This document shows, piece by piece, positions 1 to 64,000 of a DNA stretch of 64,000 nt (position 1 is the first letter of the stretch; the number at the start of each line of letters is the position of its first letter). Under the pieces are notes generated by a model, which did not search any database, was not told the DNA's origin, and saw nothing but the letters and a program-made list of their open reading frames with translations. This DNA comes from Opitutus terrae PB90-1. GTDB taxonomy: Bacteria; Verrucomicrobiota; Verrucomicrobiia; Opitutales; Opitutaceae. The DNA lies in the NCBI RefSeq assembly GCF_000019965.1, contig NC_010571.1, forward strand, positions 3,481,001 through 3,545,000. Direction: 5' to 3'. The translations under genes were made by a program, and so were the position numbers.

Positions 1-669
1 GATGTGCTTCACGACCGACAGGTCGTGCGCGATAAAGATCATCGACAGGTTCATCTTCCGCCCGAGTTCGGAAAGAAGATTCAAGATCTGCGCCTGAATC
101 GACACGTCGAGCGCGGAGACCGGCTCGTCCGCGATGATGAGCTTGGGCTCGAGCGCGAGGGCGCGCGCGATCGCGATGCGCTGGCGTTGTCCACCGGAGA
201 ATTCGTGCGGATACTTGCGCACGAAGCGCGGCGCGAGTCCGACCAGTGACATGAGCTCGGCGACGCGGGCCGGCACTTCGGACGGCGGGCAGCGCCGATG
301 CACCAGCAGCGGTTCGGCGAGTGTCGCATAGACGGTCATTCGCGGATTAAGCGACGCGTAGGGATCCTGAAAAACCATCTGCAAGTCGCGACGGATCTCG
401 CGCACTTCCGCGGCGGAGGCGTGGGTGAGATTGCGCCCCTCGAGCACCACGGTGCCCGACGTGGTGGGCACGAGTTGCAGGATCGTGCGGGCGAGAGTGG
501 ACTTGCCGCAGCCGGACTCGCCGACCAGCCCGAGCACCTCACCGCGCGCGATCGACAGCGACACGCCGTCAACGGCTTTCACCGTGCCGATCTCGCGTTT
601 GAACACGAAACCCTGGCGCACCGGGAAGTGCGTTTTCACGTCGTGGAGTTCGAGGATCGGGGAAGGCAT
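1..669 (-). CDS. oppF: Oligopeptide/dipeptide ABC transporter ATP-binding protein (OppF-like), 3' end missing
   Basis: This is the ATPase subunit that powers uptake of short peptides through an Opp/Dpp-type inner-membrane importer. 223 codons are visible and the gene runs off the left edge of the window. Visible motifs are a Walker A GESGCGKST at residues 50-58, a Q-loop MVFQDPYASLNPR, an ABC signature FSGGQRQR near residue 155, a Walker B LIIADEP, and a switch histidine in IAHDLSVV close to the cut. The ATG at 669 was chosen because it gives the usual OppF N-terminus. It lies 90 bp downstream of oppD on the same strand, so the pair forms the tail of a transporter operon. The permease and binding-protein genes are not in the window. 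Substrate (oligopeptide versus dipeptide) cannot be told from the sequence. Confidence 0.93.
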   Translation of the reverse strand, partial: MPSPILELHDVKTHFPVRQGFVFKREIGTVKAVDGVSLSIARGEVLGLVGESGCGKSTLARTILQLVPTTSGTVVLEGRNLTHASAAEVREIRRDLQMVFQDPYASLNPRMTVYATLAEPLLVHRRCPPSEVPARVAELMSLVGLAPRFVRKYPHEFSGGQRQRIAIARALALEPKLIIADEPVSALDVSIQAQILNLLSELGRKMNLSMIFIAHDLSVVKHI

Positions 670-680
670 TCGGTGGGGAA

Positions 681-710
681 CGCTGATCTACGCTCATCCG
701 CGCTGATGAA
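681..710. repeat. Three degenerate 10-bp repeats between oppF and oppD
   Basis: Three consecutive decamers begin with CGCT(G/C)AT: CGCTGATCTA, CGCTCATCCG and CGCTGATGAA. They fill part of the 90-bp gap between the two ATPase genes. Periodicity is visible by eye. No function is assigned. Confidence 0.4.
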
Positions 711-759
711 GGGCGGAGGCGATGAATGGAATGAGCGAAGATGAGCGATGATAAGTGTT

Positions 760-1734
760 CTATATTTCCCCTTGTTGTGCGCGGAGGCAGGCGTGCGCGT
801 GCCCGGGTGCGACTTCGAGCAACGGCGGCACATTGGCCACGCACTTGTCGCGAACGAATTCGCAGCGCGGCGCGAACGGGCAACCGGGCAGCGGTTTGGA
901 GAGATCGGGCGGCAGCCCGGGAATCGTGTAGAGCGCCGCGCCCTTCGGCTGCAGCGCCGGAATCGAGCGCTGCAGCGCGCGCGTGTACGGATGACGTGGG
1001 GAGTAGAAGAGCGTGCGCGTGTCAGCCGCCTCGACGATACGACCGGCATACATCACCTGCACGCGGTCGCAGAGCCCGGAGACGACGGCGAGGTCGTGGG
1101 TGACGAAAATCACCGCCATGCCCAGCTCGCGCTGCATTGACTTGATCAGCTCCAGAATCTGCGCCTGCACCGTGACGTCGAGCGCGGTCGTCGGCTCGTC
1201 CGCGATCAGCAACTCCGGCTTGGTGATGAGCGCCATCGCGATCATTACCCGCTGACGCATGCCGCCGGAAAACTCGTGCGGATAACCGTGCAGGCGGCGT
1301 GCGGCATCGTGGATGCCGACGGATTCGAGCGTGGCCTGCGCGCGCGACAGGGCGGCGCGGCGGGAGATTCGTTCGTGAATCAACAGCGGCTCGATGAGCT
1401 GCTCGGAGATCCGGAGATACGGATTCAACGAGGTCATCGGGTCCTGAAAGATCATCGCGATGCGCTTGCCGCGAATCGCGCGTACTTGGGCCGTCGGGCT
1501 GTGCAGCAGGTCGATGCCGTCGAAGACCGCCGTGCCACTTTCGATGCGGCCGGGCGGCTGCGGCACCAGCCCCAGTAGCGAGTAGCAGGTGACGGATTTA
1601 CCCGAACCGGATTCGCCGACGATACCGAGTGTTTCTCCGCGCTCGACGGAGAAGCTCACTCCGTCCACCGCCCGATAAACGCCTGTGCGGGTATGGAAGG
1701 TGGTGCGGAGATCGGTGACCGTCAGCAGAGGCAT
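760..1734 (-). CDS. oppD: Oligopeptide/dipeptide ABC transporter ATP-binding protein (OppD-like)
   Basis: This is the second ATPase subunit of the peptide importer. It has 324 residues, the normal OppD/DppD length. Walker A GESGSGKS is at residues 40-47, the Q-loop is [11 protein letters not shown], the signature is FSGGMRQR, Walker B is LLIADEP, and the H-loop is VTHDLAVV. The C-terminal portion carries the oligopeptide-transporter extension with [10 protein letters not shown] and a second cysteine a few residues on, typical of the C-terminal region of OppD/DppD ATPases. The ATG at 1734 gives the standard start [11 protein letters not shown]. The 74 bp upstream (1735-1808) separate it from the glycosyltransferase gene at 1809-2873 and contain no gene. 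It may be co-transcribed with that block, or have its own promoter that I cannot identify. Confidence 0.94.
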
Positions 1735-1808
1735 TGGCGATGACGACAGACGCTGGAGTGGAGGGCGCGAGCCGCAACGCAGAACTGCCGATCCGCTCCA
1801 CCCCTGGC

Positions 1809-2873
1809 TCAGCGCGCGGGCAATGTGCGCCAGGCAGCCACCACGGTTTCGGGCGTGATGGAACCTAGTCCCGGATTGGGCGCGGCCTCAGCGGGCTGGA
1901 GGATCTGCACCGCGGCCGTCGTGGGCACCGGTGCATAGAGGTCCGCCGCACGATGGGCGTGACGCGTAAACATCACGAGCAGCGGGCAACCCATCGCGGC
2001 GGCGGAGTGCGCTGGACCGGTGTTGACGCTGATCATGCTGTGGGCGCGCTCCTGCAGCGCGAGCAACCGCGGAATCGGCAGCTCGCTCGAAGCGACCACG
2101 ACCGAGTCGCGGTGGGCGGCCGCCAGCGCGGCGATTTCCTCGGCGAGGGGCTGTTCCGAGGGGACGCCACAAAGAATCACGTGAGCCGTGGGCAGCGCGG
2201 CGCGCACGCCGGCGATCACGGCGGCCCAGTTCGATTCGGACCAGTAATCGACGTTGCTCGCGCGGCGACGGTCGCCGCCCTTCATCGTTTTTTTGTTGCC
2301 GGGTTGGAGCAGCACCAGCGGAGCCTCGCCGAGTCCGCGCTGCGCGAGCCACTCGGCGCAATCGCGACGGTCCGCCTCGGTCAACTCCGGGCGGGTATCA
2401 GGCATGGAAGGATGAGAGTCCAGAGTCGAGAGAGCAGAGCTGAGACCGGGAGGCGTGGTCCGGGCGAGGCGGACCGAGTGCGCGAGAATGTGTTCGCCGG
2501 GTCGACGCGGAAAATCGCGCAGCGTGCAGATCCACTCGGGCGCGATGCCGGCGCGCCGCAAGAGCGAGAGCGGCTTCTCATCCGGCTCGAAGACGTAGAC
2601 GGGCCCGGCCGGTCGTCGTCGCAACCAGCGCACGAGTTCGCGCTGACTGCGGTTGAACCAGTAGGGCGCGCGACGGCTGGTGAGATAGAAGCGTTCGCCG
2701 CAGGAGGGCACGCGTTGCAGCAGCGGCTCGGTCCACGGGCCGGAACCCAGCAGATCGCAAGGAGCGCCGTAGCGCTGCTGGAGCGCCTTCAGCACGGGGA
2801 TCATCAGCACCATGTCGCCGAATGCACCGAAACGAATCACCAAAGGCGTGAGGGAACGGGGAGACGTGGACAT
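1809..2873 (-). CDS. GT9 heptosyltransferase-like glycosyltransferase
   Basis: This protein probably transfers a heptose or related sugar to the lipopolysaccharide core in the cytoplasm. It is 354 aa and begins MSTSPRSLTPLVIRFGAFGD, with the GT9 N-terminal loop FGDMVLMIPVL. The C-terminal nucleotide-sugar domain carries LLQPGNKKT and the SVNTGPAHSAAAMGCPLLVMF stretch characteristic of heptosyltransferases. The reading frame is open far upstream into the next gene; the ATG at 2873 was chosen because the Rossmann fold begins right after it and because it sits 4 bp after the upstream stop. The linker between the two domains contains a low-complexity segment encoded by a 7-bp repeat (2410-2444). 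Substrate specificity is not inferable. Confidence 0.85.
   Translation of the reverse strand: MSTSPRSLTPLVIRFGAFGDMVLMIPVLKALQQRYGAPCDLLGSGPWTEPLLQRVPSCGERFYLTSRRAPYWFNRSQRELVRWLRRRPAGPVYVFEPDEKPLSLLRRAGIAPEWICTLRDFPRRPGEHILAHSVRLARTTPPGLSSALSTLDSHPSMPDTRPELTEADRRDCAEWLAQRGLGEAPLVLLQPGNKKTMKGGDRRRASNVDYWSESNWAAVIAGVRAALPTAHVILCGVPSEQPLAEEIAALAAAHRDSVVVASSELPIPRLLALQERAHSMISVNTGPAHSAAAMGCPLLVMFTRHAHRAADLYAPVPTTAAVQILQPAEAAPNPGLGSITPETVVAAWRTLPAR
2410..2444. repeat. Five degenerate heptamers inside a GT9 coding sequence
   Basis: Five consecutive 7-bp units: GGATGAG, AGTCCAG, AGTCGAG, AGAGCAG, AGCTGAG. Rotated, they fit the pattern (G/C)AGAG(C/T)(C/T), the same as the intergenic array at 4834-4875. 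The segment is translated as part of the domain linker of the GT9 enzyme and keeps the frame open. Confidence 0.55.
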
Positions 2874-2877
2874 GAGG

Positions 2878-3918
2878 CTAGGACGCAGAGGGGCGGAGAA
2901 CGAGATGAGGATCGATCGCGGCTTGGACCTCGGCGACGGAGAGCCGAAGCAGTGGACGCTCACCCGAAACGTCCTGTGGCCGGAGCACCGTGTGGGCGGT
3001 GTCCCACGGATGCCAGCGCCAAGGTTCGAGCGGACCGAACAACGCGACGACCGGCACGTGAAACGAGGCGGCGATGTGGAGCAGGCCGGTGTCGATCCCC
3101 AGCGCGAGATGCATCGCGCGCAGCAGCGAGCCCACCTCGCGGATGGGAAGCTCGCGGCTCCAGTCGTGGCACGCTCGCTGCGTCGCGGCGGGCAACTGCG
3201 CGAGGATGTCGCGATAGTAAGGTGTATTCGCGGGCGCGTCGCAGAAGTGGACGACGCAGCCACGTTCATGGATCAGCCACGCGATCACCGCTGCGAAGCG
3301 GTCGGGCGCCCAGTCTTTCGGCGAAAACACGGATTTTGCGCAGACGAACACGTGCCGTGCGACCGGCCCCGGCGCGACCGCGTCGGCTTGTTCGCGCAGG
3401 CGCGCCTGCACGCGCGCGTCGACCACGGGATCGCTCCAGTTTTCGTTGCATGTGTCGGTGACTGGAATGTCGTCGGCGCGCAGCACATCGAGGAAACATT
3501 CGACCTCGTGCTTGTCGGGATAGGGCGTGCTGCGCTGCAGCAGCCAGCGCCGGCCCTCGGTGGCGAACCCGACGCGGTGCGGAATACGCGCAAGCAGCGG
3601 CAGGATCGCGCTCGAGAACGAGCGGCGTAAAATGTAGACGCGGTCGTAGTGGCGCGCGCGCAGCAGACGCGCGCAGGCGAGCAAACTGCGTGGGTGCGGC
3701 GACGCGGCTTTGGCGCGCGGGGCGAAGTAAAGCAGTTCGTTTTTGTACGGGCAGTGCGCGAGCGTGTCGCCCGACACGGGCTCGGCGAGCACGTCGATCA
3801 CGGCCTGCGGGAACGCGCGACGGAGATTGCGCAGAAACGGGATCGCCAAAACCGTGTCGCCGATGAACCGGTAGCGGATCACCAGAAGGCGCAACGGGCG
3901 CGGATCGGGAAACGCCAT
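2878..3918 (-). CDS. GT9 heptosyltransferase-like glycosyltransferase
   Basis: This is a 346-aa ADP-heptose:LPS heptosyltransferase-like enzyme. The N-terminal motif LLVIRYRFIGDTVLAIPFL is the canonical GT9 opening. The C-terminal domain contains FVCAKSVFSPKDWAPDRF and the acceptor/nucleotide-binding segment ALGIDTGLLHIAASFHVPVV. It lies 4 bp upstream of the next GT9 gene and 3 bp downstream of the LpxL-like gene, so the three are one transcription unit. It most likely adds a core sugar after lipid A acylation. The exact sugar is unknown. Confidence 0.88.
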   Translation of the reverse strand: MAFPDPRPLRLLVIRYRFIGDTVLAIPFLRNLRRAFPQAVIDVLAEPVSGDTLAHCPYKNELLYFAPRAKAASPHPRSLLACARLLRARHYDRVYILRRSFSSAILPLLARIPHRVGFATEGRRWLLQRSTPYPDKHEVECFLDVLRADDIPVTDTCNENWSDPVVDARVQARLREQADAVAPGPVARHVFVCAKSVFSPKDWAPDRFAAVIAWLIHERGCVVHFCDAPANTPYYRDILAQLPAATQRACHDWSRELPIREVGSLLRAMHLALGIDTGLLHIAASFHVPVVALFGPLEPWRWHPWDTAHTVLRPQDVSGERPLLRLSVAEVQAAIDPHLVLRPSAS

Positions 3919-3921
3919 GGC

Positions 3922-4827
3922 TCAGTAGACTTCCGGGTAGCCCGGACCGCGCGCCTTGAAGCGCTTGTGCACCCAAAGATATTGCTCAGGCGCGAGCCGA
4001 ATTTGCTGCTCGATCAGCTGGTTTATGCGGACTGCGTCGGCGGCTGGATCTGCCGAGGGGAAGCTCTCGAGCGGCGGCAGAATCGTCAGCGTGTAAGCGC
4101 CGTCGGGCTCGCGGCGACCGAAGTAGGGCACGACCGGTGCGCCGGTCATTTCGGCCAGCTTGCTCGTCGCGGTGTTGGTGATCGCGGGCACGCCGAAGAA
4201 GGGCAGGATCTCGGTCTGTTTGGTGCGCTTGCCCTGATCGGGGGCATACCAGATCGCATGGCCGGCGCGGAGCGCGCGAATGAGACCCTTCAGATCGTCG
4301 AAATGCACGGCGATCGTCATCCGGCGCTCGCGCTGCCGGCGCATCGCGGCGGCGACGACAGGATTGTTTGGGTCGCGGTAGAGACAGCCGAACTTGAAGT
4401 TCTCGGTCATGATCCGGCCGCAGATCTCGAGCGTGGTGACGTGCGAGGTGAGGACGATCACCCCGTGGCCGAGCGCGATGGCGCGTTCGAGGTGCTCGCG
4501 TCCGATCAGCCGATGCCGGGGCAGCGCGACGGCGTCGGTCCACCAGGCGTTGCAGGTTTCGAAAAGGCCGAGCGCCAGCGAGTGATAGTGCGCGCGTGCC
4601 AGGGTGCGGCGCTCGCGTTCCGTTTTCTCCGGGAAACAGAGTCGCAGGTTGACGTGAACGACGTGGCGCCGGATCGGAAGAAGATAATAGACGGCCGTGC
4701 CGAGCGCGCGGCCCAGCGCGCGCTGCACGCCCCACGGAAGTCTCGTCGCGACCCAGAACAGCGCGAGGCCGATCCAGGACGGCCAGTGCTGCGGGAACCA
4801 GAGCGGCTGTTCGCTGGCGCGAGCCAT
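3922..4827 (-). CDS. LpxL/HtrB-family lipid A acyltransferase
   Basis: This 301-aa inner-membrane enzyme is expected to add a secondary acyl chain to the lipid A precursor. The N-terminus has one hydrophobic segment (about residues 17-29) typical of the family. The catalytic HX4(D/E) motif is visible as H129-VTTL-E134, followed by the glycine-rich region and APDQGKRTKQTE, the equivalent of the family's PDQ(D/S) block. The length matches LpxL/LpxM (about 300 aa). It overlaps nothing and lies 3 bp before the downstream GT9 gene, which supports a lipid A-core assembly operon. Upstream, 4828-4963 holds a heptamer array rather than a recognisable promoter. Confidence 0.88.
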   Translation of the reverse strand: MARASEQPLWFPQHWPSWIGLALFWVATRLPWGVQRALGRALGTAVYYLLPIRRHVVHVNLRLCFPEKTERERRTLARAHYHSLALGLFETCNAWWTDAVALPRHRLIGREHLERAIALGHGVIVLTSHVTTLEICGRIMTENFKFGCLYRDPNNPVVAAAMRRQRERRMTIAVHFDDLKGLIRALRAGHAIWYAPDQGKRTKQTEILPFFGVPAITNTATSKLAEMTGAPVVPYFGRREPDGAYTLTILPPLESFPSADPAADAVRINQLIEQQIRLAPEQYLWVHKRFKARGPGYPEVY

Positions 4828-4833
4828 GGGCGA

Positions 4834-4875
4834 AGTCAGTCGAGAGCTGAGAGCTCAGAGCTAAGAGCCTGAGGA
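4834..4875. repeat. Degenerate heptamer array upstream of the LpxL-like gene
   Basis: Six consecutive 7-bp units: AGTCAGT, CGAGAGC, TGAGAGC, TCAGAGC, TAAGAGC, CTGAGGA. The four central units differ only in their first two positions. The array occupies the 136-bp gap between the DUF4254-like gene and the acyltransferase gene. It resembles the short tandem heptanucleotide repeats described in cyanobacteria in form only; relationship is not claimed. Confidence 0.6.
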
Positions 4876-4963
4876 TCGACGTCTGGCACAGGAAACCGGA
4901 AAGCCGGCCGAGTCACGGCTCGTCTGTCTCTGAACTCCGGGCGCTGGACGATCGACGGCACCT

Positions 4964-5551
4964 TCATTTCGCGGCGTGACGGTAGAGCTGTGGGTTCAAC
5001 GCGGGGTCGTTGTACATCTTGAACTGAAAGTAGACCGAGAACGTCCGCCGGCCCGCGCGCAGGTCCGCGAGGAATTCGGCGAGACATGTGACGAGATCGC
5101 CACGCTGCACGCGGATGCGCGCGAGCTTCTCGCCGCACGTGGCGCGATGCTGGGCGGGAGCATCCGGGCGCACCGTTTCTTCGTGCATGTGGAATTCCTT
5201 GAGTGCGAGGATCGACAGCCGGTCGATCATCATGCCAGGCGTCTCGGAGTTGCGCGGCGCGTTGGTCGGCAGCGGCTGATGGGCGGTGACGATGGCCTGG
5301 TCCATCGCCTCAATGAAGTTGTTTCGCTCCTGGTTGAAGCGGTCGATGTTCCGCTTGGCGCGATACACCGCCTCAAATCCGAGATCGTTGCGCCGCGCGA
5401 TGTCCTCCTCGTGCCAGAGCTGGAAATTGCGCAGGTGATTTTGTTGCACCAACGCGGCAAAACCTTCGCCGCCGGCAGTGGGCGGCACCTCGTGCCAGCG
5501 GGCGGTGAGCGTCGTTTGCAGGGCGGCAATGTCAGTGGCGGAAAACGTCAT
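4964..5551 (-). CDS. DUF4254-like protein of the LPS core cluster
   Basis: This 195-aa soluble, helical protein with many charged residues resembles the DUF4254 family, which is often found beside GT9 glycosyltransferases. Recognisable stretches are NFQLWHEEDIARR, AKRNIDRFNQERN and IDRLSILALKEFHM. No catalytic motif of a known enzyme class is apparent. The ATG at 5551 (protein MTFSATDI) was chosen over an upstream in-frame start because the family begins there and because the longer version would run into the divergent gene at 5615. It sits upstream of the LpxL-like gene on the same strand. Its biochemical role is unknown. Confidence 0.7.
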   Translation of the reverse strand: MTFSATDIAALQTTLTARWHEVPPTAGGEGFAALVQQNHLRNFQLWHEEDIARRNDLGFEAVYRAKRNIDRFNQERNNFIEAMDQAIVTAHQPLPTNAPRNSETPGMMIDRLSILALKEFHMHEETVRPDAPAQHRATCGEKLARIRVQRGDLVTCLAEFLADLRAGRRTFSVYFQFKMYNDPALNPQLYRHAAK

Positions 5552-5614
5552 GAAGGGGTGGAGGGAAATTGAGTTGAACGAAAGCAGGGCGGACACAAGC
5601 CTGCGGATGCGTGC

Positions 5615-6565
5615 ATGAAGAGCCTTCTGGTCATCAAGCCTTCCTCGCTCGGTGACATCGTGCACGGGTTGCAGGTGTTGCAGGCGGTCGCGCGCGCGCG
5701 GCCAGAGCTGCGCATTAGCTGGATCGTGCGCGAGCGCTTCGCGGGGCTGGTGGCGGCCGCGCCGTTCGTGCAGGAAACGATCATTTTCCGCCGGCGTGCG
5801 GGCTGGGGGAGTTTTGTGCGGCTGCTCCGAGAGCTGCGCCGACGACAGTTCGACGCGGTGTGGGACATGCAGGGGCTATTGCGTACCGGGTTGATGACCG
5901 CCGCGGCGCGTGCACCGGAGAAATGGGGTCGGCCCGATGCGCGGGAAGGCGCCGGACTCTTCTATAACCGCCGCGTCGAGATGCCGGGCGGCGCAGGACC
6001 GCATCACGCGATGGAGATCCTCGCGGCGTTTGCCGCAACCGTCGGCGGGCCGGTGCAGGTGGAATGGCCGCTGGTGTTGCGCGTGCGCGACGACTGGCCA
6101 TGGAAGGAGTTCTTCGCTTCGGCCGAGCCGGCCCGGACGTATGTGGTTTTCACCGACAGCCGCGGCCCGGAAAAAACGTGGCCGCACTTTCAGGCGCTGA
6201 TGCAGCGAATCCTGCACGAGGTGCCGCGCAGCCGCGTGGCGTGGTGTGCCGGCGCGGCGGCCGAGCCGTCGTTCGCGGCGCCCGCGGATCGATTCCTCAA
6301 CCTGACGGGCTGCCCGCTGGACGAAATGATCGCGCTGGTGCGGCAGCCATCGGTTTTCGTAGGCAACGACACCGGGCCGATGCACCTGGCGGCGGCGAGC
6401 GGCAACCGCGTGCTGGCCATTTTCGGGCCGACGTCGCCGGAGCGTTTCGGGCCTTATCCGCCGGAATCGCCGCGGCATCGCGCGGTCACGGCGCCGGGCG
6501 GACGACTCGCGGATCTCGCGCCGGATGCCCTGCTGGCGGCGCTGCAGGAGCTGTCCGGGCGGTGA
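5615..6565 (+). CDS. GT9 heptosyltransferase-like glycosyltransferase
   Basis: This 316-aa enzyme begins MKSLLVIKPSSLGDIVHGLQ, the classical WaaC/WaaF-type N-terminus with the Gly-Asp pair. WDMQGLLRTGLMT and VGNDTGPMHLAAASGNRVLA mark the two Rossmann-like domains of heptosyltransferases. It is divergent from the DUF4254-like gene, with 63 bp between the two starts, and 108 bp upstream of a close paralogue at 6674. The two proteins share the IKPSSL-DIVHGLQV, QGLLRTG-MT and GR-DARE segments, so they look like a tandem duplication. The probable role is sequential addition of core sugars to lipopolysaccharide. Confidence 0.88.
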   Translation: MKSLLVIKPSSLGDIVHGLQVLQAVARARPELRISWIVRERFAGLVAAAPFVQETIIFRRRAGWGSFVRLLRELRRRQFDAVWDMQGLLRTGLMTAAARAPEKWGRPDAREGAGLFYNRRVEMPGGAGPHHAMEILAAFAATVGGPVQVEWPLVLRVRDDWPWKEFFASAEPARTYVVFTDSRGPEKTWPHFQALMQRILHEVPRSRVAWCAGAAAEPSFAAPADRFLNLTGCPLDEMIALVRQPSVFVGNDTGPMHLAAASGNRVLAIFGPTSPERFGPYPPESPRHRAVTAPGGRLADLAPDALLAALQELSGR

Positions 6566-6673
6566 GCGAAGTTGCAGAACGGTGTGAAAATCTCGTCGCA
6601 CCGCGATTCACGTTTGCATTTGGCTGAGCCGCATGAAGTTTAGGTCCGCCACCGCGTCCCGGCGGCATGTTTC

Positions 6674-7639
6674 ATGAGACAGTTGCTCATCATCAAGCCC
6701 TCCTCGCTCGCCGACATCGTTCACGGCCTGCAGGTCGCGACGTCAATGAAGGCCCAGTGCGACGATCTGCGGATCTCGTGGGTCGTGCGGGATATTTATG
6801 AGCCGCTGGTGCGGTCCTGTGCGGCCGTCGATCAGGCGTACATTTTCGAGCGCAAGGGCGGCGCGAAGGCGTTTCTCAAGCTGATCCGCGAATTGCGGAA
6901 GACGAAGTTCGACTATGTCCTCGATTTTCAAGGACTGCTGCGGACCGGCATCATGACGTCGCGCGTGCTCGCCGAACGAAAGGTCGGTCGCTCGGACGCG
7001 CGGGAGATGTCGGGCATCTTCTACGACAAGAAAGTGCCGCTGCCACCCGACGGACGGCGGAGCCACGCGTTGGAGATCCTGCTGCAGTTCTGCACGGTGC
7101 TGGGCGCCAAGCCGGAGTTGCGCGGCACGCTTAAATTTCGCGAAGTCGACGCGCTGAAGCTGAAGTTCGCCGAGGGGCGTGGCGGCTCGCGGCCGATCGT
7201 GATGTTTCCCGAAGCGCGCCGCGCGGAGAAGGCGTGGACGGGCTTCAAGCAGCTCACCGAACTCATCCTGCGCAATGACAAGACGCGGAAGGTGATCTGG
7301 GCAGGCACGACGCTGGTGCAGGATCGCGCCTCGTTTCAGCCGGCGCAGTTCCTCAATCTCACGGGCAACACGAGCTTGTTGTCGCTGCCGGCGTTGATCA
7401 AACGCGCGGACTGGGTGATCTCGAACGAGAGCGGACCGATGCACCTCGCGGCGGCGCTCGGGGTGAGGACGCTCGCGATCTTCGGTCCCACCGACCCGCG
7501 GATCTGCGGGCCGTATCCGCTCAACGCCCCGACCAACGTCGTCGTGCAGGCGCCGGTCGGCGACATGAAGCTGCTCACGGCGCGCGAAGTGTATGCGCGG
7601 CTGCAACGCGCGCGCGCGCGGCTCGACAAAAGTCGCTGA
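6674..7639 (+). CDS. GT9 heptosyltransferase-like glycosyltransferase, paralogue of the preceding gene
   Basis: This 321-aa member of GT9 begins MRQLLIIKPSSLADIVHGLQ. The conserved SSLGD of heptosyltransferases reads SSLAD here: the glycine before the key aspartate is alanine. Other family motifs are intact: LDFQGLLRTGIMT, MFPEARRAEKAW and ISNESGPMHLAAALGVRTLA. Lysine is more frequent than in its neighbour. It follows its paralogue by 108 bp. Its stop codon lies in a 14-bp palindrome (7636-7649) that also contains the stop of the convergent gene at 7646. The likely function is core glycosylation, with a possibly altered donor or acceptor. Confidence 0.86.
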   Translation: MRQLLIIKPSSLADIVHGLQVATSMKAQCDDLRISWVVRDIYEPLVRSCAAVDQAYIFERKGGAKAFLKLIRELRKTKFDYVLDFQGLLRTGIMTSRVLAERKVGRSDAREMSGIFYDKKVPLPPDGRRSHALEILLQFCTVLGAKPELRGTLKFREVDALKLKFAEGRGGSRPIVMFPEARRAEKAWTGFKQLTELILRNDKTRKVIWAGTTLVQDRASFQPAQFLNLTGNTSLLSLPALIKRADWVISNESGPMHLAAALGVRTLAIFGPTDPRICGPYPLNAPTNVVVQAPVGDMKLLTAREVYARLQRARARLDKSR

Positions 7640-7645
7640 GCCGGC

Positions 7646-8950
7646 TCAGAGATCCTTGCGACGGTAAGCGCGGATGGTGAGCGGAGGATCCGCCGGGTAA
7701 AACGCGGCGACGTCGGACAGATTCATCAGGATCCAAGGCATCACCTCGGACGAACCGTTTTTGGTGAAGACGATGTCGTCGGCGATGTGCACGCAGGAAT
7801 GCACCACGGTCTTCTCGTCGCGCATGAACACGAGGATGTCGCCCATCATCAGCCGACCGGACACCGGCACATAGTCGTTCTCGAGCGCGTCCTGCACCGC
7901 GACCGCGTCGCTGAACCGTTCGTCGGGCGGGTCGTTGAAAAAATTCATCGAGGTCCAATGGCAGTCGTGACCCGGGGAGGTCTCCTCCGGCGGCTGGGGG
8001 TAGGTGAACAAGTGGGCGCGGGGGAAGCGCGGCAGGAGGTGGGCCACGTCGATGGTGATGCCCTCGCGGCGATGGGAAATCGACTCGAGCAACGCCCGCA
8101 TCCCCTTCCGGCGCGGGCCACGGCCCCAGTAGTCCGTCAGCGTGTCGAGGTCCGAGTCGGGCCGGATGCGCAGCTTGACCAGGAGGGTCGACTTGCGCGC
8201 GAGGACTTTGACCAACCGAATCCGTTCGGCGTTGGAGGCCAGCCGCGGCAGCACGAGGTTGTGATCCGAGAACAGGAGCGAACTCCCCCGGCGATAGAGC
8301 AACCGCGTCACGGTCTGGATGGTCTCGGGCGCGAGCTGGCTGTTTTCCAGCCATTCGTCGGCGGTGTCGGCGCGAAAGCGAAACGGTTCCTGCTGATCCG
8401 GATTCTCGGGAAAAGCGGCGAGCGCGGAATAGATTCGCGTCCGGGCGGCGGTGCTGAGGTCGAGCACCCATTGGTCCGGTGGCCGGATGACGATCCGGTC
8501 GTCCGTTGTGGTCATCCGCCCGGGCTCCTCGAGGAGGGCGATGTCCGCGGGGCTCAGGTCGGCTTCGCGCCAAAGCATCGTCAACTGATCGCGGGAGTAG
8601 CCGAGGAAATTCCACACGGTGGGCCGGCCGACCGAGTAGTCGGCCACGGCGAACTCGTCCGGCGGTTCAATCACGATCCGTGAGTACTGCAGCTCGCCCC
8701 ACGGACCGGGGCGGCACTTGTGTACGTATTCGTCGTACTGGGGCGCTGGTCCGGTCGCGGGCGCTGGTTCGCGGCCGAGGCGCGGGAAGAACAGCAGGGC
8801 GGCGACGAACAGCCACGGCAGGAGCAGCAACCCGGCCCAAAAGAAGAGCGCGCGCCGGGTGAATTGGAAAATGGTCCGGTGAGGAGGAAGATTCGGGTTG
8901 ATGGCGGGAGGTGCTGAAGGTTGTCCGCGGTCTAAAAAGGAGCCCCGCAA
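7646..8950 (-). CDS. Membrane-anchored NlpC/P60-like hypothetical protein
   Basis: The frame encodes about 400 residues after one strong N-terminal hydrophobic segment (RALFFWAGLLLLPWLFVAA), so the bulk is probably periplasmic. Near the C-terminus there is a cysteine in GHDCHWTSMNFF and, about 60 residues later, histidines in VVHSCVHIADDIVFTKNG. This spacing and context resemble the Cys-His arrangement of NlpC/P60-type peptidoglycan peptidases and amidases, but the match is distant. No in-frame ATG precedes the hydrophobic segment; the TTG at 8950 is the nearest plausible start and is uncertain. The gene is convergent with the GT9 gene and divergent from serS. An alternative is a secreted protein with an unrelated fold. 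Confidence 0.6.
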   Translation of the reverse strand: MRGSFLDRGQPSAPPAINPNLPPHRTIFQFTRRALFFWAGLLLLPWLFVAALLFFPRLGREPAPATGPAPQYDEYVHKCRPGPWGELQYSRIVIEPPDEFAVADYSVGRPTVWNFLGYSRDQLTMLWREADLSPADIALLEEPGRMTTTDDRIVIRPPDQWVLDLSTAARTRIYSALAAFPENPDQQEPFRFRADTADEWLENSQLAPETIQTVTRLLYRRGSSLLFSDHNLVLPRLASNAERIRLVKVLARKSTLLVKLRIRPDSDLDTLTDYWGRGPRRKGMRALLESISHRREGITIDVAHLLPRFPRAHLFTYPQPPEETSPGHDCHWTSMNFFNDPPDERFSDAVAVQDALENDYVPVSGRLMMGDILVFMRDEKTVVHSCVHIADDIVFTKNGSSEVMPWILMNLSDVAAFYPADPPLTIRAYRRKDL

Positions 8951-9056
8951 AGTCGACGGCAAAGCGGCGCAACCGAGTGGCGGCGCCTCGCGGCCAAGGC
9001 GCAAGGCACGGAAATTGTTTGTTCTGCCTATATCGGCCGTTTTACGTAGGCGCCTC

Positions 9057-10328
9057 ATGCTAGACGCCAAACTCCTTCGTGAATCCCCGGACCTAGTCCG
9101 AGCTGCCATCGCCAAGAAACATCTGGACGTGGATGTTGACGCGGTGCTGGCCCTCGACGCCGCCTGGCGGACGCAGCTGCAGGAAGTGGAGACCCTGCGC
9201 GGCCGGCAGAAGGCGGCGAACACCGCGATGGCGGCGCTGCCAAAAGGCTCGCCGGAGTTTCAGGCCAAGGTGGCGGAGATGAAAGCGGTGTCGCAGCAGG
9301 TGAAGGAGCAGGACGCGAAGCTGAAGGACGCCGAGGGCGCCTTCCGGCAGGCGATGCTCTCGCTGCCGAACCTCCCGCACGCGACCGTGCCAGAAGGCCG
9401 GACGCCGCAGGAAAACGTCGTGTTTTCGCTGCACGGGGATCACGAGAAGCCGCATCCCAGCGCGGTGCCGCATTGGGAAATTCCGGGTTTCGAGCGGCTG
9501 TTTGATTTCGCGCGCGGGGCGAAGGTGACCGGCGCGGGTTTCCCGTTCTATGTCGGCGATGGCGCCCGGATGGTGCGGGCGCTGTTGCACTTCTTCTTGG
9601 AGGAAAACGCGCGCGCCGGCTACGTCGAAGTCAATCCGCCGATCTTCGTCAACGCGGCGAGCGCCACGGCGACGGGCCAGCTCCCGGACAAGGAAGGGCA
9701 GATGTATGAGACGACGCCGGATCATCTCTATGCGGTGCCGACGGCGGAAGTGCCGCTGACGAACTTCTTTCGCGACGAAATCGTGGATGAGGCGGCGCTG
9801 CCGATCTACCGCTGTGCCTACACTCCCTGTTTCCGGCGCGAGGCGGGCAGCTACGGCAAGGACGTCCGTGGGCTGAACCGACTGCACCAGTTCGACAAAG
9901 TGGAGCTGTTGAAGTGGGTGCATCCGTCGACGAGCTACGAGGAACTCGACAAGCTCCGGGGCGACGCGGAGGCGCTCCTGCAGAAGCTCAACCTGCCTTA
10001 CCGCGTGCTGCTGATGTGCGGCGGCGATCTGGGATTCGCGCAGGCCAAGAAATACGATCTCGAAGTGTGGGCGGCGGGCCAGAAGCGCTGGCTGGAGGTA
10101 TCGAGCTGTTCGAACTTCGAAGCGTTTCAAGCCCGGCGCGCGCAGATCCGGTTCCGTTCGAAGGAGACCGGCAAGCCGGAACTCGTCCACACGCTTAACG
10201 GCTCGGGCCTCGCGGTGCCACGCGTGCTGGCGGCGCTGCTCGAAAACAACCTGCAGGCGGACGGCCGCGTGCACATTCCCGAGGTGCTGCAGCCGTATTT
10301 CGGGAAGGAGTTCCTCAGCTTCAGCTGA
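9057..10328 (+). CDS. serS: Serine-tRNA ligase
   Basis: Charges tRNA-Ser (and tRNA-Sec where present) with serine in the cytoplasm. The 423-aa protein begins MLDAKLLRESPDLVRAAI and has the long N-terminal coiled-coil arm (about residues 30-100) that contacts the tRNA long variable arm. Class II motif 2 is YRCAYTPCFRREAGSYGKD, and motif 3 is NGSGLAVPRVLAALLEN. The open frame extends upstream to 8898, but the start at 9057 gives the universal SerRS N-terminus. The 106 bp between it and the divergent gene must hold its promoter. tilS follows 28 bp downstream, giving a small translation-related operon. Confidence 0.97.
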   Translation: MLDAKLLRESPDLVRAAIAKKHLDVDVDAVLALDAAWRTQLQEVETLRGRQKAANTAMAALPKGSPEFQAKVAEMKAVSQQVKEQDAKLKDAEGAFRQAMLSLPNLPHATVPEGRTPQENVVFSLHGDHEKPHPSAVPHWEIPGFERLFDFARGAKVTGAGFPFYVGDGARMVRALLHFFLEENARAGYVEVNPPIFVNAASATATGQLPDKEGQMYETTPDHLYAVPTAEVPLTNFFRDEIVDEAALPIYRCAYTPCFRREAGSYGKDVRGLNRLHQFDKVELLKWVHPSTSYEELDKLRGDAEALLQKLNLPYRVLLMCGGDLGFAQAKKYDLEVWAAGQKRWLEVSSCSNFEAFQARRAQIRFRSKETGKPELVHTLNGSGLAVPRVLAALLENNLQADGRVHIPEVLQPYFGKEFLSFS

Positions 10329-10356
10329 CGTTGCTGCGCCGCTGCGCAGCGTGTGC

Positions 10357-11418
10357 ATGGCCGCCCGCAAGCCGATCGACTGGCCGCAGTGTGCGGCGCG
10401 ACTGGCGGCGATCGTGCCGCGCGAACGGTTGCATCCGGCGGTGCTGGCGCACGCGGCACAGCCGGGGAAGCGCGAGCCGTGGATGGTGGCGTTCTCCGGA
10501 GGCGCGGATTCGCTCGCGCTGTTGTTGCTGCTGTGGGCGCATTGGCCCGAGCATCGGCGGCGGCTGAGCGCGGCGCATTTCAATCACCGGCTGCGCGGCC
10601 GCGCGGCATTGCAGGACGAACGTTTTTGCGCGCGCGTCTGCGCCGCGTTGCACGTACCGCTGGCGGTCGATCACTGGGAGGATCGGCCCGCCAAACCCAG
10701 TGAGGCCGAAGCGAGGACGGCGCGGCATGCGTTCTTCGACCGGCAGCTTCGCAAGCGCCGGGCTCGCGTACTGTGGTTTGGCCATCAACAGGATGACATC
10801 GCGGAAACCCTGTTGATGCGGCTGGCCCGCGGCAGCGGCTTGGCCGGACTGGCGGCGCCCCGGCCGGTGCAGGCCATGCCGGCGGGGAAAGTGCATCTGC
10901 GGCCGTTACTCGGATTGAAGAAGGCCGAACTCGCCGCGGCGCTGCGCCGTTGCGGCGCGTCCTGGTGCGAGGACCAGACGAACGCCGGGGAGCATTACCT
11001 GCGGTCGCGGATTCGACAGCGCGTGCTGCCCGCCTGGCGCGCAGCCGTGGGCGAGCGCGATGCGCTCGCGGGAGCGGCGCTCTCGCGGGAGCTGATGGAG
11101 GAGGACGACACGGCGTTGCAGGCATGGCTCGCGCGGCTGGCCCCGCTGCGGGAGGACGGCAGCCTGAACCTGCGACGGCTGAGAGGCGTGCCAGTCGCGG
11201 TGGTGCGGCGGGCGCTGCACCAGTGGCTGCTCCAACATGAGCGGTCCACCGGTTTGTCGCGCCAGTGTTTCGCCAGCCTGCTCGCGGCGGTGCTGACGCG
11301 GCGGACGACACGTTTGAGCATTGGGACAGGTGTTTTTGCCGAAGTTGGGAGGGACCGTTTGCGGATCGTAAGCGGGGTGCGAAACAAACGCGGGCAATTC
11401 CAACGGCGCATCAATTGA
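10357..11418 (+). CDS. tilS: tRNA(Ile)-lysidine synthase
   Basis: Modifies C34 of the CAU-anticodon tRNA-Ile to lysidine using ATP and lysine, so that AUA is read as isoleucine. The 353-aa protein has the PP-loop ATP-pyrophosphatase signature SGGADSLALL near residue 46, then FNHRLRG and GHQQDDIAETLLMRLARGSG, all hallmark TilS motifs. A downstream region with CEDQTNAGEHYLRSRIRQRVLP corresponds to the conserved DxTN..RxR(I/L)R block. An in-frame GTG six bases earlier is an alternative start. It is shorter at the C-terminus than E. coli TilS, like many bacterial versions. It lies between serS and ftsH on the same strand; tilS-ftsH linkage is common in bacteria. Confidence 0.93.
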   Translation: MAARKPIDWPQCAARLAAIVPRERLHPAVLAHAAQPGKREPWMVAFSGGADSLALLLLLWAHWPEHRRRLSAAHFNHRLRGRAALQDERFCARVCAALHVPLAVDHWEDRPAKPSEAEARTARHAFFDRQLRKRRARVLWFGHQQDDIAETLLMRLARGSGLAGLAAPRPVQAMPAGKVHLRPLLGLKKAELAAALRRCGASWCEDQTNAGEHYLRSRIRQRVLPAWRAAVGERDALAGAALSRELMEEDDTALQAWLARLAPLREDGSLNLRRLRGVPVAVVRRALHQWLLQHERSTGLSRQCFASLLAAVLTRRTTRLSIGTGVFAEVGRDRLRIVSGVRNKRGQFQRRIN

Positions 11419-11466
11419 CTTCTCCCGGGGGAACATCCACTTTCGGGGCGTTATCCCACTTGATAA

Positions 11467-13482
<2,016 letters not shown>

Positions 13483-13500
13483 GGTTTTTCGAGTCAGAAA

Positions 13501-13533
13501 ACGAAGGCGCGGCGAACTCCGCGCCTTTTTCGT
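13501..13533 (+). terminator. Rho-independent terminator after ftsH
   Basis: An 8-bp perfect stem, AGGCGCGG/CCGCGCCT (13505-13512 and 13519-13526), with a six-base loop CGAACT, followed by a T-run. It lies 18 bp after the ftsH stop and ends the serS-tilS-ftsH unit. Confidence 0.9.
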
Positions 13534-13601
13534 GGTCGGTAGCCGGCCCTCGCAAAACCGCTTGGTAAAACCGAAGAAACGTCGTATTAGTCAATTACCA
13601 C

Positions 13602-14960
13602 ATGAAAATCTGCTGTATCGGAGCTGGCTACGTTGGTGGACCCACAATGGCGATGATCGCCTGCAAAGCTCCGGACATCGAGGTTCGGGTCGTGGACATG
13701 AACGCGGCGCGGATCGCCTCGTGGAATTCCGACGCGCTGCCCGTGTATGAACCCGGTCTCGACGACGTCGTGAAGGAGGCGCGCGGCCGGAATCTGTTTT
13801 TCTCCACGGACGTCCGGAGCGCCATCCAGGCTGCGGACATCGTTTTCGTGGCGGTCAACACGCCGACGAAAACCTACGGGGTCGGCTCGGGCCGCGCGGC
13901 TGATCTCCGTTTCATCGAATCCGTCGCGCGCACGATCGCGGAGGTGGCCACGACGCCGAAGATCATCGTTGAGAAATCGACGATCCCCGTGAAGACCGCG
14001 GAGACGATCAAGGACATCCTCGCGGCGAACGCGCGCGGCGTAAAGTTCGAGGTGCTGTCGAATCCCGAGTTTCTCGCCGAGGGCACCGCGGTGGAGGATC
14101 TCAAGCAACCCGACCGGGTGTTGATCGGAGGCGAGCGCACGCCCGGTGGCGAGGCGGCGGTGCAGACGCTCGCCGACGTGTATGCGCGCTGGGTGCCGCG
14201 CGACCGGATCATCACGACGAATCTCTGGTCATCGGAGCTTTCGAAGCTGGTCGCCAACGCATTCCTCGCGCAGCGGATCTCGTCCATCAACTCGATCTCG
14301 GCGCTCTGCGAAGCGACCGGCGCGGACGTCGACGAAGTCGCGCGCGCAATTGGCAAGGACTCGCGGATCGGGCCGAAATTTTTGAAGGCGTCGGTGGGCT
14401 TTGGTGGATCGTGTTTCCAGAAGGACATCCTGAACCTGGTGTATCTGTGCGACCATTTCGCACTGCCTGAGGTGTCGAGCTACTGGGAAAACGTGGTGAA
14501 GATGAACGACTGGCAGAAACGGCGGTTCGCGACGAAGATCGTTCGCGCGCTGTTCAATTCGGTCGCGGACAAAAAAATCGCGGTCCTCGGCTTCGCGTTC
14601 AAGAAGGACACCAACGACACCCGGGAATCGCCCGCCATTTCGGTGTGCCGCGATCTGCTCGCCGAGCAGGCACGTGTGGCGGTTTACGATCCGCAGGTCA
14701 CCGAAGAAGATATCCGGCGCGAACTACTCGGACCCGACAAGCAGGACAGTCGATTGACGGTCGTGAAAAGCGCCTACGCGGCCGCGGAAGGAGCCCATGG
14801 GCTCGCCGTGCTCACCGAGTGGGACGAGTTCAAGACGCTGGATTTCAAGCGAATCTTCGAATCCATGGCGAAGCCCGCCTGTGTTTTTGATGGTCGGAAT
14901 ATCCTAAGTCTCGAAGCGCTTAAATCGCTAGGTTTTAGGGTCTACGGGGTCGGGAAGTAA
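13602..14960 (+). CDS. ugd: UDP-glucose 6-dehydrogenase
   Basis: Oxidises UDP-glucose to UDP-glucuronate with two NAD+, giving a precursor for acidic polysaccharides. It is 452 aa. The NAD-binding motif GAGYVG is at residues 7-12, and the catalytic cysteine is C271 in [27 protein letters not shown] marks the C-terminal UDP-binding domain. The stretch [18 protein letters not shown] and the length are closer to the long, animal/plant-like UGDH subfamily than to the ~390-aa enterobacterial type; this is a judgement from recalled sequences. It stands alone between two intergenic gaps and probably feeds the polysaccharide locus at 36-64 kb. Confidence 0.94.
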
Positions 14961-15052
14961 GTCCCGGCCGAAGCGCGTCCACCTTCCGGCGGAAAGCGCA
15001 GCGCTCACTTGCTGAAGAGGAGCGGGGGGAGGGCGGCGGCGAAATCAGTGTT

Positions 15053-15070
15053 AGCGGGTACTTTCCCGCT
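15053..15070. promoter_or_regulatory. Inverted repeat upstream of the 630-aa secreted protein gene
   Basis: A perfect 6-bp inverted repeat AGCGGG...CCCGCT with a six-base loop lies 8 bp before the 24-bp shared element. It has no T-run on the plus strand, so it is a weak candidate terminator for ugd or an operator. Confidence 0.35.
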
Positions 15071-15077
15071 GGACGCC

Positions 15078-15101
15078 TAGGGTTTTTATCCTATTTTTTA
15101 C
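15078..15101 (+). promoter_or_regulatory. 24-bp element shared with the promoter region of the giant surface protein gene
   Basis: The sequence reads TAGGGT, four variable bases, A, C/T, CCTATTTTT, C/T, AC. The first 16 bp form an imperfect palindrome TAGG..CCTA. Eighteen of the 20 non-spacer positions are identical to the copy at 23121-23144 on the other strand, the two differences both being C/T. It ends 16 bp before the ATG at 15118. It could contain a -10 box (TATCCT) or bind a regulator. Confidence 0.6.
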
Positions 15102-15117
15102 GCGTCCCAGCTTCACC

Positions 15118-17010
15118 ATGAACTTGCCCCGTTTGTTGGCGTCGTGTCGGTTCGCGCGTTTCGCTTGGCCCCTCGTCATCGCGATCGCTTTTGTGGCAGT
15201 CCCGGTCCACGGACAGGACGATGATCCCGCCGGCACGCCGAGCTATGTCGTCTACACTCCTGACGAGGTGATGCCGGTGCAAGGGCCGGCGCCCCTGCAG
15301 TTCAGCTATCAGCTGACGATCACCTCACCGACCGGCATGCCGGCGAACACGAACGCGACGGTGACCGTCGTGGGTGAAGCGACACTCGCGCCGGCGGCGG
15401 TGCCGCTCGCAACGGCAAGCGGGTTCGTCACCTTCAGCGCGGCGACGCTCGAATTCAGCGGACCACAGCAGTCGAAGACCATCACAGTCCAGCTGCGGAT
15501 TCCGAGCGGCACGGTGGAAGGGCAGTTCAGTTTTCACATCAGCACGACCGGCTGGCCGAGCGGGCACGCGATTCGGGACAACGGTACGGATGTGAACATG
15601 ACGGTGACGTTGCCGTTGCCGGTGACGGCTCCGCTGGTGACGATCGAGAGCCCGGCTCCGAATGCCACGTACAACTATGTGGCGGGCGGAAGTCCGACCC
15701 TGGTGCCGGTCACGGTGAAAGCAGTGGCGGCGGCGAATACCACGGTACAGCAAGTCGCGGCGTGGGTGCGGGCGGTGAATGATGCTGGCGTCGAATTTTT
15801 GTCCGAAGCGCTGAACCTTTCGGTGTCAGGGACGGGAATGTCGCAGGCGACCGGAACGCTCAGCTACCCGGTGACGGAGCCTGGCACCTATACGATCTCG
15901 GCCACCGCCAAGGATAATCTCGATGGGGCCGCGACCGATTCGCTGGCCTTCATCGTCACCCGCACCGTGCCGCCGCCGACGGTGGTGATTTCCCAGCCGA
16001 ACCAAACCAGCTTCGATTATCACCTCGGTGGGCCGGCGCTCTCCATTCCGTTCGCGTTCGAAGCACGGAGCCAATTCGGCGGGATCAAGAGCATTGCGGT
16101 GACGCTCGACGGCCAATCGGTGCCTTTTTCCGCGCCTGCGCTCGGCGCGCTCGTGGTGACTGGCACGGGCACGCTCACGATCGCTGCGGGCGGAGACTAC
16201 GAACTGGTGGTCACGGCCAAGGATGACTATGGCACCGCGGTGGCGACAACGAGTTTTGTTGTCAATGCGATCTCGGACACGAACGAGCGGCCGGTTCGCG
16301 GCGTGGTGTTCTTCGACGTGAACGCCAACGGCGTGATGGACGGGGATGACTACGGCTTGCCCGGCATGAAAGTGCGGTTGGTAAACTTGTGGGGCCACAC
16401 GGCCAAGACCACCACCAGTGCGGACGGCGAGTATGTGTTCAACGCGAAGCCTGGCGTCTACGTGGTGTGGGTCGATTGCGTGGACGGCTTTGCGCCCACG
16501 ACCTTGATTGCGCATCCGGTCGTGGTCTACCAATCGGCCGTCGACGTGGCCGACACGGGGTTCAAGCTTAGCTTCCTGGATCTGATGGGCATGCGCGCCG
16601 AAGGGAAGTCGCATGGCTTCTGGAAAAACAACGTGGACAAGGCCATTTCCGGCAAGAAGGGCGCGCAGGTTCCCGCTGCGTCGGTGCGGGCCTACACCAC
16701 GCAGCTCGGCGATCTCGCGCTCTCGCCCTTCGATGCGCTGACGATGCCGGCGGCATTAACCACACTCAGCTCCTCCAGCTCAAAACCGAAGGCGCTGCTG
16801 GCCAAGCAACTGCTCGCGGCCGAATACAACTACGCCAACGGTGCCTACATCGACGACAACGCGGCGCTCACGTATGCGTTCATTTACTGGGGCGAGCACG
16901 TGATGAAAAACGCGGACAGCCTGTCCCGCGTTTATGTGCTCTGGGCCAAGGATTGGTTCGATGCCTACAACAACAGTGAAGGCGGCCGGATCCGCGGCTC
17001 CCTGCTGTAG
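15118..17010 (+). CDS. Secreted protein with SdrD-B-like domain and C-terminal GFWKN segment
   Basis: I do not recognise a named family for this 630-aa protein. It has a signal peptide (about residues 1-32, ending AVPVHG-Q). Several Ig-like beta-sandwich segments rich in Thr/Val follow (roughly 40-380). An SdrD-B/carboxypeptidase-like repeat domain, GVVFFDVNANGVMDGDDYG, starts near residue 394 and includes a GEYVF strand. The last ~130 residues begin with SHGFWKNNVDKA near residue 498 and are helical with many Tyr/Ala/Asp. Metal binding by the Asp/Asn-rich loop is plausible. No PEP-CTERM, LPXTG or beta-barrel is seen at the C-terminus. It is convergent with the giant repeat protein gene, and both share an upstream element, which suggests co-regulated surface proteins. 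Confidence 0.75.
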   Translation: MNLPRLLASCRFARFAWPLVIAIAFVAVPVHGQDDDPAGTPSYVVYTPDEVMPVQGPAPLQFSYQLTITSPTGMPANTNATVTVVGEATLAPAAVPLATASGFVTFSAATLEFSGPQQSKTITVQLRIPSGTVEGQFSFHISTTGWPSGHAIRDNGTDVNMTVTLPLPVTAPLVTIESPAPNATYNYVAGGSPTLVPVTVKAVAAANTTVQQVAAWVRAVNDAGVEFLSEALNLSVSGTGMSQATGTLSYPVTEPGTYTISATAKDNLDGAATDSLAFIVTRTVPPPTVVISQPNQTSFDYHLGGPALSIPFAFEARSQFGGIKSIAVTLDGQSVPFSAPALGALVVTGTGTLTIAAGGDYELVVTAKDDYGTAVATTSFVVNAISDTNERPVRGVVFFDVNANGVMDGDDYGLPGMKVRLVNLWGHTAKTTTSADGEYVFNAKPGVYVVWVDCVDGFAPTTLIAHPVVVYQSAVDVADTGFKLSFLDLMGMRAEGKSHGFWKNNVDKAISGKKGAQVPAASVRAYTTQLGDLALSPFDALTMPAALTTLSSSSSKPKALLAKQLLAAEYNYANGAYIDDNAALTYAFIYWGEHVMKNADSLSRVYVLWAKDWFDAYNNSEGGRIRGSLL

Positions 17011-17036
17011 TTGCTGGTGAGTCGGTCCGGATTTGG

Positions 17037-17072
17037 GTGAGGCCGGATCCCGGTGGTCCGGCCTCACTGTTT
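17037..17072 (+). terminator. Hairpin terminator after the 630-aa secreted protein gene
   Basis: An 11-bp perfect stem, GTGAGGCCGGA paired with TCCGGCCTCAC, with a nine-base loop, starts 26 bp after the stop codon. The following bases TGTTTG are only weakly T-rich. Confidence 0.65.
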
Positions 17073-17173
17073 GATTCGCTCCAGCGAGCGGTTACTCGGG
17101 GCGGGAGCAAGTCGGCCGACCAAGTGGTGGCGCGCATGTCCTCGTTGGGCTTCACGCGTTTCGTTCTCAAACC

Positions 17174-17203
17174 AGCCCGACGAGAGCATCGGGCTTTATC
17201 TTT
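17174..17203 (+). terminator. Second hairpin with T-rich tail
   Basis: A 7-bp stem, AGCCCGA/TCGGGCT, with an eight-base loop, followed by TTATCTTTC. On the plus strand it would act as a backup terminator for the gene ending at 17010. Confidence 0.55.
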
Positions 17204-17359
17204 CATTGAATGGATGCGGCCGTGGTGGCGCACTCCGCCCGACACTCGTCTTCGCCATCCAAGTGGAACCCGCCGTCCCGGGTGGGTTGTTACTCGCTCA
17301 GCGCCGCCGACGAGGCTCAGGTGGTCCTGCCGCCGCGGCCGGTGAGCCGGTTTGCGAGG

Positions 17360-20300
17360 TCAGACCCTGCGGTGTTCGCGACGGTAGCGACGGTAGATGA
17401 ACACTCCCGCGCTCATCCCCAGCAGCAGCGCGCCGTAAAACGAGGGCTCTGGGACGGGCCGGATCTGGTGATCTTCGAAGCCAGGATAGTAGTTGGTCCA
17501 CGCCGTGTTGCTGCCATCCGCCGAAAGCGGGTCACCTTCAAAGTGCACCTGGTTCTGCGGAGCTGAGCCGGTGGCGTTGAAGATCGCGCCGAGGCCGGCG
17601 CCGTTGTTCTGATGGAAGCTCGAGTTGGCGAACAGAAAGTCGACTTCGCTGCTCCAGTTGCGAACGGTCAGCGTGGCGCCTGCGGCGATGTAGATATTGG
17701 TCGCGTTCAGGACCGAGGCGGCGCCGGTGCCGAAATCGAGGATCGTGTCGGCGGTGATGTTGAGTGTGCCGACATTGATGGTGGAGGCATTGAGGAACAA
17801 AGTTCCGCCAGCGAGTTGGAGCGTGCCCAAGCTGAGGGACGAGGCGAGCGAGCCGCCCTGAAACTCGAGCGTACCATCGGTGAGCTTTACGGTGCCGGAG
17901 AAATCGAACAACCCGGTGTTCGCGGCGCTGGTGAAGGTGAACGTGCCCACGCCCAATTTTTCGAACAGCCCCGTCCCGGCCAATTGTCCGGAGAAACTAT
18001 CGGCGCCAGCATGGTTGACCCGCAGCGTGGTGCCGCTGGCGAGGCTGACCAGCCCGGCGCCGGTCAGTTCGCCGATCTGGTTCGTGTTGCCGCTGCCCGA
18101 GAGCGCGAGCGTGGCGCCGCTGGCGACGCTGACGGCGTTTGTCTGCGCGCCTAGCGTGTTGTTCGCGACCAACGCGACGGTGCCGGCCTGAACGTCGAGA
18201 CTGCCGGTGAACGTGTTGCTGCCGGAGAGCGAGAGCGTGCCGCTGTCCACTTTGGCGATACCAAGCGTGCCCGCGCCGCTGTTGCTGATTCCGCCGGTGA
18301 TGATGGTATTGCCGGCGCCGCCCACGGTGAGCGTCTGGGTCGTCGCCGCGCCAGCCGTGCCGACGACCGAGCCGAAAACGGTCAGCGTGCTCCCGGCATC
18401 GGACTTGATCGCAGCGCTGTCGGCCAGCGTGACGCGGCCCGACCAGGAATTGCCGCCGGAGACGTTGTGCAGCGCGCCGAGCGAGTTGTAGCCCGCGCCG
18501 CTCAGCACGAGATATTCGTTCGGGAACGTGATGCTGCCCGAGTTGGGCTGCAGTTCCAGCGTAGCGCCGTTGCTGACGATCGTCTGCGCCGCTTCGGAGG
18601 TGCCGTTCGCGATCTGGCCAAGCGAGTAGTCATCGCGAATCCGCAGGATGCCATTGCGTATCTCAGTCGTGCCGCTGTAGCCGGTGGTATTGTCGGACGA
18701 CAGGATCATCGTGCCGGCGCCGTCCTTGATGAACGAACCGCCATACAGGCTGGCGGAGAAATTCAGCGTGCTGCCACCCGCCACGTTGATCGTCCGCGCC
18801 GGCCCGCCGATATTGTTCAAGTGCAGCAGGCCGCTGATGGTCGATGTCGCGGCGGTCGCCACGTCGATGTCGGCGCCGGAAGTGACGCCGCCAAGCGAAA
18901 GGATGCCCTGGTTGGTGCCGACCGTGCTGACCGTGCCGCCGTTGAGCACGAGATGGCCAATCGTGTCCGCCTTGCCCCATGTTCCGAGATCGAGCGTGCC
19001 ATCGGAATTGATGGTGACGTTCACCGTATCGGCGATTTGGTCGCTGTAACGAAGCTCGACCCGCGCCGTGGACGTGGTGGAACCGGTGCCGATGACGAGG
19101 TCGCCGCGCACGGCGGTGTTGATCGTGTCGATGAATCCGCTGCCCGTATCCAAACCGCCGGGCTCGACCTGGAGCCGCAGCACGCCGCGCTCGAGCGTGG
19201 TTTGGCCCGTGTAGAAATTCCTCAAGCCGGCGAATGTGTACCGCGTCGTGTCGTCACCGCCGCGCAGCGTGACCGAACCGGTATCGCCGCTGGTGGAGCC
19301 AATCATGCTGGCGATTGCGATGTTGCCGGTGCCGGAGAGCGTGAGGTCGTGATGGTTGAGGTCGAGATGAAGAGAAGTGTGCTGAAAAAGCCACGGCGCC
19401 AGATACAGGACATCGGCCGAGCCGGCGGCGCCGGCGTTGGTGATCAGCGTGTCGGATCCGAGGCTGATGTTGCCGGACCACGTATTGATGCCGCCGAGTG
19501 CGCGCAGCGCGCCGACACCGCCGTCGCCGGTGCCGTTCAAGGCGAGCGTCTGCAGCGTGGCGGCCGTGGTGCCGTATCCGCTGGTCGCGGAACTTTGCAC
19601 CGCGAGCGTCGCGCCTGAGGCGACGCTGACCACGGTGGTCGGGCTAACCAGCCCGGAGTAGTTGCCCAAGGCTGTGAACCCGCCTTCGACCGTCGAGCCC
19701 GACGCGCGCAGCGTGCCCGCGTTGACCGTGACTCCGCCGGTGAAGCCGCTGTTGGTACCGGAGAGTGCGAGCGTGCCGGCGCCGGTCTTCACGAGGCTGC
19801 CGGAACCGGAAAGATTGCTCGAGACAGTGAGGTCGCTAGCGGCGTTGCTGGAGTTGGCGATGTCGAAGGTGCGACTCGAGCTGCCGAGCGCGAGGGTGCC
19901 GGCGCCGGCGATGGTGGCGCCTAGCGGGTTGTTGGTGGCATCGTAGCTCACGTTGCCCGCGAGCGTCAGCGTGCTGCCGCTGCCGAGGCTGACGGTGTTC
20001 GTTGAAGTGCTGGTCGCGCCGGCGCCGCCGAAGGTGAGCGACTGGATCGTCTGGCTGACCGAGTTGTTGGTGGCAAACGTGGCAGTCGTGCCGGCGGTGG
20101 TGGCGTTGACCACCACATTCGGCGTCGCGTAGGTACCGAGCGCGTTGGTGGCACCGACGGCGAACGTGCCGCGATTGACCACGACGTTGCCGCCGCTCCA
20201 GAGCGTGGCGGCGGCGTTGAGGGTCAAGGTGCCGGCGCCGACCTTGGTAAGCGTGCGGCCGGTGCCGTTGTCGGAGAGGCCGGACGTGAGCGTGATGTTG

Positions 20301-23077
20301 CCGACGCCGCCCATCGCGACGTCATTGGTGAGCAAGACCCCGCCCGCGTAAGAAACCGCCGTAGCGCTTGAGTTGGTGAGCGCACCGCTGGAGCTCACGC
20401 CGCTGCCCTGCAGGGATAGCGCCTCGGCGTTGGCGAGCGTATAGCCGTTCAAATCGAGCGCGCCACCGGCGTTGACCACGGTGCCGGCCGCGATCGTGCC
20501 GAGCGGACCGTTGCCCGCCGAGCCGGCGCTGCCGAGCTTGAGCGTGCCAAGATTGATGGTCGTGGAGCCGGTGTAGGAATTGTTGCCGGAAAGCGTGACG
20601 GCGCCGGGGCCGTTTTGCACGACCGTGCCGGAGCCGGAGATCGTGCCGGAATAAGTGAAGTCGTTGGAGCGGTTGAAGACCAGCGAGCCGTTGTTGACGA
20701 TGCTGCTGCCGGCGAGCGAACCGGTTGTGCCGCCGGCGCCCAGTTGGAGCGTGCCCTGTAAGATGGTCGTCGCGCCGGTGTAGGTGTTCGTGCCAGTCAA
20801 CGTGAAGGTGCCGGAGCCGGCCTTCGTCAGCGTGCCGGAGCCGGAGATGGTGCCGGCAAACGTCGAGGAATTGCTGGCGGCACCGACGGTGAGCGCACCG
20901 GACGTGCCGAGAGCGACGTTGCCGGTGCCGGCGAGCCGATCAATGGTCTCGGCGAAATTGTTCAGGTCGAGCAAACCGTCCCCGTTGATGGTGAACGACG
21001 TGGCGGAATCAGGGATCTGTTCGTTGGCGCCGAGCCGGAGGATCGCGCTGCTGGCGAGCCCGCTGCTGTTGCCCACGACGATCGCGCCATTGCCACCAAC
21101 CGCGCCAGTGCCGGCGGTTTTCGAGAGGAGGACGGTGCCGTCGTCGACGAGGAGATTGTTGAAATAGTTGGCGCTGCTGCCGCTGAACGTGAGCGTGCCC
21201 GCGCCGGTCTTGGTGAATCCGCCGGCGCCGTTGGCGGCACCGCTCATCACGACGTTGCCGGCACCGCCGACCGTGACGGTGTTCGCGCCGATCTGGGGAT
21301 TGCCGCTGAGCGTGAGCGTCCCGGCGTCCGCGATGATGCTGGTGTTGCCGTTGAACGTGAGCTGGCCTGCGAGCGTGTTGCTGCCAGAAATATTACGGAA
21401 CGCGCCGGTGCCGGTGTCGCCCGTGCCGTCGACGCTGAAGCCGCCCTGGTTGACCGTGATGCCGCCTTGCAGTGCGAGCGTGGCGCCCGACGCGATGCTG
21501 TGGCCCCAGGTGCCGGAGGCGCCGAGCGCGCTGCTGTTGGCGAGAACGAGCGTGCCGGCGCTGACGGTCGTCGGCGCAGAATAGGTGTTCGCGCCCTGCA
21601 GCACGAGCGTGCCGCTGCCGGCTTTCACGATCCCGCTGTAGTAGGGCTCGGTGACCACGCCGGCGAAGGTCGTGGTGCCGGTGTTGGCGACCGTGAGGGT
21701 GCGCGTGCCACCGCCGAGATTGATGCTGCCGTTGAACGTCAGGTTTTGCGTGCCGCCGATGGTGAAATCGCCGCCGATCGTGAGATTGTTCGCCAGCGTG
21801 CGCGCGGCACCGGCGGCTTGAACGGTCGTGCCGCTGGCGATCGAGAGCGTGCCGGTGCCGGCGGCGGTGTTGCTGCCGAAAGCGAGCGTGCCGGAGGAAA
21901 GCGCCGTGCCCCCGGAATACGTGTTGGCGCCGGAGAGCGTCACGGTGCCCGTGCCCGTCTTCGTCAGCAATCCGCTGCCGCTGATCACACCGCTGAAGGT
22001 GAGACTCGACGTGCCGTCGGCGTTGAAACTGGTGGCCTTGCCGAGCGTGATGCCGCCGCTGAACGTGCCGGTGCCACTGGTCAGGTTGCTGCCCAGCGTG
22101 GTGGTGCCCGTGCCTTGGTTGGCCACTGTGATCGCTCGGCCCACCGTGACGCCCGAGGTGTTGAGGAGCAGGGCGGTGTTGCTCGTGCCGGTGGCAGCGG
22201 TGTTGAGTGTCACGGCCGAGGTCGCATTGCCCAGCGAGCCGGCGGCTCCGCTCGGGGCGTTGGCGTTCAGCAGCAGCTTGCCCTGCGCGATGGTGGTGGT
22301 CCCGGAATACGTGTTCGCGCCAGACAAAGTCAGCGTGCCGTTGCCCGTTTTGATCAGGTTGCCGGCGCCGTTGCCGCCGTTGCTGATCACGCCCGAAATC
22401 GTCGCCGAGCCCGAGCCGGCGATGGTCAGAGTGCGGCCCGTGTTGTTGTTCGAAAGCGCGACGGCGCCGATCGTGCGGCTGCCGGTGCCGGAGAGCGTGA
22501 GGGTGCGGTTGCCACCGCTCACGAGCAACGTGCCGCCGGAACTGCCGAGCGCGATCGCGCCCGGGCCGTCAAGCGTCAGATTGCGATTGAGGGTTACCGC
22601 GTTGAAGAGCAGGCCGCCGGTCGCGGCATTGAACGTCTGGTTGCTGGTGCCGACTGCTACGATGCTGGAGAACGTCTGCGTCTCCGCGTCGTTGTTCACC
22701 ACGCCGGCATTCGTCAGAGTCAGCGTCGATCCACTGAACGTGAAAGCGTTGACTCCGGCGGCGGAGTTGAAGGTGACGCCCTGGACCGTGCGGGCTGCGC
22801 CGAGCGAAATCGAAAACTGGTTGTTGGCGAGGCTGGCGTCGAAGACGAGTGAATCGTTCGAACCGGGCGCCGTGTTGGGCGACCAATTGTTCGCGGTGGC
22901 CCACGCACCGGTGTTGGCGCCGCCGTCCCAGGTGATCGTGGCGGCTGGTAGGGAAAGGGCGGCAAAGGCGAATCCAAGTACGCTCAGACGAACGCCGCAC
23001 GCGAGCACACCGCGCCGTTGCCGGGCGGAAAACGGGTTCGTCAACCGACGAAGAAGCGTGGTGTGTGGCTGGCTCAC
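17360..23077 (-). CDS. Giant PEP-CTERM surface protein with autotransporter-associated beta-strand repeats
   Basis: About 1,905 residues. A signal peptide core (GVRLSVLGFAFAALSLPAA) is followed by ATITWDGG and about eleven PATR-type repeats of the form GAGTLTLSGANTYSGTTTI...GTL.LG, predicting a long right-handed beta-helix. The passenger is rich in Gly, Thr, Ser and Asn and has almost no Cys. There is no beta-barrel domain. The C-terminus is a PEP-CTERM signal: VPEPS (17441-17455), a hydrophobic span GALLLGMSAGVFIY, then an Arg-rich tail. Exosortase cleavage and surface attachment would be expected; no exosortase gene is in the window. The frame extends to a TTG at 23119, but that start abuts the regulatory element, so the GTG at 23077 is preferred. 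Neither start has a clear ribosome-binding site. Confidence 0.85.
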   Translation of the reverse strand: MSQPHTTLLRRLTNPFSARQRRGVLACGVRLSVLGFAFAALSLPAATITWDGGANTGAWATANNWSPNTAPGSNDSLVFDASLANNQFSISLGAARTVQGVTFNSAAGVNAFTFSGSTLTLTNAGVVNNDAETQTFSSIVAVGTSNQTFNAATGGLLFNAVTLNRNLTLDGPGAIALGSSGGTLLVSGGNRTLTLSGTGSRTIGAVALSNNNTGRTLTIAGSGSATISGVISNGGNGAGNLIKTGNGTLTLSGANTYSGTTTIAQGKLLLNANAPSGAAGSLGNATSAVTLNTAATGTSNTALLLNTSGVTVGRAITVANQGTGTTTLGSNLTSGTGTFSGGITLGKATSFNADGTSSLTFSGVISGSGLLTKTGTGTVTLSGANTYSGGTALSSGTLAFGSNTAAGTGTLSIASGTTVQAAGAARTLANNLTIGGDFTIGGTQNLTFNGSINLGGGTRTLTVANTGTTTFAGVVTEPYYSGIVKAGSGTLVLQGANTYSAPTTVSAGTLVLANSSALGASGTWGHSIASGATLALQGGITVNQGGFSVDGTGDTGTGAFRNISGSNTLAGQLTFNGNTSIIADAGTLTLSGNPQIGANTVTVGGAGNVVMSGAANGAGGFTKTGAGTLTFSGSSANYFNNLLVDDGTVLLSKTAGTGAVGGNGAIVVGNSSGLASSAILRLGANEQIPDSATSFTINGDGLLDLNNFAETIDRLAGTGNVALGTSGALTVGAASNSSTFAGTISGSGTLTKAGSGTFTLTGTNTYTGATTILQGTLQLGAGGTTGSLAGSSIVNNGSLVFNRSNDFTYSGTISGSGTVVQNGPGAVTLSGNNSYTGSTTINLGTLKLGSAGSAGNGPLGTIAAGTVVNAGGALDLNGYTLANAEALSLQGSGVSSSGALTNSSATAVSYAGGVLLTNDVAMGGVGNITLTSGLSDNGTGRTLTKVGAGTLTLNAAATLWSGGNVVVNRGTFAVGATNALGTYATPNVVVNATTAGTTATFATNNSVSQTIQSLTFGGAGATSTSTNTVSLGSGSTLTLAGNVSYDATNNPLGATIAGAGTLALGSSSRTFDIANSSNAASDLTVSSNLSGSGSLVKTGAGTLALSGTNSGFTGGVTVNAGTLRASGSTVEGGFTALGNYSGLVSPTTVVSVASGATLAVQSSATSGYGTTAATLQTLALNGTGDGGVGALRALGGINTWSGNISLGSDTLITNAGAAGSADVLYLAPWLFQHTSLHLDLNHHDLTLSGTGNIAIASMIGSTSGDTGSVTLRGGDDTTRYTFAGLRNFYTGQTTLERGVLRLQVEPGGLDTGSGFIDTINTAVRGDLVIGTGSTTSTARVELRYSDQIADTVNVTINSDGTLDLGTWGKADTIGHLVLNGGTVSTVGTNQGILSLGGVTSGADIDVATAATSTISGLLHLNNIGGPARTINVAGGSTLNFSASLYGGSFIKDGAGTMILSSDNTTGYSGTTEIRNGILRIRDDYSLGQIANGTSEAAQTIVSNGATLELQPNSGSITFPNEYLVLSGAGYNSLGALHNVSGGNSWSGRVTLADSAAIKSDAGSTLTVFGSVVGTAGAATTQTLTVGGAGNTIITGGISNSGAGTLGIAKVDSGTLSLSGSNTFTGSLDVQAGTVALVANNTLGAQTNAVSVASGATLALSGSGNTNQIGELTGAGLVSLASGTTLRVNHAGADSFSGQLAGTGLFEKLGVGTFTFTSAANTGLFDFSGTVKLTDGTLEFQGGSLASSLSLGTLQLAGGTLFLNASTINVGTLNITADTILDFGTGAASVLNATNIYIAAGATLTVRNWSSEVDFLFANSSFHQNNGAGLGAIFNATGSAPQNQVHFEGDPLSADGSNTAWTNYYPGFEDHQIRPVPEPSFYGALLLGMSAGVFIYRRYRREHRRV
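17855..22345 (-). repeat. Coding repeats of the PEP-CTERM surface protein
   Basis: Around eleven imperfect units of about 30-35 codons, recognisable by GTL(T/A)LSG.NTY(S/T)G..T(I/V)..GTL, are spread irregularly through the gene, separated by longer non-repeat stretches. Boundaries are approximate. Confidence 0.7.
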
Positions 23078-23120
23078 GTTGACCGCCGACAGGCAAGCGC
23101 GTGACCGGGGTAGGGTCAAT

Positions 23121-23144
23121 GTGAAAAATAGGGTATCGACCCTA
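23121..23144 (-). promoter_or_regulatory. 24-bp element shared with the 630-aa secreted protein gene
   Basis: Read on the minus strand it is TAGGGT-CGAT-ACCCTATTTTTCAC, whose first 16 bp are a perfect palindrome apart from the central four bases. A further TAGGGT half-site lies in direct orientation at 23111-23116 on the plus strand. It matches 15078-15101 in sequence and in orientation relative to the gene. It lies 43 bp upstream of the GTG at 23077 and directly against the alternative TTG start, which argues for the GTG. Confidence 0.6.
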
Positions 23145-23307
23145 CTTAAGTTTTAATCAACCCGGCCGACAGCTGCGGGCCCCCATGCGCGGAGGGAATA
23201 ATCCTAACCTGCGTCGAATAAGGATCTAGCGAATGCCATGTCGCGGAGCCTTAAGCTCCCTGCGATCCGGGCAATATCCCGGAAGAGCGCGATCCATTCG
23301 CCGGCTG

Positions 23308-24456
23308 CTAGGTCCCGAGCACGGTCCGGTAAACGCGCGGCACGCGCTTCGTGATCGAACACAGGGTCTCCCAAGGGATGGTATCCGCCCAGGTGGAGAA
23401 TTCGGCGATGGAGATCTCGGCTTGGTCCTGTCGTCCTACGATGACGGCCTCGTCGCCGCAGCGGACATCGCCGGCGTCGGTGATGTCGACGATCGTCTGG
23501 TCCATGGTCACGCGTCCGAGCACGGGGCAGCGCGTACCGCGGATGAGAACCTGCGCGCGATTGCTGACCGCGCGCGGGATGCCATCGCCATAGCCCGCGC
23601 AAAGGATCGCGATCCGGGTGGGCCGGCCGAGAGTGTAGGTACGGCCGTAGCTGATGGTGTATCCGGCTGGAAGCGACTTGACCAAACCGACGCGAGTGAG
23701 GAACGAGAACACCGGCTCGGTGTGAACCTCTGAAAGCAGCGAGTTCGGATGCGGCAGAATGCCGAACTGCAGGAGGCCGATGCGCACCGCGTTGAAGGGA
23801 GTCGCGCTGGACATGGTTTCGATGCCCGCGCTGTTGTCGGCGTGGACGAAAATCGAATCGAGCGGGATGCCCTGGCAGGCGGCGAGCGCGGCGAGAAAAC
23901 GTCGCCGTTGCTCCGACGTGAATGCGGCTTCCTCCGGGGCGGCGAAATGAGTGAACACGCCGGCGAGGCGGAGGTGGGGCGCCCGTGCGAGGTGTTCGTA
24001 CACCGATGCGGTCTGCTCGTGCCATACGCCGAGCCGGCCCATGCCGGTGTCGATTTTCAGGTGAACGGAAATGACGCGACCCGCGACGCGGCCCGCCGCC
24101 TCGAACCGATCCACTTCCTCGATACTCGAGACCGTGGCGGTCAGGTCGTATTCCGCCAGGTAGCGATCCTCTTCCGGCAGGAGTGGGCTGAGCAGCAGCA
24201 CCGGCCAGCCGGGGCCGAGTTCGCGCACGGTCGCGGCCTCAGCGAGGGTGGCGACGGCGAAGAGATCCGCGCCGGCGTGCATGAGCCGCGCCGCGGTTTG
24301 CGGCAGGCCGTGGCCGTAGGCATCGGCTTTCACCACGGCCACGTAGCGCATGTGCGCCGGCAGCGAGGCGCGGATGAGGCGGAGGTTGCGTTCGAGTGCG
24401 GCCAGATCGATCTCGGCCCAGCACCGCAACGGCAGGCGGGAATTCGGCGGATTCAT
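23308..24456 (-). CDS. alr: Alanine racemase
   Basis: A PLP enzyme interconverting L- and D-alanine for peptidoglycan. The 382-aa protein has the PLP lysine K43 in VVKADAYGHG, the catalytic tyrosine Y270 in ISYGRTYTLG, and GRVTMDQTIVDIT, which is typical of the C-terminal domain. The open frame continues upstream into tsaB, but the ATG at 24456 begins the normal N-terminus and overlaps the tsaB stop as ATGA, indicating translational coupling. The 150-bp region between its stop and the regulatory element at 23121 shows no gene. Function is essentially certain; whether a second racemase exists elsewhere is unknown. Confidence 0.96.
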   Translation of the reverse strand: MNPPNSRLPLRCWAEIDLAALERNLRLIRASLPAHMRYVAVVKADAYGHGLPQTAARLMHAGADLFAVATLAEAATVRELGPGWPVLLLSPLLPEEDRYLAEYDLTATVSSIEEVDRFEAAGRVAGRVISVHLKIDTGMGRLGVWHEQTASVYEHLARAPHLRLAGVFTHFAAPEEAAFTSEQRRRFLAALAACQGIPLDSIFVHADNSAGIETMSSATPFNAVRIGLLQFGILPHPNSLLSEVHTEPVFSFLTRVGLVKSLPAGYTISYGRTYTLGRPTRIAILCAGYGDGIPRAVSNRAQVLIRGTRCPVLGRVTMDQTIVDITDAGDVRCGDEAVIVGRQDQAEISIAEFSTWADTIPWETLCSITKRVPRVYRTVLGT

Positions 24457-25136
24457 GGTGCGCGATGGATCTGGGGGGACCAGGTCGCGTAAGAAGGTTC
24501 TTCGTGCAGAAACGCGTCCGGTTCGTCGATCGCCCGGAAGATGTCCGCGTCGTGGGTGGCCGGCAGCAACTCTGCGAGCGAGTAGGGGATGCGTTCGAGA
24601 TCCGCCGGTGCTGTGCTCCAGGTGCGAAATCCCTCCGGCATCGCGAGCCGCACAGGCAACTCTGCGGTCGGCACGCGCCGCAGCGGCGCGCCGATCGCGG
24701 CGCAGTGCCACGAGTCGCGCCGTGCATCCGCGATCACCGTGAGCGCGGGATCACGACGGGCGTGCGCCAGCAGCAACAGGCTGTGATAGGCGAACACCGG
24801 GCGCGACCGCAGCACGAGCCAGGCGCGCAGCATCATCGCCACGGTGCGCACGCCGAGGATCGAGCCCGGACCGTCGCAAAACACGAACGCACCGGCTGCC
24901 TCGGGCCGCGTCTGCAGTTGATCGAGGCACTCGAAGAGTCCAATGCCGGCTTCGGCGAACGACGCGGCCCAGTGGGCCGAGCCCGGTGCCAACCAGCCGA
25001 CTTGGATGCGCGTCGACGCGGCATCCAACACGAGCAACGGCGCGTGGGCCGCGAGCAGTTGGTTCAAACTCGGCATGAACTGGAACGTCACGAAACGGCC
25101 GGCTTTTGCGCGGTGCAAGCGCGGAGAATCCGGCAT
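24453..25136 (-). CDS. tsaB: TsaB-like tRNA threonylcarbamoyladenosine biosynthesis protein
   Basis: TsaB partners TsaD and TsaE to make the t6A37 modification on ANN-decoding tRNAs. This 227-aa protein has the ASKHA N-terminal strand LLVLDAASTRIQVGWL, then GPGSILGVRTV (compare GPGSFTGLR in the family) and ADARRDSWHC. It is a divergent member: the usual DTS is DAAS, and the phenylalanine-threonine of the GPGS loop is replaced. The ATG at 25136 is favoured by a GGAG seven bases upstream; a later ATG at 25076 would remove 20 residues of unclear relevance. It is divergent from tig, with 66 bp shared upstream, and overlaps alr by 4 bp. Confidence 0.82.
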   Translation of the reverse strand: MPDSPRLHRAKAGRFVTFQFMPSLNQLLAAHAPLLVLDAASTRIQVGWLAPGSAHWAASFAEAGIGLFECLDQLQTRPEAAGAFVFCDGPGSILGVRTVAMMLRAWLVLRSRPVFAYHSLLLLAHARRDPALTVIADARRDSWHCAAIGAPLRRVPTAELPVRLAMPEGFRTWSTAPADLERIPYSLAELLPATHDADIFRAIDEPDAFLHEEPSYATWSPQIHRAP

Positions 25137-25202
25137 TGACCGGCTCCGCGGCGCTCGTAGCGTGACCGATTCTTTCTCTCAAAACTGCCCGCGCTAATTA
25201 CC

Positions 25203-26525
25203 GTGAACGTTCAACTGAATAGTCTCTCCGATACCCGTAAGAGCCTGGTCGTTTCGCTCGAGGCGAGCGAGGTCGACGCAGCGCACCAAGAAGTTGTCGC
25301 GGAGTTTGCGCGGCAGGCGCGGATCCCGGGATTCCGTCCCGGCAAAGCGCCCGCGGCGATCATCGCAAAGCGCTTCGCGAAGGACATCACCGACGAGTTC
25401 AAGCAGCGTGTCGTGACGAAAGCCTATCGCGACGGACTGGAAAAGCAGAAGCTCGACGTGCTGACGGTCGTCAACGTCGAGCCCGGTGAAGTGGCGCAGG
25501 GCAAGCCCGCGTCCGTGACGATCACGGTCGACGTACGGCCGGATTTCAAGCTGCCGGACTATGTCGGTCTTCCGACGTCGGTGGCGCCCAGCGAGGCCAC
25601 CGAGGACGAGGTGGATCGCGTGATCGAGGGGATGCGCGCCGAGCGGGCCGAATTCAAGGTGGCGGAGCGGCCGGCGGCCAAGGGCGATTACGTGAAGCTC
25701 GCCTATGAGGGCAAGATCGACGGCAAGCCGATCGCGGAGATCGCACCGGACAAACAGATTTACAGCAAGGTCCCGCAGACCTGGGAAGAGGTTGAGGGCG
25801 CGAACGAAGGCGTGATCCCGGGACTCGGCAAGCAGCTGGCCGGGCTGAAGGTCGGCGACAAGAAGGACGTGGAAATTGATTTTCCGGCGGATTTCGCGGC
25901 AGTGCCCGAGCTCGCCGGCAAGAAGGCGGTGTACGCGGCGGAAGTGCTCGAGGTCCGCGAGCGCGTGCTGCCGCCGTTGGACGAGGCGTTCTTCAAGGCC
26001 CAGCACGTCGGCAATCTTGAGACCCTGAAGGTCAGCGTCCGCTCCGAGATCAAGCGCCGCAAGGAGGCGCAGAACCGCGCGGAGCAGCGCCGGCAGGTGA
26101 CCGACGCGCTGACGGCGAAGGTGGATTTCCCGATTCCGGAATCGCTGATCGAGAGCGAGACGCAGACCGTGCTGCGGTCGTTCATTGAGGAGAACATGCG
26201 CCGCGGCGTGCCGCAGGAGCAGTTTGAGAAGGACAAGAAGGAGCTCTTCGAAGGTGCGCGGCAGGCTGCGACGAAACGCGTGAAGAGCCGCCTGGTGCTG
26301 GCCAAGATCGCCGAGGCCGAAAAGGTCGAGGTCAACGAGCAGGACATCGACGCGTTCATCTATCGCGAGGCGATGCGCACCGGTCAGAAACCAGACAAGC
26401 TGGTGAAAATGCTGACGACGGATCGGGAGCAGCTCCGGGCCGTGCAGCAGTCGATCATTTTCGACAAGGCGATTGATTTCCTCGTCTCCAAGGCTACGGT
26501 GACGACAGTTCAGCCGAAGGGCTGA
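25203..26525 (+). CDS. tig: Trigger factor
   Basis: A ribosome-associated chaperone and peptidyl-prolyl isomerase that meets nascent chains at the exit tunnel. The 440-aa protein has the ribosome-binding signature [10 protein letters not shown] in the N-terminal domain. An FKBP-type domain with [14 protein letters not shown] spans about residues 160-250, and a long helical C-terminal chaperone domain follows. The start is GTG ([10 protein letters not shown]). It is the first gene of the conserved tig-clpP-clpX order, 23 bp before clpP. Length and domain order are normal. Confidence 0.97.
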
Positions 26526-26548
26526 ACGGCCGATATACCATTAACATC

Positions 26549-27169
26549 GTGAGCTATTACGTTCCCATCGTTCTCGAAAACACCGGCCGCGGCGAGCGGT
26601 CGATGGACATCTATTCGCGGCTGCTGAAGGATCGCATCATCTTCATCGGCAGTCCGATCGATGACACGGTGGCCAATCTGGTCATCGCGCAGATGTTTTT
26701 CCTGCAGATGGAGGACCCGAAGAAGGACATCCAGCTCTACATCAACTCGCCAGGTGGCGTGGTGACGGGCGGAATGGCGATCTATGACACGATGAACTTC
26801 CTGCAGTGTGACATCGTCACCTACTGCGTCGGCATGGCCGCGAGCATGAGCACGGTGCTCCTCTCCGCCGGGACGAAGGGCAAGCGATTCGCGCTGCCGA
26901 ACAGCCGGGTGATGATCCACCAGCCGAGCGGTGGCGCCGGCGGTCAGGCCGCTGATATCGCCATCGCCGCGAAGGAGATCCTGCGCTGGAGGAAGACCTT
27001 GAACGAGGTGATCGCGAAGCACACCGGCAAGACGCCGGAGCAGGTCGAGAAGGATTCCGACCGCGATTACTACATGAGCGCCCAGGAGGCGAAGGACTAC
27101 GGGATCGTCGACCACGTCGTCGAGTCGACCCGCGAGGCGCAATCGATCGCTGTAAAGAGCGCAGCTTGA
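26549..27169 (+). CDS. clpP: ATP-dependent Clp protease proteolytic subunit
   Basis: The serine peptidase core of the ClpXP/ClpAP machines. It has 206 residues with a GTG start. The catalytic triad is visible: S99 in VGMAASMS, H124 in [10 protein letters not shown] and D173 in SDRDYYMS. The oligomer-forming YINSPGG motif is present. It sits between tig and clpX (78 bp gap to clpX). The sequence after the nucleophile reads [11 protein letters not shown] rather than the commoner ASMGAFLLAAG. Normal tetradecamer formation is expected. Confidence 0.97.
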
Positions 27170-27247
27170 TTTTGCCTTTTCCTGTCAACAGCAGGTCAAA
27201 GAACTCTCTTCGCTCGACTCCACGCCGCCTGATTTCATCCTCCCACC

Positions 27248-28543
27248 ATGGCCAAGTCTTCGCGCATGACCCTCTGCTCGTTCTGCGGGAAGTCCCAGGC
27301 CGAGGTGAAGAAGATCATCGCCGGGCCCGGCGTGTACATCTGCGATTCGTGCGTCAACGTCTGCAAGACGATCATTGATCGCGAGGTCAAAGCGCCGACC
27401 GCCGAGCCGCGGCCGCCGGTGCGGCTGATCAAGCCGTCCGAGATCAAGAAGACGCTGGACGACTTTGTGATCGGGCAGGACCATGCGAAGAAGGTTCTGT
27501 CGGTCGCCGTTTACAATCATTACAAGCGGCTGATGTTCGACTCCGGCCAGCCGGGGAAGGACTCGATGGCGCTGTCGCCGGAGTTCAACGACGTCGAGGT
27601 CGAGAAGAGTAACATCCTGCTGGTCGGGCCCACGGGTTCGGGCAAGACGCTGCTCGCGCGCACGCTGGCGCGGATCCTCGACGTGCCGTTCGCGATTTCC
27701 GACGCCACGACCCTGACCGAGGCCGGTTACGTCGGCGAGGACGTCGAGAACGTGGTGCTGCGGTTGCTGCAGAACGCGAACTACGACGTGAAGCGCGCCG
27801 AGTGCGGCATCATTTACATCGACGAGATCGACAAGATCGGGCGGAAGACGGAGAACGTCTCGATTACGCGCGACGTCTCCGGCGAAGGCGTGCAGCAGGC
27901 GCTGCTCAAAATCTTGGAAGGCACCACGTGCAACGTGCCGCCGCAGGGTGGCCGCAAGCACCCGAATCAGGAATACGTCCAGATCAACACCTCGAACATC
28001 CTGTTCGTTTGTGGTGGTGCGTTCGTCGGGCTCGACGGGATCGTTCAGCGCCGGCTCGGTCACCGCAGCCTCGGATTCTCCTCGATCCAGGCGCAGCAGG
28101 ATGCGGCCATGAAGCCCGAGCAGATGATGAAATCAATCGCGCCCGAGGACCTGATCCGCTTCGGCATGATTCCCGAGTTCATCGGCCGGCTGCCGGTCGT
28201 GTCGGTGCTCGACGAACTCTCGGTCGAGGATCTCGAGAAGGTTTTGCTGCGGACGAAGAACGCGATGGTGAAGCAGTATTCGAAGCTGTTCGCGATGGAT
28301 GGCGTGCGGCTGCGGCTCACCACCGACGCGATTCACGCCATCGCGCGCAAGGCCCTCGAACTGAAGACGGGCGCGCGCGCGCTGCGGTCGATTCTCGAGA
28401 ATCTGATGCTTGAAGTGATGTATGATCTGCCGCAGCGGGACGATGTCGCGGAAGTGACGATCGACGCGGGTGTGGTGGCGGGACGAAAGCGCCCGGCCTT
28501 GCGGCGGGTCGCGAAGCGCGAGGCCAAGCAGGACGCGGCCTGA
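27248..28543 (+). CDS. clpX: ATP-dependent Clp protease ATP-binding subunit ClpX
   Basis: A AAA+ unfoldase that feeds tagged substrates to ClpP. The 431-aa protein has an N-terminal C4 zinc finger (C10, C13, C32, C35), Walker A GPTGSGKT at residues 127-134, Walker [11 protein letters not shown], the ClpP-docking IGF-type loop represented near [10 protein letters not shown], and the sensor-2 GARALRSI. A basic C-terminal tail ([15 protein letters not shown]) follows. It closes the tig-clpP-clpX unit; a weak GC hairpin (28544-28560) without a T-run follows the stop. Confidence 0.98.
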
Positions 28544-28631
28544 GCGCGGAGTAACCGCGCGCGCTGCTGCGGGCCGGGAGGCGGGCAGAACTTTTTATGC
28601 TGGGGCGCGTCAGGCCCGGCGCCGCGACCCT

Positions 28632-29936
28632 ATGAAATTCGGACCCCTTCGCCTCGCACTCGCCTTGGGTAGCGTGGCTCTGTCGATGACCGTTCAGGCG
28701 AGTTCTGCGGCAGCTCCGGTGGCGACGCCATCGCTGGATGCTTACGCGCAGGAGGTCGAGGCGGAGTTGCGCGGCAACATCCTTCCGTTCTGGCTCGAGC
28801 ACACGCGGGATCGGGAGCGCGGCGGATTCTACGGGATGATTGACGGCGACCGGCACGTGCGCCGCGACGCGCCGCGGGGCGCGCTGTTGACGGCGCGCGT
28901 GCTGTGGACGTTCTCCGCGGCCTACCGGCACTATCATGATCCGGCGTACTTGGAGATGGCGCGCTGGGCCTTCGACGATCTTTGGGCGCGGTTTTGGGAC
29001 CAGGAACACGGCGGGCTCTACTGGCGAACGAACGCAGACGGAAAACCGCAGGACGACCGCAAGGTGGTCTACGTGCAGGCGTTCGGGATCTACGGGTTGA
29101 GCGAGTTTTATCGCGCCACCGGCGAACGCCTCGCGCTCGAACGCGCACAGCAAATTTACCGTTTGCTGGAAAAGCACAGCCACGATCGGACGAACTTCGG
29201 CTATTTCGAAGAATTCACCCGCGACTGGAAAATCTCCCGCGCGCGCGGTCCGCGGCGCAGCGCCATGGGTTCGCGGGACCAGAAATCGCAGAACGTCCAT
29301 CTGCACATCCTCGAGGCTTACACCAACCTGCTCCGTGTCTGGCCCGACGCAGGACTGAAGGCCAACTTGCGCGAGCTCATCGAAGTCATGCAGACGCGCG
29401 TACTGGACCGTTCGACCCATCACCTGCGGTTGTTCCTGAAGGAGGATTGGACGCCGGCGTCTGACGAGATCTCGTTCGGTCACGATATCGAATACAGCTG
29501 GCTGCTCGTCGAGGCCGCGGAGGTACTCGGAGACGAAGCGGTGATGCGCGAGGCAAAAGAGACCACGGTCAGGATCGCGGCGGTCACCCTCGAGCAGGGC
29601 GTCGATCCGGATGGCGGCGTGCTCGGCGAGGCGGGGCCGCACGGATTGACGAACACGTTCAAGGAATGGTGGCCGCAGGCGGAGGCGACCGTGGGATTTC
29701 TCAACGCGTATCAGCTCGGGGCCGGCGAAAAGTATCTCGCGGCGTCGCGCCACAGCTGGGAGTTCATCGAGCAGCATCTCGTGGATCACCAGAAAGGTGA
29801 GTGGCTGCATGGCGTGTCGCGCGACGGCCGGGAGAAATCCACCCACAAGGTGAGTTTTTGGAAATGCCCCTACCACAACGGCCGCGCTTGTCTGGAGCTG
29901 ATCAACCGGCTCCGCGCGCCGCGGCTGACGAACTGA
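28632..29936 (+). CDS. AGE-family epimerase, cellobiose 2-epimerase-like, with signal peptide
   Basis: The protein probably epimerises the reducing-end glucose of a beta-1,4 disaccharide (cellobiose to glucosyl-mannose) or a related sugar. It is 434 aa with an (alpha/alpha)6-barrel. The family motifs SQNVHLHILEAYTNLLRVW and FKEWWPQAEATVGF (near residue 345) carry the histidine and WPQ-AE signature. The N-terminus, KFGPLRLALALGSVALSMTVQASSAAA, looks like a cleavable signal peptide, whereas characterised cellobiose 2-epimerases are cytoplasmic. The open frame extends upstream to 28470 but that portion is not family-like. A GH9 gene follows 33 bp downstream, consistent with a shared role in beta-glucan or mannan use. 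Confidence 0.83.
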   Translation: MKFGPLRLALALGSVALSMTVQASSAAAPVATPSLDAYAQEVEAELRGNILPFWLEHTRDRERGGFYGMIDGDRHVRRDAPRGALLTARVLWTFSAAYRHYHDPAYLEMARWAFDDLWARFWDQEHGGLYWRTNADGKPQDDRKVVYVQAFGIYGLSEFYRATGERLALERAQQIYRLLEKHSHDRTNFGYFEEFTRDWKISRARGPRRSAMGSRDQKSQNVHLHILEAYTNLLRVWPDAGLKANLRELIEVMQTRVLDRSTHHLRLFLKEDWTPASDEISFGHDIEYSWLLVEAAEVLGDEAVMREAKETTVRIAAVTLEQGVDPDGGVLGEAGPHGLTNTFKEWWPQAEATVGFLNAYQLGAGEKYLAASRHSWEFIEQHLVDHQKGEWLHGVSRDGREKSTHKVSFWKCPYHNGRACLELINRLRAPRLTN

Positions 29937-29969
29937 CACCCTCTGGCCAGCATCGCTTCCAACCTCGAA

Positions 29970-32561
29970 ATGAAATACGTTCCCCTGAAATTCGCTGCCT
30001 TGTTGCTCGTCGCCGTCGTTCCCGCGAGTCGCTCAACGGCGGCGACGGAGCCGGTGCTGGTGCTCAATGACCAGGATTATCTCGAAGCGCGCGGGCTGAA
30101 CGTGATGCTGGCGCATGACTACTATCCCGAGGGACACCAAGGCGGTGTGGGCGTGATCCAGAACGGACTGCGCGTGGCGACGAATGGAGATTTGCGGCTG
30201 AGTCCGACGCCGGGCCAGTGGCAGCCAACGCCGGTCGTGGTCGGCGAACGCAAGGTGGATCGAACGCGCAACGAGATCAGCGTCCGGATGACGTATCCGG
30301 ATCCGAAGAAGAACCGCACCGGGTTCAATCCCGTCGACTATCCGGATCTCAAGCTCAGCTACGTCGTGAAAGTGCAGCCGGCACCGAACGGTTTCCGGAT
30401 CGTCGTCGATCTGGATGAGCCGTTGCCGCGCGAGTGGGTCGGCAAGGTCGGTTTCAATTTCGAGCTGTTCCCCGGCTATCTGTTCGACAAGACCTTTCAG
30501 ATCGGCGCCCGGACGGGCACGTTTCCGCGGCAGGCCGACGGGCCGGGTGGGCTGACCGACAGCGGCTACGAACTCGCGCCGCTCGGCCAGGGCGCGAAGC
30601 TGGTCGTGGCACCGGAATCCGATCGGCAGCGGATGACGATCGAAGCGGTGCGCGGCGGCGAACTCGAGCTGCTCGATGGCCGCGCGCAGCACACCAACGG
30701 CTGGTTCGTCGTGCGTGCGCTGGTGCCGGCCGGCGTCACGGCGGGGGCGATCGAGTGGCTGGTCTCTCCGCACGCGATTCCCGATTGGCTCGCGGAGCCG
30801 GTGATTCAGGTGTCGCAGGTGGGCTATCACCCGAAACAGCCGAAAGTCGCCGTGATCGAACTCGACCGAAATGACTCGCGGCGCCACCCCGTCGTGCTGT
30901 ATCGCGCCACGGGCGCTGGACTCGCGAAAGTGCGCGAGGCGGCAGCGAAAGAGTGGGGCCGGTTCCTGCGCTATCAGTATCTTCAGTTCGATTTCAGCGA
31001 TGTTACGGAGCCGGGGCTCTATGTCGTTGGCTACGGAAGCCAGCGCACGCACGCGTTCAAGATCGATGCCGACATTTTCGAGCGGCACGTCTGGCAGCCG
31101 ACGGTGGAATATTTTCTCCCGGTGCAGATGTGCCACATGCGCGTCAACGACCGCTATCGGGTCTGGCATGGGCTTTGTCACGTCGACGATGCGCTGATGG
31201 CGCCGGTGAGCCACAATCACTTCGACGGCTACCGCCAAGGTCCGTCGACGCTCACCCAATATCAGCCCGGCGAACACGTGCCGGGACTCGATCGGGGCGG
31301 CTGGCACGACGCCGGCGACTACGATCTGCGGGTCGAGTCCCAAGCCGACACCGTGCAGGGACTCGCGCTCGCCTGGGAGTTGTTCCATCCGATGCTCGAC
31401 AACACCACGATCGACCAGGAGACCCGGACGGTCGACATCCATCGGCCGGATGGGAAACCCGACGTCTTGCAGCAGATCGAACACGGCGTGATCTCGATCG
31501 TCGGTGGCTACCAGGCGATGGGTCGGCTGTACCGTGGAATTCAGGATGCGACGTTGAAGCAATACACGCACCTCGGTGATGCGGCGACGATGACGGACAA
31601 CCAGGTCTTCGCTGATCGCGATGGGCGGGCGACGAAGGTGCTGGCGGCGGCAGCAGTGACCGGCTTGCGGTCCGAACCCGTGATCGAAGGCTTGCCGCGG
31701 CTCGGCGCGCCAGGCTCAGCGGATGATCGCTGGGTTTTCACCGAGGAGAATGCGCGTCACGAACTCGCCGCCATCGCGGCGCTGGCTGCGGCGCACCGCG
31801 CGCTGAAGGGCTATAACGATCCGCTCGCCGACGATTGCTTGCGCATCGCGCGGGAGTTGTGGGGGAAGGTAAAGCCGCCGCGCACGGATCCCGACGCGGC
31901 GTTCATCCCGCAGGCGGCCGGCTATCCGTTGATGCGGCTCGAAGCGGCGATCGAACTCCTGCAGAGCACTGGAGACCGGAGCTACGCGGACGCGATCATC
32001 GAACTCGGGGACGAAATCGTGGCGCACGTCGACCGCGTGGGCTGGCTCGGAGCGCGTTCGCTCGCGCTGGTGCAGGATGCGGCGTACCACGCGAAAATCC
32101 GGCAGGCGCTGCAGGAATTTCGTACCAAGATCGACGCACTCGAGAAAGAGACACCGTACGGGCTGCCCTATCGGCCGCGAATCTGGGGCGCGGGCTGGGA
32201 AGTGCAGCGATTCGGCGTGGAGCAGTATTTTCTACACCGCGGCGCGCCGGACATCTTCCCGCGCGATTACATGCTGCACGCAATCAACTTCATCCTTGGC
32301 GTGCATCCCGGATCGAACACCGCGTCCTTCGTGTCCGGCGTCGGCGCGAAATCCGTCACCACGGCCTATGGCGTGAATCGCGGCGATTGGTCCTACATTC
32401 CGGGCGGCGTCGCGTCAGGCACGGCGTTGATCCGGCCGGATTTCCCGGAGTTGCTCGAGTGGCCGTTCCTGTGGCAGCAAACCGAATACTGCCTCGGCCA
32501 TCCGACCTCGGACTACGTGCTCTTGATTCTCGCGGCGAACGATCTGTTGAACAAAAAATAA
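29970..32561 (+). CDS. GH9 family glycoside hydrolase (endoglucanase/exoglucosidase-like), secreted
   Basis: Hydrolyses beta-1,4-glucan or related chains by inversion. The 863-aa protein has a signal peptide (about residues 1-25), then an unusually long N-terminal beta-rich region (30-270). A CelD-N-like Ig domain beginning IQVSQVGYHPKQPKVAVIE is followed by the (alpha/alpha)6 GH9 catalytic domain. The catalytic-base motif WHDAGDYDL contains D447 and D450; E839 in WQQTEYCLG is the likely proton donor. The NRGDWSYIPGG segment takes the place of the usual histidine-containing signature near the C-terminus, so it may belong to a divergent GH9 branch. The gene is paired with the epimerase upstream. 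Confidence 0.85.
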   Translation: MKYVPLKFAALLLVAVVPASRSTAATEPVLVLNDQDYLEARGLNVMLAHDYYPEGHQGGVGVIQNGLRVATNGDLRLSPTPGQWQPTPVVVGERKVDRTRNEISVRMTYPDPKKNRTGFNPVDYPDLKLSYVVKVQPAPNGFRIVVDLDEPLPREWVGKVGFNFELFPGYLFDKTFQIGARTGTFPRQADGPGGLTDSGYELAPLGQGAKLVVAPESDRQRMTIEAVRGGELELLDGRAQHTNGWFVVRALVPAGVTAGAIEWLVSPHAIPDWLAEPVIQVSQVGYHPKQPKVAVIELDRNDSRRHPVVLYRATGAGLAKVREAAAKEWGRFLRYQYLQFDFSDVTEPGLYVVGYGSQRTHAFKIDADIFERHVWQPTVEYFLPVQMCHMRVNDRYRVWHGLCHVDDALMAPVSHNHFDGYRQGPSTLTQYQPGEHVPGLDRGGWHDAGDYDLRVESQADTVQGLALAWELFHPMLDNTTIDQETRTVDIHRPDGKPDVLQQIEHGVISIVGGYQAMGRLYRGIQDATLKQYTHLGDAATMTDNQVFADRDGRATKVLAAAAVTGLRSEPVIEGLPRLGAPGSADDRWVFTEENARHELAAIAALAAAHRALKGYNDPLADDCLRIARELWGKVKPPRTDPDAAFIPQAAGYPLMRLEAAIELLQSTGDRSYADAIIELGDEIVAHVDRVGWLGARSLALVQDAAYHAKIRQALQEFRTKIDALEKETPYGLPYRPRIWGAGWEVQRFGVEQYFLHRGAPDIFPRDYMLHAINFILGVHPGSNTASFVSGVGAKSVTTAYGVNRGDWSYIPGGVASGTALIRPDFPELLEWPFLWQQTEYCLGHPTSDYVLLILAANDLLNKK

Positions 32562-32584
32562 CGGCTGCCTGAGAAGGCAGCCGT
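32553..32584 (-). terminator. Terminator between convergent GH9 and M42 peptidase genes
   Basis: A perfect 10-bp stem, ACGGCTGCCT/AGGCAGCCGT, with GAGA loop (32561-32584). Read on the minus strand it is followed by TTATTTTTTG, a good terminator for the peptidase gene. On the plus strand it immediately follows the GH9 stop but lacks a T-run. Confidence 0.85.
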
Positions 32585-32611
32585 AGGCAAACGGAGAGCA
32601 ATCCCCGCGGT

Positions 32612-32629
32612 GGCCGAGATTACTCGGCC
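32612..32629. repeat. Hairpin touching the stop of the M42 peptidase gene
   Basis: A 7-bp perfect stem, GGCCGAG/CTCGGCC, with an ATTA loop whose last base is part of the peptidase stop codon. It may be a transcript-stabilising stem or an auxiliary terminator. Confidence 0.5.
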
Positions 32630-33699
32630 TACCAGTTGAACGATTCGCGCGGGCCGATCATCTGGGCGAACTCGACCAGCAACTGCACGCAGCGCTCCAC
32701 GTCCTCGAGATCGACGACCTCGCTGGGCGTGTGCATGTAGCGGAGCGGAATGCTGACCAGCCCGGTGGCGACGCCGCCGCGGCCCATCTGGATCGCGCGG
32801 GCATCCGTGCCGGTCGGACGCGGATCGGCTTCGAACTGGTGCGGGATCTTCACCCTTTTCGCGGCAGCGAGGAGCTTTTGGTAGACCTTCGGATTGATGT
32901 TCGCCCCCCGGCAAAGAATCGGACCACCGCCGAGCGTCGTTTCGCCGAATTTCCGATGGTCACAATCCGGATGGTCGGTCGCATGGCCGACATCGATCGC
33001 GATCGCGACGTGCGGGTTCACCGCGTAGGCGGCCGTGGTGGCGCCCCGCACGCCGATCTCCTCCTGCGAGGTGCCGACCGCGACGACCTTCGCCGCGAGC
33101 TTTTTGTTCGCCTTGGCCAGTCGGATCAGCGTTTCGCCGACGATGTAGGCGCCGACCTTGTTGTCGAACGCCCGCGCGGCGCCGATGCTGCCGTTAATCA
33201 ACTCGAGTTCGTGATCGTAGGTGGCGACATCTCCGATGGCGACTCGCTCGAGCGCTTCAGCTTTCGAGCGAACGCCGATATCGATCCAGATCTCATGCCG
33301 TTTCGGTACCTTCTTGCGATCCTCCTCGTCCATGAGATGGATCGCGCGCTTGCCGGTGACCCCCTTGACGATTCCGTTCGCGGTTTGGATCACCACGCGC
33401 CGGCCCGAAATGACGCTGAGGTCATGGCCGCCGATCGTGTCGAAATAGAGGAAGCCATCCTTGTTGATGTAGGTGATGATGAGCCCGAGCTCGTCGAGAT
33501 GGCCGGCGAGCATGAGCACCGGGTCGCCTTTCGGATTCAGCGTGGCGCGGCGATTGCCGAGCGCGTCGTTCTCGTAGGCATCGGCTGCAGGTTTGACGTA
33601 GCGATCGAAGACCGCGTGCGCCTCGGTTTCGTAGCCGGACGGGGAACGAGCGTGGAGCAGCGCGGAGAGGAAGGGCGGGACGGTGTAAGGTTTCGGCAT
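32629..33699 (-). CDS. M42-family metalloaminopeptidase (tetrahedral aminopeptidase-like)
   Basis: A cytoplasmic dinuclear metal aminopeptidase of the M42 (FrvX/YsdC/TET) family, some members of which were once mis-annotated as endoglucanases. It has 356 residues. Metal and catalytic positions are visible: H67 and D69 in AGHLDELG, the bridging D179 in ARAFDNKVG, the glutamate pair in SQEEIGVRG, an aspartate in AIDVGHATD and a histidine in RYMHTPSEVV. It is transcribed alone, between a convergent GH9 gene and the divergent hisA, and ends at a clear terminator. Its role is probably turnover of peptides released by proteases such as ClpXP or FtsH, though that is inference. Confidence 0.93.
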   Translation of the reverse strand: MPKPYTVPPFLSALLHARSPSGYETEAHAVFDRYVKPAADAYENDALGNRRATLNPKGDPVLMLAGHLDELGLIITYINKDGFLYFDTIGGHDLSVISGRRVVIQTANGIVKGVTGKRAIHLMDEEDRKKVPKRHEIWIDIGVRSKAEALERVAIGDVATYDHELELINGSIGAARAFDNKVGAYIVGETLIRLAKANKKLAAKVVAVGTSQEEIGVRGATTAAYAVNPHVAIAIDVGHATDHPDCDHRKFGETTLGGGPILCRGANINPKVYQKLLAAAKRVKIPHQFEADPRPTGTDARAIQMGRGGVATGLVSIPLRYMHTPSEVVDLEDVERCVQLLVEFAQMIGPRESFNW

Positions 33700-33726
33700 A
33701 AATGAGCTATTGCGTTTGCCGGAGCC

Positions 33727-33761
33727 TGAAATCGAAAATCGGAAATCGGAATTCCAAAATG
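33727..33761. repeat. A/T-rich heptamer array immediately before hisA
   Basis: Five consecutive 7-bp units, TGAAATC, GAAAATC, GGAAATC, GGAATTC, CAAAATG, run into the hisA start codon. It occupies the place where a ribosome-binding site is expected; GGAA-type units may serve as one. The short upstream frame that translates it (KSKIGNRNSK) is not a real extension of HisA. Confidence 0.55.
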
Positions 33762-34490
33762 ACCATCTATCCCGCGATCGACATCAAAGGCGGACGTTGC
33801 GTTCGGCTGACGCAAGGCCGGGCTGAGCAGGAAACGATCTACGCGCAAAATCCCGCCGACGTGGCGATGCAGTTTCGCGCGGCCGGCAGTGAGTGGGTGC
33901 ACGTCGTAGACCTGGATGGCGCCTTCGCCGGAGAGCCGCAGAACCTCGCGGCCGTGCAGGCGATCGTCGCGGTGGGGATGAAGGTGCAGTTCGGCGGCGG
34001 GCTGCGCACGCGCGCAGCGGTGGAGCGGGCTTTGGCCCTTGGCGTCAGTCGTGTGGTGCTCGGCACGCGCGCGGCGGAAAGTGAGAGTTTCGTGGGGGAG
34101 TTGGTACAGGCGTTCGGAGACAAGATTGCCGTCGGCATCGACGCGAAGAACGGGAAGGTGGCCGTGAAAGGCTGGGTCGCGACCGCGGATCTCAGCACGC
34201 TGGTGCTGGCGCGACGGATGGATACCCTCGGCGTGGCGACTCTGATTCACACCGACATCGGCACTGACGGGATGCTCACGGGGCCGAATCTTGCCGCCCA
34301 GGAGGCGCTTTGCTCGGCCGTTAAGTCGCGAGTGATCGCCAGCGGCGGGGTGAGCCGGCGTGACGACGTGGTCAATTTGGCAAAGCTGGCGCAGCGTCAC
34401 GCCAATCTCGACGGCGTGATCGTGGGCAAGGCACTCTACGAGCGACGCGTCGAACTCGCGGATCTGCTGTCGCTTGCCGCCGCGTCGTAG
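33759..34490 (+). CDS. hisA: Phosphoribosylformimino-5-aminoimidazole carboxamide ribotide isomerase
   Basis: Catalyses the Amadori isomerisation of ProFAR to PRFAR in histidine biosynthesis. The 243-aa TIM barrel begins MTIYPAIDIKGGRCVRL. Catalytic aspartates are D8 (PAID) and D128 (VGIDAKNGKVAVKGW). Phosphate-binding loops FGGGLRT and IASGGVS are present, with HTDIGTDGML at the sixth strand. The ATG at 33759 gives the canonical start, and a longer frame from 33702 only adds repeat sequence. No other his gene is nearby, so the pathway is dispersed in this genome. It is convergent with the oxidoreductase gene ending at 34516. Confidence 0.96.
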   Translation: MTIYPAIDIKGGRCVRLTQGRAEQETIYAQNPADVAMQFRAAGSEWVHVVDLDGAFAGEPQNLAAVQAIVAVGMKVQFGGGLRTRAAVERALALGVSRVVLGTRAAESESFVGELVQAFGDKIAVGIDAKNGKVAVKGWVATADLSTLVLARRMDTLGVATLIHTDIGTDGMLTGPNLAAQEALCSAVKSRVIASGGVSRRDDVVNLAKLAQRHANLDGVIVGKALYERRVELADLLSLAAAS

Positions 34491-34515
34491 CGGTTGAGGA
34501 CCGGAGGCGGCCGGC

Positions 34516-35904
34516 CTATCTTTTCACCTGCTCCGCGATTTCCTCCAGAGGGTAGGTGATGATTTCGGCGAGCGTCGGGTGATACCACGGCGCGCGGAGC
34601 AGATCGAAAACGGTTGCCCGCATCGCCAACGGGGCGCTGAACGCGTGAATCAACTCGCCGGCGTCCTTGCCCACGATTTCGGCGCCGAGGATCCGGCCGC
34701 GCCGCGGCTCGGCGATGACTTTCACGTAGCCGTAGTTCGCCTCCATCAGGATCGATTTCCCGTGGTCGTTGAACGGATAGCTTGCCACGAGGAATTTTCG
34801 TCCGTGACGCTCGAGATCGCGCTCCAGTCGGCCGATGGTTGCTAGCTGAGGATCGGTAAAGACCACGTTGAGCAGGAGCGAATAGTCCACCGGTTTGAGT
34901 TTCCGAATGCCGGCGGCGTGACGCGCCGCCAGATCGCCCTGTTGAATGGCCACGTGCACGATCTCGACGGGGCCGGCACAATCACCGGCGGCATAGATGT
35001 GCGGCACGCGGGTCTGTTGCCAGCGGTTCGTCGGGATTTGGCCAGTGATACGCGGACGGATGCCGGCGGCGCGCAGATTGAGCGACGTGGTGTTCGCCTG
35101 CCGACCCAGGGCGTTGAACAGGTGGGCCGCCCGCCGCCGACGCACCTTGCCGTTGCAGAGAAACTCGACGTTCACCCCGCGTGAGTCGCTCCAGACGCGT
35201 TGCAGGTGGGTGCCCGTAAACAACTCGATGCCATCATCGCGCAGCGCTTGCTCCACGACTGCCGAGGCTGCGGCCGAGTGATCGCGAAGGATGTTGAGGC
35301 TGCGTTGAACGAGGATCACCCGGCTGCCGATCCGACGGAGAAATTGCGCCAACTCGCACGCGACGATGCCGCCGCCGAGGACGAGCACCGATTCCGGCAC
35401 GAAATCGAGGTCGAGCACCTCGTCGCTGCTCCAGAATGGTGTGTCGGCCAAGCCCGGCACATTCGGCACGCTGACCTTCGAACCGGTGGCGATGAGCATG
35501 TGCTTTGCGCGGAGCTGGCGGTCATCGGACAATTCGATCGTATGCGGATCCACGAACGAGCCGTTCGCCCGGATCAACTCGAATTGGCCGCTTTCCAGTG
35601 CCTGCGCGCGGTAGCTGGCGAAGTCCGCGATGATTTTTTTCTTCCGCGCGTGAATCGCCTTCATGTCCGGCGTTGCTGACGGAATCCGCAAACCGAACAC
35701 CTTCGCTTTCTGCGCGAGGTGCAACACCTCCGCGACGTAGAGCAGGGTCTTCGACGGCATGCAGCCCCGGAGAATGCAAAGTCCGCCGAGGTGGCGCGCG
35801 CCATCGACGACGGCGGTCTTCAAACCGAGATCCGCCGCCACGCGGGCGGCGTTGAACCCGGCACTGCCGCCGCCGAGCACGAGAAAATCAAAGTCGAATT
35901 TCAT
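34516..35904 (-). CDS. FAD-dependent pyridine nucleotide-disulfide oxidoreductase (dihydrolipoamide dehydrogenase/MerA-like)
   Basis: This 462-aa flavoprotein belongs to class I disulfide reductases. The FAD-binding GGGSAG is at residues 11-16, and the redox-active pair is C43 and C48 in LCILRGCMPSK. An NAD(P)-binding motif (LGGGIVACELA) follows, then the second FAD contact IYAAGDCAG. The C-terminal HPTLAEIITYP holds the His-Glu pair. The redox pair and C-terminal base make it catalytically complete. It lacks an N-terminal HMA domain and the C-terminal Cys pair of mercuric reductase, so it is more likely a dihydrolipoamide dehydrogenase paralogue or a related reductase. No 2-oxoacid dehydrogenase genes are adjacent. 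The 180 bp up to the next gene (35905-36084) show no feature. Confidence 0.88.
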   Translation of the reverse strand: MKFDFDFLVLGGGSAGFNAARVAADLGLKTAVVDGARHLGGLCILRGCMPSKTLLYVAEVLHLAQKAKVFGLRIPSATPDMKAIHARKKKIIADFASYRAQALESGQFELIRANGSFVDPHTIELSDDRQLRAKHMLIATGSKVSVPNVPGLADTPFWSSDEVLDLDFVPESVLVLGGGIVACELAQFLRRIGSRVILVQRSLNILRDHSAAASAVVEQALRDDGIELFTGTHLQRVWSDSRGVNVEFLCNGKVRRRRAAHLFNALGRQANTTSLNLRAAGIRPRITGQIPTNRWQQTRVPHIYAAGDCAGPVEIVHVAIQQGDLAARHAAGIRKLKPVDYSLLLNVVFTDPQLATIGRLERDLERHGRKFLVASYPFNDHGKSILMEANYGYVKVIAEPRRGRILGAEIVGKDAGELIHAFSAPLAMRATVFDLLRAPWYHPTLAEIITYPLEEIAEQVKR

Positions 35905-36084
35905 GGCGCGGAGGCGACAGTTGCGACGCGGTGGAAACTCATCATGTCGTTCACCGTGCCCGCAGGAGGGTAGCGAAGCAAGTGGCGGGGATCATTAGGG
36001 TTGGGCTCCGCGGACGCCGGAGAGCCGGGCGCTTTGAATCCGATCGCGGCGCGCCCGATGCGGCGGCATCACCCGTGCCTCGGT

Positions 36085-37464
36085 TCAGCGGCCTTTGCCG
36101 AATAGCATCACGTGGATCGTCTTCAGCACGATCGAAGCATCCAGCACGAACGAGAAGTGCCGGATGTAGTAGAGGTCGTATTCGAGTTTACGACGCGTGT
36201 CCTCGATGTTGGCGCCGTAGGGATAGTTGACCTGCGCCCACCCCGTGATGCCGGGCTTCACCAAGTGACGAAAATAGTAGCAGGGGATCTCGCGATTGTA
36301 GCTGACGACCAGCCGATCCCATTCGGCGCGAGGCCCGATCAGGCTCATGTCGCCGCGCAAGACGTTCCAGAGCTGCGGGAATTCATCGATGCGCGTCGCG
36401 CGCAGAAACCGACCGACGCGGGTCACGCGAGAGTCGTTCGGTCGCGTGTAGGGGTCGCTTTGGCTATCGGCGCCAAGCCGCATGGTGCGGAGCTTGAGGA
36501 GCGGGAACGGAACGTTGTCTTTGCCGATGCGGTTCTGTTTGAAAAAAACCGGCCGGCCGTTTTCGAGCCAGTGCGCCAGCGCCCCGAGCGTGATCAGCGG
36601 CGCCGCCAGCAGCAGCCCGACGGACGCGAGTACAATGTCGACCGTGCGTTTCAACCGCTGGAACACGGGCTCTCGCGCCATTTGGAAACCTTCCTGAAAC
36701 AGCCAGGTTTGGTTCAGGCGATAGAGCGGAATCTTGCGCCAGTAGACTTCGTGGAACAGCTCCAGCGTGTAAGTTGGCACGCCGCGGAAGTAGAGCTCGA
36801 CGAGTTTTTGCGAGATTTCCAGCGGTAGATCGCGCCCCGACTCACGCTGCACGATCGCCTCCACGCTGAGTTTGCCAGCCCGCACTTCGTCGAGCACCTC
36901 CGACAGGGGCCGCAGCTGATCGACCGACTCAGGGGCCGGCGCCACCGATGGTGCCGATCCGACCACGGAAAAGATCACGCTTTGCGTGCTGCGCATCCGT
37001 TCGCATTCCTGGCGAAAGTCGAGGCAGCTGGCATCATTGCCGACGAATACGATCGCGCGATTGCCCCGTCGTTCGGCGACGCGCTGGTACACGATGCGGC
37101 GATAGCTGAGCGTGAACGGGATCAGGACGATGAAGCTGAGCGCGATGACGGTACGGCTCGATTTCAGTTCGTAGCCCTGGGGTAGCAGCACGAAGGTCGT
37201 CAGCAACGTTGCCACCATCGCGCTGAGCAGCGCGATGGAATGCAGGCTCGTGTAGTCCAGGCTCAGCATGTCCGTACGCGGCCGATAGCCGTCGATGAGG
37301 TAAATCGCGAAGACCATCGCGAGCAGCGGCGCGAGAAGCGGCAGCAGGATCAGGTGACCACCGCCGAGCAACCCACGGAACAGGCTCACGGCGTTGAACA
37401 CCGCGACGACGGAAAGCGTGTCCAGCACCAGCAGGGCAAGAAACACTTTGCGCGCGGTTGTCAT
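36085..37464 (-). CDS. Polyprenyl-phosphate sugar-1-phosphate transferase (WbaP/WcaJ-type initiating transferase)
   Basis: Starts polysaccharide repeat units by moving a sugar-1-phosphate onto undecaprenyl phosphate at the inner membrane. It is 459 aa. About four transmembrane helices occupy the first ~130 residues, a CoA-binding-like domain follows, and then comes the bacterial sugar transferase domain (about 265-459). This domain starts RLKRTVDIVLASVGLLLAAP and includes PVFFKQNRIGKD, PLLKLRTM, RATRIDEFPQLWNVLRGDMS, GPRAEW and KPGITGWAQVNYPYG. It is the last gene of the 28-kb minus-strand locus, 14 bp after the preceding glycosyltransferase gene. The donor sugar is not inferable. Confidence 0.93.
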   Translation of the reverse strand: MTTARKVFLALLVLDTLSVVAVFNAVSLFRGLLGGGHLILLPLLAPLLAMVFAIYLIDGYRPRTDMLSLDYTSLHSIALLSAMVATLLTTFVLLPQGYELKSSRTVIALSFIVLIPFTLSYRRIVYQRVAERRGNRAIVFVGNDASCLDFRQECERMRSTQSVIFSVVGSAPSVAPAPESVDQLRPLSEVLDEVRAGKLSVEAIVQRESGRDLPLEISQKLVELYFRGVPTYTLELFHEVYWRKIPLYRLNQTWLFQEGFQMAREPVFQRLKRTVDIVLASVGLLLAAPLITLGALAHWLENGRPVFFKQNRIGKDNVPFPLLKLRTMRLGADSQSDPYTRPNDSRVTRVGRFLRATRIDEFPQLWNVLRGDMSLIGPRAEWDRLVVSYNREIPCYYFRHLVKPGITGWAQVNYPYGANIEDTRRKLEYDLYYIRHFSFVLDASIVLKTIHVMLFGKGR

Positions 37465-37478
37465 TCGGCGGAGAAGCG

Positions 37479-38687
37479 CTAGGCGGTTGGCACGGGCACG
37501 GCAAGCTTGGGGGCGAGCACGGATTGCCAGGTGGCGAGCGCCAGCGGCAGACCACCTTCGGCGCCAAACTCCCGGGCGGCGAGACGCATCGCGGCGATCC
37601 GCTCTGGCTGGCGGCGCAGCGCGTGCACGGCTTCCGCGGCGGTGATGATCTCGGTGCGCTCAAAGGTGAGGCCGAATCCGCGTTCCCGCACCAGCCGTGC
37701 GACTTCGGCGTTGCGGTCTCCGATGAACACCACCGGGCGTTCGGCGCGCGCGATGCCGTAAAGTTTGCTCGGAAAAACGCAACGGCCGGTGCGCGGCCGG
37801 AGCGTGACGAAGTGCACGTCCGCGATACCGAGGCTGAGGGCGAGCTGCTCCCGCGGTTGGGGTGGCAGGAAGCGGAGGTTGGTGAGCCGCCGCTCGCGCG
37901 CGAGGGTCTCCAGCCGTGGGCGTTGCGCGCCGTGGCCGACAATCAGGAACGTAATCGCCGGGTCGTCATGTAATGCGGCCGCAAGCTCCACCAGCGGGGT
38001 AAGATCGTGCACGCGACCGAGATTGCCGGAGTAGGCGAGAACGAAATTCCCGGAGAGGCCCCATTCCTCCCGCCGCGCTGCGATCGCCTCCGCGGAGGCC
38101 GGGGCGAGTCCAGCCGGCGCCCAGTTCGGGCTGACGAACACGCGAGACTTCGCGACGCCGTGCTCCCGCACAAGCGCGGCCATGTCGGTGCCCGGAACGA
38201 CGCAAGCGGCACTATGGCGCCAGACCCAGTCGCGCAGCGGCCGCAGGAGCAAGGGCAAGCGGTGCCCGGTCACGGTGGTTGCTATCTCCGGGTAGATATC
38301 CTGCACCCAGTGGAGCAGCGCGGCGCTTTTGAGCTTCGTTGCCGGCCAGACGGCGACTCCGATCAGCGCCGGATCCGTCATCGCCACGACGCTGTCACCG
38401 CGCCGGAGCCGGCGAAGCAGGTACCAGCAACACGCGACCTCGAACGTCAGATAGTCGACCAGCCGGCCGAGCAGGTGGTCCCGGCCCCAGCACGTGCTGG
38501 CTAGGCGGTCGATCGTGACCCCATTGTGCGTTTGCGTCCGCGGCACCATGCGATTCGCCGGGCGGGCGGCAACCACGGTCACGGCGTGACCACGGGCGGC
38601 GAGCCCTTCAGCCAAGTCGTGCAACAGCTGTGCTGTCGCGGGCTCCTCGGGCCAATAGAATCGATTGACGAAGACGACGCGTGGCAT
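37479..38687 (-). CDS. GT4 glycosyltransferase (WbuB-like)
   Basis: A retaining GT-B enzyme of 402 aa, probably adding a sugar to the lipid-linked repeat unit. The N-terminal domain begins MPRVVFVNRFYWPEEPATAQ, typical of WbuB/FnlA-linked transferases that act on N-acetyl sugars. The C-terminal nucleotide-sugar domain has YSGNLGRVHDL, IVGHGAQRPRLE and a variant of the E-x7-E region in PSKLYGIARAERPVVF, in which the usual glutamates are partly replaced. The ATG at 38687 overlaps the upstream stop as TGATG. Acceptor and linkage are unknown. Confidence 0.88.
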   Translation of the reverse strand: MPRVVFVNRFYWPEEPATAQLLHDLAEGLAARGHAVTVVAARPANRMVPRTQTHNGVTIDRLASTCWGRDHLLGRLVDYLTFEVACCWYLLRRLRRGDSVVAMTDPALIGVAVWPATKLKSAALLHWVQDIYPEIATTVTGHRLPLLLRPLRDWVWRHSAACVVPGTDMAALVREHGVAKSRVFVSPNWAPAGLAPASAEAIAARREEWGLSGNFVLAYSGNLGRVHDLTPLVELAAALHDDPAITFLIVGHGAQRPRLETLARERRLTNLRFLPPQPREQLALSLGIADVHFVTLRPRTGRCVFPSKLYGIARAERPVVFIGDRNAEVARLVRERGFGLTFERTEIITAAEAVHALRRQPERIAAMRLAAREFGAEGGLPLALATWQSVLAPKLAVPVPTA

Positions 38688-39553
38688 CAACGGGGCGCAG
38701 GCTTTTGGCGGCGCAGCTCCTGCGCCTTCGCGCTGCCCAGGAATTCATAGAACGCCATCAGCCGGCAGAAGACGTAGCCGCGATAGCCGTCGAGAAAGCC
38801 GCGCCGCAGCAGATAGTGGTAGACAAACCGCGCGGTCGGACGGAACGGCAGCCGGCGCGCGCAGCGCTTGAGCCAGCGCTTGCGGGCAAGCTCCGGCGCG
38901 AGCTTGACGGCGGTGTCGGTCGTCTGCCGGGCGGGGGCGTTCAGCAGCCGAGCCTCCCAATTGCTGTAGCGGTTGTGCTTCTCGAGCCACGTGGCGATCG
39001 TCGGAAATGCGTAGTGTTCCATCTCGGCTTGCAGGTAGCCGGTGCGCCCTTGCAGCACGACGTGCTCGTGAACCTCGTTGTCACCGGAATCTGTTTCGTC
39101 GAGACCGGCCAATTGTTCGTAACGCCCGAGCCGGTGGCGAAAGAATCGCAGGTTCCAGCTCGGATAGTAACCGCAGTGGCGCAGCCAGCCATCGAGGAAC
39201 CAGAAGCAGCGATTCACGTAGTAGCCGTCAGCCCCGGGCGCGGCCACGATTTGCTGCAACTCGACGGCGAGCGCAGGGGTGATGCGCTCGTCCGCATCGA
39301 GAATAAAGATCCACTCATGCCGCCAGGGCACCTGCGCCAGCGCCCAGTTCTTCTTTTTCGGGAAACGGTGATCCCACATGAAGGGCACTACGCGCGCGCC
39401 GTGTTGCGCGGCGATCGCCTGCGTGCCGTCGGTACTTCCGGAGTCGACGACCACCACTTCGTCCGCGAAGGCACACGAGGCGAGACACGCGGGCAGGTTG
39501 GCCGCTTCGTTCCGGGTGGGGATCAGGATGGAGATCGGGCAACGGGCGTCCAT
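38687..39553 (-). CDS. GT2 glycosyltransferase (WaaE/KdtX-like)
   Basis: A 288-aa GT-A enzyme related to the WaaE family that transfers glucose or another hexose to LPS core or capsule intermediates. It has ISILIPTRNEAANLPACLAS, VVVDSGSTDGT, then FPKKKNWALAQ and the metal-binding ILDADERITPAL. WNLRFFRHR and HEHVV, both WaaE-typical, follow. The ATG at 39553 lies 15 bp after the stop of the polymerase/ligase gene. The stop is shared with the next gene's start (TGATG). Confidence 0.9.
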   Translation of the reverse strand: MDARCPISILIPTRNEAANLPACLASCAFADEVVVVDSGSTDGTQAIAAQHGARVVPFMWDHRFPKKKNWALAQVPWRHEWIFILDADERITPALAVELQQIVAAPGADGYYVNRCFWFLDGWLRHCGYYPSWNLRFFRHRLGRYEQLAGLDETDSGDNEVHEHVVLQGRTGYLQAEMEHYAFPTIATWLEKHNRYSNWEARLLNAPARQTTDTAVKLAPELARKRWLKRCARRLPFRPTARFVYHYLLRRGFLDGYRGYVFCRLMAFYEFLGSAKAQELRRQKPAPR

Positions 39554-39568
39554 GGCAGGGCGGAAACG

Positions 39569-41038
39569 CTAGGCAGGCTGGGGCGCTGCGGCAGCGGATT
39601 CGACGCGAGGGTAATGCACGGCGCAGAAGAAGCACAGCCAGAACGCGACGATCACGGCGGCATTGCCGAAGGGAAACTCGACCGCCGCGTAGAGCAGCAC
39701 GATGCTGATGCCGGTCCAGAGCCCGCCGCTCAGCCAACTGGCACCGAGGCTGCGCCGGGCGGTCCACAGCGGGACGATCGCGCACAGCGCAACGAGGGTC
39801 GTGCCAATGATGCCGAGCTCAGCGAGCGACTGCAGCCAGTCGGAGTGGGCGTCGCGGAAGTTCACCTGTGCCTCCGGATGAGTGATCGGGTGAGGGAAGC
39901 GTTGGGAGTTAAAAAGAAAAAACGCGGTCGGGTAAGAGGCCAGGCCCCAGCCGAACCAGGGCCGTTGCTGCACCATGTGCCAGGTATCCCGATACAGGCG
40001 TACGCGCGTGGCGGCGGATGGGGTGGCGCGGACGCGGTCGAGTTGTCGATAGGTCGTTTGCATCCGGGCGGTGATGACGGGGCGCGCAAAGGCGTAGCCC
40101 AAGGTGGCGGTGCCGGCGAGCAGCACGAGCGAGACGACGGCGGTCGCTCGCAGCCCGCGAGGCCGGCGGGCGCGGTTGAGGAAGACGCGAATGCACCATT
40201 GGCCGAGCGCGGCCAGAAGCAGCACGCCGAGCAAGAGGGTGGCGGACCGTGAACCACTGAGGGGGATCGCCATGGCGAGCAGCCCGATCGCGATCAAGCC
40301 GCTGAAGCCGGGCGTGTGCCAGAAATCGCGGGCGCGGGCATTGCGGGCATAGTGAAACACCAGCGCGATGCTCGCCGTGATCATCAACAGCGCGTAAGCC
40401 CCCCAATGGTTGTGGTACAAGAAGGAGGCGAAGAAGAAAGGCTGACGGAACTTGCCGGGGGCGAAGAAGGGGGCGGTTGCTCCGAGGAGTTTTTGCATCG
40501 TGCCAAACGCCGCGAGCAGGACTGCATTGGCGACGAGCGCGAGCAGGAGCCAGCGGAGAACGCGACGCTGGCGCACCACTAGCATGAGGTTGAAGCACGA
40601 CAAATAGGCCGCGTCGAAAAACCACAGCGCTTGGAGGGACAGATCGGGTCGCGCCGTACTCGGAAGATTGGCCGCAGGCGTTCCCTGCACGTAGTAGACA
40701 TCCGCGCCATCCACGATCGCGCGGAAGCTGGGATTCAGGCAGCTGGCGAGCACCAGACCGTTGAGTAAAACGCAGGGCCACAGGCACCGGAGCACCAGCG
40801 CACGCGAACCGGTTCTGGTGGCCGATGAGAGCAACGCGGCGGCGGTAAAAAGGAAACCGAGCGAGCCGAGCCCGGCCGTGGCCAGTCGGCTCCAGTATGC
40901 ATTTCCACCAAACGCCCACGCGCTGAAGATCGCCAGCACGGCCACGTGGACCACCACCGCAATCTCCAGCGGACGGAGCGGTTGCCTGCTCTCAGCGAGA
41001 GCGGGCGACGGAGAGGTTGCGCGGGAGGGTTCGATCAT
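39569..41038 (-). CDS. O-antigen ligase/polymerase-family membrane protein (Wzy_C)
   Basis: This 489-aa protein has about eleven transmembrane helices, a large loop, and a C-terminal region with NFRDAHSDWLQSLAELGIIG, matching the Wzy_C signature in which the histidine is functionally important in WaaL and relatives. It could ligate finished chains to lipid A-core (WaaL) or polymerise repeat units (Wzy); sequence alone does not separate these. Pro-rich first 20 residues are probably cytoplasmic. Its ATG overlaps the upstream GT4 stop as ATGA, so expression is coupled to it. A second multi-span candidate lies at 46175-47716. Confidence 0.85.
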   Translation of the reverse strand: MIEPSRATSPSPALAESRQPLRPLEIAVVVHVAVLAIFSAWAFGGNAYWSRLATAGLGSLGFLFTAAALLSSATRTGSRALVLRCLWPCVLLNGLVLASCLNPSFRAIVDGADVYYVQGTPAANLPSTARPDLSLQALWFFDAAYLSCFNLMLVVRQRRVLRWLLLALVANAVLLAAFGTMQKLLGATAPFFAPGKFRQPFFFASFLYHNHWGAYALLMITASIALVFHYARNARARDFWHTPGFSGLIAIGLLAMAIPLSGSRSATLLLGVLLLAALGQWCIRVFLNRARRPRGLRATAVVSLVLLAGTATLGYAFARPVITARMQTTYRQLDRVRATPSAATRVRLYRDTWHMVQQRPWFGWGLASYPTAFFLFNSQRFPHPITHPEAQVNFRDAHSDWLQSLAELGIIGTTLVALCAIVPLWTARRSLGASWLSGGLWTGISIVLLYAAVEFPFGNAAVIVAFWLCFFCAVHYPRVESAAAAPQPA

Positions 41039-42189
41039 CCGGTTCCGTCGGGCGTCGGTGGGCGTGCTCGCTCCGCGAGGAGTTCGCGGTAAAAAGCGGC
41101 GAGCTTTCGGGCTGAACTCGCCCAGGAGAATTGCTCCGTGACCCAGGTCCGCGCGGCGGCGCCCCGCGCCGCGAGCGCCGTGGGTGACTCGCGCAGCGCG
41201 GCGCTCAGCACCTCACCATAGCTTTGCCACGGCACGCACCAGCCCACACCGCGCGAGTTCACCTCCGTCCAGGGCGTCGTGTCGGTGACCAGCACGGGAA
41301 CGCCGCTGGCCATCGCCTCCGCGATCACGAGACCAAAGTTCTCGCTGTGCGACGGCAGCAGGAACAACGAGGCAACGGGATACGGCGCCGGCCGACCCAC
41401 GCCGTCGTGAACCCGCACCTGACCACCTCCGCCCGCGCGCAGCACGTAGGTTTCGAGCTGCGCAGGCGTGTATTCTTCCGGCACTCCGACCATGAGCAGA
41501 AGCCAGTCCCGCGGCGCACGTTCCAGCCAGAGATCGATCAACTCCAGCACGCGTTTCTTGCAGTGAAAGCGCGAGTAAAAGAGCGCGGTCGGCCGCTCGG
41601 CGGATTCGGGACACCAACGATGCCACGCCGCTCGTGCCGCCGCGTGTTCGGCAGGCTCAGGTGGCTCAACGCCATTCGGAGCAACGCAGATCGGCTGCCG
41701 GAAACCGAGCGCTTGAATCGCTTCCGCCTCTTCCTGGCTGGTGGCGTGCCAGCCCGCGGCGGCCTCGAACGCGCCGGGATGGACGAAGCGGCGCGCGAAT
41801 AGCTTGCGCCCGCGGTGAAAACCCCATGCCCAAGGACTCATCATTCCGCGCGGCGAGATGACGAACGGAGCACCGGTCGCGTCCGCATGCTGGTGGGCGT
41901 AGTGAAGCGGACGCAGCCAAAGCGCGTGGCTGTGTACGATGTCGTATCGTTGCGCAGCCAGTTCTGCCCGCAGCCCCGCCGAGCAGCACAAGCGTCGCGG
42001 CCACGTGCGGGGGTGTATCCGGATACGCAATCTCTCGAAGTCGCGCACCTGTCGCTCGGTGGCGTGGGCAGCGAGCAGATCGACGGCCGCGCCGGCGCGG
42101 GCTAGCGCCTGGGCCAGCGCCAGCACCGATTTGCTCGGGCCGCCGTGGTGCTCCTCGAGGCTGGGAACAATCTGGCAAACGCGCATCAT
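41035..42189 (-). CDS. GT4 glycosyltransferase
   Basis: A 384-aa GT-B enzyme. The opening, VCQIVPSLEEHHGGPSKSVL, is a common GT4 glycine-rich acceptor loop. IVHSHALWLRPL and ISPRGMMSPWAW follow. The C-terminal donor domain has RFHCKKRVLELIDLW and the E-x7-E motif in SENFGLVIAEAMASGVPVLV. Two ATGs in tandem (42189, 42186) are possible starts. The stop overlaps the next gene as ATGA. The donor is likely a nucleotide hexose; identity unknown. Confidence 0.9.
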   Translation of the reverse strand: MMRVCQIVPSLEEHHGGPSKSVLALAQALARAGAAVDLLAAHATERQVRDFERLRIRIHPRTWPRRLCCSAGLRAELAAQRYDIVHSHALWLRPLHYAHQHADATGAPFVISPRGMMSPWAWGFHRGRKLFARRFVHPGAFEAAAGWHATSQEEAEAIQALGFRQPICVAPNGVEPPEPAEHAAARAAWHRWCPESAERPTALFYSRFHCKKRVLELIDLWLERAPRDWLLLMVGVPEEYTPAQLETYVLRAGGGGQVRVHDGVGRPAPYPVASLFLLPSHSENFGLVIAEAMASGVPVLVTDTTPWTEVNSRGVGWCVPWQSYGEVLSAALRESPTALAARGAAARTWVTEQFSWASSARKLAAFYRELLAERARPPTPDGTG

Positions 42190-42271
42190 TCGAGGGACGA
42201 GAATGGACGATCAGGTTTCCGCCGCTGCGAACAATGGACGCCGCCATTGTGCCTGCCCGCGTGGCGGCACC

Positions 42272-42850
42272 TCACGATTTGTCGTAGCGTGGCAACGCCC
42301 GGTCCTTGATCGGGCGGCAGGGATGGCCGACGCAGATCTTGCGCGGCGGGAGATCGCGCACGACCACGGCGCGCGCACCGACGACGCACAACTCGCCAAT
42401 GGTCACGCCGGGGCCGACGAACACGTCGGCGCCGATCCAGACGTTTTCGCCGATGACGATCGGCTGGGCGACCAGTGGCATGTCCCACCGCAGAAAATCA
42501 TGGGTGCCGGCGCACAGATGCGTGTTCTGGCTGACATTGGCGCCGTAGTGCAGGGTGATCGGCGCCAGATTGTAGACCCGAACGTTCGGGGCGATCATCG
42601 CGCGGGCGTGCAGCGTGAGCTTCCAAGGGAAAACAACCGTCGCGGTCGGGAAAATGACTACCTTGTCCGGCTCCGGAATCGTCGCGCCAAACCAGCGGAG
42701 CAGCTCCACGCGGAAGCGATGCCAAGGCCGCGGGCTCCAGCGAAAGAGCGTGGCTTGGACCAGGCTCCACAACGTGCGCCAAATCACATCACGCATCGGG
42801 TAGGGCGTCACGCACCCTTCTCCGATGTAAGGTTTGGTGGCCGGCAGCAT
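42272..42850 (-). CDS. WcaF-like O-acetyltransferase (left-handed beta-helix)
   Basis: Transfers acetyl from acetyl-CoA to a sugar hydroxyl of the repeat unit in the cytoplasm. The 192-aa protein resembles colanic-acid acetyltransferase WcaF: a helical N-terminus (PMRDVIWRTLWSLVQ), then hexapeptide repeats with NTHLCAGTHDF holding the catalytic histidine, IVIGENVWIGADVFVGPGV and VGARAVVVRDLPP, ending GHPCRPI. The open frame runs much further upstream, but the ATG at 42850 gives the family length. Gaps of 82 bp (downstream) and 62 bp (upstream) set it slightly apart from its neighbours. Confidence 0.9.
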   Translation of the reverse strand: MLPATKPYIGEGCVTPYPMRDVIWRTLWSLVQATLFRWSPRPWHRFRVELLRWFGATIPEPDKVVIFPTATVVFPWKLTLHARAMIAPNVRVYNLAPITLHYGANVSQNTHLCAGTHDFLRWDMPLVAQPIVIGENVWIGADVFVGPGVTIGELCVVGARAVVVRDLPPRKICVGHPCRPIKDRALPRYDKS

Positions 42851-42912
42851 CTTTCGGGATCTTTTTATCGAGCGCCCGGCGGTGCAACGGAAAATCCGCG
42901 CGCGTACGTCGT

Positions 42913-44079
42913 TCAGTTCGCCGCCGCAACCGCAGCGCGCAGGCCTGCCGCCGCCGCGGCGTAGCTGTAATTGGCGATCCGCTGTGCGATGGCTGCGCGC
43001 AGTTCGTTGCGCCGCGTTTCCAGGGCCGACAGCGCGTGCTGCAGCCGAGCCGCCAAGGCGGCGGAATCGCCCGCCGGGAAACTCCAGCCAGTGACGTCTT
43101 CGCTGATGAGGTCCTCGCGACAGCCCACGTGAGTGCTGACGAGACACGGCAAACCCGAAGCCATGGCTTCGTTGACGATCAGGCCCCACGTTTCACCCGG
43201 CCCATGGCTGGGCAGCACGAGTAGGTCGGCGGCGGCGAACGCGTGGGGCATCTCGAGCTGATTTTGAAACGGTGCCCAGAATACGTTGGCGTTGCGGTTG
43301 CGCGCCTGGAGGTCCGTCCGCAACGGCCCATCGCCGATCATGAGCAGGGAGGTTTGGGCGAGGGCTGCGGTTTGAAATGCCTCGATCAGGAGGTCGGGCC
43401 GCTTCTTGGCGCCGAACTTGCCAGCGAAGAGGACGACCCGATCGCTGGCGGGAATGCCCAACGAGGCTCGAAAGGCCAATCCTGCCTCCTTCGCGCTGGC
43501 CGCGCCCGCGGCCCAGCGGTCGTTGTCGACGCAATGCGGCACGAGAAAGATCCGCTCGCGCGCAACCCCATGCGCGACGAGAAACCGAGTGTGGGCAATC
43601 CCGACGGAGGCGAAGGCCTGATAGCGTTTGAGGAGCAGGCGCGTGAGCCACTGCTGCGGCCGGCGCCGATGCGGGGGGGGCGTCTCGCGTCCGAGCAACG
43701 TCGAATCGCCGCGCAGGATCAAGGGGCTGCCGCGCCAAGTTAAGGCGAGCCGCGCCTGCGACCACCAGCCGTAGCCGTAGACCAGTACCGCATCGGGCCG
43801 CCAGGCCCGCAACCGCGCGGACAAAGACGGATTGCGCAGCCCGAAAAAGCGCGCCGTGCCGGGATGGCGTGCGGTATTCGGCACAAACTCGTGCTCGTAG
43901 CCGGAGAGGAGATCGAGGTCCCATTGCAGCTGGGCCTGAAACCCGGGGTCATGTTGTCGAGTGACGCCAAAATCCCAGAGGTAAAACACCCGCAACGTCC
44001 ATCCTGCGCCCGCCAGCCACCGAAACCACGGGCTGTAATATTGCGTCGGATGCGAGATAACGATGGCGAGGCGTGACAT
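42913..44079 (-). CDS. GT4 glycosyltransferase with a C8 tract
   Basis: A 388-aa GT-B enzyme. The N-terminus is MSRLAIVISHPTQYYSPWFR, typical of GT4 proteins in capsule and O-antigen loci. YGYGWWSQARLA and LRGDSTLLGRE follow, and the donor domain has FAGKFGAKKRPDLLIEAF, LMIGDGPLR and E-x7-E in GETWGLIVNEAMASGLP. Codons for the PPP after residue 130 form a run of eight cytosines (43673-43680), so slippage would disrupt the protein. It lies 56 bp downstream of the AT3 acyltransferase gene. Confidence 0.9.
   Translation of the reverse strand: MSRLAIVISHPTQYYSPWFRWLAGAGWTLRVFYLWDFGVTRQHDPGFQAQLQWDLDLLSGYEHEFVPNTARHPGTARFFGLRNPSLSARLRAWRPDAVLVYGYGWWSQARLALTWRGSPLILRGDSTLLGRETPPPHRRRPQQWLTRLLLKRYQAFASVGIAHTRFLVAHGVARERIFLVPHCVDNDRWAAGAASAKEAGLAFRASLGIPASDRVVLFAGKFGAKKRPDLLIEAFQTAALAQTSLLMIGDGPLRTDLQARNRNANVFWAPFQNQLEMPHAFAAADLLVLPSHGPGETWGLIVNEAMASGLPCLVSTHVGCREDLISEDVTGWSFPAGDSAALAARLQHALSALETRRNELRAAIAQRIANYSYAAAAAGLRAAVAAAN
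43673..43680 (-). repeat. Homopolymer tract of eight C (coding strand) in a GT4 gene
   Basis: Eight G on the plus strand, C8 on the coding strand, spell most of three proline codons. It is the longest G/C homopolymer I noticed in the window. Such tracts can slip and switch glycosyltransferase genes on and off in some pathogens; here this is only a possibility. Confidence 0.5.
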
Positions 44080-44135
44080 GACGGAATGAGACCGGGGTTG
44101 TCAGCCAACGGGAGAAACTTGGGTTGCCGGGCGGA

Positions 44136-45224
44136 TCATGCGGTTTTGGCGGGCAACCCTGGTAGCGGAGGAGAGCGATGGCGGCGGTCCTTCAGGCCCA
44201 AGAGCGGTTTTTCCACCAATCGGTAGGAGAGAACGGCGGCGGCCAACGCCGCGAGAAGAGGTGCGAGGAGCCGGCCTTGCGCGAGCCAACCGTCAGGGGA
44301 GAGAAACAGCTGTTGCCAGAGATAGAGGCTGTAGGAAATCAGCCCCAGCATCCGGAGCGGCCCGCGGCCGAGCAGTGCTTGGGCCCACGCGGGAGGTGCA
44401 CGATGCATCCAGGCGATCAACAGCGCGGCCGCGGCCGCATCCAGTGTGAAGCCGGCGGAAACACCGAAGCCCCGCACATGCAGAGCGGCCAGCGGAGAAA
44501 GCACGAGCAACCAGAGCGCGGCGCTGCCGGCCAGCCGTCCACATCGTAACAATCGCTCTCGCCAAGCGGCGGATTGCAGGAGCAGTGCGGCCGCGCAGCC
44601 GGCCATCAAGCTGTCGATGCCAGTGTGAAACATCATGGCCAGCAGTCCGCGTTGCGCGGGGAAAAGGTAGTAGGTGCCGACCCGAGCCAGCGGACACCAG
44701 ATGACGAGCGCGACCGCAATCCAGAGTGCGCGCCGCGGAAACACGATCAGCGCCAGCGGCCAAAGCAGGTAAAACTGCTGCTCCAGCGCGAGCGTCCACA
44801 GGTGGCCGAGGTTCCAGGTGCCTTCTGGCGGAGGCACGGCCCAGAACGACGCGTAGTTCCACGTGAAGGTCGCCGCGGCCGTGAACGTGCCAACATTGAG
44901 GCCCGTGGGAAACCACAACGCGAGCAGGACCAGCGTCAGCAGATAAGCGTAGAACGCCGGCCAGATGCGGAGCGCCCGGCGGCGATAGAATTGAAGCAAC
45001 CCGATGCTCCCCGTCGCGGCCTGCTCCTGCAGAAGGAGGTGAGTGATCAAATATCCGCTTAGCACGAAGAACAGCCGAACGCCGCCACCGGGGTTCGCCA
45101 GGGCGCGAATCCACGGCGTCTCGAGCCAGCCGAGCGGCTGCAGGTTGGCGACGGTGTGCCCGGCGAGGACGAGCAGAATCGCGATGCCGCGAAGGCCGTC
45201 GAGGGTATCAATCCGGGATTTCAC
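44136..45224 (-). CDS. Acyltransferase family 3 (OafA/YrhL-like) membrane O-acyltransferase
   Basis: A 362-aa integral membrane protein with about ten helices that should move acetyl (or another acyl) groups across the membrane onto the polysaccharide. The opening IDTLDGLRGIAILLVLAGHTV contains the family's catalytic histidine (in LAGHT) and the DGLRG motif; FFVLSGYLI and a later RRALRIWPAFYAYL follow. The start is GTG at 45224 and overlaps the SGNH-gene stop as GTGA. That coupling matters because many AT3 enzymes act with an SGNH domain, which is missing from this polypeptide and supplied by the neighbour. Confidence 0.9.
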   Translation of the reverse strand: MKSRIDTLDGLRGIAILLVLAGHTVANLQPLGWLETPWIRALANPGGGVRLFFVLSGYLITHLLLQEQAATGSIGLLQFYRRRALRIWPAFYAYLLTLVLLALWFPTGLNVGTFTAAATFTWNYASFWAVPPPEGTWNLGHLWTLALEQQFYLLWPLALIVFPRRALWIAVALVIWCPLARVGTYYLFPAQRGLLAMMFHTGIDSLMAGCAAALLLQSAAWRERLLRCGRLAGSAALWLLVLSPLAALHVRGFGVSAGFTLDAAAAALLIAWMHRAPPAWAQALLGRGPLRMLGLISYSLYLWQQLFLSPDGWLAQGRLLAPLLAALAAAVLSYRLVEKPLLGLKDRRHRSPPLPGLPAKTA

Positions 45225-46099
45225 GGATGAGAAGGAAGGACCTGCGCCTCGCGCCGGCGCTCAATCAAGGGACGCAAGGTGGCGAACCACAACTCGGCGG
45301 CAGCGGTGGCGCCGCGGGCGCTGAAATGCACGCCGTCCGATCGGTTGTCACCGTCCAACTGATCGAGATCGGGACCGACGGCGGCACGAGGCAACGCGCC
45401 CGCTGTGCGCTGAGCGAGACGGATCTGTTCGTTGCGCGGTGCGTCGTAATACAGCGTCGCCTGGGCGACCACGAAGATGCTGTTGGGGAACATCTGTTGG
45501 CAGTGGGATTGCACCGCCTGTACCGCGGCGAGGTAGTCCGCACCTGACGCGGTGGCGTTCAAACCTTCAGATTCGCCTTGGTGCCAGAGGATGAAATCAG
45601 GCGCCAAGCCGGTACGTTGCAGATCGGTCAACGTGGCCTCGAGCAGGGGAAAAGTTCGGCCGCCGGGCGCCCAGTCACGCGCGAAGCTCGATCCGCGGGC
45701 GGCGACGGCAAGGACAATGGCGTCGAATTGCTGTGATGCTGCGAGCTGGGCGCCGAGGCGGGTCCAGATGGATCCGCGTTCACCGTCAGCGCCGGGCAGT
45801 GGATCGCTCGCGTGGAAAAGTTGCCCGCGTTGAAGGGCGTAGACGCCGGCGCCACCGGATGCGCGGGTGGCCGCGTAATTGGCCGCATTGGACTGGCCGA
45901 CGGCGACCACGATCAGGCGTCGGTGAGCGGGCAGGGCGGCGACTTGGGCAGTCGAGACCTGCGCGGGCTGCAGTGCCGGGCCGGACTGTCGTCCCCATCG
46001 GCCAACCGGCCAGTGATGCTGCAGCGCGATTCCGGCGAGCACGCCGCCGAGGAATACAGCCGAGGTGCTGATAATGCGGCGCCGTGAGCTGGCCTGCAT
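45221..46099 (-). CDS. Membrane-anchored SGNH/sialate O-acetylesterase-like protein
   Basis: A 292-aa protein with one N-terminal anchor (RRIISTSAVFLGGVLAGIAL), so the enzymatic part is periplasmic. SGNH-type features are VVAVGQSNAANYAA (serine in GQSN), ILWHQGESEG, and the C-terminal DGVHFSARG with the Asp-x-x-His pair. It resembles the SASA/sialate O-acetylesterase group. Its stop overlaps the start of the AT3 gene downstream, and the pair likely acts together: either the SGNH protein accepts acetyl from AT3 and places it on the glycan, or it removes acetyl groups. Confidence 0.82.
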   Translation of the reverse strand: MQASSRRRIISTSAVFLGGVLAGIALQHHWPVGRWGRQSGPALQPAQVSTAQVAALPAHRRLIVVAVGQSNAANYAATRASGGAGVYALQRGQLFHASDPLPGADGERGSIWTRLGAQLAASQQFDAIVLAVAARGSSFARDWAPGGRTFPLLEATLTDLQRTGLAPDFILWHQGESEGLNATASGADYLAAVQAVQSHCQQMFPNSIFVVAQATLYYDAPRNEQIRLAQRTAGALPRAAVGPDLDQLDGDNRSDGVHFSARGATAAAELWFATLRPLIERRREAQVLPSHP

Positions 46100-46174
46100 C
46101 GGTCGGGGAGTTTTAGTGGGACGCGAGCGCGCGAAGCGATCCGAGGGGGCTTCGCAGGGAGTGGCGCACGATCG

Positions 46175-47716
46175 CTACGTTACGGTGGGCGCCGGTCGTT
46201 CGACTCGCATGTAGCGAACGAACGGCAAACAGGCGATGAAGATCGTCACGATCGACTGGAACAGCGATGTGACGAGCACGCTCGCGACCATCTCAAAGGA
46301 AACCATGATGCTCAACATCAACGCAAATGAGAGAAAGCCTTCGGCCGACAACAGCGGTTTGTAGGCGGTGAAGTTTTCAATCCAAGCGAAGATAAACCCG
46401 AGGACGAGCCCCAGGATCAGCGGTCCCCAGATTGAGCCGAAATTGCCGTAAGCCTCAGGCAGCAATCCCCAGGCGATGTAGGTGGTGAAGGTGGCGGCGA
46501 GGGTCTGGCGTCCAAAATGGACATTGAGCAGAACCTGTCCGGCGTGGGTTCGCGGCTTGTCGTTCCAGAAGACCCGAGGAACAAGCAACGGAGGAATCAA
46601 GGCGTAGGTTTGACCTTGCAGCGTCGGAATATGGGACGTCTCGACTGCGTTGATCACGAACAGGAGGTTCTGCAGATTGTTCACCCGGTTGGTCATCGAG
46701 GAGTCGTCGGCCGTGCCTTCCGCATTCTGAGGGCCGATCGCGAATGCCGTGTAGCTGGCCCGCGTCCATTCAGCGTAGCGGTCCACGATATGGGTTAAGC
46801 CGAAGGTTTGACCCTCGCCGTCCTCGGCTTCCCAGTATTTGGCCCTCATCTCGAACTTGCCGATGTGGAGGAACGAGATGATCGCTGCCATCACGACGGC
46901 CAACCGCCACGGGAAGCGGCCGGAGCCCCAGAATAGACCGATCACGACTGCGGCGACAAAATTGCTGGCTGCCGAAAGCAGGAAGCCGGAGGCCGAGATG
47001 AGACAGTTGGCGGACCAGAGCAGCCAGAACAGAACCGTAGTCTGGCGGTTGGCAGTTCTGGCGCCGATGGTCAGGGCTACCAAGAAATAGCCGGACATGC
47101 CGACCGAGTTGATCACGGCTGTTATGACCGAGTAGGTCCCGGCCGGTAGGACTTCGTACAGAATGCTCGTCAGGCCCAGCGAGAGCGCGACCGAATAGCC
47201 GGTCGAGGCAACGACCAAGCCGAGGCCAAGCCGATTGAGTTTCGCGTTCGGTTCCCCGGTGACGAACATCTCGAGGGCGTAAGCGTAGGGCCGCGCCGGT
47301 CGGGCCAGGTTCATCCCGAGCTTCCAGGCAGCGCCAAGCGCGCCCAGAAAAACGAGAATTTCGACGCCCGCCTGGGTGATCGATTCGGGCGGATACATCG
47401 TTACTGTCTCGTTTTGCGTGAAAAGCGGCAGCCCGTAGACGACGAGGTGTTGCACCGCGACGAGCGGCAACAGTGGTAGGCCGATGGCGGAGCCCGACCA
47501 GATGCGCAGGCAGAACAGGGTGCCTAGGCCCATCAACAAGAGGCTGGTGACCCCGGGTTGTCCGTCGTGATAAAGTTTACCCGCGGCGAGCAGGACGATG
47601 CCTGTCGTGACCAGCATGCCGGGCCGCAGAAACGCGCGAACCGCCAACGCGAGTTCGTTGATCTGGGTGTAGCGGTCCAGCTGTCGTGGACGGGATGGCC
47701 GGGCAGGAGCGAACAT
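46175..47716 (-). CDS. Multi-span polysaccharide polymerase-like membrane protein (Wzy candidate)
   Basis: A 513-aa protein with about twelve hydrophobic segments and a large extra-membrane loop (about residues 300-390) containing FEMRAKYWEAEDGEGQTFGL and LLVPRVFWNDKPRTHAGQ. The latter resembles the PxxxxxxKP(x)n loop common in oligosaccharide repeat-unit polymerases. No defined family could be recognised with confidence. It lies in the middle of the glycosyltransferase operon, 14 bp after the upstream gene, where a Wzy-type polymerase would be expected. Confidence 0.7.
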   Translation of the reverse strand: MFAPARPSRPRQLDRYTQINELALAVRAFLRPGMLVTTGIVLLAAGKLYHDGQPGVTSLLLMGLGTLFCLRIWSGSAIGLPLLPLVAVQHLVVYGLPLFTQNETVTMYPPESITQAGVEILVFLGALGAAWKLGMNLARPARPYAYALEMFVTGEPNAKLNRLGLGLVVASTGYSVALSLGLTSILYEVLPAGTYSVITAVINSVGMSGYFLVALTIGARTANRQTTVLFWLLWSANCLISASGFLLSAASNFVAAVVIGLFWGSGRFPWRLAVVMAAIISFLHIGKFEMRAKYWEAEDGEGQTFGLTHIVDRYAEWTRASYTAFAIGPQNAEGTADDSSMTNRVNNLQNLLFVINAVETSHIPTLQGQTYALIPPLLVPRVFWNDKPRTHAGQVLLNVHFGRQTLAATFTTYIAWGLLPEAYGNFGSIWGPLILGLVLGFIFAWIENFTAYKPLLSAEGFLSFALMLSIMVSFEMVASVLVTSLFQSIVTIFIACLPFVRYMRVERPAPTVT

Positions 47717-47730
47717 GCGGATGCGGGCGA

Positions 47731-49047
47731 CTAGACGGCGCCGCGGCGCACGGAGCCCACGGCGTTATCGAACACAACCCCGAGTTTGGCGGTCATCGCT
47801 TCGGCGGTGAAGGGCTCCAGCTGGGCGGGCGCCGCGACGGGGACGCGTCGCCACGCGCCATCCTTGAACCACCGCTCGAAGATATGCGCGGCGGTCTGTT
47901 CGACGTCGGTGTCGTGGCCGAAAGCGATCCTTAGGCCCGCGCCCGCCGATTCGGCGATCGAATGCACCGCGCTGCAATGATGGAAAAGGATGAGAAGCGG
48001 GCGCCGGGCTAGAAGATACGGGAAAATTTTTGACGCGCTATAGGTGGCGTCCTGCGAGCCCAGGGCGAGAATGGCGTCCGCATTGATCAAGTAAGAAAGC
48101 GCGTCGAAATACGGCACACGGGTGGGATGCTCCTGCACGAATGCGTCCACGCCGAGCGCGCGCGCGATGGGCATGATTGACTCGGCTGCAGCGGCCCCGG
48201 GCGCGTAGCTCGTGCCGATGAAATGGAGACGCAGGCGTCCGGCGGCCGCGGGATCCGAATTCAAGTAGCGCTTAAACCCCTGCAGAAGCATCGTAACGGC
48301 TGGCGCCAGGTCCGACCCACCACGGCCCGCATAAACATGGTGAATGAGACCGTCTGCCCGTGGAACGAGCAGGCTCGTGGGAGTGTGTTGGCGGGCGATT
48401 TGCAGGTCCCCGTCCGCCGCGCCGAAGGGCAGAAACACAACGCGAGTCGCATCGAACCACGGGTAGCGCTGCGCCAGCATGGGTCCGTAAGCGTCAGAGA
48501 CCGCCACGATACCGGAGGCATCACGCAACGTGCCGGGCTCGTGTCGGCGCGCGCGGAATTGGGCAAACGCAAATTTCAACTTTCCCCCGGGCGGGCGGGT
48601 TCGGGTGCGAGCGTAGTACGGGTTGATCCACGGATCCTGGTAGTCGAAGACATAGCGCACCCCGAATTTTCGCTGCCACCGAGGCCCCAGCGCGAACGCG
48701 TCGAACTGTGTGGTGCTGAAGAACGCGAGATCGAACCGCTCGCCACGAAGCAAGCTCTCTCCGGCAACGCGCAGCGCCCGACCGCAGCGAAGCCAGAGCC
48801 CGCCGAAACCGAACCGCCGTGTCAGGGCCGGCGAAATCCCGCGTGCGCGGACGATTCGCACATTCGCCGGGTAGGTGGTCTCGAGCAGGGGCTCGCGTAC
48901 ACCTCCTTCGATCGATGCGGGGTCCAGCGCCAGCACGGTGGGCTCCCAGCCGAGCGAGCGAAGGTGCGGCAGGGCCATGCGCACCCGCTGCATGTCTGGC
49001 GCGTTGATGGGCGGAAAATGCGGACTGACGACAAGAACCTTTTTCAC
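47731..49047 (-). CDS. GT4-like glycosyltransferase
   Basis: A 438-aa GT-B protein. The start chosen is GTG at 49047 (protein begins KKVLVVSPHFPPINAPD after the initiator), 11 bp after the upstream stop; an in-frame ATG at 49086 would overlap the upstream gene by 28 bp. FDYQDPWINPYYA is a hallmark of transferases with an N-terminal GT4-like domain that act in O-antigen synthesis. The C-terminal region has HVYAGRGGSDLAP and ILALGSQDATYSASKIFPYLLARRPLL, a divergent form of the donor loop. Specificity is unknown. Confidence 0.82.
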   Translation of the reverse strand: MKKVLVVSPHFPPINAPDMQRVRMALPHLRSLGWEPTVLALDPASIEGGVREPLLETTYPANVRIVRARGISPALTRRFGFGGLWLRCGRALRVAGESLLRGERFDLAFFSTTQFDAFALGPRWQRKFGVRYVFDYQDPWINPYYARTRTRPPGGKLKFAFAQFRARRHEPGTLRDASGIVAVSDAYGPMLAQRYPWFDATRVVFLPFGAADGDLQIARQHTPTSLLVPRADGLIHHVYAGRGGSDLAPAVTMLLQGFKRYLNSDPAAAGRLRLHFIGTSYAPGAAAAESIMPIARALGVDAFVQEHPTRVPYFDALSYLINADAILALGSQDATYSASKIFPYLLARRPLLILFHHCSAVHSIAESAGAGLRIAFGHDTDVEQTAAHIFERWFKDGAWRRVPVAAPAQLEPFTAEAMTAKLGVVFDNAVGSVRRGAV

Positions 49048-49058
49048 CTTGTGCGAAG

Positions 49059-49748
49059 TCAGCTCATCAGCCGCGAAAACAGCCATGGGTACGGTGCGCG
49101 CACGAGGTGCACGCCATACGCATCGCGGATCATCCGCCGGTTTTTCGAACCCGGCCGCAGCAGAATGTCCAGGTAATAGCCCAAACGGTAAGTTCGTCGC
49201 GTGCTCCATTGCTGCCACGCGTCCCGGGTGACGAAATGATGGATGACCGGCATGAAATTCCAGCGGCGATCGAGCGACTCGAGTTTTCCCATCGTCCATG
49301 CGCTGCGGTTGAGGGCGCTCTGGTCGGCGTAGCCCCAGATCGTTGCGTCGCTGCCGCGCACCAATGCATCGGCGAACACGGGCGCCGTGCTTTTGTCGGC
49401 CACGATGAACCCGGTGTTGCCGGTCCATTTGACGCAGGCGGCGCGCGTGTGCCGCTGCTCCTCGTCCGGAACCAGTCCGATGCTTCCAAGCGGCGTATCC
49501 GGAGGCGGCGGGGCATGACGGGAAATCAACAGGTCGTCATCGACGATCACGTAACGGTCGTAGTCTGGAAAATGGGCCGGTATCGCGAGCTTGTTGAAAT
49601 GCGGCGGTCGCTCTGCTGGAATCAGTGACCGGCGTATCACTTGGAATTCCATCCCGCAACGGCGGCTCCAGTCTTCCATCCGCGGAAGCGAATAGCGTGT
49701 GAGCCGGTCGCGCGCGCCGATGGAAACGGTGGCGAGCAGCGTTCTCAT
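49059..49748 (-). CDS. Putative GT-A glycosyltransferase
   Basis: A 229-aa protein. It opens MRTLLATVSIGARDRLTRYS and has a DDD metal-binding motif in RYVIVDDDLLISRHAP. NTGFIVADKST and ADQSALNRSAW resemble the acceptor segments of GT8-type and related GT-A transferases, in which an NTG(V/I) and a DQ pair are typical. It is shorter than most GT8 enzymes. Its ATG at 49748 overlaps the upstream stop as ATGA. Family assignment is tentative. Confidence 0.7.
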   Translation of the reverse strand: MRTLLATVSIGARDRLTRYSLPRMEDWSRRCGMEFQVIRRSLIPAERPPHFNKLAIPAHFPDYDRYVIVDDDLLISRHAPPPPDTPLGSIGLVPDEEQRHTRAACVKWTGNTGFIVADKSTAPVFADALVRGSDATIWGYADQSALNRSAWTMGKLESLDRRWNFMPVIHHFVTRDAWQQWSTRRTYRLGYYLDILLRPGSKNRRMIRDAYGVHLVRAPYPWLFSRLMS

Positions 49749-50791
49749 CGTACCGTGCAGTTCGCGACGCACTCGGCGTAGAGTTTCAGGTAGCGCTCGA
49801 CGCAGCCGCCCGGACTGAAGCGCTGCTCCGCGTCGCGCCTGCAAACCGTCCGATCGAGTTCCGGGATTCGGCGGACAGCGGCGGCGCCATCGTCCACGTT
49901 CGTCAGGAAGAGCCCGGTCACGCCGGGCTGTACGATCTCCGGCAACGCGCCGCGAGCACACGACAGCACCGGCGTCCCCGCGGCGAGTGCCTCTGCGAAG
50001 ACGATCCCAAATGGTTCATCCCATTGGATTGGCACGAGCAGGGCAGCGCATTGGCCGAGCAGTTCGTTTTTCCTTCGATCGTCGACTTCGCCGATCCACT
50101 CGATGCCGTTCCGGCCGAGGTGTGGTTCCACCTGATCGCGAAAAAACGCCGCCTCGGGGCCGCTGGCCGGCCGATTGCCGGCGACCCACAGCCGGCGGCC
50201 GGCACGCCGGGCGATCGCGATGGCGAGATCAGGCCCCTTGATGGATTCAACGCGGCTGAGGAAGAGGAGCGGTGCGTCGGCGGGCACCTGCGGCGCAAAG
50301 TCGATGCGGGTGATATCAGCAAAATTGTGGATGGCGTGCCACGCGACGCTTGGCGATCGGCCCTGTATGCAAATGTACTCGCTGCACGCGGTAAACGTCA
50401 GCGTACCTCGTCGCGCGAGCCGCAGTGCGGGCCGCACCTGCGCCGGGCTCGTGTGACGTTGGTAGGACATGATCTTGGGGCGGCGACTCGGCAGCACCGC
50501 CGTGAGATACGCCAGCCGCGCGAAACTGTGGATCACGTCCGGATCGAAGTCGCGAACCGCCCGGCTGAGTGCGAGCGCGTTGCGAAGCGTGTCCGCCTTC
50601 CCCGCAACGGACTCGCCCGGCCAAGCACTCATGAATTCGCACGTGCAGGTCGAGCCGCGCTTGGCGATGAGTCCGACCGCGTGTCCGCGGGTTCTCAGTT
50701 CGCGGATGAGTGCATCCACAATCCGCTCGATGCCGCCGTAGCCGGTGGGCGGAACGGGCAGGATGGGGTCTGCGGCAAGGAGGATGCGCAT
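49745..50791 (-). CDS. GT4 glycosyltransferase
   Basis: A 348-aa GT-B enzyme starting MRILLAADPILPVPPTGYGG with the glycine-rich GYGGIERIV loop used for the donor phosphate. VIHSFARLAYL and LFLSRVESIKGPDLAIAIA follow, then E-x7-E in DEPFGIVFAEALAAGTPVL. The frame extends upstream but those residues are not family-like. The 23-bp gap to the upstream gene and ATGA overlap with the downstream gene put it firmly in the operon. Confidence 0.9.
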   Translation of the reverse strand: MRILLAADPILPVPPTGYGGIERIVDALIRELRTRGHAVGLIAKRGSTCTCEFMSAWPGESVAGKADTLRNALALSRAVRDFDPDVIHSFARLAYLTAVLPSRRPKIMSYQRHTSPAQVRPALRLARRGTLTFTACSEYICIQGRSPSVAWHAIHNFADITRIDFAPQVPADAPLLFLSRVESIKGPDLAIAIARRAGRRLWVAGNRPASGPEAAFFRDQVEPHLGRNGIEWIGEVDDRRKNELLGQCAALLVPIQWDEPFGIVFAEALAAGTPVLSCARGALPEIVQPGVTGLFLTNVDDGAAAVRRIPELDRTVCRRDAEQRFSPGGCVERYLKLYAECVANCTVR

Positions 50792-50814
50792 CGATGAAGG
50801 TATGTCAGTCTGCG

Positions 50815-52056
50815 TCACCGTTTGCGCAGGTAAGGCCGGAGCGCGTCGAGCAGCACGCGCTGTTCGCAATCCCAGTTGTAGCGTTCGTGGCCGAGTCGCC
50901 ACGCCTCGGTTGCCGCGGTGGCCGGTTGACCGCTAAACCAGCGATCGAGATTTGCTGCCGCGGTGCTCGGCTCGGTGAGATCCACGATGAGGGCGGCTGA
51001 GCCGAGATCGGTGGCGAGCGCCCGCTGCGCTGATGTCGGCGTGAGGGCGACCGGCACACCTCCGAGCAGGTATGTGAAGATTTTGTTGCCCAAGCAAAGA
51101 TCGTGGTTCAGCGGGTGGGGTTGCTCGAGCGAAAGACCGAGATGGGCATGGCTCGCGAGCCGAGCCATTTCGCTGGCGGGTGCGGGTGGAAGAAACAGGG
51201 GGACTCGTGCCCCCACGATGCGGGCGCGGGTCGTCAGCTCGGTTTGGTACGCGTCGGCGACGAACCCGCGAAGTTCCAGGCGCGTCGGTGTGCGCATACG
51301 GGCGACCACGTCGATCATCTGTTCGAGCCCCCGGCCCGGGCCGATGGTTTGTGAAAACCAATAAAGAGCGGCCGGCTGTTGTTCAGTCGGTGCAGACCGG
51401 ACCGCCGGCACGGTGGGCGCCTCCGCGAGCGGAAACACATTCAGCAGGCACACCGGCTTTACGCTGTAAGTTCGGGCGTAAGCTTCGGCGATCAGCGGCG
51501 AAGCAGCGGAGACGAAACTTGCTCGAGGCAATAGTTCGCCAAGCACGTGCGGCACCGCCCGGGCGAGCGCCCGGTTTTGTTGAACAAGATCGCTTTCGCC
51601 CTCATGCCAGTCTTCCGCGTCGAACCCGTAAGCTACGCTGCGCCGGGACGCCGCGGTCGCGGCTGCAGCCAGGCCCGGCAACCCGCCGAAGCCAAAATAG
51701 AACGCCGCCGGCACACGGATTGCGGCCGCGACGAGCGCTGGCACACCCGCGTGCAACGCTTGCGCGGCGGTGTGCGTGCCCGGCCGAGAGCCATGAAGCA
51801 TCCGGCGCCGCGCGAATTCCCGGCGCAGCCGCAATAGGATGCCGCGAATGCCCCGGTGGTAAGCCACGCGAGTACATGACCATTCCGCTGGCGCGAGAAT
51901 GGTCTGATCGAGTGACTCCGCGGGTGCAAAGTAGCGACCGGCGACGACATGCACCTTGTAGCCAGCGGAAGCCAGCGAGTTCGCGGCTTTGACCAACCGC
52001 GGGGTCGAGGTCAGGTGCCCCGGGGTGAGGAGGCAAACGTCGTTCAGGGGCGCCAT
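50815..52056 (-). CDS. GT4-like glycosyltransferase
   Basis: A 413-aa GT-B protein. The N-terminus MAPLNDVCLLTPGHLTSTPR, FDAEDWHEGE, and the C-terminal WFSQTIGPGRGLEQMIDV and EQPHPLNHDLCLGNKIFTYL are recognisable as a GT4-related transferase in which the E-x7-E motif has been replaced by the LxNKxFTYL form. The ATG at 52056 is 11 bp downstream of the preceding stop. The donor could be a deoxy- or amino-sugar; this is open. Confidence 0.8.
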   Translation of the reverse strand: MAPLNDVCLLTPGHLTSTPRLVKAANSLASAGYKVHVVAGRYFAPAESLDQTILAPAEWSCTRVAYHRGIRGILLRLRREFARRRMLHGSRPGTHTAAQALHAGVPALVAAAIRVPAAFYFGFGGLPGLAAAATAASRRSVAYGFDAEDWHEGESDLVQQNRALARAVPHVLGELLPRASFVSAASPLIAEAYARTYSVKPVCLLNVFPLAEAPTVPAVRSAPTEQQPAALYWFSQTIGPGRGLEQMIDVVARMRTPTRLELRGFVADAYQTELTTRARIVGARVPLFLPPAPASEMARLASHAHLGLSLEQPHPLNHDLCLGNKIFTYLLGGVPVALTPTSAQRALATDLGSAALIVDLTEPSTAAANLDRWFSGQPATAATEAWRLGHERYNWDCEQRVLLDALRPYLRKR

Positions 52057-52067
52057 CTCGTGGAATA

Positions 52068-53327
52068 TCAGCGCTGCGGAGGCCGCGGCTCGAGGGCAGC
52101 ACGCAGCGCCGCGCGATAGTCGGACCATTGCCAGCCGGCGGCCGTGTGGCGGGCACGGACCCGCATGGCGCGAAGCTGGTCACGCTGCTCGCTGCAGCGA
52201 CGGAGAGTATCAGCAATCGCATCAGCGTCCGCGGGAGGGAAAAGCAGTCCGTTCTCGTGCTCGCACAGCAGATCCGCCGCCCCGGCGCGCGGCGTTGTCA
52301 GCACGGGCAATCCGCGTGACCACGCCTCGGTGACCACCATGCCGAAACCGTCGCACAACGTCGGGAATATTAGCGCGTCGCTGGCGTGATAATGCGCCAT
52401 CAATTCTGCGCGCGGGATCGATCCGCCCAACTCGACGCCTGCGGGCAATGGCCGGAGCAGTTCGTCGGGCAGGCGGATCGTGCCGAACACCCGCAACTGG
52501 GCGATCTCGCCGAGGCGATGTTCACGCCAAGCCTGGAGCAGATAGTGGGCGCCTTTGCGCGCCGAGAACGTTCCGGCCCACAGCAGCTGTACGCGCGGAT
52601 CGTTCGTTCCTCCGGATTGCGCCGCCTCCTCGCTTACCGCGGGCGGCGAGCCGTAAGGTACGATTCGAACCTTCCGCACATCGAGTCCTGCGTGCGCGAA
52701 ACTATCGCGCGTGAACTTCGACGCGGCGATCACGACGTCAGCGGCGTTCCATTCCGCTCGGCGCCGGGCCGTGCGCGCTTCTTCACGACGGGCGGTGTGG
52801 CGATAATAAGGCGTTCGGAGCACCGGCCAGCGGCGCGCTTCAGCCTCGAGAATGGCTCGGACGAACTGTGGTTCGGGCGCGGGCACATCATAGCAGGTGC
52901 AGATCCCGAGTTGCCGGCCGCGGGTGAGCGCCGCCAGGGAGGAGTACTCGTAGCCGTAAACGAGGTCGTGCGCGCGAGTGAGTTCCCGAGCGACGGCGCG
53001 ATCGAAGGCCGGCTCAGCCCAGGCCCACACCCGATCGGTGAGCCGACCACCGCGATCGACACGGCTGACCGCCAATCGGAGCAATTCCGTCCACGGAAGG
53101 CTCTGCACTTTTTCTGGCGGAAGCTCGGTCACGGCGCGCCGCGCGAGCTGCCGGCAGAGGTCAAAACGGGCCAGGCGGGCGACGCCACAGGCGAGCTGTT
53201 GCCACCGGCTCGACGGATTGTCCCGCAGCGTGGTGACGAACCGGTCCAAGCGTCCGGCCTCGTGAAACGCCCGCGCCGCCTGTTGGACAAACGGCGCCAC
53301 GCTGGGATGAGAGATCAGGACACTCAT
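52068..53327 (-). CDS. GT4 glycosyltransferase
   Basis: A 419-aa GT-B enzyme. It begins MSVLISHPSVAPFVQQAARA. YGYEYSSLAAL and CTCYDVPAPEPQ lie in the acceptor domain. LLWAGTFSARKGAHYLLQAW and the E-x7-E motif GFGMVVTEAWSRGLPVLTT are in the donor domain. The ATG at 53327 overlaps the stop of the acyltransferase gene as ATGA; an in-frame GTG at 53339 is less likely because it breaks that junction. No residue reveals the sugar. Confidence 0.9.
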   Translation of the reverse strand: MSVLISHPSVAPFVQQAARAFHEAGRLDRFVTTLRDNPSSRWQQLACGVARLARFDLCRQLARRAVTELPPEKVQSLPWTELLRLAVSRVDRGGRLTDRVWAWAEPAFDRAVARELTRAHDLVYGYEYSSLAALTRGRQLGICTCYDVPAPEPQFVRAILEAEARRWPVLRTPYYRHTARREEARTARRRAEWNAADVVIAASKFTRDSFAHAGLDVRKVRIVPYGSPPAVSEEAAQSGGTNDPRVQLLWAGTFSARKGAHYLLQAWREHRLGEIAQLRVFGTIRLPDELLRPLPAGVELGGSIPRAELMAHYHASDALIFPTLCDGFGMVVTEAWSRGLPVLTTPRAGAADLLCEHENGLLFPPADADAIADTLRRCSEQRDQLRAMRVRARHTAAGWQWSDYRAALRAALEPRPPQR

Positions 53328-54388
53328 GCAATCTGACACTCCACCTGCAACTTTGGCCGGTGGCGCCAGCGCTCGATCGGGCCTTCGACAAGGCGGCTGA
53401 AGATCCAGGCGCAGTAGAGCGTGAGCGCCAGGGCCCCCAACAGCAGCAGTGCGTAAAGCGGCGAGTCAGGCGGCACATACCGACGACCAAGATTCAGCGA
53501 CCGGCTAAGCAGCGGAGCGTGGACGAGATAAAGCGAGTAGGACCACACGCCGATCTGTCCGAGCCACTGCCACGCTGGCCAGCGAATAAGGTCCTGGTCA
53601 TGGCGATAGGCAGCCAGGAGCACGATCGCAGTAAGAACGGATACGAGATGCAGCTGGCCTATCGGGTTCGCAGGAATCAGCAAGGTCACGAACGCGAGCG
53701 TAAGGACGACGGCGATTCCAAGCCATACCTTACGACGCAGCAAAAAGGCATGAGCCAGAAATCCCGTCCAGAATTCCGGCCAAAACCTGAGCGGCGTTTC
53801 AATTTCGCATGACCGGATAAGGAAGCAGAAGACGGTGAGCACGCAGCCCGCCGTAATCACTCCCCACTCGCCAACGGCCGGTCGGAAGGCGAGAAAAAGA
53901 GCCGCAATCAGGTAGAAGGCGGCCTCGTAGGCGAGGGTCCAGCTGACGAGTAGCAGCGAAGGAACTTCAAACCAATGCTGCACCAATCCGAAGTCCAGGA
54001 ACCAGGCCCACATGGAAGGCGGCAACGCCGAGGCAGGCGATTTGCCGTTAAAAGGGACGGCTGCCAGCCCGAGCAGGAGGCAGACGAGCAGGGTGGCCCA
54101 GTACGCGGGCATGATCCGCCAGAATCGATCGCGCATAAAGGCGCGCGGGCCTCGGCCGCTCCGGACGAGCGAAGCAATTTTCTCGGCGATACAAAATCCA
54201 CTCAGGACAAAAAACACGTGCACGCCCTGCCAGCCGAGTTCGGCACAAGCAGCGAACGGCAGCAGGGGAGCCCACATCGCAGTATCGAAGGTGGATCCGA
54301 ACGCGTGAAAGACCGCGACGGCCAGAGCCGCCATCCCGCGGAGGTGGTCGACGAACGCGAACCGCCCAAGCGTCTGAGGCTCGGTCAT
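53324..54388 (-). CDS. Acyltransferase family 3 membrane O-acyltransferase
   Basis: A 354-aa membrane protein with about ten helices, the second AT3 enzyme of the locus. FAFVDHLRGMAALAVAVFHAF carries the catalytic histidine. GVHVFFVLSGFCIAEKI and RDRFWRIMPAYWATLL are conserved blocks, and FSRLVEGPIERW closes the last helix. It lacks an SGNH extension and, unlike the other AT3, has no SGNH gene beside it. Both its start and its stop overlap neighbouring genes as ATGA. Confidence 0.9.
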   Translation of the reverse strand: MTEPQTLGRFAFVDHLRGMAALAVAVFHAFGSTFDTAMWAPLLPFAACAELGWQGVHVFFVLSGFCIAEKIASLVRSGRGPRAFMRDRFWRIMPAYWATLLVCLLLGLAAVPFNGKSPASALPPSMWAWFLDFGLVQHWFEVPSLLLVSWTLAYEAAFYLIAALFLAFRPAVGEWGVITAGCVLTVFCFLIRSCEIETPLRFWPEFWTGFLAHAFLLRRKVWLGIAVVLTLAFVTLLIPANPIGQLHLVSVLTAIVLLAAYRHDQDLIRWPAWQWLGQIGVWSYSLYLVHAPLLSRSLNLGRRYVPPDSPLYALLLLGALALTLYCAWIFSRLVEGPIERWRHRPKLQVECQIA

Positions 54389-55359
54389 TCGGGCGCTGGG
54401 TATTTGCCGGCGGCGATCTGCAGCCATCGGGCTGCTTTCCAGCCGATCAGCCGCCGCGCAAGGCGAAAGCTGGAGCCCCCTTGTGGAGGGCGCGGACATC
54501 CGCCCAACGCTGCAATCCGTTGCTCAAGCTGCCGCACGAGGTTCGGCGCACTCGGGTACATCGAGTAGGCGAGTTCCTGCAACACAGCAGCCGCCGCGCG
54601 TCGCGTGCGCGCCGAATTTTCGGCGGCAAGTAGGTAGTCGGTGCCCAAGGTCAACGAGCGCGCGGCCGACGCCCACGCAGCCCCCGATTTCTGCCCCGAC
54701 AGACTGTCTGGCATGCCCGAGCGGTAATACAGCCGCGCAGCCGGCGTGAACACCACGCCACTGCTGGCCAGAACTACACGGGCAAAGAACTCGAAGTCGT
54801 TGACCAGCGATAACCGCTCGTCCCAGCCGCCGGTCCGCGCCAGAAGCGCGTGCGGAACTAGAAATTGTCCGCACTGCATCATCGGCTGGCCGTCATCCCA
54901 GATTTCAACCAACCAGTCGATCGGTCCAGCATCGTGCCACCCGGGACGGCGCCGGAATTGCGCTTCTTTAGGTTCGGTGTGAAAGCGAGCCCACTCGCCG
55001 TACGCCACCAGCCCGGGCCGGTCCTGCAACGCGGCTACCTGGACGGCGATGGCGTTCGGCGAGAGCAGATCGTCTGAGTCGAGAAACTTGATGAACTCGC
55101 CCTTGGCTGCGGCGAGGCCGCGATTGAGCGCGGCACATTGTCCGCGGTTGCTTTGCGTAATGATCTGAATGCCACGGAATTGGCTATAATGTGCGAGGAT
55201 CGCAGGGGTCCCGTCCGTAGAACCGTCGTCCACGACAATGATCTCAATGTGGGGCCACGTCTGGCCGGCGACCGAGTCGAGCGCGGCAACGACGTGAATG
55301 GCGGCGTTGTAGGCTGCCATGACGACGGAGACGAGCGGGCCAGAGGGCACGGCGGACAT
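54385..55359 (-). CDS. GT2 glycosyltransferase
   Basis: A 324-aa GT-A enzyme beginning MSAVPSGPLVSVVMAAYNA, with IIVVDDGSTDGT, NRGQCAALNRGLAAAKGE and the metal-binding FLDSDDLLSP. GGWDERLSLVNDFEFFAR is the ED-type acceptor motif. The ATG at 55359 shares its first base with the last base of the stop of the broken methyltransferase gene (TGATG), so the original coupling partner is now a pseudogene. Confidence 0.92.
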   Translation of the reverse strand: MSAVPSGPLVSVVMAAYNAAIHVVAALDSVAGQTWPHIEIIVVDDGSTDGTPAILAHYSQFRGIQIITQSNRGQCAALNRGLAAAKGEFIKFLDSDDLLSPNAIAVQVAALQDRPGLVAYGEWARFHTEPKEAQFRRRPGWHDAGPIDWLVEIWDDGQPMMQCGQFLVPHALLARTGGWDERLSLVNDFEFFARVVLASSGVVFTPAARLYYRSGMPDSLSGQKSGAAWASAARSLTLGTDYLLAAENSARTRRAAAAVLQELAYSMYPSAPNLVRQLEQRIAALGGCPRPPQGGSSFRLARRLIGWKAARWLQIAAGKYPAPE

Positions 55360-56115
55360 CAGTTCTTTTTGCGGATGAAGCAAAGCGCGTCTTCGGTGTC
55401 GTCGATCATGGGCCCGATGGAGTCGTGGAGCCGTACTTCAGCGATCGTGGAAGCGAGCCCAGGCAGTCTCGGCCGGGATAGATGAAGGGATGAGTTGCCC
55501 GGTCGCGCGGAATTGCCGGAAGAGATCACGAGTCTTGATCGCGGTGGATCTTTTGAGCGAGGGATCCTGCCATTGACAGTGCTCGATGATGTAGAAACCG
55601 CCGGGATTAAGGTGCGGAAACAGTCCGAGAAGGCGATCTGCCGGTGGTGCAAGAGATGGCTGCCATCATCGATCAGGATATCGATGCCGGGTGGACGTGC
55701 GGCAGTAAGTTGACGGAGGCCTGGGGATTGGCCATGTCGCATTGGAGGATCCTGATCCTAGGAGCCTGCACCGCGGGAAAATCATCGATATCGATTCAGA
55801 TGATACGGCATTTCGGAAGTACTGGCGCCACGCCTCCAACGAGGGCGCGGAAGTCGCCTCAGCGCGGCTCAACCCTTCAGCTCCCGCGGTCGGTCGCCGG
55901 CGATCGCGGTCCGGCCGGAGTAGACCGATTTCAACGAACGTGATTGGCGCGGCGCAGCGGCTGAAACAGACGATGGTTGAGTCTGGTATAGTAGTGCCGC
56001 CCGCGTAGCCCCAGCCCTTGTCCGAGCCGGCCTGATTCCTCAGGTGAGTCAGATCGTCAAGGCGACGCACATGAAAACCTGCGCGATTGATAAGCTGATG
56101 AAGCAGGTGACTCAT
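55359..56115 (-). pseudogene. SAM-dependent methyltransferase gene broken by multiple frameshifts
   Basis: About 252 codons of a methyltransferase are readable only by moving between frames. In order: GSDKGWGYAG in the first frame; HYYTRLNHRLFQPLR in a second; then first-frame ITFVEIGLL and SAPSLEAWRQYF; second-frame IDIDDFPAVQ and QCDMANPQASVNLL (with an in-frame TGA shortly before IDIDD); third-frame GIDILIDDGSHLLHHRQIAF; first-frame LFPHLNPGGFYIIEHC; and a third-frame C-terminus IAEVRLHDS. That is at least six shifts. The start still overlaps the upstream stop (ATGA at 56112-56115) and the stop still overlaps the downstream start (TGATG at 55359), so decay is recent or the sequence is locally wrong. 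The function would have been methylation of a sugar or intermediate. Confidence 0.85.
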
Positions 56116-56921
56116 GACTCTAGGAGATACTTTCGCTTGAGTCGTTCGAAGAGGCAGAGCGGATGGTAAGCGGCGTCTTTGTCCATGCCCAACGAGCGCC
56201 AGATTTCGTTGTGGAGATGGATCGCGAGCGAACCTCGGCGGAGATAGCCCGCCCGGAAATCCTTCCGCCTCATCTGCCAGTAAAGGAACCGGAGACACCG
56301 CAACTGATCTTTTACGAGCTTGAGCGAGCCGGTGATCGCCACGCGGTGAATCTGGCGCCAAGGATAGGGCGAGAACACCCACCACGGCGCCATGTGACGG
56401 TGGAGGTTTTTCTCCCGCACCAAGCGTTGAACGAGGAAAGGACCGGTGTCGCCGAAGTTGCAGGTGCCGGTATCGATAATGCGTTCCGCTTCGTCGCAAA
56501 GCCAGACGAGCGCAGGATGCCCGGGCGGCGCATACAATGCGCAGTTGTTGGCGCACTCACCCCATTCCCCCTCGAAAGTGGAAGCCATCCACAAATCGTC
56601 GGGCGTGGGAATCGGACGCAAAGCGACGAAATCCATGTCGAACCACCAACCACCTTTTTTTCGGAGCAGGTGATAGCGGAACAGGTCGGAAAAACCCGCG
56701 TGGCTACCTTTGCCGAAACCCTCCTTGTAAGCGAAGACCGCGCTTTCCGGCAGGATCTCTCGGCCATCGCGTTGTTGCACGCCTTCCGGTACCCCCTCGA
56801 CCGTTTGATACGTGTAGAGGTGCACCTGACGGCCGTGGGCCAGAAAGGAGCGGAGGCACAACTGTTCGAGTGTGGAGAGCCGGCATCCCATCCAGAGAAA
56901 CTGGACAATCGGGCGGGTCAT
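56112..56921 (-). CDS. GT32-like glycosyltransferase (capsular polysaccharide synthesis type)
   Basis: A 269-aa protein opening MTRPIVQFLWMGCRLSTLEQ, with GFSDLFRYHLLRKKGGWWFDMD, the DxD-containing block shared by GT32 enzymes (OCH1/alpha-1,4-galactosyltransferase type). LYAPPGHPALVWLCDEA and GDTGPFLVQRLV follow. It probably adds a galactose- or mannose-like residue. The ATG at 56921 overlaps the upstream stop as ATGA. An A7 run in the coding strand encodes RKK at the key GGWW motif. Confidence 0.82.
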   Translation of the reverse strand: MTRPIVQFLWMGCRLSTLEQLCLRSFLAHGRQVHLYTYQTVEGVPEGVQQRDGREILPESAVFAYKEGFGKGSHAGFSDLFRYHLLRKKGGWWFDMDFVALRPIPTPDDLWMASTFEGEWGECANNCALYAPPGHPALVWLCDEAERIIDTGTCNFGDTGPFLVQRLVREKNLHRHMAPWWVFSPYPWRQIHRVAITGSLKLVKDQLRCLRFLYWQMRRKDFRAGYLRRGSLAIHLHNEIWRSLGMDKDAAYHPLCLFERLKRKYLLES

Positions 56922-58798
56922 GAACCAAACACGCGTTGCCAATTGTGGCGGAAGTACCAGCGCTTTGATCCGGCGGTGTAGTGGTGCATCACCGCGCGGC
57001 ATTCCATGACTTCAGGTGGATGCGGAAAGACCACGTAGTCTTCGGGCGGCAGCACAACGCAATCCGCACCCGCTAGGAGCATGGCAGTGAGCGCCTGCTC
57101 CTGGAAGTAATGCGGTCCGCGGCGTTGCAGCGCGTCGCACCAGTGTTCCAAGCGTTCCCAATCGATCGTGTCGCTACGAAGTCCGAGCGTTCCGGTGTTA
57201 ACTCTTTCGGGAAGAGTCCGGCCGGCCAGACAAGCCAACTCCTCGAGCGGATACCCATAGGCATTCATGACGTCCTCGCCGCGCAGCGGTCGTTCCGGTC
57301 GATCCAGCCAGTCGAGCAGAACGTCCGGCCGGCGGAAGAACAAGAGATCTGAATCGAGCAGCAAGCGCCAACCATGGAGTCCGGCATGCACGTCCGTCAG
57401 TTTGCGCAGGAGCACAAAATTCTCCCGTCGAGCACGCAGGGCGGGAAAACGTTTTACCGGCAGCACCTCGTCGAGTCGGGCCATGGTTTCGGCGAGAGGA
57501 ATGAACCGCGCTTGCGGGAACGTGCGTCGCAGCGACGCGATGGCCGTCTCATCAGTGGTACCGTCATCGATGATCAGCGGGCGCACCGGCCGTTCGGCGG
57601 TACGGGCGAGGGTCCACAGGCAAAACGCGGTCTGGTACCAGAATTGTCGGCCGGTAAGAAGGGTGACATCGATGGGCGAGCTTCCGGTCGCAGACGGCGG
57701 AGGAAGCGTGCTGGCGGCAGACATCATGGCGCGTCGGCCTCGCTCGGTGCGACGTCTTCCCAGCGGGCCGCCGTCGCGCCAGGAACCGCGCACCCATCCC
57801 ATCGGCTGATGGTAGAGCAGATAAACGGCGCGACCCGCTCCCACGGCTTTTAGCATACGAGCCCTCTGCAAGTTCCAGATCGACGCGCGGCCATCGAACT
57901 GACCGCAGTCTCCGCGCCAGAGGATGTGCTCCGCCGGCCCGCGCCACGCGCGGCGATTGAACCAGGCGCGGGCTTTCCGCAGCGGTACGCCCCAGCGCGG
58001 AATCGGTCTCCAGGGTCTGATGCCGTGCACATCAAGTACTCGCACGAAGTCGCGAGACGTCGACTCCCCGATGCGCCCTTGGTACTCAGCCGTGAGCCGG
58101 CGTGGAGGAATGAGGTGGATCAGGCGGAGTGCGGGGAGGTAACTCAGCTTCCATCCCGCCGCGAGCAAGGTCAGGTTAATGTCGTTGTCTTCGCCGGACG
58201 TAAGCTGCGCGCCGTGGCGACCGAATCGGGCCCGTCGCGAATCGTGCTCCACCGCCACAGCCCATGCCAGCATCGCCGAACGGCGAATGACCAACCCTGC
58301 GCCTAGCGGCGCGGACGACGGATAAAATCTCGGTTCCATGGTGGTCCAGCGGCTGTCAATCCGCTCGTCGCCCAGGTCACGGCAGCCCAGTGGAGCGAGT
58401 CCCGAGTGATACCATCGAGGCAGAGCGCTCTCATATTCGGGAATGGATTTGCCGCCGGCCGCCCCGAGCTTTGCGTCCGCGGCAAATGCCGTCAGCGCCT
58501 GCTCGAGGTAGTCCGGCGCGAGGACGTTGTCATCGTCCGCCCAAATGAGGATTTCGCCGCGCGAAGCGGCTAGCCCGGCACACCGCGCAGGAGTCAGCCC
58601 GAGCATAGGCGCGGCAATGATCCGGCCGTGCGGGTGCCAGTTGGTGAGGTCGCTGGCCAGCGGTGGCGAGCTGCAGTTGTCCACCAGCAGGAATTCCCAT
58701 TCGCCGGGGGGCAGCGTTTGCCTGCGGATGGCCGCGATGACGCGCTCCAAGTAGTCGGTCCGCGGGTTGTGCGTGGCGATGATGATACTGGCCTTCAC
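56918..58798 (-). CDS. Two-domain ORF: GT2 glycosyltransferase joined to a GT8-like glycosyltransferase
   Basis: The 626-residue frame has two domains. Residues about 1-330 are a GT2 enzyme (KASIIIATHNPRTDYLERV, LVDNCSSPP, IWADDDNVLAPDYL, then GEDNDINLTLLAAGWKL). Residues about 360-626 begin MSAASTLPPPSATG and hold IDVTLLTGRQFWYQTAFCLW, LLLDSDLLFFRRPD and NTGTLGLRS, a GT8-like fold. The linker RRRTERGRRA is unlike either domain and uses rare Arg codons. In the next frame the same bases read ARWEDVAPSEADAP followed by a TGA that overlaps an ATG (TGATG at 57722-57726). Thus this may be two adjacent genes fused by a one-base change. GTG at 58798 overlaps the upstream stop as GTGA. Confidence 0.82.
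   Translation of the reverse strand: MKASIIIATHNPRTDYLERVIAAIRRQTLPPGEWEFLLVDNCSSPPLASDLTNWHPHGRIIAAPMLGLTPARCAGLAASRGEILIWADDDNVLAPDYLEQALTAFAADAKLGAAGGKSIPEYESALPRWYHSGLAPLGCRDLGDERIDSRWTTMEPRFYPSSAPLGAGLVIRRSAMLAWAVAVEHDSRRARFGRHGAQLTSGEDNDINLTLLAAGWKLSYLPALRLIHLIPPRRLTAEYQGRIGESTSRDFVRVLDVHGIRPWRPIPRWGVPLRKARAWFNRRAWRGPAEHILWRGDCGQFDGRASIWNLQRARMLKAVGAGRAVYLLYHQPMGWVRGSWRDGGPLGRRRTERGRRAMMSAASTLPPPSATGSSPIDVTLLTGRQFWYQTAFCLWTLARTAERPVRPLIIDDGTTDETAIASLRRTFPQARFIPLAETMARLDEVLPVKRFPALRARRENFVLLRKLTDVHAGLHGWRLLLDSDLLFFRRPDVLLDWLDRPERPLRGEDVMNAYGYPLEELACLAGRTLPERVNTGTLGLRSDTIDWERLEHWCDALQRRGPHYFQEQALTAMLLAGADCVVLPPEDYVVFPHPPEVMECRAVMHHYTAGSKRWYFRHNWQRVFGS
57722..57760 (-). other. Candidate frameshift junction fusing two glycosyltransferase genes
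   Basis: If the upstream gene is read in the alternate frame through this stretch it ends in DVAPSEADAP-stop, with the TGA overlapping an ATG for the downstream domain, matching the TGATG junctions used elsewhere in the operon. From 58798 to that TGA is 1,075 nt, one more than a multiple of three, as expected for a single-base insertion. Confidence 0.5.
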
Positions 58799-60063
58799 GC
58801 GAGGGAGGGAGCCACGTTGATCGACCGGCGCCGGTGGGCTGCGGCTTTCGCCCTTTCGTAGCCGGCGCGTTGCAATGGGTAAACTCGCGCGGGGGATAGC
58901 AACGCCTGCACACGCGCGCGGCCCGCCGAACCGAGGCTTGCCACGCGCAAGGTCGACTGGGCCAACTCAACGACGGCGTCGGCGATCGCCCGACTCGAGC
59001 GGGGCCTTACCAGAAGCCCGCTGATTCCCGGCTCGATCACCTCTGCCATGCCGCCGGCCGACGAGGCTATGACCGCGCGGCCTGAGGCCATCGCTTCCCA
59101 GCAGGCGAACGGGAAATTTTCCCAGCGACTCGGCAGAACCAGGACGTCGCACTGCGCGAGTTCGGCAGGGATGTCCCGCGGTGCAACCGCGCCCGTGAAA
59201 TGCAGCCGGGAGCGGAAGGCGTGGAGCCGGCGCTCCATCCACTGCCGCATATCGCCGCCGTGGTAAGACCAGGATGGACCGATGAAGCGGAAACTCAGAT
59301 GCGGCGCAGAGCGGAGGATGGTGGGAATTGCGCGAGCCATCTCGACTACGCCTTTGCGAGGCTCGAGTCGGCCTAAGAAACCGATGGTGCGGGTCTGTGT
59401 CGGAACCGGCAGGTCCAGCAAAGCCGAAGGCGGCTCGAACGGCAGCGGGAATGTATGAACCCGAGCCGGATCGAGCGTCCACTCGCGCATGAGTAGTTCC
59501 GCGATCGCCCGGCTGGGGGCGGCGATCTCGTCGGCGAGCAGTGCTCCTCGGCGCTCGGCGTCGTCTGCTGGAGCGTAGACCGGCGGACGAACTCGCTGCC
59601 AGCGACCGCGCCGCAGCGCGCCAAGGATAACCCGCAGCTGCTGCCGGCGCGTGGGCGGTTCGTAGCCTATCCGATTCACCCAGTAAGTCGGCGTATGCAG
59701 TTTCACTACGCGGGCAAGCTCAGGCAGCGCTTCGAAGGCCGGCAGTCCTTCTGGTCCGATCTCCGGTGCCTCCACCACGTCGAAGGCGTGGCGCGCGTGT
59801 TCCGTGCGTAGAACCGGTACGAGAGCGAAGGCAAACTCGGGCCGAGCCGTGGCGGCGATGCGATGCACGGTGACCCGGGGCATCGGGTGCTCCACGGAGT
59901 CCGATACACCCGCGGCAAAGACTACGACGTCGTCGCCGGCCTCGGCCAGCATGCGGCTGGCTTGCCACGCGTACGTGCCGATACCGCCGATCGCCACCGC
60001 CGGCGGATACTCAAAACTGATCAGCGCGAGACGCATGCTCGATGGTGCCGGCCCAAGGTCCAT
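58795..60063 (-). CDS. GT4 glycosyltransferase
   Basis: A 422-aa GT-B enzyme. After a short N-terminal extension, MRLALISFEYPPAVAIGGIG forms the donor-loop start. TPTYWVNRIGYEPPTRRQQ, GFLGRLEPRKGVVEMARA and FTGAVAPRDIPAELAQCDVL are visible, and SRWENFPFACWEAMASGRAVI is the E-x7-E region. ATG 60063 is preceded by an AAGG-type ribosome-binding site seven bases away; ATG 60036 is the alternative and would begin exactly at the conserved domain. Its 5' end overlaps the small ORF at 60021-60380, and its stop overlaps the next gene as GTGA. Confidence 0.9.
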   Translation of the reverse strand: MDLGPAPSSMRLALISFEYPPAVAIGGIGTYAWQASRMLAEAGDDVVVFAAGVSDSVEHPMPRVTVHRIAATARPEFAFALVPVLRTEHARHAFDVVEAPEIGPEGLPAFEALPELARVVKLHTPTYWVNRIGYEPPTRRQQLRVILGALRRGRWQRVRPPVYAPADDAERRGALLADEIAAPSRAIAELLMREWTLDPARVHTFPLPFEPPSALLDLPVPTQTRTIGFLGRLEPRKGVVEMARAIPTILRSAPHLSFRFIGPSWSYHGGDMRQWMERRLHAFRSRLHFTGAVAPRDIPAELAQCDVLVLPSRWENFPFACWEAMASGRAVIASSAGGMAEVIEPGISGLLVRPRSSRAIADAVVELAQSTLRVASLGSAGRARVQALLSPARVYPLQRAGYERAKAAAHRRRSINVAPSLA

Positions 60064-60380
60064 CGCGTCACCTTCAAATGACGAGCCGCGCGGGGGCGGA
60101 GGCAACGCACGAAATGTTCCGGTCGCCGCAACCGGTCTATCGCCGCCTCGGCATAGCCACGTTGCCGCGCCGCCTCGAGTTCATCGCATGAACCGCTCTC
60201 GTGATGACTCCGCGCGGAAAGAGCAAAGTTGTAGATGGTCTCAAACGAGGGGCGATGCCCCCTCACTGCGCCACCGTAGGTTGAGGTGCGCCGGCCAGCT
60301 CCAATGACTAGCACCCAGGCAGGTTCTTGCGAGAGCGTCATGGATTGGTCATGTGCCCAATCACCGTACCGGTTGCTCAC
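60021..60380 (-). CDS. Small hypothetical protein within the glycosyltransferase operon
   Basis: 119 codons from a GTG at 60380 that overlaps the stop of the upstream GT2 gene as GTGA, the junction type used repeatedly here. I recognise no family. The second half (DELEAARQRGYAEAAIDRLR and RPEHFVRCLRP) is strongly amphipathic and looks like the helical tail of a larger enzyme, so this could be the remnant of a gene that lost its middle. Its last 43 bases overlap the start region of the next GT4 gene. Apart from this frame, the 313-bp stretch 60064-60376 holds nothing identifiable. Confidence 0.5.
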   Translation of the reverse strand: MSNRYGDWAHDQSMTLSQEPAWVLVIGAGRRTSTYGGAVRGHRPSFETIYNFALSARSHHESGSCDELEAARQRGYAEAAIDRLRRPEHFVRCLRPRAARHLKVTRWTLGRHHRACVSR

Positions 60381-61288
60381 AGCGGCCGCTGCTCCAGCCA
60401 CCGAAGTCGAGCCCGCAGCGCGTAATACACGCGTTTGCCGAGGCAGAGGGGAATGAGCGCGCGCCAATGGCGGAGCGCCACGGGAAAATAGCGCAAGGCT
60501 CGGCCGAAATGCCGCCAGGCCGTGCGGCGATCGCCGCGTTGCCAACGCGGGTGACACAGCCGAATAAATCCGCGCGCATATCCCGCCGGCCATTTCCATC
60601 GAAGTTCGGGCAAGCGCATCTCGAGGAGCCGCTCCTCCACTTTCCACCTGCGGTCACCCGTCTGCTGGCTCAGCGAGGCCGGATTCGCGCGGTAAAGATA
60701 TAGGCAGCACTCCAGCTGGATGATCTCGTAGCGTCGCGCAATTCGGAGCCAGTAATCCCAATCTTCCACCAGCTCCAGGATTGGATCATAGCCGCCGACC
60801 GTCTCCAGCACTTTCCTCCGGTAGGCGAAGCATGCGTTCACGACATTGAAATGGCACAGCGATTCTGGCGAGCCGCTGGGATAGCGAACGACGACGGCAC
60901 CCGATTCGTCGATGATATCCTGCGCTGCATACACCATCATCGCTTCGCGATGCTCCATGAGCGCGGACACCATCTCCTCCAGCGCGTTGGGCAGGTAGAG
61001 GTTGTCGTCGGATGTCCAGGTGAGAATCTCGCCGCGGGACGCCGCGAACCCCACATTCAACGATGCGGGCAGCCGGAGGTTGGCGGGGTTCCGTAACACC
61101 CTCATCCGGGGCTCGCGCGCGGCGAACGAATCAAGCATCGCGGCCGTGCCGTCAGTCGAACAGTCGTCGACGGCAATCAGCTCCCAGTTCTGGTAAGTCT
61201 GGTCGAGGCAACTTCGAACTGATTCGCGCAAGTAGCGTTCGCCATTGTGCACCGGCAGAACGATGGAAACGAGTGGCCGCTGCTGCAT
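60377..61288 (-). CDS. GT2 glycosyltransferase
   Basis: A 303-aa GT-A enzyme beginning MQQRPLVSIVLPVHNGERYL. IAVDDCSTDGTAAML, PASLNVGFAASRGEILTWTSDDN and VGGYDPILELVEDWDYWLRI are classical GT2 motifs, with the DDN metal site and the ED acceptor base. The C-terminal ~60 residues are Arg/Trp-rich and could contact the membrane. ATG 61288 overlaps the wecB stop as TGATG; the stop overlaps the small ORF as GTGA. Confidence 0.93.
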   Translation of the reverse strand: MQQRPLVSIVLPVHNGERYLRESVRSCLDQTYQNWELIAVDDCSTDGTAAMLDSFAAREPRMRVLRNPANLRLPASLNVGFAASRGEILTWTSDDNLYLPNALEEMVSALMEHREAMMVYAAQDIIDESGAVVVRYPSGSPESLCHFNVVNACFAYRRKVLETVGGYDPILELVEDWDYWLRIARRYEIIQLECCLYLYRANPASLSQQTGDRRWKVEERLLEMRLPELRWKWPAGYARGFIRLCHPRWQRGDRRTAWRHFGRALRYFPVALRHWRALIPLCLGKRVYYALRARLRWLEQRPL

Positions 61289-62433
61289 CACGAGGTGCGG
61301 GCACGCAGGATCTCGACAATCCGCTGTGCGGCGTGACCGTCGCCATAGGGGCTGGCGCCGAGCGCGGTGCGGAGAGTGGAACGACCGCTGAGAATGGCCG
61401 TGCTCTCCGCGACGATCCGCGGACGGGCCGTTCCGACAAGTTTCGCCACGCCCGCATCGATGCCCTCCGGGCGCTCGGTGGTGTCGCGCATCACAAGTAC
61501 AGGCACGCCCAAGCTGGGCGCCTCTTCCTGCACGCCACCCGAGTCGGTCAGCACCAGGCTGGCCCGTTTCATCAGATGAACCATTGTGAAATAATCGACA
61601 GGCTCGATGAGATGCACATTGGCCAAGTCCGACAGAGTATCGCCCACGGGACGCCGTACGTTGGGATTGAGATGCATCGGGTAAAGGAAATGCACTCCCT
61701 CCTCGGCGTGGATTTGCGCCAGTTCTCGAATGGCCTCGCACAACTCGCGAAAAGGGGCGCCAAAACTTTCCCTCCGATGTGCGGTGATCAGGACCATGCG
61801 AGCCGAAGAGGGCAGGGGCGGCAGGGAGTGGGCGGACCAATCGAATGGCCGGCTCGCCACCTCGAGGAGCGCATCGATCACCGTATTGCCGGTTACGAAA
61901 ATGTGCTCTGGCGCGCAGCCCTCGCGTCGAAGGTTGTCAGCCGCCGCGGCGGTCGGGGCGAAATACGCATCCGCCACCAGGTCCGCAACGCGTCGATTGG
62001 TTTCTTCCGGGAAGGGCCGCCATTTGTCTCCGCTGCGCAACCCGGCTTCGACGTGTCCGAAGGGAATCCGCCGGTAGTGACAGAGTAAGGATGTTACGAG
62101 TACCGTCGTCGTGTCGCCCTGAGCCAGCACCCAGTCCGGACTGAATTCGTCCAGCACGCGATCCAGCGATTCGAAGAGTCTGGCGGTGAGTTGGGCGAGG
62201 GACTGATCGGCACGCATCAACTGCAAATCCTGGTCTGGGGTGATCCCGAAGAGCTGCAGCGCTTGATCCAGCATCTCGCGGTGCTGTCCGGTCGATACGA
62301 CCACGCTCTGAAAAGCGTCCGACTGATGCCGCAGCCGGCTGATGACTGGCGCCATTTTGATGGCTTCCGGCCGAGTTCCCACCACGGACAACACCACAGG
62401 TCGCCGCTGAACGGAAGATGGCGATGAACCCAT
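61288..62433 (-). CDS. wecB: UDP-N-acetylglucosamine 2-epimerase (non-hydrolysing)
   Basis: Interconverts UDP-GlcNAc and UDP-ManNAc in the cytoplasm, supplying a precursor for ManNAc-containing glycans. The 381-aa GT-B-like protein has SVVGTRPEAIKMAPVI, TGQHREMLDQAL, AQGDTTTVL, HVEAGLRSGDKWRPFPEE, TAHRRESFG and DSGGVQEEAPSLGVPVLVMR, all WecB signatures including the catalytic Asp/Glu/His region. An AGGA sits eight bases before the ATG. No wecC (UDP-ManNAc dehydrogenase) is adjacent. It follows the methyltransferase gene by 76 bp. Confidence 0.95.
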   Translation of the reverse strand: MGSSPSSVQRRPVVLSVVGTRPEAIKMAPVISRLRHQSDAFQSVVVSTGQHREMLDQALQLFGITPDQDLQLMRADQSLAQLTARLFESLDRVLDEFSPDWVLAQGDTTTVLVTSLLCHYRRIPFGHVEAGLRSGDKWRPFPEETNRRVADLVADAYFAPTAAAADNLRREGCAPEHIFVTGNTVIDALLEVASRPFDWSAHSLPPLPSSARMVLITAHRRESFGAPFRELCEAIRELAQIHAEEGVHFLYPMHLNPNVRRPVGDTLSDLANVHLIEPVDYFTMVHLMKRASLVLTDSGGVQEEAPSLGVPVLVMRDTTERPEGIDAGVAKLVGTARPRIVAESTAILSGRSTLRTALGASPYGDGHAAQRIVEILRARTS

Positions 62434-62509
62434 ACCTAAGTCCTATTCGTTAGGATGAACCGGCGCCGGCGGGCCGCGCGTGCAGACAGAACCAAGGCGG
62501 GCGCAGGCA

Positions 62510-63337
62510 TTACGGTCCGGGCTCTCCTATCGTGGCGAGGAGATAACCTTGTGTGCGACGCAGCGGATCGTCCGCCGGCACGGCGTGCCACCAGCGGTGA
62601 ACCTCAGGTGCGAGCTCCGGGTCGACCATGTGCATAAAATTGAGAGCGGCGTCGGGCCATAACGTGTATTCAACAATCCGTTGCAAACCGGCGCGCTCGA
62701 ACACGCTGCACAAGCTTTGCCGCGGAAGCTCGCGGCCGTACGGCCAAGAGCCGTTCTGCTCGGAAACCCATTTCCCCCAACGATAGAACACGGAACCGGC
62801 GAACGGCACAAACGAGACCACGCGTTTCCGACTGACCCGCGCCATTTCGCGGAGAATGGGCACCAGTTCATCGTCTTGCCAGTGCTCGAGCACGCCGCTA
62901 CTCCAGGTGATGTCCACGGATTTGTCGGCCCAGGGGAGCGGCTGGGTGAGGTCGGCCAGCCGGTTTAGTGGTGCGGACAGCCCCGACGCGGCAAACAGTC
63001 TTTGCGCCCTTTCCAGGATTGCGGGGCTAAAGTCAGCGAGCTGGACAATGCGGTCGGCGACCCCGAGTTCAGCCGAAATACTCGCACTGCCGCAGCCGGT
63101 TTCGAGCATCACATCGCCGGGAACGCTGAGCTGCACCAAGGCCTGTGCAACCGGTGACTCCACCTTGACCACCGGTGTGACCGGCGCGGCGTAGAGTACC
63201 TGCCATTCGTCAGGGCTATTTGGCCGATCGAGTTGACGCCGCCGCGCCTCGGCCTGCAAGCGTTGCCGGAGGAGCCGAGCCCACCGCTCACCGCGAGCGA
63301 GTAATCGAATGATGATATGCCGGAGGGATGTGCTCAT
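62510..63337 (-). CDS. SAM-dependent class I methyltransferase
   Basis: A 275-aa protein. The glycine-rich SAM site is MLETGCGSASISAELG, followed by QLADFSPAILERAQR (acidic loop) and DITWSSGVLEHWQDDEL (motif IV). It lacks a transmembrane segment. It is transcribed directly after the Wzt-type ATPase gene (34 bp), an arrangement reminiscent of O-antigen systems in which a methyl cap at the non-reducing end stops chain growth and is read by Wzt; this role is inference. It is intact, unlike the second methyltransferase of the locus. Confidence 0.88.
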   Translation of the reverse strand: MSTSLRHIIIRLLARGERWARLLRQRLQAEARRRQLDRPNSPDEWQVLYAAPVTPVVKVESPVAQALVQLSVPGDVMLETGCGSASISAELGVADRIVQLADFSPAILERAQRLFAASGLSAPLNRLADLTQPLPWADKSVDITWSSGVLEHWQDDELVPILREMARVSRKRVVSFVPFAGSVFYRWGKWVSEQNGSWPYGRELPRQSLCSVFERAGLQRIVEYTLWPDAALNFMHMVDPELAPEVHRWWHAVPADDPLRRTQGYLLATIGEPGP

Positions 63338-63371
63338 CTGCAGAAGTTGTGAACTTTAAGCACGGCCACCT

Positions 63372-64000
63372 TCAGGCGGGCGACGCATCGCTCCATTGCA
63401 GGCCAATCCGTACCGCGCCGGGCCAGTAGCCGTGATAGAGACCCCGGACAGCCTGAGGTGAGTCTGAATCGATGGCTTCGAATGCGAGTGCGTCCGGCAA
63501 AATGACGCTTAGCACCATCGGATCGTGAAAGACCAGTTGCACCAGAACCACAATCTTGCCCTCGGCAAAAAGCTGGGCGGGCAATTCGATCTGTTTCCGA
63601 TACCGGCCAGGGGGCAGGACGTTTGGTCGCCAATCACAATGAGCAAACAGGCAGGTCCCCGTCGCATCGTAGAAATTGCACCCGGTAATTAGATTCCGAC
63701 ACTCGCGCAGCGTTTCGAAGGTCAGCTCGATCTGCGACGGTTGATTGATGTCCACCACTTCAACCGAGGAACCGCCTTGGTGCACGCGTGCAGCGCGCAA
63801 CCGCACCCGATCGTCGCCGGGGGCCGCTTCCGCCTCCCAGTGGCGTTCGGCCGTGGCGATGACGCCCGATTGCACGTACTGGCTGACGACGGAGGACACT
63901 GGCCCGGTCTGCGCAATCCGGCCGGCGCTGAGCCAGATCGCGCGCTGACAGAGTGACTGGACTGCGGCCATATTGTGGCTGACGAACAACACCGCTCGCT
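63372..64000 (-). CDS. wzt: ABC transporter ATP-binding protein with Wzt-type C-terminal domain, 5' end missing
   Basis: Only the C-terminal ~209 residues are in the window. The visible ATPase end is VLFVSHNMAAVQSLCQRAIWL, with the switch histidine in VSHN, followed by SAGRIAQTGPVSSVV typical of polysaccharide-export ATPases. A beta-sandwich domain then runs from about 63830 to the stop (VEVVDINQPSQIELTFET, GCNFYDATGTCLFAH, PPGRYRKQIELP), matching the carbohydrate-binding domain of Wzt. It points to ABC-dependent export of the polymer made by this locus. The permease (Wzm) would be expected just upstream, outside the window. Confidence 0.88.
   Translation of the reverse strand, partial: RAVLFVSHNMAAVQSLCQRAIWLSAGRIAQTGPVSSVVSQYVQSGVIATAERHWEAEAAPGDDRVRLRAARVHQGGSSVEVVDINQPSQIELTFETLRECRNLITGCNFYDATGTCLFAHCDWRPNVLPPGRYRKQIELPAQLFAEGKIVVLVQLVFHDPMVLSVILPDALAFEAIDSDSPQAVRGLYHGYWPGAVRIGLQWSDASPA

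Follow-up and report, generated by a model that had tools for sequence, protein, structure and literature searches.

A 16-bp palindrome, TAGGGT-N4-ACCCTA, which appears to recur across the Opitutaceae upstream of genes for exported proteins, is probably the operator of a putative dimeric transcription factor that would control surface-protein genes and probably some exopolysaccharide genes. This reading was derived from the two-fold symmetry of the site, its preferred spacing to a promoter element and its location in promoters. Sequence comparison yields the motif and shows that it is located in non-coding DNA, has a preferred spacing to a -35 element, targets a particular kind of gene and accompanies a conserved gene pair. 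The window, i.e. the whole stretch of 64,000 nt that was analysed, corresponds to positions 3481001-3545000 of the single contig of the genome. It contains two copies of the palindrome, each embedded in the 24-bp element TAGGGTNNNNAYCCTATTTTTYAC, together with the following features.

15070-15075, forward strand: predicted -35 element TGGACG, 2 nt ahead of the palindrome (tentative, from sequence and inference)
15078-15101, forward strand: 24-bp element, copy 1, TAGGGTTTTTATCCTATTTTTTAC, as read in the window sequence
15078-15093, forward strand: putative operator palindrome, copy 1, TAGGGTTTTTATCCTA, 11 of 12 consensus positions; equivalent sites in the homologues of genomes G586, G228 and G627
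15092-15097, forward strand: predicted -10 element TATTTT, spacer of 16; it overlaps both the T-tract and the last bases of the palindrome (tentative, from sequence and inference)
15094-15101, forward strand: T-rich 3' portion of the 24-bp element, copy 1
15118-17010, forward strand: 630-aa secreted protein with a signal peptide and an SdrD B-like domain
17036-17068, forward strand: strong intrinsic terminator-like hairpin of 14 pairs after the 630-aa gene
17360-23077, reverse strand: giant PATR-repeat PEP-CTERM protein, start inferred from the -35 position
23091-23096, reverse strand: weak predicted -10 element TTGCCT, spacer of 17; T peak at equal spacing in aligned modules
23115-23119, reverse strand: -35 core TTGAC of the giant gene
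23120-23128, reverse strand: T-rich 9-nt linker tttttcaca from palindrome to -35, including the T-rich part of the 24-bp element
23129-23144, reverse strand: putative operator palindrome, copy 2, TAGGGTCGATACCCTA, perfect
23144-23121, reverse strand: 24-bp element, copy 2, TAGGGTCGATACCCTATTTTTCAC, as read in the window sequence

The palindrome as the conserved unit

A preliminary description of this DNA had reported the shared 24-bp element at 15078-15101 on the forward and 23121-23144 on the reverse strand, without a third copy in the window. A pattern search of the 64,000 nt found it at exactly these two places, and allowing up to three mismatches revealed no further copy in the window or in the whole genome (5,957,605 bp, one contig). 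In 100 shuffles of the window, no match with at most three mismatches occurred, and the chance expectation for two exact copies is zero. As a general motif, the 24-bp element was dropped, since it has only these two genomic copies and shows no excess over the control in relatives. At one mismatch, a close variant of the element matched nothing further in 384 genomes of the class; at two mismatches, the matches across the order did not exceed the reversed control, and the two matches among all GTDB contigs were chance-like.

The first 16 bp had rightly been described as palindromic, perfectly in copy 2 and with one mismatch in copy 1, and the four central bases differ between the copies (TTTT and CGAT). 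The T-rich part, in contrast, is not equally conserved as had been supposed, because conservation throughout the family is limited to the 16-bp palindrome. Comparison across genera therefore points to the two-fold symmetric core TAGGGT-N4-ACCCTA, rather than the 24-mer, as the conserved unit.

In other genera, variants of this core recur ahead of the genes for homologues of the 630-aa protein. In 14 regions upstream of such homologues, 17 sites matching at least 9 of 12 positions were found versus 1.5 in dinucleotide shuffles and three in 69 coding control windows; two of the 17 sit within the end of a UDP-glucose dehydrogenase gene. Random scatter or a location inside coding regions, which the preliminary description had named as evidence against its element, is not the pattern observed. 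Across 322 kb, comprising the window and the surroundings of the 630-aa gene's homologues, sites matching at least 10 of 12 positions were non-coding in 13 cases and coding in three, although only 10.2% of this DNA is non-coding. For 40 control palindromes with permuted half-sites, the means were 0.78 non-coding and 6.8 coding sites, never with more than three non-coding. The symmetric site thus accumulates in the non-coding DNA ahead of genes, as an operator of a dimeric transcription factor requires. Throughout the analysis, gene starts were assigned with simple rules, and some of the catalogued sites were gathered using the pattern itself. The core occurs only four times in the own genome at up to one mismatch, so the regulon here would be small or its remaining sites divergent.

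Promoter architecture

The palindrome shows a preferred spacing to a promoter element. Among 76 distinct palindromes matching at least 11 of 12 positions, 11 are followed by TTGAC at 7-9 nt, where about 0.3 would be expected. The corresponding module, TAGGGN6CCCTA-N7-9-TTGAC, was matched 27 times in 24 genomes and 13 genera when 250 genomes of the family were searched, compared to five matches for the reversed control pattern in the same genomes. Among other families of the order, about 300 genomes gave two matches against three for the control, and the module therefore looks family-specific. An alignment anchored on TTGAC revealed a T peak at +27/+28, corresponding to a weak -10 element at a spacing of 16-17, which would place the operator centre near -51.5. 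The linker is rich in T, which occupies 17 of 27 modules at the third position and likewise in 17 of 27 at the fourth, and the start codon mostly follows 30-50 bp further on. Many exact palindromes in relatives do not have TTGAC at this distance, and the own genome contains the full module only once. A TATAAT -10 element overlapping the palindrome end appeared promising by eye and was rejected, as it is not general among the 76 palindromes.

Copy 2 follows the preferred spacing, with the order TAGGGTCGATACCCTA-tttttcaca-TTGACC, then the weak TTGCCT and then GTG at 23077. A genome of the same genus (G586) has TAGGGGCATCACCCTA-ttttccca-TTGACC ahead of its giant PEP-CTERM gene. The giant reading frame had been given a TTG start at 23119. 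Since this TTG forms the first bases of the TTGAC -35 hexamer, GTG at 23077-23075 is the better candidate and likely the start of the gene.

Copy 1 does not follow this spacing, having no TTGAC 7-9 nt downstream and an ATG 24 nt past the palindrome. At the equivalent place, the homologues in G586, G228 and G627 have the -35-like sequences TGGACA, TCGACA and TCGACT, respectively, so that TGGAC or TCGAC stands 2-3 nt ahead of the site, and TAT is retained at the site end. The palindrome of copy 1 thus probably fills the 16-bp spacer of a promoter TGGACG-N16-TATTTT, with the T-tract forming part of the -10 element. This promoter assignment is weak; if it holds, the T-tract common to both copies would play different roles in each.

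Target genes and the conserved gene pair

Nearly all genes downstream of modules look exported. A PEP-CTERM tail ends 10 of the 20 complete downstream proteins, and one more passes TIGR02595 (11/20). The other proteins include a pilin-like protein. Palindromes without the TTGAC spacing precede outer-membrane-like genes, asparagine synthase genes and, in several genera, an exported-protein gene located after leuS.

The preliminary description had regarded the two genes as otherwise unrelated and conservation of the pair by descent as unlikely. This was wrong, because the pair is kept in six relatives: the homologue of the 630-aa gene adjoins a giant PEP-CTERM gene convergently in G586, as in the window, and divergently in G612, G188, G196, G013 and G035. 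In G649, the homologue of the 630-aa protein itself stands behind a module. Joint control of two functional partners accounts for the element that both genes carry.

Further sites were observed at other genes. In several genera, asparagine-synthase-like genes (MCGIAGF...; loci L104, L109, L140, L144, L148) have the palindrome at a distance of about 90-130 bp upstream, which suggests a connection with amidotransfer in exopolysaccharide or cell-wall synthesis. At 5023896 in the own genome (L087, 1501-1516), it is located 32 bp upstream of an exported-protein gene that follows leuS, and other genera have the same arrangement, again with a palindrome (L094, L103, L137). At 3548176 (L083, 1501-1516), about 3 kb beyond the window end, a gap contains a palindrome with two mismatches, TAGGGAGTGACCCCTA, and a gene of the exopolysaccharide region follows about 90 bp downstream. 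In G220 (L124, 1501-1560), two palindromes 43 bp apart, i.e. about four helical turns, precede a prepilin-like gene.

Alternative explanations

The preliminary description had proposed a dedicated regulator or sigma factor for surface proteins. The idea of a cis-regulatory site is upheld by its recurrence, mostly in non-coding DNA, upstream of exported genes. Recognition by a dedicated alternative sigma factor would also be compatible with the closeness of the element to genes and the narrow target class, but we consider it very improbable, given that the site has two-fold symmetry and is followed by a separate TTGAC and a weak -10 element at sigma-70 spacing. Moreover, sigma-54 -24(GG)/-12(GC) promoters in the modules reached at best 5-7 of 10 positions, no better than random window pieces. 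Without a signature above the control, a sigma-54 reading was rejected for the modules, and the sigma-54/PrsR control of proteobacterial PEP-CTERM genes does not apply here. Equally improbable is a post-transcriptional function as an RNA hairpin close to the ribosome-binding site. The palindrome does lie 0-30 nt ahead of the start codon in copy 1 and several relatives, but in the TTGAC class it is upstream of the -35 element and hence outside that transcript. Furthermore, changes at position 6 are mostly one-sided and not compensatory, and an Rfam search of the window returned nothing.

Slightly less improbable, and still unlikely, is that both elements are intrinsic terminators of upstream genes, each with a 6-bp stem, a 4-nt loop and a T-tract. 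Same-strand genes do lie upstream (UDP-glucose dehydrogenase and alanine racemase), and the predicted folds of -5.0 and -6.7 kcal/mol are followed by 5-6 T. However, these stems are weak compared to the 14 pairs of the real terminator at 17036-17068, a T-run is missing from most copies in relatives, and many copies are located between divergent genes. In addition, the sequence itself is conserved across genera beyond its pairing, and a -35 element stands 7-9 bp downstream. Hardly credible is the possibility that the copies, which are inverted relative to each other around the gene pair, are recombination sites or element ends flanking an invertible or mobile segment, because their central bases differ, the genes are divergent and unflanked in several relatives, and sites also stand singly at scattered surface genes.

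Proposed mechanism and candidate regulators

For the favoured operator, we infer that a protein binds it, whether control is positive or negative at a given gene, and to which family the regulator belongs. A dimeric factor would bind TAGGGT-N4-ACCCTA at exported-protein genes, and its regulon would comprise the giant PATR/PEP-CTERM proteins and their 630-aa partner as well as proteins resembling pilins or outer-membrane proteins; some exopolysaccharide genes would probably belong to it too. In the architecture of copy 2, the operator near -51.5 would be followed by the T-rich linker of 7-9 bp, TTGAC and the weak -10 element, and the factor may activate a sigma-70-type RNA polymerase at such promoters. 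At copy 1, with the operator inside the predicted -35/-10 spacer, the same protein would probably repress or act in a MerR-like manner. For this complete picture, a family-wide putative regulon with activation at -51.5 promoters and repression at spacer-embedded ones, covering PEP-CTERM/PATR and some exopolysaccharide genes, we regard the chances as even.

The own genome has 31 GerE-domain matches. A NarL-type response regulator in G126 (L207) has the palindrome and a T-run about 61 bp upstream, with a degraded version in G220 (L208); this may reflect autoregulation, or the gene may be a mere target. Its orthologue is absent from the motif-rich G646, and for the NarL-type regulators near sites and their orthologues, presence did not follow the motif across genomes. 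At 2883350 in the own genome (L076, 1501-1516), a palindrome with one mismatch lies between a NarL-type response-regulator gene, which is divergent and about 590 bp away, and another gene with a signal-peptidase-like region.

Relation to known systems

Operators of NarL/LuxR-type regulators, such as the PimM, DosR and RcsB boxes, are short GGG...CCC or TAGG...CCTA palindromes in promoters of activated genes. They resemble the site described here, but its half-site spacing is unlike that of each of these boxes. CRP/FNR-type operators consist of 5-bp half-sites, TGTGA or TTGAT, that are 6 bp apart. The same geometry is found in TAGGG-N6-CCCTA, although the half-site sequence differs and class I or class II operators are not usually centred near -51.5.

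The only cis-site of PEP-CTERM genes found described in the open-access literature is that of Haft et al. 2006 (PMC1569441), a 17-nt motif ending in TTTACA that is restricted to proteobacteria and followed, after about 63 nt, by a -24/-12 sigma-54 promoter, together with PrsK/PrsR. Both sites are short conserved non-coding DNA upstream of PEP-CTERM genes and near exopolysaccharide genes, and both are presumed activator sites. In contrast to the former, the site described here is a 16-bp palindrome, lies 7-9 bp from a TTGAC -35 element and appears to be confined to Opitutaceae. Haft et al. expected further motifs and stated control outside proteobacteria as an open point (PMC1569441). For a TAGGGT-N4-ACCCTA operator, no description was found in the open-access literature, subscription papers being outside the scope of the search.

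Many environmental bacteria use PEP-CTERM/exosortase systems to decorate their surface and matrix. If the proposed reading is true, it would represent a PEP-CTERM control circuit outside proteobacteria that is independent of sigma-54. The defined operator, its preferred -35 spacing and the list of targets could serve directly as bait in a search for the regulator, and the timing of surface-layer building in these bacteria would become testable.

Follow-up and report, generated by a model that had tools for sequence, protein, structure and literature searches.

A predicted exported paralogue of cellobiose 2-epimerase beside a divergent GH9 glycoside hydrolase in Opitutus terrae: a putative epimerase-plus-hydrolase route outside the cytoplasm

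Cellobiose 2-epimerase (CE) is described in PMC6643232 as working inside the cell, where it readies mannobiose for phosphorolysis, and the pairing of epimerase and phosphorylase also appears in PMC6385246 and PMC8579813. Exported GH130 proteins such as BT3780 are hydrolases rather than phosphorylases, according to PMC4599007. Lactose conversion is of applied interest to the CE field (PMC13281645, PMC12006067). A search of open-licence literature turned up no exported CE, though an earlier report may exist. Here we describe a CE-type gene with a predicted leader, located in a 64,000-nucleotide stretch of the Opitutus terrae PB90-1 genome (NC_010571.1, positions 3,481,001 to 3,545,000; hereafter the window, with all positions given on its own numbering).

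The gene lies on the plus strand at 28632..29936 (ATG at 28632, stop codon ending at 29936) and encodes a protein of 434 amino acids, which sequence searches and an AF2 model (mean pLDDT 91.3) assign to the CE type with an (alpha/alpha)6 barrel. The Pfam family PF07221 was matched at 129.4 bits (cut-off 23.4). The NCBIfam equivalog NF041848 (EpiA) scored 360.3 bits, under its curated cut-off of 800, and for this reason the protein is not classed as an EpiA equivalog. Among solved structures, the best sequence match was the CE of Rhodothermus marinus (RmCE; 372 bits), and RmCE with mannobiose was also the structure closest to the model (Z 62.9, rmsd 1.5 over 399 residues). All of the top ten structure matches obtained with VIA-align were CEs (Z 57.9-62.9); glucose 2-epimerase structures were also among the matches.

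Sequence alignment placed the expected catalytic residues in the window CE. His284 and Glu287 (29481..29492, plus strand) align with RmCE His259 and Glu262, and His415 (29874..29876, plus strand) aligns with RmCE His390, the acid/base residue; the roles of RmCE His259 and His390 are given in PMC5726027. The third histidine, His225 (29304..29306, plus strand), aligns with RmCE residue 200 and corresponds by motif to RaCE His184, one of the three catalytic histidines of RaCE (His184, His243 and His374) named in PMC13281645. The three histidines are invariant in all 128 aligned CEs, Glu287 is likewise invariant in this alignment, and His225, His284, His415, Glu287, Trp347 and Trp410, together with Asn221, are kept in 28/28 proteins of the predicted exported clade described below. 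By fold and catalytic histidines the window CE belongs to the CE lineage of the AGE superfamily, with a predicted 2-epimerase activity on beta-1,4-linked disaccharides.

A predicted Sec signal segment occupies residues 1-23 of the window CE (MKFGPLRLALALGSVALSMTVQA; 28632..28700, plus strand; cleavage site approximate). Signal segments were scored with a crude home-made rule, not with SignalP, and the leader passed with an n-region charge of +2, a mean of 2.2 in the hydrophobic window and VQA at residues 21-23. A single call of this kind means little, because the rule gives false positives: one of six cytosolic controls was accepted (M42, hydrophobicity 1.8), as were 161 of 2000 shuffled versions of the CE N-terminus. 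The case for export comes instead from comparison with relatives. All 29 exported-clade loci with a readable N-terminus passed the rule, each with a hydrophobicity of at least 1.9. Among cytosolic-type CEs only 2/100 did so, L128 and L213, and each of these needed an N-terminal extension longer than 60 codons to pass; neither was given the leader label on the CE tree. The signal segment seen in the original prediction recurs, as a predicted leader, across the readable loci of the clade. In the model, pLDDT is mostly below 50 over residues 1-16, and the top matches to CE structures start at model residue 29-37. The leader has neither a twin arginine nor a lipobox, and Tat export and a lipoprotein were rejected. 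Apparent exported CEs in Flavobacterium and others were also rejected: the tblastn alignments, which seemed to begin at query residue 4-5, had run through an upstream in-frame stop, and the re-anchored proteins start near the domain without a leader.

The nearest start that would give a leaderless protein is an in-frame ATG at codon 19 (28686..28688, plus strand), from which translation would yield a cytoplasmic CE. This reading is very improbable. The ATG is present and no clear ribosome-binding site was seen before either start, but a start there is hard to reconcile with the hydrophobic leaders throughout the readable exported loci, it would leave the GH9 half of the fusions described below inside the cell, and the cytosolic CEs of the family mostly begin 3-12 residues ahead of the domain.

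On the CE tree of the Opitutaceae, the predicted leaders form one patch that adjoins a shorter cytosolic paralogue. A single change accounts for the leader label on a tree of 74 CEs, against about 22 on average for shuffled labels. Support for the branch uniting the exported CEs is only 66% SH-aLRT, which counts against the main explanation. The tree holds 74 of 128 sequences, with named CEs from outside the Opitutaceae thinned to every fourth and with proteins shorter than 380 amino acids or cut by contig edges removed; the distant AGE proteins L044-L047 were kept out of both tree and 128-CE alignment, and outside the family the survey sampled the nearest relatives, namely the 80 best among at least 580. 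The shorter cytosolic paralogue occurs in several genomes, including that of O. terrae itself (G000:C1:2976790-2978007), where it has no leader and lies in a mannobiose-phosphorolysis locus with GH130. Relative to the ordinary cytosolic CE, the window CE is most likely a specialised paralogue.

Downstream of the CE gene, after a gap of 33 bp (29937-29969), lies a gene for a divergent GH9 glycoside hydrolase of 863 amino acids (29970..32561, plus strand; ATG at 29970, stop codon ending at 32561), identified by PF00759, the CelD_N domain and a profile match to GH9 structures. Its own predicted signal segment (MKYVPLKFAALLLVAVVPASRS; 29970..30035, plus strand; site approximate) passed the rule with a hydrophobicity of 3.27, so the claim of a signal-bearing GH9 33 bp behind the CE holds in coordinates and by rule. 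The N-terminal region (about residues 25-272; 30042..30785, plus strand) matched no Pfam family at E 0.1 and no PDB sequence at E 1. It is followed by a CelD_N Ig-like domain (residues 276-357; 30795..31040, plus strand; Pfam, 39.7 bits, cut-off 24.6) and by the catalytic domain (residues 393-798; 31146..32363, plus strand; PF00759, 59.6 bits, cut-off 27.7). The DAGD of its GGWHDAGD motif (31308..31319, plus strand) contains Asp447 and Asp450, which are invariant in 18/18 GH9 proteins and align with GWHDAGDY of CelD and others; conservation and alignment together predict them to be the water-activating pair. Glu839 (32484..32486, plus strand) is a candidate proton donor by its invariance in the 18 GH9 proteins and its C-terminal position only, lying beyond the aligned range of both the GH9-structure profile match and hhalign; the hhalign alignment of the GH9 profile with a canonical GH9 of the same genome stops short of the C-terminal Glu. 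Between CE and GH9 no promoter was recognised, in that 28400-32700 holds no sigma-70-like site, by a consensus that is uninformative in this phylum. A hairpin past the GH9 stop (32561..32584, no strand assigned) is terminator-like for the facing minus-strand gene, by consensus match only.

In two genera other than that of the window, CE and GH9 are fused. One genome (G013) carries a complete single open frame of 1,218 amino acids in the order leader-CE-GH9, and another (G036) carries the same frame up to the contig end. Both fusions retain the CE leader, their GH9 halves have no signal of their own, and GH5 is encoded directly upstream of the fused frame in each.

The genomic partners of exported and cytosolic CEs differ. 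Within 5 kb of exported CE loci, GH130 was found in 0/31, GH5 in 15/31 and GH9 in 4/31; the corresponding counts at cytosolic loci were 20/29, 0/29 and 0/29. A swap of partners between cytosolic and exported CEs, from GH130 to GH5 and GH9, is well supported by these gene neighbourhoods. The intact catalytic residues, the leader, the clade, the fusions and the partner contrast can be read from sequence, and the export that we infer for the window CE is well supported by sequence. The link between an exported CE and GH9 put forward in the original prediction is likewise strengthened by fusions that carry only the CE signal, by the single tree patch and by the contrast with the cytosolic paralogue. 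GH9 adjoins CE in only the four exported loci counted above, and elsewhere the two lie unlinked in the same genome; both points count against the main explanation.

At the level of whole genomes, this GH9 was found in 28/31 genomes with an exported CE versus 8/221 others (252 family genomes), and at the genus level in 12/12 versus 2/37, both counts ignoring kinship. The association was much weaker among the 50 CE-bearing genomes (28/31 versus 7/19, p 1e-4, kinship again ignored). This weakening counts against the main explanation, as do the eight genomes that have the GH9 but no exported CE and the three exported-CE genomes that lack it. In these counts, two genomes whose CE N-terminus is cut off (G450 and G487) were classed as exported on the basis of identity and a neighbouring GH5, and a third (G417), whose leader was read and whose CE runs off the contig, was also taken as exported.

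CE and GH9 might also be exported side by side with no functional coupling, their adjacency being an accident at genus level in a housekeeping neighbourhood. The flanks of the window pair (clpP-clpX and an M42 peptidase) are kept in a second genome of the genus, implying that the pair there is one inherited event, and the scarcity of adjacent GH9 genes fits the same reading. It is nevertheless quite unlikely, given the two fusions in other genera, both with GH5 beside them, and the co-occurrence in 28 of 31 genomes.

A loop of the window CE (residues 205-217; 29244..29282, plus strand) lacks the motif [RS]LSxxD of cytosolic CEs, as judged from the 128-CE alignment; residues 205-214 have low pLDDT in the model. 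The motif was present in 0/28 exported proteins, in 28/30 cytosolic-type CEs of this order and in 58/70 other CEs. It lies near a catalytic histidine, and its loss in the exported clade therefore makes an altered specificity possible; the exported CE may act on another sugar, which counts against the main explanation. One reading is that the clade has changed specificity and now epimerises something else, such as free monosaccharides or glucomannan oligosaccharides that are longer or branched, with CE as its origin only. Loss of the motif in every exported protein while the catalytic residues are kept, the replacement of Phe269 mostly by Leu or Met in the clade, and the existence of AGE-family monosaccharide enzymes, such as the glucose 2-epimerases among the structural matches, are in line with such a change. 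We nevertheless consider it unlikely, since fold, all catalytic residues and position on the CE tree are unchanged and the motif is also missing from 12/70 other CEs.

Among solved structures, the conserved further partner, GH5, scored 282 bits with an endoglucanase and 220 bits with a bifunctional endomannanase/endoglucanase; in O. terrae it is encoded elsewhere in the genome, away from the CE-GH9 pair. The genome also gave two GH26 and three GH130 matches. The original prediction had considered cellobiose as substrate. Cellobiose is not supported as the substrate: the bifunctional enzyme among the nearest solved relatives of GH5 and the mannobiose-phosphorolysis locus of the cytosolic paralogue make mannan- or glucomannan-type oligosaccharides at least as likely. 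If cellobiose were used, the exported CE would act on cellobiose or cello-oligosaccharides freed by GH9 and GH5 from beta-glucans and form Glc-beta-1,4-Man outside the cell, relieving product inhibition or denying the disaccharide to competitors, before import and phosphorolysis. The similarity of both partners to endoglucanases agrees with this, as does the use of cellobiose and mannobiose alike by enzymes of the CE family, reported in PMC5726027. It seems improbable all the same, given that O. terrae is equipped for mannobiose and mannan, as is its cytosolic CE locus (GH130, GH26), and that the Glc-to-Man product would have to be reverted inside the cell.

The reading that we prefer, with evenly balanced confidence, is that the window CE leaves the cytoplasm by the Sec route and acts beyond it alongside secreted beta-1,4-glycanases, namely its neighbour GH9 and the GH5 encoded elsewhere. 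Most likely these enzymes make up a route outside the cytoplasm in which an epimerase is combined with hydrolases to process mannan- or glucomannan-type oligosaccharides, next to the known intracellular route of epimerase plus phosphorylase. The route that we infer, from export and substrate to the direction and order of the reactions, would start with an exported GH5 that cuts chains of the mannan or glucomannan type (or of beta-glucan) down to oligosaccharides. At their reducing ends the exported CE, with its predicted activity, would then interconvert mannose and glucose, with a net flow towards glucose expected from the equilibrium between the two epimers, and GH9 would hydrolyse the edited oligosaccharides. 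GH9 enzymes are known to be beta-glucan hydrolases, a point against the main explanation, and GH9 cleavage of mannose-containing products is for that reason a proposal only. Such a system would mirror, beyond the cytoplasmic membrane and with hydrolases, the GH130-based system of epimerase plus phosphorylase inside. More tentatively, and with chances that we place somewhat below even, this may amount to reducing-end editing outside the cytoplasm, in which an exported 2-epimerase, fused to the hydrolase in some species, readies oligosaccharides for GH9, as a phosphate-independent counterpart of CE-GH130 that arose via duplication, export and partner swap.

If this is true, sugars would be epimerised while polysaccharide digestion outside the cytoplasm is still under way. 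The exported clade would offer a directly testable case of how a metabolic route gains new partners once an enzyme has moved to another compartment, and it would supply secreted epimerases, and epimerases fused to hydrolases, that occur in nature.

Among known systems, RmCE (PDB 3wkf, 3wkg and 9l8i) shares with the window CE its fold and all catalytic residues, at 47% identity in the structural alignment; the window CE differs in an extra N-terminal leader of about 30 residues, in the loss of the [RS]LSxxD loop motif and in genomic partners that are predicted exported hydrolases. The CelD_N endoglucanases CelD (1clc), 3x17 and BoGH9A (6dht) have in common with the window GH9 a catalytic domain with GWHDAGD, and the CelD_N domain found by Pfam is likewise shared with CelD-type enzymes, whereas the profile similarity is weak, an N-terminal region of about 250 residues is added and the C-terminal active-site region is divergent. 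The intracellular pairing of CE with GH130 mannosylglucose phosphorylase, of the Bacteroides fragilis and Ruminococcus albus type, likewise has an epimerase feeding a bond-breaking enzyme, and O. terrae itself also has this route with its second CE. The window CE departs from it in its predicted leader and in having GH9 and GH5 hydrolases in place of the phosphorylase, with no GH130 nearby at any of the 31 exported loci, the window included. The exported GH130 hydrolases represented by BT3780 follow the same logic, in which export of a member of the route goes with hydrolysis instead of phosphorolysis; there GH130 itself changed its chemistry, whereas in the clade of the window CE the epimerase would have changed its partner.

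Both ORFs were confirmed at exactly the positions given in the original prediction: the cellobiose 2-epimerase (CE)-type ORF at 28632-29936 (434 aa) and, after a gap of 33 bp, the glycoside hydrolase family 9 (GH9) ORF at 29970-32561 (863 aa). The pair is flanked by clpP-clpX on one side and an M42 peptidase on the other, in a genome of 5,957,605 bp (single contig). Elsewhere in the window, the minus strand at 17360-23119 encodes a repeat-rich 1919-aa protein with autotransporter-type repeats and a C-terminal VPEPSFYGALLLG...RRYRREHRR segment, which we take to resemble a PEP-CTERM sorting signal.

The window CE scored 129 bits against the AGE/GlcNAc 2-epimerase family, 360 bits against the EpiA cellobiose 2-epimerase model (below the equivalog cut-off) and 372 bits against the Rhodothermus marinus CE (RmCE). 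The alignment showed that His225, His284, Glu287, Trp347, Trp410 and His415 correspond to RmCE residues 200, 259, 262, 322, 385 and 390 (the roles of His259 and His390 are taken from PMC5726027). These residues and Asn221 are conserved in 28/28 proteins of the exported clade, suggesting that the window CE should have CE-type epimerase activity. From residue 31 of its AlphaFold2 model (mean pLDDT 91.3) onwards, the structure matched RmCE with mannobiose (Z 62.9, rmsd 1.5); the leader lies outside the fold. The [RS]LSxxD loop motif was found in none of the 28 exported-clade proteins, in 28 of 30 cytosolic-type proteins from the same order and in 58 of 70 other CEs, and Phe269 is replaced mostly by Leu or Met in the exported clade, implying that the substrate range of exported CEs may have shifted and cautioning against over-reading.

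The CEs of the family (Opitutaceae) fall into an exported class that carries a hydrophobic leader (about 434-462 aa) and a cytosolic class of about 400-413 aa that mostly starts 3-12 residues ahead of the domain; at least seven genomes, the window's included, carry both. A leader was present in 29/29 exported-clade loci with a readable N-terminus, by a crude rule that was also passed by 1/6 cytosolic controls and 161/2000 shuffled N-termini. Comparison among relatives is stronger evidence for export than this rule alone: only two of 100 other aligned CEs passed, each via an implausible N-terminal extension. Sampled CEs outside the family with a readable N-terminus were cytosolic by the rule, except L128, whose leader was rejected as an artefact of such an extension. 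One change accounts for the leader label across a 74-CE tree, but the branch concerned had 66% SH-aLRT support; a single origin is therefore likely, though unproven. Distant AGE-family proteins with predicted leaders (L044-L047, L282-L286 and L288; about 28-36% identity in script alignments) are encoded by further members of the phylum, including some of the same order and family. They form a predicted second exported epimerase-like set outside the CE clade, so export would not be unique to that clade within the AGE superfamily.

In the family genome G013, leader, CE and GH9 are joined in this order in one uninterrupted 1,218-aa reading frame. Its GH9 half starts immediately with what, in free GH9s, comes after the leader, and has no leader of its own, so that the CE leader alone remains to export both halves. 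The same arrangement was found in G036 up to the contig end, and a GH5 gene lies directly upstream of both fusions. In G417, CE runs off its contig and GH9 begins another at the mature sequence, which may represent a third fusion. The two natural fusions would settle the CE compartment as far as sequence can and, with the leaders at all readable loci, support the predicted export and tie to GH9. A Lentimicrobiaceae MAG encodes a 1165-aa fusion of a leaderless CE and a complete GH3-type protein (L141:9977-13471), a further epimerase-hydrolase fusion, this one apparently cytosolic. A 712-aa fusion of a CE-type and a phosphotriesterase-family (PTE) domain in an Anaerolineales MAG (L118:9965-12100) could be an assembly error.

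Within 5 kb, cytosolic CEs of the family had GH130 at 20/29 loci and neither GH5 nor GH9 at any of the 29, and exported CEs had GH130 at 0/31, GH5 at 15/31 and GH9 at 4/31; these are minimum values, several loci being cut by contig ends. GH9s elsewhere in the family do not adjoin CE, and in two genomes (L228:7033-9246 and L230:5577-7790) the GH9 neighbour is a related Tat-leader-type protein, one typed GHL6 and GH42M, a possible further partner. The solved enzymes nearest to the GH5 partner are 1vjz (endoglucanase; 282 bits) and 3w0k (bifunctional endomannanase/endoglucanase; 220 bits); its leader is twin-arginine-like in L188 and L196, and the window genome has its own copy (G000:C1:143029-144120; 70% identical).

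Across one set of 252 family genomes, with shared ancestry ignored by all tests, GH9 occurred in 28/31 genomes with an exported CE versus 8/221 others, GH5 (at least 60% identity) in 23/31 versus 2/221, and GH9 at genus level in 12/12 versus 2/37; among CE-bearing genomes only, GH9 accompanied the exported form in 28/31 and its absence in 7/19 (p about 1e-4). GH9 also occurs in genera g19 and g20, which lack an exported CE, so it does not strictly require one.

The window GH9 (PF00759, 59.6 bits, with a CelD_N domain) is a divergent family member. Asp447 and Asp450 (GGWHDAGD) and Glu839 are invariant in 18/18 relatives, and its profile matches were endoglucanases and BoGH9A. Its N-terminal residues, about 250, had no match in Pfam or PDB sequence searches. 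The genome encodes another divergent GH9 with this kind of extended N-terminus at G000:C1:2723401-2725914 (L057, L263), which shares about 38% identity with the window protein.

The findings are best interpreted as an extracytoplasmic route of epimerase plus hydrolase, in which GH5 would release oligosaccharides, the exported CE would alter the sugar at their reducing end and GH9 would hydrolyse the edited product. Given the equilibrium between mannose and glucose epimers, net flow is expected from mannose to glucose ends. Two GH26 and three GH130 matches in the organism favour mannan or glucomannan as the putative source; cello-oligosaccharides are possible substrates.

In the same genome, a compact phosphorolysis locus spanning about 10 kb (G000:C1:2975147-2985194; L033, L269) combines a cytosolic CE and a GH130 mannosylglucose phosphorylase with another GH130 and a pair of GH94 genes, one of them typed and the other assigned by similarity; this is the known intracellular mannobiose route. 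PMC6643232 places the epimerase step in the cytoplasm, and PMC8579813 and PMC6385246 describe the epimerase alongside mannoside phosphorylases. No exported CE was found in the open literature searched, of which coverage was partial. Outside the cytoplasm a phosphorylase would have little advantage, being separated from cytosolic phosphate and from the pathways that take its sugar phosphate; this would account for GH130 being lost and hydrolases gained near exported CEs. The exported CE is a real and conserved variation on a known enzyme route, and a testable one; its pairing with hydrolases would follow the same logic of export and hydrolysis published for exported GH130 hydrolases (PMC4599007).
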